Notes under the pieces: model-generated
Told to the model about the DNA's origin: nothing
The model's database searches: none
What the model saw: the letters and a program-made list of their open reading frames with translations, nothing else
Shown: positions 1-39,106 of the stretch, one piece after another
Layout of the letters: each line of letters opens with the position of its first letter
Position numbering within the stretch: position 1 is the stretch's first letter
Source: Pseudomonadota bacterium
GTDB taxonomy: Bacteria; Pseudomonadota; Gammaproteobacteria; Halothiobacillales; Halothiobacillaceae
Reading direction: 5' to 3'
Assembly: GCA_021795795.1 (NCBI GenBank)
Contig: JAJYPA010000021.1
Location: forward strand, 1 to 39,106
DNA: 39,106 nt
Translations under genes and position numbers: made by a program

Positions 1-2866
1 GGCGATGTTGTTGCGCAGCGGGAATACCCATGCCCGTATCTTCAATCGCCAATCCATGCAGCCATGCGCCGGCATCGTTCTGGCGACCGGGCAAATACCG
101 CACCCAAACCGAACCACCCACACGGTTATATTTGATCGCGTTCGTCAACACGTTGATCAGCACTTGGCGGGATCGCGTTAAGTCCGCGCAAATCAACAGC
201 TGCTTGGTTGCGTATGGCGCAGAGTCGAGTTCATTGATCAGCGCAATGCCGGTCGAGACGGCGTTATCCGCCACCATATTCAATGCATCGACCAAAATAG
301 CGCCCAAATCCAGCGTTTCCGGCGAGAGCGTCATCTCACCGGCTTCGATTTTCGCCAGATTCAGTACATCGTTGATCAACGTCAACAAATGTTGCCCCGC
401 TTTGAGGATGTGGTCGACAAATCCGCTTTGTTTTTCGGTTAATGGCTCCCGACGACTGGCCGCCATCAGTTGGGTAAACCCGAGAATTGCGTTCAGCGGC
501 GTGCGTAACTCATGCGACATGCTGGAGAGGAACATGGACTTGGCCTTGTTCGCACGATCGGCTGCCTTTCTGCTCTCAATCAAATCCTGCTCGAATTTCA
601 TGCGCTCCAATTGCTGGCGCAGGCTGACGATCAAAATCGCGCAGGAGCTGGCGAAGGGGGTTAAAAAATCAACAAGTTCACTGCCAACACCCTTCTGGCG
701 ATTGGCAATCGCCAGAACACCAACCAGCTCCTCGCCACGGAATAAGGGTATGCCCAGATAATTGCTCAATTGCGGATGCCCCGGAGGGAACCCGCCGCGC
801 CTCGAATCGGTTGCCAGTTCAGGCACGATCACCGGCGCGCGGCTTTTCATAACTTCGCCGATGAGGTTGTCTGGATTGCAAAACATCATGTCACCGGCCA
901 TCACGCGCTCGAAGAGCGCATCGGATTCGGCACTCCAGGACAGATTGGTGATGGCGTGAATTTTCAGGCACGGTGTGGACTTGATGCCATAGAGTACTTC
1001 GCCAATAAAGCCGAATTCGGCATCGGTAACGGCAAGCAATTCTCCGAGCAATTGCGACCAGACACTTTTATCGCCAGCCACAGCGGTTAAAAAGGACTGT
1101 ACGGCCTTGTTCAGCCCACCAAGCAGTTGTTGCTGCGCATCCATTTTTTCCTGCGCACGAACCTCTTCCGTCACATCCTGCGTGATACCGACAAACTGAG
1201 TCACCTGCCCGCCATCATCAAAAATGGCATTGCCTCGAGCACGAAGGTGGCGCCAATCGCCATTGGCATCGCGCACACGATACGCGAACCGAATTGATTG
1301 CCCCTCGAATAACTCCTGCGTGAACGCCGCTTCAATGGCAGCTCGGTCTTCGGGATGAACGCGTTCAAAGATGACCCGACGCTCTGCTTCTGTCGTTTCT
1401 GGCTCAAGCCCCAATAAGCGGGCCAAACCGGCACTGATTTTGACGCGATCGGTGAGCGGATCCAATGCCCATGATCCACTTTGACCATAGCGCTCGCTCA
1501 TATCGCGCAGCTGCTGCATCGCCAATAAATCGGAGGTAATACGATCGAGCTCGCTGACATCCTGAGCAACCGTCACAACGCCGATTTGCCTGCCCTGTTC
1601 ATCGCGCAAAGGGGATTTATTGGTTTCAAAGACACGCTTTTGGCCTGCAATCTCGATCGGCGTTCGAGTGGAAATCGATGAGCCGCAAGCCCAGACACGC
1701 GCATTAGTCTCACGGTTAACCTTCATGGCTTGGGGCGGCAAAAAAAGTTCGGACTTAAGCCCCAGCACAGCTTCAACTGGCTTGCCAAGCAGACGAGCAA
1801 ACGATGTGTTGAGTAGAATGAACTCGTTCGCGGCATTGACGGCCGCAATGGGGTTGGTCGAGCTATCGATAACCGAGCGCAGCAGCGCCCGTTCTCGCTC
1901 CAGGGCTTGTTCGACCTCAAACTGGTCGCTGATATCCGATACAAAGCCCACAAACTGGCTTACGCCATCGACGCGCAACTCACTGACTGCCAAATTAAAC
2001 GGAAAGCGCGATCCATCCTTGCGCTCACCGTCGACCCGTCGACCAATCCCGATGACCTTGGGATCACGCGTCGCCAAAAATCGCATCAAATAGCCATCAT
2101 GGGCGCTGCGCCAGGGTTCTGGCATTAGCATGGACACATTGTGCCCGAGCATTTCCTGTTCGGAATAGCCAAACAACGCTCGAGCTTTGGGATTGACTGC
2201 CTCGATTCGCCCATGCTTATCAATACGAATGATCCCGATGGCAGCCGTCTGCAAAATGGTATTGAGCTCTAGCCCGACCCGCACGTTCTGGCGTTGCAGC
2301 TCGGCACTGCGCTCGGCATCGAGCCTGGCTTGCAGCACCTCAGACAGATTGAGCGCAAAATCCTGGAGCAGGATTTGCTCATCAGCAGAAAACGAGCGGG
2401 GCTCGGTATCCATAATGCACAGCGTACCCACAGCAAACTGCTCGTCGAGCACAAGCGCTACCCCGGCATAGAACCGCACACCATAAGCCCCCGTTACCAG
2501 CTCGGAGTCTTGGGAACGTGGATCTAGCCGGGTATCGGGTATCACCAAAGGATCATAAGGAGGAAGTTGTGTGAATGAGCACAGCGCCTTTTCGCGCTCA
2601 ATGCCATCAAGATCAAGCCCAAATACCACCTTGAAGTGTTGATGGTGCTCATAGGTTAATGCCATTAACGCGATCGGCACATCGAACACACGACAGAGTA
2701 TTTTTACTTTACGCAGAAAAAAATCATTGAGTTCGTCATTGAGAAAATCAAGCTCACGCATGACGCGCAAACGCTCGCTTTCATTGCTAGGTAATGGTGG
2801 CTTGGGGGGAGTGTGATTCAAAAAAAAGACCTTTAAATCAGGGTTGGAACCAATCAACTCAGACAC
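1..2866 (-). CDS. Multi-sensor (GAF/PAS) histidine kinase, 3' part cut by the window edge
   Basis: Translating the minus strand gives 955 residues without a stop before base 1. Visible domains in order are: an N-terminal GAF (about residues 25-190, beginning NESERLRVMRELDFL), a FixL-like PAS (about 199-305), a second PAS (about 324-430), a PAS with PAC-type end (about 450-560), a second GAF (about 580-740), a HisKA dimerisation domain with phospho-acceptor His about 785 in MSHELRTPLNAILGF, then the start of the ATPase domain with N-box NVLTNAIKYN and G1 box IEDTGMGIP. The G2 box and anything beyond, such as a receiver, lie outside the window. No transmembrane segment is seen, so it is probably a cytoplasmic sensor; the ligand is unknown. 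The start is uncertain. GTG at 2866 is the first start after an in-frame TAA; an ATG at 2761 would cut into the GAF domain. No strong ribosome-binding site is visible. Confidence 0.85.
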   Translation of the reverse strand, partial: MSELIGSNPDLKVFFLNHTPPKPPLPSNESERLRVMRELDFLNDELNDFFLRKVKILCRVFDVPIALMALTYEHHQHFKVVFGLDLDGIEREKALCSFTQLPPYDPLVIPDTRLDPRSQDSELVTGAYGVRFYAGVALVLDEQFAVGTLCIMDTEPRSFSADEQILLQDFALNLSEVLQARLDAERSAELQRQNVRVGLELNTILQTAAIGIIRIDKHGRIEAVNPKARALFGYSEQEMLGHNVSMLMPEPWRSAHDGYLMRFLATRDPKVIGIGRRVDGERKDGSRFPFNLAVSELRVDGVSQFVGFVSDISDQFEVEQALERERALLRSVIDSSTNPIAAVNAANEFILLNTSFARLLGKPVEAVLGLKSELFLPPQAMKVNRETNARVWACGSSISTRTPIEIAGQKRVFETNKSPLRDEQGRQIGVVTVAQDVSELDRITSDLLAMQQLRDMSERYGQSGSWALDPLTDRVKISAGLARLLGLEPETTEAERRVIFERVHPEDRAAIEAAFTQELFEGQSIRFAYRVRDANGDWRHLRARGNAIFDDGGQVTQFVGITQDVTEEVRAQEKMDAQQQLLGGLNKAVQSFLTAVAGDKSVWSQLLGELLAVTDAEFGFIGEVLYGIKSTPCLKIHAITNLSWSAESDALFERVMAGDMMFCNPDNLIGEVMKSRAPVIVPELATDSRRGGFPPGHPQLSNYLGIPLFRGEELVGVLAIANRQKGVGSELVDFLTPFASSCAILIVSLRQQLERMKFEQDLIESRKAADRANKAKSMFLSSMSHELRTPLNAILGFTQLMAASRREPLTEKQSGFVDHILKAGQHLLTLINDVLNLAKIEAGEMTLSPETLDLGAILVDALNMVADNAVSTGIALINELDSAPYATKQLLICADLTRSRQVLINVLTNAIKYNRVGGSVWVRYLPGRQNDAGAWLHGLAIEDTGMGIPAAQQHR

Positions 2867-2932
2867 CGATTAGTGTCGGAGAAATCAGAATCCATGCAAG
2901 ACAAGCCGAATATAACTTGACCGAAAATCATA

Positions 2933-2963
2933 GGGCACCTCGAAAAAACCTTTCGAGATGCCC
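2933..2963. repeat. Imperfect inverted repeat (hairpin)
   Basis: GGGCACCTCGAAA and TTTCGAGATGCCC form a 13-bp stem with one mismatch and a 5-nt loop. It lies downstream of the minus-strand OmpA-domain gene and upstream of the minus-strand kinase. It may be a terminator or a dispersed palindromic repeat. There is no clean U-run immediately after it on the minus strand, so a terminator role is only tentative. Confidence 0.6.
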
Positions 2964-2967
2964 ATGC

Positions 2968-2983
2968 ACCCCAAAAATGGGGT
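2968..2983. repeat. Short hairpin next to the longer inverted repeat
   Basis: ACCCCA and TGGGGT flank a 4-nt A-rich loop. Together with the hairpin at 2933-2963 it makes two tandem stem-loops in the 195-bp gap between the OmpA-domain gene and the kinase. It may help end transcription of the OmpA-domain gene on the minus strand. No other feature is seen in this gap. Confidence 0.45.
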
Positions 2984-3061
2984 TATTCAAGGTTCCCACC
3001 AGAAAACAGAATCAACTCGGCAGCGAACAAGTCCCCCTTTGCTCGCCACTAAGCAAAAATT

Positions 3062-3712
3062 TTACTGTGCAGGGACGATCAGGATATCGACCCGGCGATT
3101 TTGCGCCCGGCCTGCTGCTGTCGCGTTGGAGGCGATCGGGCGCGTCATGCCGTAACCAACCGCCTGAATGCGGTTATAGGGCACGCCATACTGTGACAGC
3201 GCACTGGCCACGCTTTGCGCGCGATTGAGCGAAAGCTGCTGGTTGTATGTCGCCGAGCCAGTCGAGTCGGTATTGCCTTCTACTCGCACGACCGTGCCGG
3301 GATACTGATTGACGCTTTGCGCCAGTTGTTGCAACACGGGCATGAACTGCGGTTTCAGCGTCGCGCTATTGGTATTGAAGGTGATTGCCTCGGGCGCCTG
3401 CAAATGGATGCCATCACCCTGACGCTGAACCTCAACACCGGTATTGGCCATTTGCTGCTGCAACTGTGCCGCCTGTTTATCCATCTGGTTGCCGATCAGA
3501 CCACCGACCCCTGCCCCTACCGCAGCACCGATCAGCGTACCGCCCGTCTTGTTACCACTACCTGCGATGAGGTTACCGGCCAACGCACCGATACCGGCAC
3601 CGATCGTTGCGCCACCTGCCGTTTTGCCGTATTGCCCCTGATAGGGATTTTGTGCACAGCCAGCCAGAACAGTCATGGCGGCCATCACGCCGAATACAAC
3701 GATTTTTTTCAT
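3062..3712 (-). CDS. OmpA-family outer-membrane lipoprotein with glycine-zipper (YiaD-like)
   Basis: The protein is 216 residues long. A lipoprotein signal ends in the lipobox LAGC with Cys19. It is followed by a Gly/Ala-rich glycine-zipper stretch (about residues 30-80, repeated GxGxGxxxG patterns), a short Gln-rich linker, and a C-terminal OmpA peptidoglycan-binding domain (about 105-215) with the NTDSTGS, LSLNRAQSV and NRRVDI signatures. Family knowledge places such proteins in the outer membrane, tethered to peptidoglycan. The ATG at 3712 is preceded by AGGAG at good spacing and gives the lipobox at the correct distance, so longer in-frame extensions are rejected. It appears to be transcribed alone, since bioF upstream is about 270 bp away. 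Confidence 0.9.
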   Translation of the reverse strand: MKKIVVFGVMAAMTVLAGCAQNPYQGQYGKTAGGATIGAGIGALAGNLIAGSGNKTGGTLIGAAVGAGVGGLIGNQMDKQAAQLQQQMANTGVEVQRQGDGIHLQAPEAITFNTNSATLKPQFMPVLQQLAQSVNQYPGTVVRVEGNTDSTGSATYNQQLSLNRAQSVASALSQYGVPYNRIQAVGYGMTRPIASNATAAGRAQNRRVDILIVPAQ

Positions 3713-3981
3713 CTCAAGAACTCCTGTTGCCCCGCTGATGCGGGAATAAACCGACCAGAATCTGGCCAAACACCCAACTGTCAAAAGCAAGCCTTCACTT
3801 AAGGAGCCTCTGCCAGAATAACAGCGTTCCAATCGACCGGGACGAAAACCTCAGCTGCCCCCACATGCACCACAGGTGGGCTACCGAATCGCCGCCAGAT
3901 CAAGGACGTATTAGCGGCCATCTGACAACAGGCAGGTGTTGTGTTCACGCACCAAGGCCCGGCTCTATTTATAGCATTTTT
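3713..3981. other. Intergenic region between bioF and the OmpA-domain gene
   Basis: No convincing gene is present. It contains TTAAGGAGCCTCTGC at 3797-3811, identical over 14 bases to the left end of the MITE at 36236 and likewise preceded by a YTAA sequence, so it may be an orphan element end. It also holds a perfect hairpin ACAACA-GGCAGG-TGTTGT at 3925-3942 and an A/T-rich stretch just after the bioF stop. The promoter of the OmpA-domain gene should lie in the part nearest 3713-3800, but I cannot assign boxes with confidence. Confidence 0.4.
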
Positions 3982-5199
3982 TTATATCGTCGGCTTCGAT
4001 CTTGGCTTCTCCGCCAGAAGATCCTCCAATGCGTTGGTCAGGCGCACTACATGTGTCTGGGTATGCGCCGCACTGATCGTGACACGTAGCCGGGACGCGC
4101 CCTGGGGCACGGTCGGTGGGCGAATCGCCGGCACCCATAATCCGGCATCCGCCAACTGGGTCGACCAGGCAACGGCCTGAGTGCTGTCGCCGACCAGTAC
4201 CGGCTGGATGGGCGTTTCCGATGGCATCAACTCGATGCCCGGTGGCAGCCCCCGCTTGAACTCCGCCACGCGCGTGCGCCAATTCGCTCGCAAGTCAGTT
4301 GCAGATTGCACGATGGCAAGGCTCGCCAGTGTCGCCACGGCCAGGGCAGGCGGCTGCGCGGTGGTGAACAGGTAACTGCGCGCGCGTTGCAACAGCACTT
4401 CGACAGGCTGCGACGCACCGGCCACAAACGCCCCCGCCGTGCCAAACGCCTTGCCGAGCGTACCGACCTGAACGAGGTATTCGGGCACGCCCGCGTCGAT
4501 CAACCCGAGCTCGGACAAAGAACCTCGCCCCGCCTCACCCCAGACGGCAAAGCCATGAGCATCATCAACCACGAGCCATGCATCAAATTCTTCCGCCAGT
4601 GCCATCAAGTCGGCCAACGGTGCCACGTCGCCATCCATGCTGAATACGCCATCGGTCAGAAGCATTCGCGTACCGGTCGCCCGCATCAAAAGGCGTCGGG
4701 CATCGGCCATGTCGCCGTGGCGGTAGCGCCGCAAGGTCGCGCCGGAAAGCTGGGCGGCGTCGACCAGCGAGGCGTGATTTAATTTGTCGGCGACCACGGT
4801 GTCGCCACGCCCAACCAGACCGCCCACCACGGCCAGATTCGCCATATAACCTGTGGAAAACAGCAAGCTACGGTCGACGCGCAACCACTCGGCCAACGCG
4901 GATTCCAGTGCATCGTGCGGCTCGAAATGTCCGTTGACCAGATGCGCCGCCCCCGAGCCCACACCCCAACGTGCCGCCCCCATCTGCAAGGCGGCCACGA
5001 TGTCGGGGTGATTGGCCAGACCAAGATAGTCGTTGCTGCAAAAAGTCAGGAGTTCGCGCCCGTCCACCCGCATCCTGACGCCCTGTGGCGACTGCCCGAC
5101 CCGCAATCGCCGCTCCAGCCCTTCGGCGCGGCGCGTATCAAGCCAATGTGTCCAATCGCGTGTTGTGATAATTTCAATCCCCAAAACTAAATATGGCAA
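3982..5199 (-). CDS. bioF: 8-amino-7-oxononanoate synthase (biotin synthesis)
   Basis: This is a PLP-dependent enzyme of the alpha-oxoamine synthase family. It condenses pimeloyl-ACP/CoA with alanine to make 8-amino-7-oxononanoate (KAPA) in biotin biosynthesis. The 405-residue frame shows TFCSNDYLGLANHP near the N-terminus, LVVDDAHGFAVWG (Asp and His near PLP) and the Schiff-base lysine in QVGTLGKAFGTAGAF. Its length is slightly above the roughly 385 residues usual for the family. No ATG is available near the expected N-terminus: the choices are TTG at 5199 or TTG at 5184, neither with a clear ribosome-binding site. The 5' end abuts or overlaps the divergent histidine kinase gene. bioB is about 30 kb away, so the biotin genes are not clustered here. 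Confidence 0.92.
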   Translation of the reverse strand: MPYLVLGIEIITTRDWTHWLDTRRAEGLERRLRVGQSPQGVRMRVDGRELLTFCSNDYLGLANHPDIVAALQMGAARWGVGSGAAHLVNGHFEPHDALESALAEWLRVDRSLLFSTGYMANLAVVGGLVGRGDTVVADKLNHASLVDAAQLSGATLRRYRHGDMADARRLLMRATGTRMLLTDGVFSMDGDVAPLADLMALAEEFDAWLVVDDAHGFAVWGEAGRGSLSELGLIDAGVPEYLVQVGTLGKAFGTAGAFVAGASQPVEVLLQRARSYLFTTAQPPALAVATLASLAIVQSATDLRANWRTRVAEFKRGLPPGIELMPSETPIQPVLVGDSTQAVAWSTQLADAGLWVPAIRPPTVPQGASRLRVTISAAHTQTHVVRLTNALEDLLAEKPRSKPTI

Positions 5200-5213
5200 C
5201 CCATCGGTTCATC

Positions 5214-7175
5214 ATGCGCCTTCCCGTGAACATTTTCCTCTGGACCTTCGGCGCCACGCTGCTGCCGGTGCTGGCGTTGGTTTGGGGCGTCACCGCGTTC
5301 AGCGAACATCGGTTCCAGTCAGAAGTCAACCGTGAGATCGGCGACAATATCCAGTCGCTCACGGGGGAAATCAACAACCGGCTGCGTTATGAGCGCGAGG
5401 TTTTGCGCGGTATTGCCCACTCCCAACCCATTCAAACCATGCTCAATGTCCTGGTTGCCTCCGCCGAGGGCATACGCCACTCCGATCTGACTTCAGACCG
5501 GATTCGCGCCAACTCGTTTCTGGCCGGGTTGCAACGCACCGTACCTGGTCTCGGCAGCATCCGCATTCTCGATGCGGCGGGCAATACCGTCGTCAAGACC
5601 ACGCTGGGTCGGGCCGCGCCGCCCATGTTCCAGAGCCTGAGCCAGGTCAACTACGTCGAAGAGGAACTCGACAACCCCGCGTTCCTCAATCAGCTCCAAT
5701 CACTGCCCATGGAAGATGTAAGTTTCATCATGCTGCCGCCCTCGCTCTGGGATGTTGCTCCCGGGCAATTTCCGAGCATGTTGTACGGCGTTTATCCCTT
5801 GAGGAACTTCGGTGATCATCACGCAGGTTATGTGGTGTTAAACACCTATGGTGAATATCTCGATCAGATATTGTCGCTTTCCCCCAAGCCGCGCAACAGT
5901 CATGTCATGGTGATCGAACACGACCCCGGCAATCCGCAACGCGATGGCCTGGTTCTGTACAACGACCAGACCGGCCGGTTGTTCGTGACACCGGAAGAAT
6001 CAAATCCGAACACCAATCCTCAATACGCGCAGACGATCGACCACGGTCTGTTCTGGCAAACGGCCGTGGCGCTCTCTAATGGCGTATATCTGGCGCAAGA
6101 CGGGAAAACCCGCACCTACTTCCAGGAATACCACCCGTATCCGTACAGCCTGGTGTCGTGGTTCATTATGCTGAAGACGCCAGCGGACGTCACATCCGCT
6201 CCCTTTCAGGATATCCATCACAGCCTTTGGGGCTTCACGCTGCTCGCACTGGGCATCAGCCTGTTGCTGGCTGGTTTGGGCGCCCGTTATTTCTCTCGCC
6301 CGATAGCTCGACTCGGGCTCAGTCTCAAGCATTTTGCCGATGGCAACCCGCACGAAATCATCCCGGTTGATTCGCGCACCACGGAAGTTCGCCAACTCCA
6401 GCAGTCATTCCGCTACCTGACCGAACATCTCACCGAAGAAGCCCACAAACGGCAAGCTGCTGAACGGCAAATGCTGCAACAGGCCAAACTCGCCTCCATC
6501 GGTGAAATGGCGGCTGGCATCGGGCATGAGATCAACAATCCGCTCAACAATATACTCACACTGACCCGCCTGCTGGAGCGCCAGTTACCGTCCGAAAAAA
6601 CTGAATTACACGCCGACCTTGAAGATCTGCGCGCCGAGGCCTTGCGGGTGGGTCATATCGTGCGGGGCGTGATGAACTTCGCCCGCCAGCTTCCGCCCGA
6701 TCACCAACCCACGCCGATCACCCAGTGGCTGCTCGATCTGATTGATCGACTGCAACCCGAAGCCATGGAAGCCGATGTCTTCCTCAACCTGTCGCTGGAT
6801 GAACAGGATTGTGTGGCGAGCTTCGATCCGAACCAGATCGGACAGGTCGTGCTCAATCTGGTGCGCAATGCCATACATGCCTCGCCACCGATGGGTGAAA
6901 TCACCATCACCGCCCACTGCAAACCCGATTCCTTAGAGATTGAAGTACTCGACAATGGCAAAGGCATCGAACCAGAAGCCCTGGATAAAGTGTTCGACCC
7001 CTTCTTCACCACCAAATCCGTGGACAAGGGCACGGGTCTTGGATTATCCATTAGTCTTGGCATCGTGCAATATCATGGCGGTACACTTAAGATCGAGAAC
7101 CGCCAAGACCGCAGCGGCGTGCGCGCCTTCTTGTGCCTGCCACGTGAAAAATCCGGGCCACGTGTTGGCCACTAG
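5214..7175 (+). CDS. Membrane sensor histidine kinase, partner of the adjacent sigma54-type regulator
   Basis: The 653-residue kinase has a first membrane segment at about residues 5-25, a large periplasmic region of about 300 residues (probably Cache-like), a second membrane segment at about 336-358, a HAMP linker (about 360-410), HisKA with phospho-acceptor His438 in GEMAAGIGHEINNPLNNIL, and a HATPase with N-box NLVRNAIHASP, G1 DNGKGIEP and G2 GTGLGLSI. The H-box follows the NtrB/DctB style that pairs with sigma54 activators. ATG at 5193 would add seven residues and overlap bioF; ATG at 5214 begins right before the hydrophobic segment and is preferred, although neither has a good ribosome-binding site. 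The response regulator follows after 55 bp. By position near soxYZ it may sense a sulfur compound (inference), resembling the TspS/TspR system that I recall being reported for sox control in Acidithiobacillus caldus. Confidence 0.9.
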   Translation: MRLPVNIFLWTFGATLLPVLALVWGVTAFSEHRFQSEVNREIGDNIQSLTGEINNRLRYEREVLRGIAHSQPIQTMLNVLVASAEGIRHSDLTSDRIRANSFLAGLQRTVPGLGSIRILDAAGNTVVKTTLGRAAPPMFQSLSQVNYVEEELDNPAFLNQLQSLPMEDVSFIMLPPSLWDVAPGQFPSMLYGVYPLRNFGDHHAGYVVLNTYGEYLDQILSLSPKPRNSHVMVIEHDPGNPQRDGLVLYNDQTGRLFVTPEESNPNTNPQYAQTIDHGLFWQTAVALSNGVYLAQDGKTRTYFQEYHPYPYSLVSWFIMLKTPADVTSAPFQDIHHSLWGFTLLALGISLLLAGLGARYFSRPIARLGLSLKHFADGNPHEIIPVDSRTTEVRQLQQSFRYLTEHLTEEAHKRQAAERQMLQQAKLASIGEMAAGIGHEINNPLNNILTLTRLLERQLPSEKTELHADLEDLRAEALRVGHIVRGVMNFARQLPPDHQPTPITQWLLDLIDRLQPEAMEADVFLNLSLDEQDCVASFDPNQIGQVVLNLVRNAIHASPPMGEITITAHCKPDSLEIEVLDNGKGIEPEALDKVFDPFFTTKSVDKGTGLGLSISLGIVQYHGGTLKIENRQDRSGVRAFLCLPREKSGPRVGH

Positions 7176-7230
7176 TGTTCAGGCCATCGAAGACCTGCGA
7201 ACAGATACCCAATTCATTTCAGACAAAACC

Positions 7231-8610
7231 ATGACCAAATTACCGCTGATTGCCTTTATTGATGACGACCCTCGCGCCAGCGAGCTGTTCAGCCGCTATG
7301 CCCAGACCGAAGGCCTGCAGGTGCAAGGATTCCAGTCGGTTGAGGCAGCCCAGCCCTGGCTGGAAAACAACCCGGCCGATCTGATCATTTCGGATCTCAA
7401 GATGCCGGGCATGAGCGGCTTGGAGTTCCTCTCCTGGCTGCGGCAGCGTGATACCGAAGTACCATTTGTCCTGATCACCGGTTACTCGACGCTCGACAAT
7501 GCCATTGATGCGCTGCGACTGGGTGCCAACGATTTCATCAAAAAGCCCTACGACCCCGAAGATCTGGTGCAGCTCACCCACCGGTTATTGAGAAGGGACC
7601 CCGACCCAGATACGCACGACTTCTCCGAAGCAGAACGCGCCATGTTGGGCAGCTCACCCGCGATTGCCGGTGTCTATCGCGTCATCGACAAAATCCACGA
7701 CGTGCGCATCAATGTGATGATCGAAGGGGAATCCGGCAGTGGCAAGGAACTCGCCGCGCGTGCCATTCATGATCGCTCCGATTTTGCTGACAAACCCTAT
7801 ATCGTCATCGATTGCGGTGCACTGACCGACACCCTGCTCGAAAACGAACTGTTCGGTCACGAAAAAGGCGCTTATACCGGCGCTTCCAGCACCAAACCCG
7901 GTCTGCTTGAAGTTGCCAGCGGCGGGACGGTATTTCTGGATGAAATCGGCAATATCTCAGATGCCATGCAGGTCAAACTGCTGCGCGTGATTCAGGAACA
8001 GCAAATCACGCGCGTCGGTGGAGTCACACCCATCAAGATCGACGTCCGTTTCATTGTCGCCAGCAACCGCGACCTCGCACAGATGGTTGCCCAAGGCAGT
8101 TTCCGCCACGATTTGTATCACCGCCTGCACGTCGTCCGCCTGCGCATCCCGCCACTGCGCGAACGCAAGGAAGACATCCCGATCCTCGTCAATCACTTTA
8201 TCCGCCACTTCGCGGCCCGCTATAACCGTCCTGCCGAACGCTTCAATGCCAGATGCATGGCGCGCATTCTCGAGTACACATGGCCGGGCAACATCCGCGA
8301 GCTGAAAAATATGATCGAGCGCGCCGTCGCGCTATCGAGCGAGGCCGAAATCCGGTTGGATCAGGAAGCTGAGGCAACGCCACCTTGGGCATCGGCCCTG
8401 ATTCGCCCCCAATCATCCGGCGGTGCGGAGGCCATCGATACCGATCATCCGACACTGGATGTACTTGAGCGGCGTTATATCGAAAAACTGCTCAAGGAAT
8501 ACGACGGCAATCGTGAAAAAACCGCACAGACGCTGGGCATCAACAAGTCCACCCTCTGGCGGAAACTGCAGAGTTACGAGCAATCGGCCCCAGACGATTT
8601 TCCTGTGTGA
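7231..8610 (+). CDS. Sigma54-dependent NtrC-family response regulator
   Basis: The 459-residue protein has three domains. The receiver (1-120) has acidic residues Asp11-13, phospho-acceptor Asp55 in IISDLKMPG and a conserved Lys in [11 protein letters not shown]. The AAA+ sigma54 activation domain (about 140-380) has Walker A GESGSGKE, the sigma54-contact loop as GAYTGA, Walker [10 protein letters not shown] and the arginine-finger region [14 protein letters not shown]. The C-terminal Fis-type helix-turn-helix reads [21 protein letters not shown]. Phe-to-Tyr in the GAFTGA loop is a known functional variant. The ATG at 7231 starts exactly at the receiver, so the longer in-frame opening that overlaps the kinase is rejected. 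It should activate RpoN promoters, and the soxY promoter at 9936 is the obvious nearby candidate target. Confidence 0.93.
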
Positions 8611-8646
8611 TACGGAACAGGATCCTCAATGCACGCGGGGGTCTGT

Positions 8647-9705
8647 CTACTCTAAACGGGCAGCCAGCACGACTTCGTGGATAAAACAGAGCTTGCGAAT
8701 TACCGCTTCAGGATTCACGAAGGGATAGCTGTCCTTCTGGCCGAGGCTGCGATTCATGCTGTTGAGAAACAGGGTAAACGGCATCCAATCGCGCATCAGA
8801 GCAGCCTCGAACGCCTCGATGGTCATCGGCGCTGATGCCTCTGGAAACGGTGAACTCGGCTGAGCACTGCCAATCCGGGCTCGCCAGTTGGCCGCGGTAT
8901 CAAGCGCATCGACGATATGCAGATAATGCGCCCAGGTTTCGGCCCAATCCTCCCAGGGATGCATGGTGGCGTACTCACTGATATAGTTGTTTTGCCAGCC
9001 CGAACGTGCACCGTTTTTATAGTAGGCATCCATCGCTTCGGAATAATCTGCGCACTCATCACCAAACCATTGGCGATAACCACTAATCCAACGGCTGTTT
9101 TCCACCAAAAGCATCCAATAATAATGACCGATTTCGTGCCGCAAGTGACCTAATAGGGTTCGGTACGGCTCATCCAAGCGTTTGCGTTTGCGCTCTCGTA
9201 CCACGTCATCCGCCTCATCGATATTCAATGTGATCACCCCATCCTGATGCCCGGTCAGCACCCGCTCCTGAGGGTAATCCGCCAGAAAGTTGAAACTCAG
9301 CCCGCGCGCGGGATCCCTATCTCGATCAGGTATCGGTAATCCGATCTGCATCAATGAATAAATCAATCGCCGCTTGGCCGCTTCCAGCAAGAACCAGAGA
9401 TGCAGATGTTCAGGTATGGACAGCGCGGGAATCATCTCGGTGAAACGACAACTACGGCACCAGGCATTTTGATCCGATTCGGCCACCATCCAGTTGCAGA
9501 TGTGCTGGGATACATAGTTGTTGCAGGGGCGATAACGTTCGACCAGAGCGCTGTTGACCGGTGACCAGAACAGATCGGAACCGGGCTGGAATGCAACCAT
9601 GGCGCGTATCTCGGTGACATAACCGAGCGGCATGCCACAGTGTTCACACACCACATTTTCAAAAAAAGTGATCTGACCGCAGTTGCCACATTCAAACGTC
9701 TTCAT
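8647..9705 (-). CDS. Zinc-ribbon metallopeptidase-like protein (COG4307/DUF2248 type)
   Basis: The 352-residue protein starts with a zinc ribbon (CGNCG and CEHCG at residues 6-22) and a further Cys pair CRSC near 85. It contains the zinc-peptidase signature HEIGHYYW (about residues 190-197), followed by downstream acidic and Asp residues such as DECADY. I recognise the layout as the putative zinc-binding metallopeptidase family of unknown substrate. No signal peptide is present, so it is probably cytoplasmic. ATG at 9705 is preceded by AAGGAG at 8 bases. It sits convergent with the response regulator (36-bp gap) and divergent from soxYZ. Whether it has any role in sulfur metabolism is unknown. 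Confidence 0.85.
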   Translation of the reverse strand: MKTFECGNCGQITFFENVVCEHCGMPLGYVTEIRAMVAFQPGSDLFWSPVNSALVERYRPCNNYVSQHICNWMVAESDQNAWCRSCRFTEMIPALSIPEHLHLWFLLEAAKRRLIYSLMQIGLPIPDRDRDPARGLSFNFLADYPQERVLTGHQDGVITLNIDEADDVVRERKRKRLDEPYRTLLGHLRHEIGHYYWMLLVENSRWISGYRQWFGDECADYSEAMDAYYKNGARSGWQNNYISEYATMHPWEDWAETWAHYLHIVDALDTAANWRARIGSAQPSSPFPEASAPMTIEAFEAALMRDWMPFTLFLNSMNRSLGQKDSYPFVNPEAVIRKLCFIHEVVLAARLE

Positions 9706-9784
9706 GTCCCGACTCCTTGATTTACGCCCTTTGGTGCCTGCTGCCGTCTTCGTGTTTGGACATCATGACGCATCTATCGCTGCA

Positions 9785-9798
9785 TGACCAGTCGGTCA
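9785..9798. promoter_or_regulatory. Dyad upstream of soxY, possible activator site
   Basis: TGACC-AGTC-GGTCA is a perfect 5-bp inverted repeat centred about 170 bp before the predicted soxY transcription start. Sigma54 activators normally bind upstream dyads in this distance range. Assignment is inference from position and symmetry only. Confidence 0.3.
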
Positions 9799-9865
9799 AA
9801 GCCCTCACCGGATTGGGAATTCACTCAGCCGCATCGACCACCTCTCAACGCAAAATGAAAACAAC

Positions 9866-9884
9866 AAATTGCACTTTGCAATTT
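9866..9884. promoter_or_regulatory. Dyad upstream of soxY, possible activator site
   Basis: AAATTGC-ACTTT-GCAATTT is a perfect 7-bp inverted repeat centred about 88 bp before the predicted soxY start. Position and symmetry fit an upstream activating sequence for the NtrC-family regulator at 7231. It overlaps a second, weaker TTGCAA repeat. Confidence 0.4.
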
Positions 9885-9935
9885 GCAATCCAGAAAAACA
9901 CCAAGCAAATACATTAAATATCAATAATTTAATAA

Positions 9936-9952
9936 TTGGCACGTCACATGCT
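9936..9952 (+). promoter_or_regulatory. Sigma54 (-24/-12) promoter of soxYZ
   Basis: TTGGCACGTCACATGCT matches the RpoN consensus TTGGCACG-N4-TTGCT except for one base. The invariant GG (9938-9939) and GC (9950-9951) are exactly 12 bases apart. The predicted start is near 9963, giving a leader of about 37 bases before the soxY ATG. The surrounding 100 bases are A/T-rich. Confidence 0.75.
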
Positions 9953-9999
9953 TTAACTATTAGCGTGGTATTCCACACAACAATGAGGAGCTCAGATCC

Positions 10000-10473
10000 A
10001 TGAAATCTAATCGTCGTGTATTTTTGAAAGGCAGCATGGCTGCCAGTGCAGTTGGCCTGGCTGTTGGCGCCGGCCTGTTGACCCCGCGCGCTGTTTTGGC
10101 CGCTACTTGGCCAGAGAAAGCGTACAACACTAAAGGCTTTGACGAGTCTCTGAGCGACCTGTTCGGCAGCGCTGGCGCTCCAACAGAGTCTAAAGACGTT
10201 ACCGTTAAGGCTCCAGACATCGCTGAAAACGGCGCTGTTGTTCCTGTCACCATCGAATCTGCTGTTGCTGGTACCGACAACATCGCGATCCTGGTTAAAG
10301 GCAACCCGACTCCGCTGGTCGCCAACTTCAAGTTCGTTGGTGCTCAACCTTTCGCGTCAACCCGTATCCGTATGGGCAAAACCGACAACGTGATCGGTGT
10401 AGCTCACGCTGGCGGCAAGCTGTACATGGCTGAGAAGCAAGTTAAGGTTACCATCGGTGGTTGCGGCGGTTAA
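10000..10473 (+). CDS. soxY: Sulfur carrier protein SoxY of the thiosulfate-oxidising Sox system
   Basis: SoxY carries sulfur intermediates covalently on a C-terminal cysteine while SoxXA, SoxB and related enzymes act on them in the periplasm. The 157-residue precursor has a twin-arginine signal (NRRVFLKG near residues 4-11, cleavage expected after AVLA) and ends with the diagnostic GGCGG, carrying Cys155. ATG at 10000 has GAGGAG upstream. soxZ, its obligate partner, follows after 57 bp. Codon use is rich in GCT and GTT, unlike the GCC/GCG-rich neighbours, which fits very high expression. No soxXAB or soxCD lies in the window, so the Sox genes are dispersed in this genome. Confidence 0.97.
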   Translation: MKSNRRVFLKGSMAASAVGLAVGAGLLTPRAVLAATWPEKAYNTKGFDESLSDLFGSAGAPTESKDVTVKAPDIAENGAVVPVTIESAVAGTDNIAILVKGNPTPLVANFKFVGAQPFASTRIRMGKTDNVIGVAHAGGKLYMAEKQVKVTIGGCGG

Positions 10474-10530
10474 TTCGCTCTGCTCTCTGATTGACTTTAC
10501 CTAAATGACGAATTAACGAGGTTACAAACC

Positions 10531-10836
10531 ATGTCAACTATCAAAATGCGTATTAGTACCGCCGGCGACGTTCTTGACGTTAAAAGCCTGATCCAGCAGG
10601 CGATGGAATCCGGCCGTGTGAAAGACAAGGCCACCGGCAAACTGATTCCGGCCGACTTCATCCAGACTATGACCGTTTCTGTCAATGACAAAACAGCCGT
10701 AGAAGCGAACTTGTCCGTAGCGGTTTCCAAGAACCCCTACATCAACTTCAAAGTTCCAGGCAAAAAAGGCGACAAAGTAACGATCGCATACACTACCAAC
10801 CTGGGCAAAAGCGACACAGCAACCGAAACTGCTTAA
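10531..10836 (+). CDS. soxZ: Sulfur carrier partner SoxZ
   Basis: The 101-residue protein lacks a signal peptide and matches SoxZ in length and composition (MSTIKMRI start, GRVKDKATGKLIPADFI, YINFKVPGKKGDKV). SoxZ folds with SoxY into the SoxYZ heterodimer and is thought to be co-exported through the SoxY Tat signal. It lies 57 bp after soxY, with the weak ribosome-binding site GAGG upstream, and is followed within 55 bp by a strong terminator. The pair therefore forms a two-gene operon. Its highly biased codon use resembles that of soxY. Confidence 0.96.
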   Translation: MSTIKMRISTAGDVLDVKSLIQQAMESGRVKDKATGKLIPADFIQTMTVSVNDKTAVEANLSVAVSKNPYINFKVPGKKGDKVTIAYTTNLGKSDTATETA

Positions 10837-10887
10837 TTAGTAGCTCTTGTGGCGGTTGACGTTCACGTACCGTCTCCGCAAGCGTGC

Positions 10888-10912
10888 AAACCCGCCGAAT
10901 GGCGGGTTTTTT
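10888..10912 (+). terminator. Rho-independent terminator of soxYZ
   Basis: CCCGCC-GAAT-GGCGGG is flanked by AAA and followed by six T. It lies 51 bp after the soxZ stop and between the convergent soxZ and proline iminopeptidase genes. On the minus strand only three T follow the stem, so it should act mainly on soxYZ. Confidence 0.9.
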
Positions 10913-10954
10913 AATGTCGAAAAATCAAACGGCAGCGGTCAGCAAGTCCGTCGT

Positions 10955-11926
10955 TTATCCCCGACCATTCTGGTGCCCCGCCAAACGCTCCACAAACCGG
11001 TCCGTCGCGCGAATCAGTGCATCGGTGATGCCCGGTTCACTGGCGGCATGCCCCGCATCTTCCACGACCGTCAACTTGGCATTCGGCCAAGCCGCCGCCA
11101 GCGCAAACGCCTGATCCACAGGACAGACCACATCGTAACGCCCGTGGATGATTTCCCCTTCGATGCCGGCCAAGCGCGCGGCTTGCGCCAGCAAAGGCTT
11201 CCCGCGTAAGAACGCGCCGTGCACAAAGTAATGGTTTTCGATCCGGGCAATTGCCAAAGCATGGCGCGGGTCGGCAAAGAAATCGACCGTAGCCGGATCG
11301 CTCAAGAGCGTCGCCGTTCGCCCTTCCCAGGTTGACCAGGCCTTTGCCGCCTGCATTCGGGCCAAATCGTCACTGCCCGTCAGGCGACGGTGGTAGGCCA
11401 CCACCAGATCGCCACGCTCCTCTTCGGGAATCGGTGCCACGAAATCGGCCCAATAATCGGGAAACAGACGATCGGCACCGCGCTGATAGAACCAGGAAAT
11501 ATCCTCATCGCGGCAAAGAAAAATCCCGCGCAAGATCAATCCCAATACGCGTTCCGGGTGGGCCGCAGCGTAGGCCAGTGCCAGTGTCGATCCCCAGGAG
11601 CCACCAAACACAAGCCACCGCTCGATATTCAGATGCTGGCGCACCAGCTCAAGATCGGCGATCAGCGCTTGAGTGGTATTACCCTCCAGGTGCGCGTGCG
11701 GCGTCGAACGACCGGCACCGCGCTGGTCAATCAGGATAATCCGATACCGGTCAGGATCGAAAAAACGGCGATGGGCGGGTGTGCATCCGGCACCGGGCCC
11801 GCCATGCAGGAACACCACGGGAATACCCTTGAGCCGCCCACACTCCTCGACATGCAGCACATGGGGTGCATCCACGGGAATACTGTGCGTTACCAAGGGT
11901 TCAATCGCGGGATACAGTTCACGCAT
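10955..11926 (-). CDS. pip: Proline iminopeptidase (alpha/beta-hydrolase)
   Basis: The 323-residue cytoplasmic peptidase removes N-terminal proline. It shows the oxyanion-hole motif HGGPGAG, the DQRGAGRSTPHA signature, the nucleophile elbow GGSWGS (Ser about 113), and the C-terminal acid and base in GRYDVVCP and EDAGHAASEPG. The length is typical of the S33 family. ATG at 11926 is preceded by AGGAG. It is divergent from ttcA across a 115-bp gap that should contain both promoters. Confidence 0.94.
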   Translation of the reverse strand: MRELYPAIEPLVTHSIPVDAPHVLHVEECGRLKGIPVVFLHGGPGAGCTPAHRRFFDPDRYRIILIDQRGAGRSTPHAHLEGNTTQALIADLELVRQHLNIERWLVFGGSWGSTLALAYAAAHPERVLGLILRGIFLCRDEDISWFYQRGADRLFPDYWADFVAPIPEEERGDLVVAYHRRLTGSDDLARMQAAKAWSTWEGRTATLLSDPATVDFFADPRHALAIARIENHYFVHGAFLRGKPLLAQAARLAGIEGEIIHGRYDVVCPVDQAFALAAAWPNAKLTVVEDAGHAASEPGITDALIRATDRFVERLAGHQNGRG

Positions 11927-12041
11927 CGGTTCACTCCTAACTTTTCAAGAAACGGCCCAATTTTCGGGCCAAGACGCCGACCATCTTAGCCCCGATCCCC
12001 GGCTGTCGTACAATGCAGAAGTTTTCACGTCACGGTTACTC

Positions 12042-12851
12042 ATGAACACATCCTCCCTTCGCGAATCCGATCAGACAACGCCATCGGAACCCATCTGGTC
12101 CTGGATTAGCCCCGGCAAGAAACTTCAGCGTATCGTTGCACGGACCCTGATCGAGTTCTCGATGATCCAACCGGGCGACCGGATTCTAATCGGCCTCTCG
12201 GGCGGCAAGGATTCGCTTTCCCTGCTCCATTGCCTGCGGCATGTTCAGCGCCGGGCACCGATCTCCTTCGATCTGGCCGCCATCACGGTCGACCCGCAGG
12301 TTGGCGGATTCGATCCTGCACCGCTGGTGCCTTATCTCGAAAAACTCGGCATCCCCTATTTCGTGGAACGTGAAGATATTGTCGGTCTGGCCAATGAGCA
12401 CATGCGCGGCGATTCCTATTGCGCCTTTTGCGCCCGTATGAAACGCGGCCTGCTGTACAAAGCGGCCAGGCGCGAGGGCTATAACGTACTTGCACTCGGC
12501 CAGCACCTCGATGATCTGGCCGAAAGCTTCCTGATGAGCGCGTTTCATGGCGGCAAACTCAACACGATGAAAGCGCATTATCTCAACGACGCGGGTGATG
12601 TTCGTATCATCCGGCCATTTGTTCGTGTGCGGGAACGCATGCTGGCGGATTTCGCCACCCAAAACCTGCTGCCGGTGATCCGGGACAACTGCCCTGCCTG
12701 TTTTGCCAAACCCACGCAGCGCGAGCATTTCAAGCAATTGCTGGCCGCCGAGGAGCGTCTTAATCCGCAACTATTCCGCTCACTGGCCGTCACGCTCACC
12801 CCATTGATGCGCGATGGTTTGGAGAAGGCGCTACCAGCGCAAGCACGATGA
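12042..12851 (+). CDS. ttcA: tRNA cytidine(32) 2-sulfurtransferase TtcA
   Basis: The 269-residue enzyme thiolates C32 of certain tRNAs, using ATP and an Fe-S cluster. It shows the PP-loop LSGGKDSLSLLH (about residues 52-63), the first cluster motif C127-AF-C130 and the second C217-PA-C220, as expected for TtcA. ATG at 12042 gives a normal length; the open frame extends far upstream without recognisable content. The ribosome-binding site is weak. The last four bases overlap the ATG of the following acyltransferase, so the two are probably translationally coupled. Confidence 0.94.
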   Translation: MNTSSLRESDQTTPSEPIWSWISPGKKLQRIVARTLIEFSMIQPGDRILIGLSGGKDSLSLLHCLRHVQRRAPISFDLAAITVDPQVGGFDPAPLVPYLEKLGIPYFVEREDIVGLANEHMRGDSYCAFCARMKRGLLYKAARREGYNVLALGQHLDDLAESFLMSAFHGGKLNTMKAHYLNDAGDVRIIRPFVRVRERMLADFATQNLLPVIRDNCPACFAKPTQREHFKQLLAAEERLNPQLFRSLAVTLTPLMRDGLEKALPAQAR

Positions 12852-13789
12852 ACAAGCGCACCGCACAAAGCCACGGGCGCCCCAGACGAAGCGCGCTAAG
12901 ATTACTTCTACTCAGAAGTCTCTTGCGACTGTTCGCCCGGTTGCCGCTGCGCTTGAGCCATGCCATCGGTGCAGGCATGGGCTGGATAGCCTGGATAACC
13001 CACAGTTCAACGCGCAAAACCGCGGCAGAAAACATTCGCCGCTGCCTGCCGGAGTTATCACACCCACAACAAGCGCAACTGATTCGGGAAACCTTGCTCG
13101 AAACGGGCAAGACGCTGACCGAGCTGGGCGTCATCTGGCAAGGTTCTAGGGAACAAATCGAAACGCTGGCCCGCGAAGTGCGGAACGAAGAGATTCTGAC
13201 TCAAGCGATGGCTGTGGGCAGGGGCGTCATTCTGCTCGCGCCGCACAGCGGGGCCTGGGAACTGGGCGGCCTGTTTACCGCCACACGCACGCCCATGACC
13301 ACGCTTTATCGCCCGCCGAGGGAACCTGCCTTCGAAGCCTTAATGAACCGCTCGCGCGAACGGTTCGGTGGCAGACTCGTTCCCGCCAATCGCCACGGGG
13401 TGAAAGCATTGCTGATGGCTTTGCGGCGAGGCGAACTGGTGGCGATTTTGCCCGATCAGGAGCCGAATGTCGGCGAAGGTGCGTTTGCACCGTTTTTCGG
13501 CCATCCCGCCTACACCCTGACGCTCGTGCATAACCTGATGCAAAAAACCGGCGCGATTGCCATTCTGGGACGCACCGAACGCCTGCCTCACGGGCAGGGT
13601 TATCGTCTGGGTTATTTTGAAGCGCCGATCGGCATGTACGACCCCGATCCTGCAATCGCGCTGGCCGCGCTGAATCAGGGTATCGAACAGATGGTCAGAG
13701 AAAACCCGGCCCAGTATCAATGGGTTTACCGCCGGTTCCGGCGCCAACCCACCATATCAGGGAAAGCCACCTCGGAAACAGTCGATTAA
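12848..13789 (+). CDS. Lipid A biosynthesis-type acyltransferase (LpxL/HtrB family)
   Basis: The 313-residue protein has an N-terminal basic and hydrophobic segment (about residues 15-50, one membrane anchor) and the HX4E catalytic motif as HSGAWE near residue 135, followed by LYRPPREPAFEALMNRSR and ILPDQEPNVGEGAFAPFFG. These are signatures of the late acyltransferases that add secondary acyl chains to lipid A on the inner-membrane cytoplasmic face. It overlaps ttcA by 4 bp (ATGA). Its stop codon overlaps that of a second, convergent acyltransferase of the same superfamily at 13786-14781. Which acyl chain it transfers cannot be read from sequence. Confidence 0.9.
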   Translation: MNKRTAQSHGRPRRSALRLLLLRSLLRLFARLPLRLSHAIGAGMGWIAWITHSSTRKTAAENIRRCLPELSHPQQAQLIRETLLETGKTLTELGVIWQGSREQIETLAREVRNEEILTQAMAVGRGVILLAPHSGAWELGGLFTATRTPMTTLYRPPREPAFEALMNRSRERFGGRLVPANRHGVKALLMALRRGELVAILPDQEPNVGEGAFAPFFGHPAYTLTLVHNLMQKTGAIAILGRTERLPHGQGYRLGYFEAPIGMYDPDPAIALAALNQGIEQMVRENPAQYQWVYRRFRRQPTISGKATSETVD

Positions 13790-14781
13790 GACGCGTACAG
13801 GTCGGCTCGATCACTCGTCGCCGTCTTGAAGAGTTTCAGTGACCACATGTATTGCGGCGGATCATCGCTGATCAACCGTTCCAATGTCTGATTGATCGCC
13901 AGCGCCGCATCCGTGCTGGCTTGCGCAGGCACTTTAACCGGCGGCAATAGCAGCAACCGATACCGACCTCTGGCCATATCCAGTTGCCCTAGTGCGGGAT
14001 AAATGTCTACCTTGCCCAACGCGGCGATCTTGCCTGCCAGTGGGATGGTGGCCTTTTCGACACCGAACAACGGAGCGAATACCGAATCCCCCAGGCCAAG
14101 ATCTTCATCGGCAATGTAAAAAAACCCCTGCCCTGCCCGCAGATGACGTAAATGTGGCTTCAAGCCTTGTTCACGGGGGTAAACGCGCGCATCGTGACGC
14201 ACCCGTCCGCGCTCGAACAACCAATTCAACAGTCGATTTTTACCGAAGGGTTTGAACATGGCCGAACCGGTCATATTCATGGTAAAAAAATGTCCGATCC
14301 ATTCCAAACCGGCGCCATGCCCCGTCAGCACCACCCCACCGGAGCGAATCAGGCGGGCGAACAATTCGGGATCACTTACCTCCGTCTGGCTTTTGAGGTA
14401 ATCCACCGAGCGAAACCAGAGCCTGCCCAAATCAAGCATGGCATAGGCCTGCAACTGAAAATTCGCATCCCGCCAAGCGCGCCGCTGTGTTGCGGATTGA
14501 TCGGGGAAACAGACCTCCAGATTGCGCTCAACAATGCGGCGGCGCTTGGGATAGATCCGTTGATATAGCCTGGCGAGCGCGAACGCAGTTGCCCGCCGAA
14601 CAGCATGCGGCAGATAGGCCAGCAACCACAGCAACCCGACGAAGAACCAGACAGGCCAATAACGCGGGCACAAAAACGACCAGCGGAACGGTTGCGCCCA
14701 GACAAGTGACCCTTCATGCGCACTGTGGCGTGAAGACGCGGATGAATCAGGCGACCCGGCCGACGAATTTCTTTTGGTCAT
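13786..14781 (-). CDS. Second LpxL-family lipid A acyltransferase
   Basis: The 331-residue protein has a 40-residue Ser-rich start, a hydrophobic anchor (about residues 45-60) and the HX4E motif as HGAGLE near residue 155. It then shows PFGKNRLLNWLFERGR, ADEDLGLGDSVFAPLFG and a C-terminal PPQYMWSLKLFKT close to that of LpxL/LpxM proteins. It is the last gene of the long minus-strand run: its ATG overlaps the trkH stop by 4 bp. It converges on the plus-strand acyltransferase with a 4-bp stop overlap. The two proteins share the fold and motifs but are clearly diverged, so they probably add different secondary chains (inference). Confidence 0.88.
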   Translation of the reverse strand: MTKRNSSAGSPDSSASSRHSAHEGSLVWAQPFRWSFLCPRYWPVWFFVGLLWLLAYLPHAVRRATAFALARLYQRIYPKRRRIVERNLEVCFPDQSATQRRAWRDANFQLQAYAMLDLGRLWFRSVDYLKSQTEVSDPELFARLIRSGGVVLTGHGAGLEWIGHFFTMNMTGSAMFKPFGKNRLLNWLFERGRVRHDARVYPREQGLKPHLRHLRAGQGFFYIADEDLGLGDSVFAPLFGVEKATIPLAGKIAALGKVDIYPALGQLDMARGRYRLLLLPPVKVPAQASTDAALAINQTLERLISDDPPQYMWSLKLFKTATSDRADLYAS

Positions 14782-16229
14782 CGCCGCCAGAACATGGGCA
14801 GGAACAGCACAAATACGGTAAAGATTTCAAGACGTCCAAGCAGCATGGAGATCGTTCCAACCCATAATGTTCCAGTCGATGCTTGTGAAAAAGTAGTTGC
14901 CACAGAGCCCAAACCCGGTCCGGCACTCGTGAGCGTGCCAATAGCACCGCCAAAGGCCGAAACCACATCCAACCCTGTTGCCATCATCAAAAAGAAGATA
15001 ACTACGAAAACAAATACATAGGCGGCAAAGAATGCCCAAACTGCACTGATTACAGTCGGGCTAATACCTCGACCGCTGAGCTTGACCACGAACTCGGCAT
15101 GAGGGTGAACGAGTTTCCTCAACTCATTCAATCCTTGGCGTGTCAGCAAAAGCAACCGGACATTTTTCAACCCACCAGCAGTAGAACCGGCACAACCGCC
15201 AATCAAGGCAGTAGCCAAAATAAAAACTGGCAGGAACACAGGCCAAGGCGTGCTACCCGTTAGCGTGAAACCGGTTGTCGTTATCATGGAAACCAGGGTG
15301 AATAAACCCCAGCGCACCCCCCACAGCCATTCCGTAGCAGGGCGGGATAGAATGACTGTCAACACGATCAGGCCGAAAAACAACGCCAGAATCAAAAGAA
15401 AAAACTTGAATTCCGAGCTTTTGCCGTAAGCACGGAAAGATGCATGACGCAAAACCAGATAATGCAAAGCCATCGGCGTGGCGCCAAGAATCATGAACAC
15501 GACAGTTGTCAGTTCAATCGGGAAGCTATGAAAATACCCAAGACTGTCGTCATGAGTCGAAAAACCACCGGTTGAAATCGTGGCAAATGCATGTCCCACC
15601 GCATCGAACCAGCTCATGCCTTCGAGCTTGAATGCCAGGGTACAGACAATCGTCAGACCAACATATACCAGCCAGAGAGCTTTCGCTGTTTCGGAAATAC
15701 GCCCTGACAGGCGTTCATCCTTCATAGGACCGGAAATCTCGCTTTTATAAAGCTGCATGCCGCCCACACCAAGCAGCGGCATGAATGCAACGACCAACAC
15801 AATGATGCCCAGACCACCCAACCATTGAAGTTGCTGGCGATAGAACAACAAGGATTTGGGTAGCGTATCCAGACCCACCAACACGGTCGATCCGGTGGTA
15901 GTAATCCCCGAAACCGATTCAAACACCGCCTGGCTGAAGCTGACATGAAGCTCCGTTTGCAAATAGATCGGCACTGCGCCCATTAGGCCGAGCACGACCC
16001 AGAACAGCACGACGATCAGCAGGCCATCCCGCAATTTAAGCTCGCGTCGATATTTCCGTAACGGCAACCAGATCAATAACCCGAGCACAAACGTGATGAG
16101 AAAACTGTACTCGAAGGGGCGCAGATCGGCATCGCCCATCATCAAACCCACCAACCAAGGAGGAATGAACGTCAGACCGAAAACCATCAGCAACAATCCG
16201 AGCACACGGAACACGACAATAAACTGCAT
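14778..16229 (-). CDS. trkH: Trk potassium uptake channel subunit TrkH
   Basis: The 483-residue inner-membrane protein has about ten hydrophobic segments. The four pore-loop filter motifs of the TrkH/KtrB family are visible as GITTTGST, ATISTGGF, SMITTTGFT and GTLTSAGPG. It imports potassium under control of TrkA. It lies 28 bp after trkA in the same direction and has AAGGA before its ATG. The length equals that of E. coli TrkH. No key filter glycine appears lost. Confidence 0.96.
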   Translation of the reverse strand: MQFIVVFRVLGLLLMVFGLTFIPPWLVGLMMGDADLRPFEYSFLITFVLGLLIWLPLRKYRRELKLRDGLLIVVLFWVVLGLMGAVPIYLQTELHVSFSQAVFESVSGITTTGSTVLVGLDTLPKSLLFYRQQLQWLGGLGIIVLVVAFMPLLGVGGMQLYKSEISGPMKDERLSGRISETAKALWLVYVGLTIVCTLAFKLEGMSWFDAVGHAFATISTGGFSTHDDSLGYFHSFPIELTTVVFMILGATPMALHYLVLRHASFRAYGKSSEFKFFLLILALFFGLIVLTVILSRPATEWLWGVRWGLFTLVSMITTTGFTLTGSTPWPVFLPVFILATALIGGCAGSTAGGLKNVRLLLLTRQGLNELRKLVHPHAEFVVKLSGRGISPTVISAVWAFFAAYVFVFVVIFFLMMATGLDVVSAFGGAIGTLTSAGPGLGSVATTFSQASTGTLWVGTISMLLGRLEIFTVFVLFLPMFWRR

Positions 16230-16257
16230 GACCTGAGTCCTTTACCCTGTTCTCGAA

Positions 16258-17634
16258 TCAGAAGAAGCCGAAGCGTACGGTGAACAACTGTTCAATATCC
16301 CGTACGTGGCGCTTGTCTGTCAGGAAAAGAATGACGTGGTCGTCCGCCTCGATCACCGTGTTGTTATGTGCGATCAGCACTCTGCCCTCACGCAGCAACG
16401 CACCGATGGTCGTACCCGGCGGCAACTTCAGTGCGTCTACACGACGCCCGACCACCTGGGACGTATTGGCATCGCCACGAGCAATGATTTCCATGGCCTC
16501 GGCAGCGCCACGACGCAGGGAATGCACGCTGACGACATCTCCTCGCCGCAGACGCGTGATCAGGCTACCGATGGTGATGTTGTGCGGCGAGAGCGCAATA
16601 TCAATGGTCCCCATGTGGATCAGATCGACATACTCGCTGCGATTGACGATACACATGACCTTGCGTGCGCCGAGCCGCTTGGCCAGCATCGCGGCCAGAA
16701 TGTTGTCCTCGTCATCGTTGGTCAGCGCGAGAAAGACATCCATATCCTCGATGTTTTCTTCAATCAGTAACTCACTGTCGGTCGCCGATCCGGTCAGTAC
16801 GATGGTGTGATCGAGATCGGCACTCAGCTTGCGCGCCTTTTCCGGATTATTGCTGATGAGCTTGACCTGAAAACGTGATTCCAGCGCGGCCGCCAGCCCA
16901 CCGCCGATATTGCCGCCACCGGCGATCATGATGCGGCGATAGGGTCGATCGAGTCGACGCATCACGCTCATGACCTTACGGATGTCCTCGGTTCGAGCAA
17001 GAAAGAACACTTCATCGTCTGCTTCGATCACCGTCGCGCCATCCGGGTGCAGTGGCGTATCGCGGCGGAAAATCGCCGCGACCCGAGCCTCGACATCCGG
17101 TAACAATGCCGCAAGATAGTGGATCGGCTGCCCGACCAACGGGCCGTCGGCATCCGCGCGCATACCGATCAGCCGAAGCTTGCCATCGGCGAAATCACGC
17201 ACCTGCAACGCATCTGGGTACTCGATGAGCCGGACGATGTAATCCTTGATCAAGCGTTCCGGGCTGATCATGTAATCCACCGGAATCGCGTTGTTGTCGA
17301 ACAAGGCGGGGTGATCAAGGAAGTCGGACACACGAATTCGGGCGATTTTGGTTGGCGTGCGGTACAACACCCAGGCGACTTCGCAAGCCAGCATATTGGT
17401 ATCGTCCGCACTGGTCACGGCAATGAGCACGTCAGCATCCGCCGCGCCCGCCTCTCCCAACACGCTCGGCTGGGCGCCGTACCCCTGGACGGTGCGAATA
17501 TCGAGCCGCTCCTGCAGCCGCGAAAGCGCGGAGGCATCCGTGTCGACGACGGTGACCGAGTTCCGTGTTTCATGAGACAACACCGTCGCCAGGGAGGATC
17601 CGACCTGCCCTGCGCCCAGGATGATGATTTTCAT
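16258..17634 (-). CDS. trkA: Trk system potassium uptake regulator TrkA
   Basis: The 458-residue cytoplasmic protein contains two tandem RCK modules, each with a Rossmann NAD(H)-binding N-part and a TrkA-C part. The first begins IIILGAGQVGSSLA at residue 3 and the second RIMIAGGGNIGGGLA near residue 233. It gates TrkH. It lies between ntrX (25 bp upstream) and trkH (28 bp downstream), the usual gammaproteobacterial order. AAGG precedes the ATG. Confidence 0.96.
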   Translation of the reverse strand: MKIIILGAGQVGSSLATVLSHETRNSVTVVDTDASALSRLQERLDIRTVQGYGAQPSVLGEAGAADADVLIAVTSADDTNMLACEVAWVLYRTPTKIARIRVSDFLDHPALFDNNAIPVDYMISPERLIKDYIVRLIEYPDALQVRDFADGKLRLIGMRADADGPLVGQPIHYLAALLPDVEARVAAIFRRDTPLHPDGATVIEADDEVFFLARTEDIRKVMSVMRRLDRPYRRIMIAGGGNIGGGLAAALESRFQVKLISNNPEKARKLSADLDHTIVLTGSATDSELLIEENIEDMDVFLALTNDDEDNILAAMLAKRLGARKVMCIVNRSEYVDLIHMGTIDIALSPHNITIGSLITRLRRGDVVSVHSLRRGAAEAMEIIARGDANTSQVVGRRVDALKLPPGTTIGALLREGRVLIAHNNTVIEADDHVILFLTDKRHVRDIEQLFTVRFGFF

Positions 17635-17659
17635 AAAAAACCTTGATTATTTAATGTGT

Positions 17660-19045
17660 TCAACTGCGTTCATTCGCGCTGATACCCAAGGATTTCAGCT
17701 TGCGATACAAATTGGTCCGTTCCATGCCGGTCAGCCGGGCAAGTTCGGTCATTGATCCGTCGCAACTCTTGAGCTGCGCCAGCAGATAACGTCGCTCGAA
17801 CTCATCCCGCGCATCACGCAGGGGTAAATCGAGATTCAGGGAGATCAAGGTCGAGTTGGCCGCATCGTCTGATGCGTCGATCGATGGCAGAACGCCCAAT
17901 GCCCGCTGCACTTCCTGTTCATCGATGGCATCGCCCGTACCAAGGATCAGCATGCGTTGCACCAGATTCTTCAACTCGCGCACATTGCCAGGCCAGGCAT
18001 GGGCTTTGAGCAGGTTGCGGGCCCCGATGGTCAACTCGCGCCGGGGTAAACCTTCGATGCGATGCGCCGCTTCAAGATAGTGGGTGAGCAGCACGGGAAC
18101 GTCCTGTGGGTGGTGACGCAAGGGTTCGATGGGCAGGGGAACCACGGAAAGGTGATAGAACAGATCCTCACGGAACCGCCCTTGCCGCACTTCCGTTTCC
18201 AGATCCTTTCGGGTGGCGGCAATCACGCGCACATCCACCCGCACCGGTTCTGCGCCACCCACCCGGAAGAACGTTTGATTCTCCAGGGCGGAAATCAATT
18301 GCATCTGAGTCTGCTCATCCATATCCGCGGCTTCGGCGATGAACAACGTGCCGCCATTGGCCTGCTCAAGCAGACCGTACCGGATCTTGCCGTCGCTTTC
18401 CGCACCGAAAAGCTCGATGGCCGCATTCTGACGCCCCCCCATCGCGACGCCACCGGTATCGATGAATGGAAAATGCCGACGTGGGGAGTGCTGATGGATA
18501 AAGCGCGCCAGCGCCTGCTTGCCGGTGCCCGGCTCGCCTGAAATGAGCACCCAGGCATCGTGCCCTGCGACCTTTTTCGCTTGTGAGCGCAGGGTGGACA
18601 TGTACTCGCTGTCCCCGATCAACTCGAACGGATCGGGAACACTGCGCTTGAGTTGCTCGTTTTCGCGGATCAGGCGATTGTTTTCAAGACCGTGCTCAAT
18701 GATCAACAGAAGTTTATCGAGCGAGATCGGTTTTTCGATGAAATCGAAGGCACCCAGGCGCGTAGCCTCAACGGCGGTTTCCACCGTACCATGACCGGAC
18801 ATCATGACCACCGGCCACACCAGTTGATCCAGCTCGGCCCATTCACGCAGCAGGGAAATACCGTCCTGCCCCGGCATCCAGATATCCAGAAGAATCAAAT
18901 CCGGACGACGCGCAGCAATCAAAGTGCGTGCTTCGTTCGCATCGGCAGCACTGGATACCGTATACCCTTCATCCGCCAACAACTCCGCCAGCAAATTGCG
19001 GATTTCCACTTCATCGTCAACGACCAGAATGTGTCCAATACTCAT
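17660..19045 (-). CDS. ntrX: NtrX-type response regulator with degenerate AAA+ motifs
   Basis: The 461-residue regulator has a receiver with Asp10-Asp11 and phospho-acceptor Asp54 in LILLDIWMPG, an AAA+ domain (about residues 140-370) and a Fis-type helix-turn-helix ending in MTELARLTGMERTNLYRKL. Walker A is ISGEPGTGKQ. The sigma54-contact GAFTGA loop is absent (ELFGAESDGKIRYG in its place), which is usual for NtrX. Walker B reads GTLFIAEAADM, with Ala where Asp is expected. It probably does not remodel RpoN-holoenzyme and may act as a direct DNA-binding repressor or activator (inference). It sits 12 bp after ntrY. Confidence 0.92.
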   Translation of the reverse strand: MSIGHILVVDDEVEIRNLLAELLADEGYTVSSAADANEARTLIAARRPDLILLDIWMPGQDGISLLREWAELDQLVWPVVMMSGHGTVETAVEATRLGAFDFIEKPISLDKLLLIIEHGLENNRLIRENEQLKRSVPDPFELIGDSEYMSTLRSQAKKVAGHDAWVLISGEPGTGKQALARFIHQHSPRRHFPFIDTGGVAMGGRQNAAIELFGAESDGKIRYGLLEQANGGTLFIAEAADMDEQTQMQLISALENQTFFRVGGAEPVRVDVRVIAATRKDLETEVRQGRFREDLFYHLSVVPLPIEPLRHHPQDVPVLLTHYLEAAHRIEGLPRRELTIGARNLLKAHAWPGNVRELKNLVQRMLILGTGDAIDEQEVQRALGVLPSIDASDDAANSTLISLNLDLPLRDARDEFERRYLLAQLKSCDGSMTELARLTGMERTNLYRKLKSLGISANERS

Positions 19046-19057
19046 GGTGTGCCATCG

Positions 19058-21508
19058 TTATCCTGAATTATCTAAATCGGAATCCGCACGGGTATCGTGT
19101 ACCCGGCGAAACAAGTCCCCAGGGGCATTATGCCTGCTTGCCGTATCGAAGGGAGACGTTTCTGGACGATCTCCCCGCAGGGCCGACAAACCAGAAAACA
19201 CAGATACCGCCGACTCAGCCTGCTCTTCTTCCGGCCTATCTGAAGAGGCAAAGGGTAACCGAATAACAATGCGCGCGCCTGTTTTCGTGCTTGCCGCACC
19301 CCACGCCGGGTTATCACTGTGCAGTTCGACTGCCCCATCCTGCACATTGGAGGCCAGCACCACACCGCTATGCTCTTCCACGATTTTCTTCACGATTGCC
19401 AACCCCAACCCTGACCCCTTGGGACGGGTCGTGGCATAAGGCTCAAACAGGCGATCAATCATATCTTCCGGGAATCCCGGGCCATTATCGGTCACAGTCA
19501 ACTCAACCAAAACCAAGCCGCCTTCCTGATGCAACCCGGTCGACAGCGTCACCTCGGGCTGTTCGCCTCCGGGGCAGCCCTGCTCGCTCATTGCCTGCTG
19601 CGCATTGCGAATCAGGTTGTGCAGCACCTGCCGAATCCGCCCCGCATCGGCTCGCACCGGCAGAGCATGCCCGGTGGATCGATGCAGCACGGGGATGTCG
19701 CCGCCTTTGTACAAATCAATGACTTCCGAGACCAACTCATCCAAATCCAGAATTTTCAAGGCGACTTGCGGCGAGCGGGCGTACTCGGCAAATTCATTTA
19801 CCATGAATTTCATTGCCTCGACCTGACTGATGATGGTTTGGGTCGAGCGATCCAGAATCTGCGCGGGCTCATCGCTGAGGTTGCCCAGCAACCGACGACG
19901 CAAGCGCTCCGCCGATAACTGAATGGGCGTAAGCGGGTTCTTGATTTCATGCGCCAACCGACGCGCCACTTCGGACCAAGCCGCGTCGCGCTGGGCCTGA
20001 ATCAGGGTGGTGACATCCTCGAAAACCAGAACGAAACCACCGGTCACATCATCGGCAGGCAGTGCAGCAACCCGACTCAACAAAATGCGTCGCCCGGCAT
20101 CGCCCATGATCCGAACCTGGGCTTCAACGGTGGCGCCGGCCGGCAATTGCCCAGGCTCAAGCAGATGACTGAAAGCGGCACAGATCGGCTCCAGATGGGG
20201 GTATGTCTGACAAATCTCGGTCAGAGTGCAGCCATCGATGCGCTGGCTGGCGATACTCAACAATTGCGTGACGACAGAATTGCTTCGTGTGATGTGGCCA
20301 TCGGGCGACAAAGTCAGCACACCCGATGAAAGATGTTGAATCACTGTCTCCAGATAATCGCGTTCCTGATCCGCCACTTCCTGCAGCTGCTGCATGACCT
20401 GATGTGCCCGGCGCACCCGAGCCGTCATCGTGTTGAACGACTGCACAAGCTGCCCTAGGTCGTCCCGACGATCCACAGGCAAACGCAGACTGTAATCGCC
20501 CTCGGCGACCGCTCGTGTCCCGGCAGCCAGTTCGCGAATCGGCGCCAACAGCTTACGCGCCGCGATAAAGGCCAGCCATACCGCCGTCAGCAAGGACAAC
20601 AGCAATGCCAGGGTAAGCGCAAAGGTAAAGGTTCTTTTCAGCGATTTGTGTAGAAAAATCAAGGAACGGTATTCGTTAAAAGCAGCCTGCACGCTACTGG
20701 ACAGCTGGTTCGCACGCGGCGAAATGGAATACAGCGCCTGCAGGACTTCACTACTGCCATCACCGGTCAGGCCCGCCGTGAGCGGGACGACGACCCGGAT
20801 GCGCATGGAATCTCCACCACCGGGATCAAGTCCGATAAAGTCCTTACCTGCGCGGGCATGGCTCAGTGCCGTTTCGTCCGGGCGGGAAGGCACGATGGCC
20901 TGCAAATCATCCGAAGCGGAAGCCACGATGAGATTCCGCGAACCGAAAATCGTCATCTCATGGGCGCCGGTATTGCGGCGCACCGCATTCAAATCCAGGG
21001 CAACAAGGTCACCCGATACGCCCTGTAGCTGTTTGGCCGCCCGCAGGGTTTCATTCATGGCGGTACGCATCTGCCCGTCAAATGCCAATTGCGACAACGA
21101 GAGCGCATCCGACATCGCCTGTTCGACCTGCACATCGAACCAGGAATCGATACCGCGTTGAATGAACGATACGGAGAAATAAAACACGATGAGCACAGGG
21201 ATCGAAGTCAGGCCGACAAACGTGAGCACCAGCCGCGCGGTCAGGCGGGCGCCGGGCGCCCCGCGCCGATAATGGGTGACCAGCCGGATGATATGCCCGA
21301 GTACGACCGCAGCCAGAAACAGAATCCCCAGTGCAGACAGCCCCAACAGGGAAAGATAGAGATGCTCCGGCTGGTTGGCCCGCTGAAGCGATTCTGAAAT
21401 CAGATACATCAGAATCAACAGCAGCACGACGACCATCATGCTGATCGGTGGTACCAGTCGACGAATCCAGCGGTAGTAGAACTGTCCCCAGTGGCCGATG
21501 AACTTCAT
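19058..21508 (-). CDS. ntrY: Sensor histidine kinase NtrY
   Basis: The 816-residue membrane kinase has three hydrophobic segments in the first 110 residues, a periplasmic region, a further membrane segment near 300-320, HAMP, PAS (about 390-500) and HisKA with His in VARRLAHEIKNPLTPIQLSAERL. The ATPase shows NLIRNAQQAMS, DNGPGFPEDM and GSGLGLAI. It is the partner of NtrX. The family is linked to nitrogen, redox or envelope control in different bacteria; its signal here is unknown. The ATG shares one base with the stop of the DUF4390 gene. About 65 low-complexity acidic residues extend past the ATPase domain. Confidence 0.94.
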   Translation of the reverse strand: MKFIGHWGQFYYRWIRRLVPPISMMVVVLLLILMYLISESLQRANQPEHLYLSLLGLSALGILFLAAVVLGHIIRLVTHYRRGAPGARLTARLVLTFVGLTSIPVLIVFYFSVSFIQRGIDSWFDVQVEQAMSDALSLSQLAFDGQMRTAMNETLRAAKQLQGVSGDLVALDLNAVRRNTGAHEMTIFGSRNLIVASASDDLQAIVPSRPDETALSHARAGKDFIGLDPGGGDSMRIRVVVPLTAGLTGDGSSEVLQALYSISPRANQLSSSVQAAFNEYRSLIFLHKSLKRTFTFALTLALLLSLLTAVWLAFIAARKLLAPIRELAAGTRAVAEGDYSLRLPVDRRDDLGQLVQSFNTMTARVRRAHQVMQQLQEVADQERDYLETVIQHLSSGVLTLSPDGHITRSNSVVTQLLSIASQRIDGCTLTEICQTYPHLEPICAAFSHLLEPGQLPAGATVEAQVRIMGDAGRRILLSRVAALPADDVTGGFVLVFEDVTTLIQAQRDAAWSEVARRLAHEIKNPLTPIQLSAERLRRRLLGNLSDEPAQILDRSTQTIISQVEAMKFMVNEFAEYARSPQVALKILDLDELVSEVIDLYKGGDIPVLHRSTGHALPVRADAGRIRQVLHNLIRNAQQAMSEQGCPGGEQPEVTLSTGLHQEGGLVLVELTVTDNGPGFPEDMIDRLFEPYATTRPKGSGLGLAIVKKIVEEHSGVVLASNVQDGAVELHSDNPAWGAASTKTGARIVIRLPFASSDRPEEEQAESAVSVFSGLSALRGDRPETSPFDTASRHNAPGDLFRRVHDTRADSDLDNSG

Positions 21509-22128
21509 CAATCGCCCCCTTCACTGGCTGTCGGTACTGCCCAGGCAAACCAGTCACTATTGAGCGACCAACGGGGATCAAACAGGGCAGGAAACCTCAG
21601 TGGTAATGGCAGTTTGTTGACATCTAGCACCATGCGCACCCGCCCGACCAGAGCACCATGTCCTTCAAGATGGCGAGCAGTCGTCACCGGCCACGCCCGA
21701 ATCCGTTCAAGAGAGTGCAACGCTCCATCCAAGGTGCTGAAACTGCGTGCCTCGTGTTCTAGGGTATCGGTCACAAGCCAGGTTTTCGACAGTGCGTGGA
21801 ATTCAAGACGATAGCGCCGTTGATCCGAGGCGACCTCATTTGGAAACCACCAGTCGCGCGGCGACTCGATGACGGAGATCATCGACAGGTTGATCGGGAT
21901 GGCATTGCGCATGGCATCGATCATCTCCTTGTCGAGCAAGAGTTTGAGGTCGATATCGAGATAGACGACGCCCTCACGAATCTCTGCGTGAGCCCGCTGA
22001 ATAGTGGCGCTGGATGCACTGGCCTGGGCCCCGGGCAGCACGCACAGAAGGAGCAGAAAAAACGACAGCGCCGACACTGCAGCGCGGCAGCGATCGACCG
22101 CCTGATCAGTTTTTTTCCAGCACAGCAT
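21508..22128 (-). CDS. DUF4390 protein with signal peptide
   Basis: The 206-residue protein has an N-terminal hydrophobic segment (about residues 16-33) ending in GAQASASS, suggesting export to the periplasm. The body matches the DUF4390 family commonly encoded between rsmB and ntrY; its function is unknown. The gene overlaps the rsmB 3' end by 23 bases and its stop shares a base with the ntrY start, so it is tightly coupled. ATG at 22140 is an equally possible start; longer openings would lie inside rsmB. By context it may modulate the NtrY sensor (inference). Confidence 0.8.
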   Translation of the reverse strand: MLCWKKTDQAVDRCRAAVSALSFFLLLLCVLPGAQASASSATIQRAHAEIREGVVYLDIDLKLLLDKEMIDAMRNAIPINLSMISVIESPRDWWFPNEVASDQRRYRLEFHALSKTWLVTDTLEHEARSFSTLDGALHSLERIRAWPVTTARHLEGHGALVGRVRMVLDVNKLPLPLRFPALFDPRWSLNSDWFAWAVPTASEGGD

Positions 22129-23602
22129 AAAAGAACCCATCGTGCCCTTCTGAAACAGGAAAAACCTGTCGCCCCAGAAACTGCCCATCGATTTGTCGCG
22201 GCTCACCCCAATCCACAGCCATGGGCAGCGCACGCGCATCACCATGACGCCGCAAGAACGAGGCTATCTGCGCAGAATTTTCCCGATCCAGGATGGAACA
22301 GGTGGCATAGACCATACGCCCGCCCGACTTGAGCAGTGACCAGAGCGCATCGAGAATCGCCGCCTGCCGCTCGACCAGAACGGGCAGGTCTTCCGGTCGG
22401 CGTAAACGTTTGATGTCGGGGTGACGCCGGATCACCCCCGTTGCCGAGCAGGGGACATCGGCAAGGATGCGATCGAAGTGCTGACCATCCCACCAGTCTT
22501 GAGGTGCGCCCGCATCACCGACAATCAAGCGGGCGAACACCCGGCCGCGTTCCAGGTTTTCCTGTACCCGCGCCATACGCGTGGTATCGATATCCACTGC
22601 CGTCACACTTGCCTCTGGCTGGTGCTGCAACATAGCCAGCGTCTTGCCGCCGGGCGCGCTACAGGCATCGAGCACGTGCAGCCTCGGAGCCAGATCGAGC
22701 AGGTCGACAACCCACTGGGCGGCTTCATCCTGCACCGACACCTGCCCCTCGCCGAAACCGGGCAGGCGGTCGACATCCATGGGATGAACCAGATTGAGCC
22801 CGCGCGTCGAAAAGGCCGTGGGGTTTGCCTCGATCTCCATCGAAGTCAGTTGCTCGCCATAAACCGCCCGATCACCCACCACACGCAAGGTCATGGGCGG
22901 ATGCGTCGCCAGCGCGAACCCCAGGCGGGACGCGCGCTCCTCCCCCCAATCGGCGACCAGCGCGTCGAACAACCACGCCGGCAAGCGCGCGGCAGCAGCA
23001 GGCGTGGCTCCGGCAAAGGGATCAACACCTTCTTCGATTTGACGCGCCGCTCGTCTCAACACTGCATTGAGCAAACCGGTCGCCCACGGATGCCCGAGCT
23101 CCCTTGCGGCTTGCACAGCGGAATTGACAGAGCGCGAGGCCTCTCGACGTGCACCGCGAATGCGCTCCAGCCCGACCAGAAGCAACAACGCGATAATGGC
23201 CGATTTGGCCGGGATGGAGCGCTCCAGCAGACTGTCTCGCCAGAATACCAGCGCTTCATAATGCCGAAGCACCTCATAACCCATTGCCTGAACCAGACCG
23301 CGATGAACCGGCTGTGCCTGGGACAGTACCCGCCCCAAGGCGGCATCGAGCGACACCCCCTGCACGACAACCGACAACAGGAGCTGCGCCGTCAAGGCTT
23401 CGGGAGACAATCGAGGCAAGGTGTGTGGATCGACTCGGACAGGACGATCCGGATCAAACGTCGCTACCGAGTGCTGATGCGGCCTGTGCGACGATTTCGC
23501 CGAAGAGCCCTTCTGTGTCTGGCCTTTCGGGGTAGATGGGGAAGATCGATCCGAACGGCGGCCCCATGGCTTTGTTTGGGGATTTTTATAAGGATCAGTC
23601 AA
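22106..23602 (-). CDS. rsmB: 16S rRNA (cytosine(967)-C(5))-methyltransferase
   Basis: The roughly 498-residue protein has an N-terminal RNA-binding NusB-like domain (about residues 55-190) and a Rossmann methyltransferase domain. The SAM motif is LDACSAPGGKTLAML, the catalytic Cys lies in DVPCSATGVIRRHPD, and the second Cys in YATCSILDREN. It methylates C967 of 16S rRNA. No ATG exists before the NusB domain. The best start is TTG at 23602, overlapping the fmt stop by 8 bases; GTG at 23662 would overlap fmt by 68 bases. A Ser/Lys/Pro-rich, probably disordered segment of about 45 residues precedes the NusB domain. Confidence 0.93.
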   Translation of the reverse strand: MTDPYKNPQTKPWGRRSDRSSPSTPKGQTQKGSSAKSSHRPHQHSVATFDPDRPVRVDPHTLPRLSPEALTAQLLLSVVVQGVSLDAALGRVLSQAQPVHRGLVQAMGYEVLRHYEALVFWRDSLLERSIPAKSAIIALLLLVGLERIRGARREASRSVNSAVQAARELGHPWATGLLNAVLRRAARQIEEGVDPFAGATPAAAARLPAWLFDALVADWGEERASRLGFALATHPPMTLRVVGDRAVYGEQLTSMEIEANPTAFSTRGLNLVHPMDVDRLPGFGEGQVSVQDEAAQWVVDLLDLAPRLHVLDACSAPGGKTLAMLQHQPEASVTAVDIDTTRMARVQENLERGRVFARLIVGDAGAPQDWWDGQHFDRILADVPCSATGVIRRHPDIKRLRRPEDLPVLVERQAAILDALWSLLKSGGRMVYATCSILDRENSAQIASFLRRHGDARALPMAVDWGEPRQIDGQFLGRQVFPVSEGHDGFFYAVLEKN

Positions 23603-24530
23603 AACAGGTACCCAGCAATTGATGATTGCGCGCGAAATCGGCCGCACAGATCCGCTTACCACCCGCCTGCTGACAGGTCAGTACCCGCAAACCCCCTTCG
23701 GCGGTGGCGATAACAAACCCCGATGCATCAACCCCCACCACAGAGCCGGGGCGGGCTTGAGGGCAGTCCGGTTCGACCTCGGCCGACCATATTCGCAATG
23801 AAGCAGACTTGAACTCAGTATACGCGACTGGCCACGGATCGAAGGCTCGCACGCGGCGTGCCAGCAGGTCGGCCGGTTCGCGCCAGTCAAGCCGCCCCTC
23901 GAGCTTGCTCAACTTCGCCGCATAGCAGGCCTGGGTATCATCCTGCGGCTCGGGCGTCATCGCGCCCACGACAATGCCGGGCAGCGCGGTCATCAAAGCC
24001 TGCGCCCCCAGTTCGGCCAGCCGATCATGCAGCGTGGCCGCGGTATCTGTCGGCTCGATCGCCAACGCAACCTTGTACAGCATATCGCCGGTATCCAGGC
24101 CCTGGGCCATCTGCATGATCGTGATGCCCGTTTGCCGGTCGCCCGCCTCGATGGCTCGGGCAATGGGGGCCGCCCCACGCCAGCGCGGTAAAAGTGAGGC
24201 GTGAATATTGATCGCACCCAATCGGGGTGTCTCGAGAACCGGAACCGGAAGAATAAGGCCATAGGCGGCAACAACCATGAGGTCGGGTCGGTAACCGGCC
24301 AGCACAGCCTGCGCCGATTCATCACGCAAGCTCGGCGGCTGTTCCACGGGGATTCCGAGCGCCAGCGCGGCTTCCTTCACCGGTGACTGTGTTAACTTCT
24401 GCCCACGGCCAGATGGACGGTCGGGCTGGGTGTACACCGCCAGCACTTCCACGGAATCATCTCCAGCCAAAGCCTGGAGGGCGGGCACAGCAAACAAAGG
24501 CGTACCTGCGTACAGGATGCGCACTGTCAT
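23595..24530 (-). CDS. fmt: Methionyl-tRNA formyltransferase
   Basis: The 311-residue enzyme formylates initiator Met-tRNA using 10-formyl-tetrahydrofolate. It shows the N-terminal [15 protein letters not shown], the substrate motif [16 protein letters not shown] (catalytic Asn, His) and a C-terminal domain with GRLDW and [12 protein letters not shown]. Its length is that of E. coli Fmt. It overlaps def by 4 bp and rsmB by 8 bp within the def-fmt-rsmB block. Confidence 0.97.
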
Positions 24531-25042
24531 GCTGATTCCTTTTGGCGCTGGGCTTTTTCAAGTTTTTTACGAATACGCTGACGCTTGAGCGGCGAGAGGT
24601 AATCAATAAAGAGCCGCCCATCAAGATGGTCGATTTCATGCTGAATGCAGATGGCCAGCAAGCCACCCGCCTCACGTTCAAAACTTTTCCCCGAGATATC
24701 CTGTGCACGTACGCGAACGGCTTCGGCACGCATCACTTTATCGGTAACACCGGGGATCGAAAGGCAACCCTCTTCCGATTCGACCAAGCCACTACGTTCC
24801 AGAATCACCGGATTGATGAAAACCAGTGGTTCCGCCGGGCAATTGTCCCCGGCGCAGTCTGCCACGAAAATACGTTCATGCACATCGACCTGGGTGGCGG
24901 CCAGCCCAACACCTCGAGAGTCATACATGGTTTCCAGCATCTGCTCGCTCAGACGCTGCACGCGCGCGTCAAACTGCTTGACTTCGGCAGCCACCCGGCG
25001 CAGCCGTTCATCTGGGAAAAGCAACACTTCAAGTAACGACAT
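24527..25042 (-). CDS. def: Peptide deformylase
   Basis: The 171-residue metalloenzyme removes the formyl group from nascent proteins. The three family motifs are present: [16 protein letters not shown] and QHEIDHLDG (Cys and two His bind the metal; the Glu is catalytic). ATG at 25042 gives [15 protein letters not shown], the usual start; TTG at 25051 is rejected. It is the first gene of the minus-strand run reaching down to 13786, and the main promoter should lie in 25043-25150. Confidence 0.97.
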
Positions 25043-25400
25043 ATCAACCAAAACTCACTAATAAATACTTGGAATACATCCCGGAGGCATCGAGAACCTT
25101 AGCAAAATATGGCGACGGCTCCGAAAAACAACACCAGACATCTGTCCATCATCGCAGAAAAACATCACCGTCCGCCGATTTTGCGGATCAATCGACTCAC
25201 AATCCTGTGGACGCGGCGCTCAAATTCTTTTACAAATAAGGATATTTACCGCAACATTGTACGCGAGCCCAAGCTTTGTACCTAGGCCACGTACCTAGAT
25301 CATGTACTCGGGCGGTGCGCCGCGAACCCATAAACATCAAGGGTTCGACCACCGCCCTGATGTTGTCCCGTTTTCGGCTGAAAACCCAAGGATGTTGCCC
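25043..25400. other. Divergent intergenic region between def and the LysM gene
   Basis: No gene is seen in these 358 bases. They must hold the divergent promoters of the def operon and of the LysM-dprA-smg-topA side. Visible structures are a small TCCGC/GCGGA hairpin near 25172, the direct repeat GTACCTAG at 25278-25285 and 25291-25298, and a large stem-loop at 25310-25357. I could not assign -35/-10 boxes confidently. Confidence 0.5.
25310..25357 (+). repeat. Large stem-loop in the LysM gene leader
   Basis: GGGCGGTG pairs with CACCGCCC (8 bp). Inside it, after a 5/2-base asymmetric internal loop, CGAACCC pairs with GGGTTCG (7 bp) around an 11-base loop. It ends 43 bases before the LysM gene ATG, so it would be part of the 5' UTR or of a terminator or operator upstream of it. 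It is not followed by a U-run. Confidence 0.6.
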
Positions 25401-26582
25401 ATGAGATCGTCAAAAGGATTACCGGTTCTACTCTCGTTATCCCTCATTACCACCGCGTTGCTGTCCGGCTGTGCATCGGAGCGCCCACCTGTTAACATCG
25501 TGAACCAGCCCACGCCTTATGGATTACCGCTCGGTGCCACTCGCGGCCCGGTCAAAGGCACGCTGACACCAGAAGAAACCAAGGCACAGTTCATTTCCCT
25601 CAAGGCCAATGAATACACGGTCAAGAAGGGTGACACGCTCTGGTCGATCGCCAACCACTTCTTGAAAGATCCGTACTACTGGCCTGAAATCTGGTACGAC
25701 AATCCCGACATCAAGAACCCGCACAAAATCTATCCTGGTGACAAGATCGGTATCATGTACATCGGCGGCAAACCGCGCCTGGGCATTACCTTGCGTCCCC
25801 ATATTCGCTACGAGACCCTACCGCCCGCAATATCGGCCATCCCGCTGGAAGATCTCAAGCCGTTTTTGTCCTATGACCAGATCATGACCGAGAAGCAATT
25901 GGCGGAGGCGCCCTATGTGCTAGCCAACCGCAATCAAACCTCGACCACCAGCTTCGGCGATGTCGTGTACGCCCGCCCTGCCCTGACGGAAAACTCGAAT
26001 ACGTTCTCAATTCTCGGCAAGGGCAAACCGCTGGTTGATCCGGTCACAGGAGACTTCCTCGGCTATCGCGCCATCTACAAAGGCCAAGCCGAGGTCATGC
26101 ACCGCGGTGATCCGACCACCTTGCGCATCACCAAAAGCGAGCGCGAAATCATGGATGGCGACCGTGTACTACCCGTGATCAACGAACCGTTCGACCACGA
26201 TGTCAGCCCCAGCATTCCGGCCGTGCCAATCGACGCCGTGGTCATCGACATCCCCGACGCCATCACCCAAGTCGGCACCTATCAGGTTGTGATCATCAAT
26301 GCCGGTAGCCGCAACGGCCTGGTGCCTGGCGATATGTTGCGCATCAGCAAGCCCGGCCGGATCGTCAGCGATAAATACTCGGTCAACCCTGAAGAAGTCG
26401 AGAAGAACGCCAAACCGGACGGTTTCCAGATGCCCTCGCCGCCCATGGTCAAGCTTCCCGACTTCCCTATTGGCACCGCCATGGTGTTTCGTGTGTACGA
26501 CCGTGCCAGCTTGGCACTTGTGGTACAAACCAAGCGGCCGATTCGCATTGGCGATTTGCTGCAAACACCAACCGCTAATTGA
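25401..26582 (+). CDS. LysM-domain lipoprotein
   Basis: The 393-residue lipoprotein has a signal ending in lipobox LSGC (Cys24). It carries one LysM peptidoglycan-binding module, YTVKKGDTLWSIANHFL to YPGDKIGIM (about residues 65-115), followed by about 270 residues of conserved but unnamed domain, with RNGLVPGDMLRISKPG near 310. The family is regularly found upstream of dprA, between def and dprA. ATG at 25401 has AAGGA at 8 bases and the normal n-region; ATG at 25392 would only add three residues. It probably binds the cell wall from the outer membrane. Confidence 0.9.
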   Translation: MRSSKGLPVLLSLSLITTALLSGCASERPPVNIVNQPTPYGLPLGATRGPVKGTLTPEETKAQFISLKANEYTVKKGDTLWSIANHFLKDPYYWPEIWYDNPDIKNPHKIYPGDKIGIMYIGGKPRLGITLRPHIRYETLPPAISAIPLEDLKPFLSYDQIMTEKQLAEAPYVLANRNQTSTTSFGDVVYARPALTENSNTFSILGKGKPLVDPVTGDFLGYRAIYKGQAEVMHRGDPTTLRITKSEREIMDGDRVLPVINEPFDHDVSPSIPAVPIDAVVIDIPDAITQVGTYQVVIINAGSRNGLVPGDMLRISKPGRIVSDKYSVNPEEVEKNAKPDGFQMPSPPMVKLPDFPIGTAMVFRVYDRASLALVVQTKRPIRIGDLLQTPTAN

Positions 26583-26612
26583 AGCGCATCGCCCTCATGG
26601 CGCGTCTTTTCA

Positions 26613-27767
26613 TTGTTGAACTTTGAGCACCAAACAACGCCCGACGCCGATGCGCGCCGGGCGTTACTATTTCTGATCACCATCAATGGCATGGGCCCGA
26701 AACGTCTGCGCCGCCTTCTGGAAGCATTCGACACACCGCAGGCAGCCCTACAGGCACCCGCATCGGAATGGATTCGCCTGGGCATACCCGCCTCTCTGGC
26801 CCATCAACAACCTCGCGGCATGGCTGATCGTGTCGAAACCATGCTGTCCTGGCTCAATGAATCCGAACAGCACCATCTGGTACTCGCCGCAGACGCATCA
26901 TATCCACCACAACTTGCCGACCTTCCCGACGCGCCTGCGGCACTCTTTGGCAAAGGCGACATCCGGCTACTGGGTGAGCCACAACTTGCCATCGTCGGCG
27001 CCCGTACACCGACGAGCGGCGGGATTAACAATGCGCGCGCCTTCGCCCGCTATTTGTCGGCGCAGGGCCTCGTCATCACCAGCGGGCTGGCGCTGGGAAT
27101 TGACGCCGCTGCCCATCGCGGGGCTCTGGCCGCTCACGGCGCCACCATTGCCGTCATGGGAACCGGACCGGATATCATCTACCCGCGCGAACACCGTGAA
27201 CTCGCCGAGCAAATCGTGGCACAAGGTGGCTTGCTCATCAGCGAATGGCCCCCCGGCACCCTAGCCAGAAAGGAGCATTTCCCTCGGCGCAATCGGTTGA
27301 TCAGCGGTCTGTCGGAAGGCGTACTGATTGTGGAAGCCAGCCTGCAGAGCGGTTCACTCATTACCGCGCGCCTTGCCGCCGAGCAGGGGCGCGAAGTCTT
27401 TGCCATTCCCGGATCGATTCACAACCCCTTGAGTCGCGGCCCGCACCGACTCATCCGGGAAGGCGCCAAGCTGGTCGAAACCGCCCAGGACATTTTCGAG
27501 GAACTCATCGACACCCTCGGCGCACGCCTGCGTCAAACGGTCGACACCGCCTCGTTCGAACCAGAGCCAACCACCGTTCCCGCCGCCCACCTCGACCCGG
27601 AAGAACAGAAAATTCTGGACTGTCTTGGCTTCGATCCTCAATCTGCAGACACGCTTATTGCGTCCAGCGGATTGACCCCTGCCGAAGTTTCCTCCATCCT
27701 CCTCATGCTTGAACTTGCTGGACACGTCACCACCTTACCCGGAGGGTTGTATGTGAGAACGGCCTGA
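26613..27767 (+). CDS. dprA: DNA-processing protein DprA
   Basis: The 384-residue protein loads RecA on incoming single-stranded DNA during natural transformation. It shows an N-terminal SAM-like region (FLITINGMGPKRLRRLL), the Rossmann core with IVGARTPTSGG, GLALGIDAAAHRGAL, EHFPRRNRLISGLS and LITARLAAEQGREVFAIPG, and a C-terminal winged-helix (about 320-384). No ATG precedes the conserved N-terminus: TTG at 26613 or TTG at 26616 is the likely start, without a clear ribosome-binding site. With comF at 34 kb it hints at competence ability, although both genes also occur in bacteria not known to be competent. Confidence 0.93.
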   Translation: MLNFEHQTTPDADARRALLFLITINGMGPKRLRRLLEAFDTPQAALQAPASEWIRLGIPASLAHQQPRGMADRVETMLSWLNESEQHHLVLAADASYPPQLADLPDAPAALFGKGDIRLLGEPQLAIVGARTPTSGGINNARAFARYLSAQGLVITSGLALGIDAAAHRGALAAHGATIAVMGTGPDIIYPREHRELAEQIVAQGGLLISEWPPGTLARKEHFPRRNRLISGLSEGVLIVEASLQSGSLITARLAAEQGREVFAIPGSIHNPLSRGPHRLIREGAKLVETAQDIFEELIDTLGARLRQTVDTASFEPEPTTVPAAHLDPEEQKILDCLGFDPQSADTLIASSGLTPAEVSSILLMLELAGHVTTLPGGLYVRTA

Positions 27768-27814
27768 CGTACGGGCAACCGAGCGTCGTTCAACTTCGTC
27801 CCCTGAGAGATTCC

Positions 27815-28315
27815 ATGAAAGAAACCGTGCTTGATTTGTTGATGTATCTGTTTGAAAACCATATGGAAGAAGAACCCCACTTGCCTCCAGCGCCACTGCG
27901 CACGGATCTCCAGAAAAAACTGCTCCATGCCGGTTTTGACGCTGATGAGATCGGACGTGCGTTTTCCTGGCTGGATGCGGCAGCCAGCGAACCGGCAGAG
28001 CTATCCAACCTGCCTCTGGCAGAAGTCAGCGCGCCTAAGCCAACCTCGTTCCGCGTATTTACGGCCGAGGAACAGATGGCCTTGGATGTCGAGTCGCGTG
28101 GCCTGCTGGTCCAACTCGAGGCTATTGGCATCCTGAGCGCTCAGACACGAGAAACCGTCATCGAGCGCGCACTGGCATTGGATAACGAAGAACTGGATAT
28201 CGAAGACATCAAATGGGTCGTCATGCTCGTGCTGTTCGCCCGACCCGGCGAGGAAGCCGCATTTGCCTGGATGGAGGACCTCGTGTTCGCCGAAACAGCC
28301 GAATTGTTGCACTGA
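27815..28315 (+). CDS. smg: Smg/DUF494 family protein
   Basis: The 166-residue acidic protein begins MKETVLDLLMYLFENHME and matches the Smg (DUF494) family found between dprA and topA in many gamma- and betaproteobacteria. Its molecular function is unknown. It has no signal or membrane segment. It starts 47 bp after dprA and 34 bp before topA, suggesting one transcript. Confidence 0.9.
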   Translation: MKETVLDLLMYLFENHMEEEPHLPPAPLRTDLQKKLLHAGFDADEIGRAFSWLDAAASEPAELSNLPLAEVSAPKPTSFRVFTAEEQMALDVESRGLLVQLEAIGILSAQTRETVIERALALDNEELDIEDIKWVVMLVLFARPGEEAAFAWMEDLVFAETAELLH

Positions 28316-28349
28316 TTTTTAGCCCCCTTCCTGAGATCGCCGAACTCCT

Positions 28350-30854
28350 ATGAGCCAAACGCTTGTTATCGTTGAGTCGCCCGCCAAGGCGAAAACCATT
28401 AAGAAATACCTCGGGCCCGGCTACGAGGTACTCGCGTCCTATGGTCATGTGCGCGACCTGATCCCCAAAGACGGCGCTGTGGATACAGCCCACGACTTTG
28501 CGATGAACTACACCCTGATCGACAAGAACATTCGCCACGTCGATGCCATTAAAAAGGCACTGAAATCAGCCGACACCCTCCTGCTCGCCACCGACCCTGA
28601 TCGCGAAGGCGAGGCCATTTCCTGGCACTTGCGCGAACTCTTGGCGGAAGCAGGCTTGCTGAAGAACAAGACGGCGCAACGGGTGGTGTTCTACGAAATC
28701 ACCAAAAAAGCGGTGCAGGAAGCGGTCGCGCATCCACGTGATCTTTCCATCGATCTGATCAATGCCCAGCAGGCACGCCGCGCGCTCGATTATCTCGTGG
28801 GCTTCAACCTGTCGCCGCTCTTGTGGAAAAAGATCAATCCGGGGCTATCCGCCGGACGTGTGCAAAGCCCCGCCCTGCGCCTGATCGTCGAACGCGAGGC
28901 CGAGATCGAGGCGTTCAACCCGCAGGAATACTGGACCATTCTCGCCGACTGCCAGGCCGATCGGGCTGCCGAAAAGAGCCGATTCAATGCGCGCCTGCTG
29001 ACACTGGACGGGCAAAAGGTCGAACAATTCACCCTGACCAACGAAACGGACGCGCAATCCGCACGCAACCGGATCCTCGAAGCCGCCGCCGGCACGCTCA
29101 CCGTCCGCTCGGTGGAAAAACGCGAACGCAAACGCAACCCGGCACCGCCGTTTACCACCTCGACGCTACAGCAGGAAGGGGTTCGCAAACTCGGGCTCTC
29201 CGCATCGCGCGTCATGCGCCTGGCGCAGGAGTTGTACGAAGGTGTCGACATCGGTGCGGGCACCGTGGGTTTGATTACCTACATGCGAACCGATGCCGTG
29301 ACGCTCTCCGAGGACGCGCTCACCGAGATTCGGGCACATATCGGTGAGAAGTATGGCGCAGCCTACCTTCCCGCCAGCGCGAACCGTTACAAGACCAAAT
29401 CCAAAAACGCGCAAGAAGCGCATGAGGCCATCCGTCCGACTTCAGCGGCGAATACCCCCGAATCGGTGCGCGCGTTCCTGAACAAGGATCAGTTCCGCCT
29501 GTATGAAATGATTTTCAAGCGCGCGGTCGCTTCGCAAATGACGCCGGCTGTCTACGATCAGGTTTCTGTCGATCTCGCGGTCAATGATCAATACAGCTTC
29601 CGCGCCAATGGCTCCACCCTCAAATTCCCTGGCTTCATCGCGCTTTATCGCGAGGATGAAGACGATGCGTCCGGCGACAATGACGAGGATCGCCGTCTGC
29701 CGCCATTGGCCGTAGGCGACAAGATCACCCTGAACGACATCGCCGCCGACCAGCACTTCACCGAGCCACCACCGCGCTTTACCGAGGCGAGTCTGGTCAA
29801 GACGCTGGAAGAATACGGTATCGGTCGCCCTTCGACCTATGCCAGCATCATCTCCACACTTCAGGCGCGCGAATACGTGCTGCTCGACCAGCGACGCTTC
29901 AAACCCACCGATATGGGCCGGGTCGTCAATGGCTTTCTGACCGACTACTTCCGCGACATCGTCGATTACGAATTCACCGCCAAGCTGGAAGACGACCTGG
30001 ATGCCGTATCCCGTGGCGAGCGCGATTGGGTGCCATTGATGCGCGAGTTCTGGAAGCCCTTCCATGACCGCGTCGAGCACACCAATGAGAATGTCACCCG
30101 GCAGGAGGCCGCCCAGGGGCGTGAACTGGGGATTGATCCCAAATCGGGCAAACCCGTCTCCGTCCGTCTCGGGCGGTTCGGCCCCTTCGTCCAGATCGGC
30201 ACCAAGGACGACGAGGAAAAACCCAAGTTCGCCTCGCTCAAGCGCAGCCAGAGTATTGCCACCATTACGCTGGATGAAGCGCTGGATCTGTTTCAGCTGC
30301 CAAGACATCTGGGGGAAACCCCGGAAGGCGAACCGGTCGAGGTTGCCATCGGCCGCTTCGGCCCATTCGTGAAATTCGGCAAGATGTACGCATCGCTGGG
30401 CAAGGATGATGATCCGTACACCATCGAATTACCCCGCGCGCTTGAAATCATCGAGATCAAAAAGCTCGCCGAGAAGAATCGCTACATCACCCAGTTTGAT
30501 AATGGTGTGTCGGTGCAAAACGGTCGCTACGGCCCCTACATCACCGACGGCAAAAAGAACGCCAAAATCCCCAAGGACAAGGATCCAAAATCTCTGACAC
30601 TGGACGAGTGCGTCGCCTTGCTTGCCGCCGCACCCGAAAAGAAATCGGCGCGCGGCAAAACCGCTGCGAAAACGACGACCAAGAAAACAGCCGCTCCAAA
30701 AGCGACGGCCCCAAAAACCCCAGCCAAGAAATCGACAACGACGCGCGTCAAAAAGGCCAGCGCGACCGATATGGATGCGCCTGCAAAGAAAACTCCGGCA
30801 AAAAAGGCGACCACTACCCGCAGCAAAAAACCTGCCGCACCCGAGTCGGAATAA
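28350..30854 (+). CDS. topA: DNA topoisomerase I with repeat and lysine-rich tail
   Basis: The 834-residue type IA topoisomerase relaxes negative supercoils. It has the TOPRIM domain (LVIVESPAKAKTIKKYL, ATDPDREGEAISWHL), the catalytic Tyr311 in LITYMRTD, and EEYGIGRPSTYASI. After about residue 590 it carries glycine-rich C-terminal repeats (GRFGPFVQIG, GRFGPFVKFG, GRYGPYITDG) instead of the Cys4 zinc fingers of E. coli TopA; no CxxC pairs are present. The last 70 residues are a Lys/Ala/Pro/Thr tail with PAKK and KKTA units, like histone H1. The tail is likely disordered and binds DNA (inference). Confidence 0.96.
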   Translation: MSQTLVIVESPAKAKTIKKYLGPGYEVLASYGHVRDLIPKDGAVDTAHDFAMNYTLIDKNIRHVDAIKKALKSADTLLLATDPDREGEAISWHLRELLAEAGLLKNKTAQRVVFYEITKKAVQEAVAHPRDLSIDLINAQQARRALDYLVGFNLSPLLWKKINPGLSAGRVQSPALRLIVEREAEIEAFNPQEYWTILADCQADRAAEKSRFNARLLTLDGQKVEQFTLTNETDAQSARNRILEAAAGTLTVRSVEKRERKRNPAPPFTTSTLQQEGVRKLGLSASRVMRLAQELYEGVDIGAGTVGLITYMRTDAVTLSEDALTEIRAHIGEKYGAAYLPASANRYKTKSKNAQEAHEAIRPTSAANTPESVRAFLNKDQFRLYEMIFKRAVASQMTPAVYDQVSVDLAVNDQYSFRANGSTLKFPGFIALYREDEDDASGDNDEDRRLPPLAVGDKITLNDIAADQHFTEPPPRFTEASLVKTLEEYGIGRPSTYASIISTLQAREYVLLDQRRFKPTDMGRVVNGFLTDYFRDIVDYEFTAKLEDDLDAVSRGERDWVPLMREFWKPFHDRVEHTNENVTRQEAAQGRELGIDPKSGKPVSVRLGRFGPFVQIGTKDDEEKPKFASLKRSQSIATITLDEALDLFQLPRHLGETPEGEPVEVAIGRFGPFVKFGKMYASLGKDDDPYTIELPRALEIIEIKKLAEKNRYITQFDNGVSVQNGRYGPYITDGKKNAKIPKDKDPKSLTLDECVALLAAAPEKKSARGKTAAKTTTKKTAAPKATAPKTPAKKSTTTRVKKASATDMDAPAKKTPAKKATTTRSKKPAAPESE

Positions 30855-30868
30855 GGGCGCAAGCGCCC
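30855..30868. repeat. Compact hairpin immediately after topA
   Basis: GGGCGC-AA-GCGCCC begins at the base after the topA stop codon. The nominal loop is only 2 nt, and it is followed by AAAACC rather than T, so it is not a classical terminator. It may stabilise the mRNA 3' end or be incidental. Confidence 0.3.
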
Positions 30869-30918
30869 AAAACCTGGCGCATTAGATGATTTGACCCAGC
30901 CCAATCACCGAATTCATC

Positions 30919-31476
30919 ATGCACAACAGCCCCTTTCGCCTTCGCCTTACCGGCCAAATCGTCTCTCAAGGCGGCGTGATCGCCTATCCCACCGAAGCGG
31001 TATTCGGCCTGGGCTGCGACCCGCTGGATGAGATCGCCGTCGAGCGGATACTGACGCTCAAACAGAGGGACTGGCGCAAGGGCCTGATTCTACTCGCCGC
31101 CAACCTCGAGCAGATCCATCCGTGGATATCGTTATCCTCAGAAGAACTGGCCAGGATCAGTGCCCATTGGCCGGGGCCATCCACCTGGGTGGTGCCGGCC
31201 AGTCAGAACACCCCGGACTGGATTACCGGCGGGCGGGATGAAGTGGCTGTCCGCGTCACCGCGCACCCCGTCGCTGCAGCCCTCGCCCAAGCAGCCAACA
31301 CCGCCATCGTGTCCACCAGTGCAAATCCCGCACAGTGTCCACCTGCGCGCAGTGCTCTGGCCGTTCGGCGATATTTCGATGACCAACTCGATGGGATTTT
31401 GACCGGCCCGGTCGATACACGAGCCCAACCCACCCCCATCCGACACTGGCGCACCGGCGACTGGTTGCGACGTTAA
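30919..31476 (+). CDS. tsaC: Threonylcarbamoyl-AMP synthase TsaC (Sua5/YrdC family)
   Basis: The 185-residue single-domain protein makes threonylcarbamoyl-AMP from threonine, bicarbonate and ATP for the t6A37 modification of tRNA. It shows GGVIAYPTEAVFGLGCDP near the start, the KQRDWRKGLILLAA motif, WPGPSTWVVPA and VSTSANPA. It lacks the extra Sua5 C-terminal domain, hence TsaC. It lies 64 bp after topA in the common topA-tsaC-hemF order. The ribosome-binding site is weak. Confidence 0.94.
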   Translation: MHNSPFRLRLTGQIVSQGGVIAYPTEAVFGLGCDPLDEIAVERILTLKQRDWRKGLILLAANLEQIHPWISLSSEELARISAHWPGPSTWVVPASQNTPDWITGGRDEVAVRVTAHPVAAALAQAANTAIVSTSANPAQCPPARSALAVRRYFDDQLDGILTGPVDTRAQPTPIRHWRTGDWLRR

Positions 31477-31548
31477 CGGGTGGCACGGAAACGTGCCGCA
31501 AGTGATCAAACCAGAGCTTGCAGCCGCGCCAATGCGTCTGCCCGACCT

Positions 31549-31556
31549 GTTATAAT
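31549..31556 (+). promoter_or_regulatory. Extended -10 promoter of hemF
   Basis: TGTTATAAT is a perfect extended -10 element (TGnTATAAT; the last T is 31556, and the TG pair begins about 31548). No good -35 lies at 17 bases, as allowed for extended -10 promoters. Transcription would start about 31563, leaving a leader of roughly 100 bases before the hemF ATG at 31661. The leader carries a near-palindrome between GGCCATGATATC and GATATTGGCC that could be an operator. Confidence 0.55.
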
Positions 31557-31660
31557 CACACGCCTTCCTCGACCCATAATGTTAGGCCATGATATCGACC
31601 CATGATGATATTGGCCCTTGTCACGCGCAGCGCGCGGACACATCACGAGACCAACCAACC

Positions 31661-32602
31661 ATGCCCGACATTCAACGCGTTCGCGACTATCTCATCGACC
31701 TGCAGGACCGGATCGTATCCGGGCTTGAAGCCTTCGAATCCACCACCCGCTTTCTGAACGACGACTGGCAGCGCCCAAGCACAGAGGCGCTCAATGGCAT
31801 GGGGCGTGGCCGCGTGTTGGAGGGCGGTGAGGTATTCGAGCGTGCGGGCATCAATTTTTCGCATGTCACCGGCCAGAAGCTCCCGCCTTCGGCCACGGCG
31901 CACCGCCCAGACCTTGCCGGTGGCAGCTTCGAAGCCTTGGGCGTTTCTTTGGTCATTCACCCGCGCAACCCGTACGCACCGACCTCACACGCCAATGTGC
32001 GCTTTTTCCAGGCGCAGAAGCCTGGCGTAAAGCCGGTATGGTGGTTCGGCGGCGGTTTTGATCTCACGCCGTATTATGGTTTTGCCGAAGATGCCGTGCA
32101 TTGGCATGAGCAGTCCCGCGCAGCGTGCACGCCATTCGGTGATGAGTTATACCCGCGCTTCAAGCAATGGTGCGATGAATATTTCTGGCTCAAGCACCGC
32201 AGTGAGCCCCGCGGCGTCGGCGGGTTATTCTTCGATGATTACGGCGCCGATGGCCAGATTGATTTCGAGCAGGCCTTCGGCCTGATGCGTTCTGTTGGCG
32301 ACCATTACCTGCCCGCCTACACGCCGATTGTGGCGAAGCGCAAAGACACGCCCTACGGCGAACGCGAACGCGACTTCCAGCTCTATCGACGCGGTCGGTA
32401 TGTGGAGTTCAACCTCGTCTATGATCGGGGTACGCTGTTTGGCTTGCAATCGGGCGGCCGCGCCGAATCGATCCTGATGTCCATGCCGCCGGAAGTACGC
32501 TGGCGTTATGATTGGACGCCCGCCCCAGACAGCCCCGAGGCAGAACTCTATCGTGAATTCCTCCGTCCGCGCGACTGGCTGGCCGAACACGGCCAAAGCT
32601 GA
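31661..32602 (+). CDS. hemF: Oxygen-dependent coproporphyrinogen III oxidase
   Basis: The 313-residue enzyme decarboxylates coproporphyrinogen III to protoporphyrinogen IX, using oxygen, in haem synthesis. It shows [56 protein letters not shown] and the C-terminal [17 protein letters not shown] at 31661 gives the typical start [18 protein letters not shown]; the open frame extends further upstream, but that segment lies over the promoter. A haem enzyme is consistent with the cytochromes expected in a sulfur oxidiser. Confidence 0.96.
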
Positions 32603-32625
32603 TCTCCAATAGATTGCGCGTCGGC

Positions 32626-33462
32626 CTATCGCGCCAAGAGCTCGATGGAGCGGGGTGACTCGATCGGCATACGCCAATCTTCATAGCGACTTTTGGTGTG
32701 CACCAGCCAGCCGCGCGCGCGCAATTCGCGCCCCTTCCAGCGATCAAAATCAATGCCTTGGAACTGATCCCAGGCACGAGCCGAAATCTGCAATGCCACC
32801 CGGCCTTCCAGATTGATCCATATGTTTTTGCGACTGCGGTGCACCGAGACCACCTTGCCGCGAACGATGGCCGCGCCCTGCACGTCATCCGGGATGCCTT
32901 CTGCCGTCGAGATACCCGGATCATATTCGCTGTTCGACCAGATACCGGCGTGGTGATCACGGGCCGTTTTTTCAATTGAAGTCAGGCAGTCGGCGAGTGC
33001 CAGGTTCGGCGGCATGTACACCGCCATCGCCAGCCCCCGCGTGACCAGATCGGCCTGAATGGATTTGCCATCGGGGCGATATAGATAGGCCAGCTTGCGG
33101 CCGTAACGATCTTCGGGCTCAGCGCCATATTGCACGCGCAATCGGTTGTGCGACGTTGCCAACAGTGCCATCAATGCCTGACGGCTGGCATCTCCGAATG
33201 GCTCTGAAGATCGTGCGGCCCGATCAGCATAAGCAGGATGCGCCACCTCGGGGGCATCGATACCCGCCAGGCGCACCCGATCGCCATTGGTCAGCCGAAC
33301 GGTGTCGCCATCATCGACGTAAGCCACCGTGGCGGAAATCGCGTTTCTTGGCGGTGGGCATTGCTCCTCTGCCGATACGAATGACGAAAATACGCTGGCA
33401 AGAAAAAGAAAAAAGGCACCCAGCCAAATCGAGCGGGGTGCCTTTTTATACGCTTTGAGCAT
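32626..33462 (-). CDS. Secreted thermonuclease-family nuclease with extra C-terminal domain
   Basis: The 278-residue protein has a clear signal peptide (basic start, hydrophobic core, cleavage near FVSA-EEQ at residue 31). The SNase domain (about 45-175) has VDDGDTVRLTNGDRVRLAG-type metal and active-site residues, IDAPE and DRYGRKLAYLY (catalytic Arg/Glu region). About 100 further residues (GIWSNS to the end) look like a small beta-rich domain seen in some proteobacterial homologues. It should cut nucleic acids in the periplasm or outside. Oddly, codons 5-20 contain the rho-independent terminator of the upstream rpmE2 gene. It lies 20 bases after that gene. Confidence 0.9.
   Translation of the reverse strand: MLKAYKKAPRSIWLGAFFLFLASVFSSFVSAEEQCPPPRNAISATVAYVDDGDTVRLTNGDRVRLAGIDAPEVAHPAYADRAARSSEPFGDASRQALMALLATSHNRLRVQYGAEPEDRYGRKLAYLYRPDGKSIQADLVTRGLAMAVYMPPNLALADCLTSIEKTARDHHAGIWSNSEYDPGISTAEGIPDDVQGAAIVRGKVVSVHRSRKNIWINLEGRVALQISARAWDQFQGIDFDRWKGRELRARGWLVHTKSRYEDWRMPIESPRSIELLAR
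33410..33447 (-). terminator. Rho-independent terminator inside the nuclease signal-peptide codons
   Basis: AAAAAGGCACCC and GGGTGCCTTTTT form a perfect 12-bp stem with a 14-base loop. On the minus strand the stem is followed by CTTTTTCTT, giving a good U-rich tail. It begins 34 bases after the rpmE2 stop codon and lies wholly inside the first 18 codons of the nuclease gene. The A-tract also makes it plausible in the plus direction. Confidence 0.85.
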
Positions 33463-33481
33463 GGCGTCGAAACGCGCGGAA

Positions 33482-33727
33482 TTACTTCTTGCCGTAGCGG
33501 TTACGGAATTTATCCACTTGCTTGGCGGTACTGGAATCCATGCGCTTGCCGGTGTAGAACGGGTGGCTGGCAGAAGAGACTTCAACCTTCACCAACGGAT
33601 ATTCTTCGCCGTCGGTCCACTTGATGGTCTCTTTGGCGCGGATGGTAGAGCGCGTCAGCATGGCAAAATCGGAGGCCAGATCCTGAAACACGACAGGACG
33701 GTAGTTAGGATGAATGTCTGGTTTCAT
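33482..33727 (-). CDS. rpmE2: 50S ribosomal protein L31 type B
   Basis: The 81-residue protein [21 protein letters not shown] to KFRNRYGKK matches type B L31. It lacks the zinc-binding Cys set of type A, so it is the zinc-free paralogue normally used when zinc is scarce. AAGG precedes the ATG. The 5' gap contains the small dyad ACCCA/TGGGT near 33748-33766. I did not find a convincing Zur box. The gene is followed by a strong terminator located in the next gene. Confidence 0.95.
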
Positions 33728-33920
33728 GAGTGATACCTTGAGTTTTTACCCATAAAATTCGTGGGTTGTTCGATTCGATCGCTTTCGCCACAACGGCCCA
33801 CAATGATCATGGACTTTGCAGCATTCAAAGCAATAGTAAATAAGGGCGGCGATGATACCTCAAAGACAGGCGGCACTCAAGCACACGAACACACTGAAAA
33901 ACAACTGGAACAGCTGGGGT

Positions 33921-34679
33921 TCAATGAGGAATATCACCCGGCGCGGGCGTACGCGCCAATACCCAGACGGAGACCATCCGCACCCCTGACCGTTTAAGGG
34001 CATGCGCCAGGGCATCGGCAGAACTACCGGTCGTCATCACATCGTCAACAATCACGACATGCCGGGGCAAAGCCTGCCTGACCTCGAAGGCGTTCTTCAG
34101 GCTTTTGCGGCGATCAATGGCAGATAAACCGCTTTGAGATTCGCTGGACCCTGAACGCACTACCGCCTTTCCGTGAACGGGCAAATCAAAACGCCGCCCG
34201 ATTCGGTCGGCAATCAGGCGTGCCTGATTGAATCCACGAACCTGCCGCCGCTCGGGATGAATGGGCATCGGGATCAATACATCCGGCCAGTCTTTTAATT
34301 GGTTATTTGTCAGACCATCTTGACGCCGGCCATACGCCTGCTCGATAGACAAGAAAAGCGGCTGCATCAAGGCATTAAGCACACCGGGGTCCTTGCGATA
34401 TTTGAACTGATGAATCAGGTATCGGCTTGCTGCGTTAAAATCCTGCCCCGCAACAGCAAAATCGAAATGCGGTGGATGCTGCAGGCACGCGGCGCAACGT
34501 TGCCCGGCTTCACTCACCCGAATCGCGCATCGCGGACAACGGTGCGGCACGGTTCTCTTATCAGCCGATAAATCGCTGGCACATCGAGCGCATAACCCGT
34601 TGTCCTCCACACTAGGCGTTCCGCACAGGTAGCAGGGTGAAGGCACCAGAAACCGTGTTAGTCCGGCCAGTCGATTCAT
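33921..34679 (-). CDS. comF: ComF-family phosphoribosyltransferase-like protein
   Basis: The 252-residue protein has an N-terminal zinc ribbon (CYLCG, CARC, CPRC, CAAC, residues about 15-70), then a PRTase-like domain with IPMPIHPERRQVRGFNQA, the PRPP-binding loop VVIVDDVMTTGSSADAL and a closing VWVLAR. The family is required for DNA uptake in competent bacteria; its biochemical role is unclear. ATG at 34679 is chosen; ATG at 34697 would add six residues. It is divergent from the membrane protein/bioB unit, an arrangement common in gammaproteobacteria where comF neighbours bio genes. Confidence 0.92.
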   Translation of the reverse strand: MNRLAGLTRFLVPSPCYLCGTPSVEDNGLCARCASDLSADKRTVPHRCPRCAIRVSEAGQRCAACLQHPPHFDFAVAGQDFNAASRYLIHQFKYRKDPGVLNALMQPLFLSIEQAYGRRQDGLTNNQLKDWPDVLIPMPIHPERRQVRGFNQARLIADRIGRRFDLPVHGKAVVRSGSSESQSGLSAIDRRKSLKNAFEVRQALPRHVVIVDDVMTTGSSADALAHALKRSGVRMVSVWVLARTPAPGDIPH

Positions 34680-34725
34680 GCTACATTCATACTCCATGTA
34701 CCAATATATAAGGGAGCCTATTCCC

Positions 34726-35148
34726 ATGACTGAATTTATCCACGCCATCGAAGACGGCGAAGAAGGCAAGATCGTTTCCGGCGCTTCCTCGCGCAGAGCC
34801 GCCAAGTGGTTCAATTATGGAACGCTGGTTGCCGTTCTCGTCCCACTGCCACTCGCGATTTTCTGGACGGGCATGTCCATGCTGATTTACGCGCTGAACA
34901 AACATCACCCAAATCCCAAGGTAGGCCACTATACCCAGTGGGCAGCCTACCGCTTCTACGGTGTCGCCGGAACCGCCGTGGCAGTGGCGGTGTTCTTCCC
35001 GGTCAACGTTACCTATTATCTAGTGATCTGGGCCATTGCGGCCGCGATTCTGATTCCTTGGACGATTTACGATCTTTACAAGATCAATCATGACACATGG
35101 GTCGATTGCGTGATTGAACCCCATCGTCCCTTTGAAGACAACCAATAA
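34726..35148 (+). CDS. Small membrane protein of unknown function
   Basis: The 140-residue protein has two long hydrophobic segments (about residues 32-57 and 80-110), with an acidic N-terminus [12 protein letters not shown] and a hydrophilic C-terminus. I do not recognise the family. AGGGAG lies 9 bases before the ATG at 34726. It precedes bioB by 55 bp in the same direction and is divergent from comF. A role in biotin or precursor transport is conceivable from position only; it is much too short for BioY-type transporters with six segments. Confidence 0.8.
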
Positions 35149-35203
35149 AGACGAATCACCGATCACCTGTCAAACCAATCCTTCCCTGCATGTGAGGCTG
35201 CCC

Positions 35204-36235
35204 TTGTCTAAACCGTCCAACCCCTGGGATCTGCCCCAGGTTCTCGCCCTGTTCGACCTGCCGTTCAACGATCTTTTGTTCCGTGCGCACGAAACCCATC
35301 GCGCGCATTTCGACGCCAATGCCGTTCAGATCAGCACCCTGCTTTCCATCAAAACCGGCGCCTGCCCGGAGGATTGTTCGTACTGTGCACAGAGTTCGAA
35401 ATACGATACCGGGTTGGAACGCGAGCGCCTGCTGCCCCTATCGGAAGTGCGGGAATCCGCCCTACGCGCCCGCGAAGCCGGAGCCACCCGATTCTGCATG
35501 GGGGCGGCCTGGCGCAACCCTACCGACAAGCAACTGGAAAATGTCATCAGCATGGTTGGCGTCGTCAAAGAACTCGGCATGGAAGCCTGCGTCACGCTCG
35601 GCATGCTCACCGCGCCCCAGGCAGGCCGCTTGAAAGAAGCCGGGCTCGATTACTACAACCATAATATCGATACCTCGCCGGAGTTTTACGGCGAAGTCAT
35701 CACCACGCGCAATTTCCAGGATCGTCTTGACACCCTGGCGCATGTGCGTGACAGCGGCATCAACGTCTGCTCCGGCGGCATTCTGGGCATGGGCGAATCA
35801 CGCGAGGACCGCGCCTCGTTTCTGGCCACGCTGGCCAACCTGCCACGCGCGCCGGAATCCGTGCCACTCAACATGCTGGTACGCATCCCCGGCACGCCGA
35901 TGGCGGACATCCCCGCTCTTGATCCGATCGAGTTCATCCGCACCGTCGCCGTCGCCCGCATCCTCATGCCCACCTCGCACGTCCGCCTCTCCGCTGGCCG
36001 CGAGGGCATGAGCGATGAAGCGCAAGCCTGGGGCTTCTTCGCCGGTGCGAACAGCATTTTTTACGGCGACAAGCTCCTCACCACCGACAACGCCGATCAG
36101 AACCGCGACCGTGCCCTGTTCGACAAACTTGGCATCCATCCTCTCATCCCTGCCGGATTTACCGAACGGGACGACGATGACCACACCAGCCCGATGGGTC
36201 ATTGTGGCGGCGCCTGTACCCACGCACATCCCTAA
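35204..36235 (+). CDS. bioB: Biotin synthase
   Basis: The 343-residue radical-SAM enzyme inserts sulfur into dethiobiotin. It has the cluster motif [10 protein letters not shown] (CxxxCxxC), with downstream [13 protein letters not shown] and the GGILGMGES and RLSAGREGM segments for SAM and [2Fe-2S] binding. TTG at 35204 has GAGG at six bases and gives [24 protein letters not shown] at 35192 and TTG at 35114 (overlapping the previous gene) are less likely. The C-terminus is unusual: [21 protein letters not shown] is rich in His, Cys and Asp. The TAA stop lies in the 4-bp target duplication of a MITE. Confidence 0.96.
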
Positions 36236-36388
36236 GGAGCCTCTGCACGAATCCATCCATGGCTTCGTGGGCTTGCGCCAGCTGCGCGTTCACCCCCGTC
36301 TTGTGCTCAGCATTTCAATGACTTACGTCATTGTGCGGCAGGGCCTCCATGCCCTGCACGGGAAGGCCTGCATTTGTGCTGACCCTCC
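36236..36388. mobile_element. IS5-like MITE at the end of bioB
   Basis: This 153-bp non-coding element has imperfect terminal inverted repeats GGAGCCTCTGCACGAAT (left) and GGAGGGTCAGCACAAAT (right end, reverse strand; 13 of 17 match). It is flanked on both sides by CTAA, a 4-bp duplication that fits the YTAR target preference of IS5-family elements. It contains two perfect 7-bp hairpins, CAATGAC/GTCATTG at 36316-36333 and GCAGGGC/GCCCTGC at 36338-36357. It has no transposase, so it would be mobilised in trans. It is inserted directly after the bioB stop, which is retained in the duplication. Confidence 0.7.
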
Positions 36389-36724
36389 CTAATGATCTAG
36401 CGGTTTTTCACGACGCGTTGCGGGAGAACCCTTTCGGTCCGAATCTGCCCTTTCCTCCAACTCGTGTCATCAACCCCGAGTGATTAAACCCGATCCATCG
36501 ACGATCATCTGAGGGTTTCATCAATCGGACAGGCTGTGCCTCAACAGCGTATTCATCGTTTCGTATTCTGTCGTTTCACCCGGTGGATCGACGGTCAGCG
36601 AAGACGCCTCGTCTTTGTCATAAAAAATTCGCATGATCACCCGCATCCGAATCAACAAGGGCTGCGTAAACACCTTGGAGCCAGACGCTTCTTCAACCGC
36701 GTACACCCAAGGAGCTTTTCAATC
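36389..36724. other. Intergenic region before the di-haem cytochrome gene
   Basis: This region of 336 bases has no convincing gene. It should contain the cytochrome promoter; the segment TTGTCATAAAAAATTCGCATGAT near 36617-36640 is the most A/T-rich part, but I could not fix boxes. A short minus-strand frame here is judged spurious. Confidence 0.4.
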
Positions 36725-38428
36725 ATGAATAACCCACTTACCCCGAAACGTCACCGATTAGCAACCGCCATTCTCAGTGGCCTGATCCTGTCCGGTCTTG
36801 TCACTCTTTCAGGCTGCAACAGCAGCAATGATCAAACGCCGGTCGCCCAAAACCCACCGCCGCAAACTAATCCTCAGTTGACACTCGGTCAGACAACCTT
36901 TCGCTACGAAACCTTCGGTAACCAGGGGTTTTGGACCCAAGCGATGCAACTTCCGCAAGGACTTGCCGCGGCTGGTGTCACTCCGCTGGCCGCCTTATCA
37001 CTGGGACTGAATGTCAACGCGGCTGCGTTAAGCTCGGATACCGCCAAGGCCTTGACCGATGCCCTAGCTAAAATCCAGGCGGGGGCAGACCCGAAAACCA
37101 CCGTGCTCAATGATCCTGGTGTAACCTTGGCGCTCATCAACGAAGGTGCGGTCATTGGCGTCGTGCCTTTTGCGGCGGACGGTTCGCGCAAGCCACTCGG
37201 CAGCGACCCGGACTACAATCCCAAAGACACCCTTGACTTGTCGCGCGGCGATTCCGTGGGTGTTTCATGCGCTCTATGCCACGCACGCACGGACAACTCA
37301 GTCGTACCTGCCGGATTTGCCAAAATGCCGGGCTCGGTCGGCCTTGAAGTGGATGGCCCTGCAGCCAATGGGCTTGATTTCGGCAACATCGTTGCCGCCT
37401 CGGGCAATCCACGCGCTTACTTGCCCATGTATCAACTGGCCTTCGCGGCACTTGGTGGCGCTTCTGCGGCCAATCAGGCGGGCTATGCAGGCATCAAGGA
37501 CGACACCAATGCCGAAGTACGCACCTATCTGACCGGCAGCAATGCACAAGGCAAACGTTATTATCCCGTCGATGGCTTTGATGCCTTCCCGGATGGTGTG
37601 AATAATGTCGCTGAAATACCGCCCTTTTACCGCACGGATCTCACAGCGCCTTGGGGTCACTCGGGTTTCGATACGGATCTAAACGATTTCAACAACATTG
37701 TCTATGTATTGGGCCTCGACCCGACCATCTTGGCCACGGCACCGGGTAAGCAGATACTCGAAGGCCTGGCCGGTGGCGTGGGCGACGAGATCTACAATCG
37801 CTATGTAGCAGTACTAGACGACAGCGGCTTGCAAGGCAAATACCCCTTCGTACAATCAGCGGCTACAGGTAAGGGCTTTTTGGGCTACCAGGTCGATCAA
37901 TCTAAACTTGAGGCACTGACGGCGTACACCGACCAGCTGCAATCACCCCGCGCGCCCACCGATCTGGATGCCGCCATGGTCTCTCGCGGCCAGCAGGTGT
38001 TCGACCAGAACTGCACCACCTGCCACGCTGCCAGTGCTTCCGCTCCGGTCTCATCGGACATTGTGCCATTCGCTCAGCTGTACCCCAGCTTTAGCCCGAC
38101 GGTACTGGCCCCACGCCAAGCACCCCTGAGTGATGTGATCATCAGCACGGATAACGGCCCGGATCCGAGCTACTACAATGAGTTGACGGTATTCAATGCC
38201 AGCGTGCGTGCCGATACTGTCGGGTTTGCGGTCCCGTTACTGGCTGGACTGGACGGGCAGACCAAGTTCCTGCATGACCTGTCGATCAGTGGGACCACTA
38301 CCACAGATGCACTAAATATGCTGCTCGATCCAACCCGAGGCTCTGGCGCTCAACACCCGTTCTACATCACGGATGCCGGGGATCGAGCGGCCATAACGGA
38401 ATATTTGAGAAGTCGCGAGACGAAATGA
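36725..38428 (+). CDS. Di-haem c-type cytochrome lipoprotein of unknown role
   Basis: The 567-residue protein has a lipoprotein signal with lipobox LSGC (Cys31), a Pro/Gln/Asn linker, and two covalent haem sites: CALCH at 182-186 and CTTCH at 430-434. The wide spacing suggests two cytochrome domains, broadly like di-haem peroxidase or rubber-oxygenase-type cytochromes, but I cannot place it in a named family. ATG at 36725 has AAGGAG at good distance; the longer frame start would miss the signal peptide. It stands alone, followed by a strong terminator. A role in periplasmic electron transfer during sulfur oxidation is plausible but unproven. Confidence 0.85.
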   Translation: MNNPLTPKRHRLATAILSGLILSGLVTLSGCNSSNDQTPVAQNPPPQTNPQLTLGQTTFRYETFGNQGFWTQAMQLPQGLAAAGVTPLAALSLGLNVNAAALSSDTAKALTDALAKIQAGADPKTTVLNDPGVTLALINEGAVIGVVPFAADGSRKPLGSDPDYNPKDTLDLSRGDSVGVSCALCHARTDNSVVPAGFAKMPGSVGLEVDGPAANGLDFGNIVAASGNPRAYLPMYQLAFAALGGASAANQAGYAGIKDDTNAEVRTYLTGSNAQGKRYYPVDGFDAFPDGVNNVAEIPPFYRTDLTAPWGHSGFDTDLNDFNNIVYVLGLDPTILATAPGKQILEGLAGGVGDEIYNRYVAVLDDSGLQGKYPFVQSAATGKGFLGYQVDQSKLEALTAYTDQLQSPRAPTDLDAAMVSRGQQVFDQNCTTCHAASASAPVSSDIVPFAQLYPSFSPTVLAPRQAPLSDVIISTDNGPDPSYYNELTVFNASVRADTVGFAVPLLAGLDGQTKFLHDLSISGTTTTDALNMLLDPTRGSGAQHPFYITDAGDRAAITEYLRSRETK

Positions 38429-38560
38429 GGTCCCATTGGGTTTACGGATTGATGTCATTTACAGGGAACGAACCCCGGCCATGAATTGCCCGATCCTCCG
38501 CTTCTTGGTGTTCGACTCAATACGTTGACCAGAAACAAAAACTCAATTCATGCTATTGAT

Positions 38561-38592
38561 AAAGCCGGATCACATGGTGATCCGGCTTTTTT
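38561..38592 (+). terminator. Rho-independent terminator after the cytochrome gene
   Basis: AAAGCCGGATCAC, loop ATG, GTGATCCGGCTTTTTT: a perfect stem of at least 12 bp followed by a T-run. It lies 132 bp after the cytochrome stop and no gene intervenes, so it probably ends that transcript. The stem is symmetrical enough to work on both strands. Confidence 0.9.
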
Positions 38593-38593
38593 C

Positions 38594-38886
38594 ATCCACA
38601 TAGCTAAACGCTACAAGGAAATATGCCGACGAGATTCGTTTTCGGAACCTGTCGGCCTTAGCTCGGCACCAAGTTACCGGGCTGGGCATCAGCGCTAGCT
38701 GCTACCTTTATCTCCCATAGTTTGTTGGCGTAAAGATGTGTCGGCTCTGCATCATGGCCGAAATCTGGTTCTACTGGGTCACACAGAGGCCACTGCCTTT
38801 CAATGCATTGATCATTTTGTTCTGAGCCGGCGGCGGCAAAAACTGAGGGCAACACCTGATTTTTCCGGTGGGTGTTGCCAATACTT
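38594..38886. other. Gene-poor region with probable mobile-element debris
   Basis: No reliable gene is seen here. It contains an inverted repeat GGCAACACC/GGTGTTGCC at 38849-38880 with a 14-base loop, directly before the IS30-type fragment. It may be an element end or a regulatory hairpin. Short frames on both strands have no recognisable content. Confidence 0.35.
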
Positions 38887-39006
38887 TTCTCCAAACTCTG
38901 CGTTGAAGAGCGGGCCACCATTCAAATCGGTCATGCTCATGGGCTCAGCCAGCGCGAGATTGCGCTGTCAGTCGGTGAGCTATTGATCCGGCCAAGTGAA
39001 GTTTGA
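38887..39006 (+). pseudogene. IS30-family transposase N-terminal remnant
   Basis: The frame reads FSKLCVEERATIQIGHAHGL then SQREIALSVG and stops shortly after. This matches the helix-turn-helix start of IS30 transposases (LSxEERATIQ...GLSQREIAxxLG). After VG the expected STISREV-like segment is scrambled and a TGA follows at 39004, so the coding sequence is truncated and probably frameshifted. No start codon is evident. Confidence 0.65.
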
Positions 39007-39019
39007 AGTTTCATGATTT

Positions 39020-39106
39020 TCATGCGGCGTATTTCACGCGTGGATCCTGGAAGTACTTTTTAACGCGCTCCGGGTCTTGTTCCAGTGCTTGCATGTGCGC
39101 GGTTGC
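39020..39106 (-). CDS. C-terminal end of an unidentified protein, cut by the window edge
   Basis: On the minus strand 28 in-frame codons run from the window edge to a TGA at 39022-39020, ending ALEQDPERVKKYFQDPRVKYAA. The sequence is protein-like (charged helix pattern) but too short for me to identify. It begins only 13 bases from the IS30-type remnant, so it could belong to another insertion sequence or be an ordinary gene. Confidence 0.4.
   Translation of the reverse strand, partial: ATAHMQALEQDPERVKKYFQDPRVKYAA

What the first reader, a model, noticed from the sequence alone, without database searches (positions are those of the whole stretch)
9936..9952. soxYZ appears to be driven by a sigma54 (RpoN) promoter
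TTGGCACGTCACATGCT carries the invariant GG and GC exactly 12 bases apart and differs from the -24/-12 consensus at one position. It sits 48 bases before the soxY ATG in an A/T-rich region. RpoN control of a Sox carrier operon would make thiosulfate oxidation strictly activator-dependent. I recall a sigma54-dependent system (TspS/TspR) described for sox genes in Acidithiobacillus caldus; this would be an independent Halothiobacillus-type case with the promoter on an isolated soxYZ operon.
Basis: partly seen in the sequence, partly recalled or inferred. Interest (0 to 1): 0.75.

Follow-up and report, generated by a model that had tools for sequence, protein, structure and literature searches.

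The report
Dedicated sigma54 switch for soxYZ
In these sulfur-oxidizing bacteria the genes for the protein pair that carries sulfur during thiosulfate oxidation appear to have their own on-switch: a sigma54 promoter, a palindromic landing site, and a sensor-plus-activator gene pair encoded nearby, distinct from the one sigma54 switch already described for such genes.

Summary
The motif is real. TTGGCACGTCACATGCT (9936-9952) is the best -24/-12 match in the window; alone it is only moderately unlikely by chance. Conservation decides: 16 of 16 aligned Halothiobacillaceae-type soxY leaders keep TGGCA, 15 of 16 also GC. Upstream lies a 22-bp palindrome (9868-9889). Its exact form occurs once per genome in 20 of the 21 genomes of the two groups holding Halothiobacillus and Guyparkeria, 109-110 coordinates before soxY in all 19 where soxY was found. 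The window also encodes a sensor kinase (5193-7175) and a sigma54 activator (7231-8610); related pairs adjoin soxYZ in relatives and other Gammaproteobacteria. The activator is not an ortholog of Acidithiobacillus caldus TspR: different clade (AU p 0.0005), recognition helix, DNA site and sensor fold. soxB lacks this promoter in 6 of 6 genomes. Best reading: a dedicated two-component system with a double-Cache sensor switches on soxYZ through RpoN. Sigma-54 regulator and kinase genes at a soxYZ locus were already noted in lucinid symbionts (PMC11237559); cis architecture, near-unique site and independence from TspSR are the new part. Nothing here is experimental; the signal is unknown.

The parts
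5193..7175 (+). Sensor histidine kinase, 660 aa: periplasmic double-Cache sensor (about residues 33-345, between membrane helices), HAMP, HisKA, HATPase
7231..8610 (+). Sigma54-dependent response regulator (bEBP), 459 aa: receiver, AAA+ with GAYTGA loop, Fis-type HTH with [13 protein letters not shown]; candidate activator of soxYZ
   Evidence: Pfam Response_reg, Sigma54_activat, HTH_8 (on the longer TTG ORF 6940-8610); relatives next to soxYZ; trees
8647..9705 (-). Peptidase_Mx putative zinc protease, divergent from soxYZ; lies between activator and soxYZ in the window and in some Halothiobacillus relatives only
   Evidence: Pfam PF15887, 344 bits; between the two in L014/G001, L015, L102 (G379) and L104, about 32-aa remnant in L019, not found in L016-L018, L105-L108, L136 or the Guyparkeria-type loci
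9868..9889 (+). Candidate upstream activator sequence ATTGCACTTTGCAATTTGCAAT (two overlapping TTGCA-N3-TGCAA dyads), centre about -85
9919..9931 (+). IHF-like block TATCAATAATTTA; tentative
   Evidence: fits WATCARNNNNTTR (consensus recalled) 9 of 9; 8 or 9 of 9 at the same place in 13 of 16 leaders; best of a scan, so weak
9936..9952 (+). -24/-12 sigma54 promoter element TTGGCACGTCACATGCT
9963..9963 (+). Predicted transcription start (12 bases after the C of GC)
   Evidence: inference from -12 at 9951
9965..9976 (+). Conserved inverted repeat GTGG-TATT-CCAC at the predicted 5' end of the mRNA (short hairpin, or a DNA site)
   Evidence: column identity 0.81 over 9963-9976; 4-bp stem, no compensatory changes
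9985..9990 (+). Ribosome-binding site GAGGAG
   Evidence: sequence
10000..10473 (+). soxY
   Evidence: TIGR04488
10531..10836 (+). soxZ
   Evidence: TIGR04490
10888..10909 (+). Intrinsic terminator-like stem-loop after soxZ
   Evidence: 9 pairs, T run; 3 such sites in the region against 1.8 in shuffles

Best explanation
soxYZ is transcribed by RNA polymerase with sigma54 from the -24/-12 element at 9936-9952, starting near 9963. Transcription needs an activator: the response regulator at 7231-8610, phosphorylated by the neighbouring kinase (5193-7175) when its periplasmic double-Cache domain senses a ligand, probably a reduced sulfur compound such as thiosulfate or tetrathionate. The phosphorylated activator binds the palindrome at 9868-9889 and drives open-complex formation through its AAA+ domain, possibly helped by DNA bending. 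In the Halothiobacillus and Guyparkeria groups soxYZ is the only evident target, so the Sox carrier is controlled separately from soxB. Shown by computation: element, palindrome, gene pair, conservation, linkage. Inferred: binding, phosphotransfer, start site, signal.
For: Element conserved in 16 of 16 leaders for TGGCA and 15 of 16 for GC; column identity 0.83 in the element and 0.85 in the palindrome against 0.51-0.58 in three neighbouring stretches. Palindrome with 0 mismatches exactly once in each of 20 of 27 family genomes (10 of 10 of group g1, 10 of 11 of g2), at a coordinate difference of 109-110 from soxY in 19 of 19 where soxY was found. Sigma54 site in 16 of 17 soxY loci with the activator adjacent against 3 of 62 where none was detected (Fisher 7e-13); dyad 15 of 17 against 2 of 62. 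Class-wide: kinase next to activator in 30 of 30 loci examined (of 39 matches), soxY downstream in 15 of 30 by tblastn; sigma54 site plus dyad within 350 bases after the activator in 12 of 29 loci against 0.2% of shuffles. Unlinked case: Thiohalophilus soxYZ (L093) has element and dyad, and its genome holds activator relatives elsewhere. rpoN in 25 of 27 family genomes. No sigma70-like promoter found at 9700-10950 (0.9 expected in shuffles).
Against: No expression, footprint or start-site data. The window's own genome is not held, so its rpoN is inferred; rpoN was not found in G372 (64% complete) or G388 (96% complete). 15 of the 17 linked loci are of Halothiobacillaceae type and not independent; some of the 62 others have short upstream contigs, so the pair could be missed there. 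L020 reads TGTA where TGC is expected, and L020, L021 and L063 have degenerate palindromes. Half of the class-wide loci show no soxY within 1.5 kb, some because the contig ends, and 17 of 29 lack the site-plus-dyad combination. L059 has element and dyad, but its genome gave only a kinase plus a partial activator-like match. Peptidase_Mx separates activator and target in the window.
Confidence: 0.87

Rival explanations
1. The sigma54 promoter is real, but another enhancer-binding protein of the cell (for example the relative of L005, whose HTH also holds STLWRKL, or NtrC) activates it, alone or as well.
For: G001 holds 8 strong bEBP matches, one of them the window's ortholog; the L005 paralog has recognition helix DPSTLWRKL.
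Against: The window activator family is the one linked to soxYZ and to the dyad across genera.
Confidence: 0.07
2. The motif is a chance match and soxYZ is read from a sigma70-type promoter.
For: About 0.2 such sites per 39 kb are expected by chance.
Against: Conservation, fixed spacing to the palindrome and linkage to an activator; no sigma70-like site found at 9700-10950.
Confidence: 0.03
3. This is simply the Halothiobacillus copy of the known TspS/TspR system.
For: Same logic: kinase plus sigma54 response regulator beside sox genes with a sigma54 promoter. TspR-type proteins score slightly higher (301-311 bits) than the best G001 paralog (286 bits) against the window activator.
Against: TspR-type proteins (L097, L098) are only 36-41% identical to it, within the 32-48% of G001's other bEBPs; they fall outside the family clade (100/99, 99/99), and a tree joining them with the window and Halothiobacillaceae activators is rejected (p-AU 0.0005); HTH LGISRKQLRTKM against [12 protein letters not shown]; the site TGTCCCAAATGGGACA has 0 matches in the window at 3 mismatches and 0 in the 4 family genomes of the sample; both genomes with the TspR site also hold a member of the window's family (L175, L176).
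Confidence: 0.03

Closest known systems
TspS/TspR of Acidithiobacillus caldus and other chemolithotrophs (Li et al. 2017, not held and not read, abstract recalled; described in PMC6335251 and PMC12194929, passages read)
   Same: Sigma54-dependent two-component system encoded beside sox genes, with a palindromic upstream site and a -24/-12 promoter
   Different: Non-orthologous activator, different recognition helix and site (TGTCCCAAATGGGACA), single-Cache sensor, precedes a soxX-led cluster; here double-Cache sensor, TTGCA-N3-TGCAA site, soxYZ alone
Sigma-54 regulator and histidine kinase genes at the soxYZ locus of Thiohalomonadales lucinid symbionts (PMC11237559, passages read)
   Same: Same kind of gene neighbourhood reported; possibly members of the same family (not tested here)
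   Different: No promoter, upstream site, target count or comparison with TspSR in the passages read
Sigma54 two-component system of the thiocyanate dehydrogenase cluster in Thioalkalivibrio (PMC5744179, passages read)
   Same: Sigma54 control of a sulfur-oxidation gene cluster proposed from transcriptomics
   Different: Different target; its kinase is described as carrying a GAF domain

Membership tests
Sigma54 (-24/-12) promoter | GG and GC 12 bases apart in a good consensus match | tested here: met
   12 of 13 consensus positions (consensus recalled)
Sigma54 (-24/-12) promoter | Element conserved upstream of the same gene in relatives | tested here: met
   16 of 16 leaders for TGGCA, 15 of 16 for GC
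Sigma54 (-24/-12) promoter | rpoN in the organism | tested here: inconclusive
   Own genome not held; present in G001 and in 25 of 27 family genomes
Sigma54 (-24/-12) promoter | Enhancer-like site and sigma54 activator present | tested here: met
   Palindrome at 9868-9889 and bEBP at 7231-8610; their interaction is inferred
Sigma54 (-24/-12) promoter | Mapped start and RpoN dependence | not testable with these tools
   needs experiment
NtrC-type response regulator (bEBP) | Receiver, AAA+ sigma54 activation domain with GAFTGA-type loop, Fis-type HTH | tested here: met
   loop reads GAYTGA in the window and the Halothiobacillus-group proteins, GAFTGA in the other soxYZ-linked relatives listed
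TspS/TspR orthologs | Same clade as TspR to the exclusion of other NtrC-type paralogs | tested here: not met
   TspR outside the family clade; joint clade with Halothiobacillaceae activators rejected, p-AU 0.0005; long paralog branches leave TspR's own place unsure
TspS/TspR orthologs | Upstream site TGTCCCAAATGGGACA | tested here: not met
   0 in window at 3 mismatches; 0 in the 4 family genomes searched
TspS/TspR orthologs | Kinase with single Cache (sCache_3_2) sensor | tested here: not met
   TspS-type kinases of L097 and L098 match sCache_3_2 below its cut-off; the window kinase has no such match and models as double Cache

The most novel reading that the evidence does not exclude
A large family of Gammaproteobacterial sigma54 two-component systems, with double-Cache sensors where tested, evolved separately from TspSR as a dedicated, in places single-target switch for the Sox sulfur carrier SoxYZ, and in some lineages was redirected to other sulfur genes (a SoxA/TsdA-type cytochrome, DsrE-like proteins) while keeping a TTGCA-type DNA code.
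Probability: 0.55. Interest if true: 0.72.

Novelty: new variant of a known kind. Interest (0 to 1): 0.62.

Why it matters
How chemolithotrophs sense thiosulfate and switch on Sox is known for few organisms. A compact, conserved module (sensor, activator, one enhancer, one promoter, one operon) makes that question directly testable, and its separation from soxB suggests that the supply of the sulfur carrier is a control point of its own. It would be a second, non-orthologous sigma54 route to sox control, with its DNA site defined in advance.

Tried and rejected
Compensatory base pairing in the GTGG-N4-CCAC repeat: not found, so no claim of a conserved RNA structure. Further targets of the palindrome: extra sites with 1-2 mismatches in G364, G371, G379, G384 and G390 were read. 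Of the five away from soxY, four have a sigma54-like match of only 10 of 13 nearby and one has none; the G384 match overlaps the site itself; none is counted as a target. G378's 2-mismatch site overlaps its own soxY site, and G390's 2-mismatch site lies before soxY. soxB as a target: no element (10 of 13 or better) or dyad in 6 of 6 genomes. A first soxB script took antisense frames for two genomes and was replaced. Full-length kinase model: the 50 matches shown are dominated by the kinase core, so the sensor was modelled alone. L059: its genome gave no full-length family member; unresolved. Literature: among the papers listed by searches (20 of 207, 20 of 30, 15 of 48, 2 of 2, 3 of 3, 7 of 7, 4 of 4, 12 of 134) none was about sigma54 control of soxYZ in Halothiobacillus or Guyparkeria, judging by titles and starts of abstracts plus passages of seven papers; passages of PMC12016528 were not relevant.

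Selections: the tree used 54 rows: the window activator, 15 soxYZ-linked relatives (L016, L018 and L019 left out as partial, split or near-duplicate), 2 TspR, 8 paralogs (one of them the second bEBP of the window) and 28 of the 120 listed homologs (every third from P0041). The tree used 23 hand-picked rows. One search dropped L027 (29 bases read), leaving 79 of 80 loci. One search dropped L171 of 30 (contig ends inside the gene). The kinase alignment used the window protein and 66 of 120 listed relatives. The names Halothiobacillus and Guyparkeria for the unnamed groups g1 and g2 are inferred from contigs of equal length and position in named records (G001:C63 and L014; G371:C14 and L046).

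Full report
Observation. At 9936-9952 the window reads TTGGCACGTCACATGCT, with GG and GC 12 bases apart and one departure from the consensus YTGGCACG-N4-TTGCW (consensus recalled). It is the best match in the window (12 of 13 positions). By chance 0.21 such sites are expected per window, and 25 of 20000 simulated 294-bp intergenic regions reach that score. Looser matches are no more common than in shuffles (20 found, 26.7 expected at up to 3 mismatches). The motif alone is therefore suggestive, not decisive. The two downstream genes are true soxY and soxZ, followed by a terminator-like stem.

Conservation. In 16 Halothiobacillaceae-type leaders (the window plus 15 named loci) the core TGGCA is kept in 16 of 16 and GC in 15 of 16; L020 reads TGTA. 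Mean column identity is 0.83 in the element, against 0.51-0.58 in three neighbouring stretches: the flank before the palindrome, the gap after it, and the stretch after -12.

The enhancer. Centred about 60 bases upstream of the -24 G lies ATTGCACTTTGCAATTTGCAAT (9868-9889), a 22-bp palindrome made of two overlapping TTGCA-N3-TGCAA dyads. It fits RTTGCANNTTGCAANNTGCAAY at 18 of 18 positions in 13 of 16 leaders, its centre always 60-62 bases from the -24 G; in L020, L021 and L063 it is degenerate. Among 27 genomes of the family, a 0-mismatch copy occurs exactly once in 20: 10 of 10 of group g1 (Halothiobacillus) and 10 of 11 of g2 (Guyparkeria; the miss is 64% complete). It occurs in 0 of 6 genomes of the two other genera. 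The group names are inferred from contigs shared with named records. In all 19 of the 20 genomes where soxY was also found, the copy ends 109-110 coordinates before the soxY start; in the window the figure is 111. The pattern was drawn from such sequences, so its exactness is not independent evidence; its uniqueness and place are. Two loci outside the family (L149, L156) carry it exactly as well.

The activator and sensor are in the window. The ORF at 7231-8610 is a receiver-AAA+-Fis HTH sigma54 activator, and 5193-7175 is a HAMP-HisKA-HATPase kinase. A divergent Peptidase_Mx gene separates the pair from soxYZ in the window, L014/G001, L015, L102 (G379) and L104. It is a remnant in L019 and was not found there in L016-L018, L105-L108, L136 or the Guyparkeria-type loci, where the activator precedes soxYZ directly. 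Among 79 usable soxY loci, a sigma54 site (10 of 13 or better, within 110 bases) is found in 16 of 17 with the activator adjacent and in 3 of 62 where it was not detected; the dyad in 15 of 17 and 2 of 62. The kinase is seen in 16 of those 17; in L016 the contig ends before it. Fifteen of the 17 are Halothiobacillaceae-type, so this is not 17 independent cases. A class-wide draw is more independent: 32 of 185 genomes hold a close activator relative, with 39 matches, of which 30 came with a locus. Of these 30, 30 have the kinase next door and 15 have soxY downstream by tblastn, one of them weak (L164). Both a sigma54 site and a dyad follow the activator within 350 bases in 12 of 29, against 0.2% of shuffles; 14 have the site and 16 the dyad, against 6.1% and 1.5%. 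Other downstream genes include a SoxA/TsdA-type cytochrome (L172, with a 13-of-13 sigma54 site), DsrE-like proteins (L175 just under, L176 above the Pfam cut-off), and unrelated or unknown genes. Of the three soxY loci with a sigma54 site but no activator adjacent (L056, L059, L093), two also have the dyad: L093, whose genome holds activator relatives elsewhere, and L059, where the evidence is incomplete.

Independence from TspS/TspR. A. caldus TspR binds TGTCCCAAATGGGACA (PMC6335251, passages). A search for that site found 2 of 369 genomes, both with a TspR-type gene, the site, a sigma54-like element and a soxX-like cytochrome, soxY and soxZ in order (order read by eye). Their kinases match sCache_3_2 weakly, as reported for TspS (PMC12194929, passages). 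TspR is 36-41% identical to the window activator, within the 32-48% of G001's other bEBPs, though its bit scores (301-311) are slightly above the best of them (286). It lies outside the family clade (100/99; 99/99), and holding it together with the window and Halothiobacillaceae activators is rejected (p-AU 0.0005). Long paralog branches leave TspR's own place unsure. The recognition helices differ (KSTLWRKL against RKQLRTKM). Both TspR genomes carry a separate member of the window's family (L175, L176). The TspR site is absent from the window at 3 mismatches.

Scope. soxB does not share the element or dyad in 6 of 6 genomes and lies about 168 kb from soxYZ in the one-contig genome G379. So the module controls the carrier and, on this evidence, not soxB; soxXA and soxCD were not located. 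rpoN is present in 25 of 27 family genomes; the misses are G372 (64% complete) and G388 (96% complete). The window's own genome is not held.

Prior work. Passages of PMC11237559 note sigma-54 regulator and kinase genes at the soxYZ locus of Thiohalomonadales symbionts. Among the papers listed by the searches, none dealt with the promoter or with regulation of Halothiobacillus soxYZ, as far as listings and the passages read show. Hence: new variant of a known kind.

Noticed in passing
window 7231-8610: The sigma54-contact loop of the activator reads GAYTGA in the window and in the Halothiobacillus-group relatives where it was found, and GAFTGA in the other soxYZ-linked relatives listed; a lineage-specific change in a motif that touches sigma54.
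   Followed up: partly
window 8647-9705 (-): Peptidase_Mx gene shares the intergenic region with the sox promoter and comes and goes at this place among Halothiobacillus relatives; whether it answers to the same palindrome is untested.
   Followed up: partly
window 17660-21511 (-): A second sigma54 response regulator (best NCBIfam match NtrX, below its cut-off) and its kinase, next to trkA and a trkH-like gene.
   Followed up: partly
L018 4439-5817: In MAG LH_M7 the soxYZ-linked activator is split over two reading frames; sequencing error or real break, left as found.
   Followed up: no
L185 about 1508 and L186 about 1536: Two genomes of group g2 (G364, G371) have a second, 1-mismatch palindrome with the same weak sigma54-like sequence (10 of 13) 94 bases away; possible second target or conserved coding sequence.
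   Followed up: partly
L166, L168 downstream of the activator: Small proteins with a shared tail LWxLGSALLAMxGYKRMRN, without a Pfam match, follow the activator in two genomes; the tail looks like a sorting signal (inference).
   Followed up: no
L028, L029, L036-L038, L047, L061, L064, L066: Several other soxY loci have a different kinase and response regulator upstream (kinase core about 35% and receiver about 31% identical), perhaps the LuxR-type pair noted in PMC11237559.
   Followed up: no
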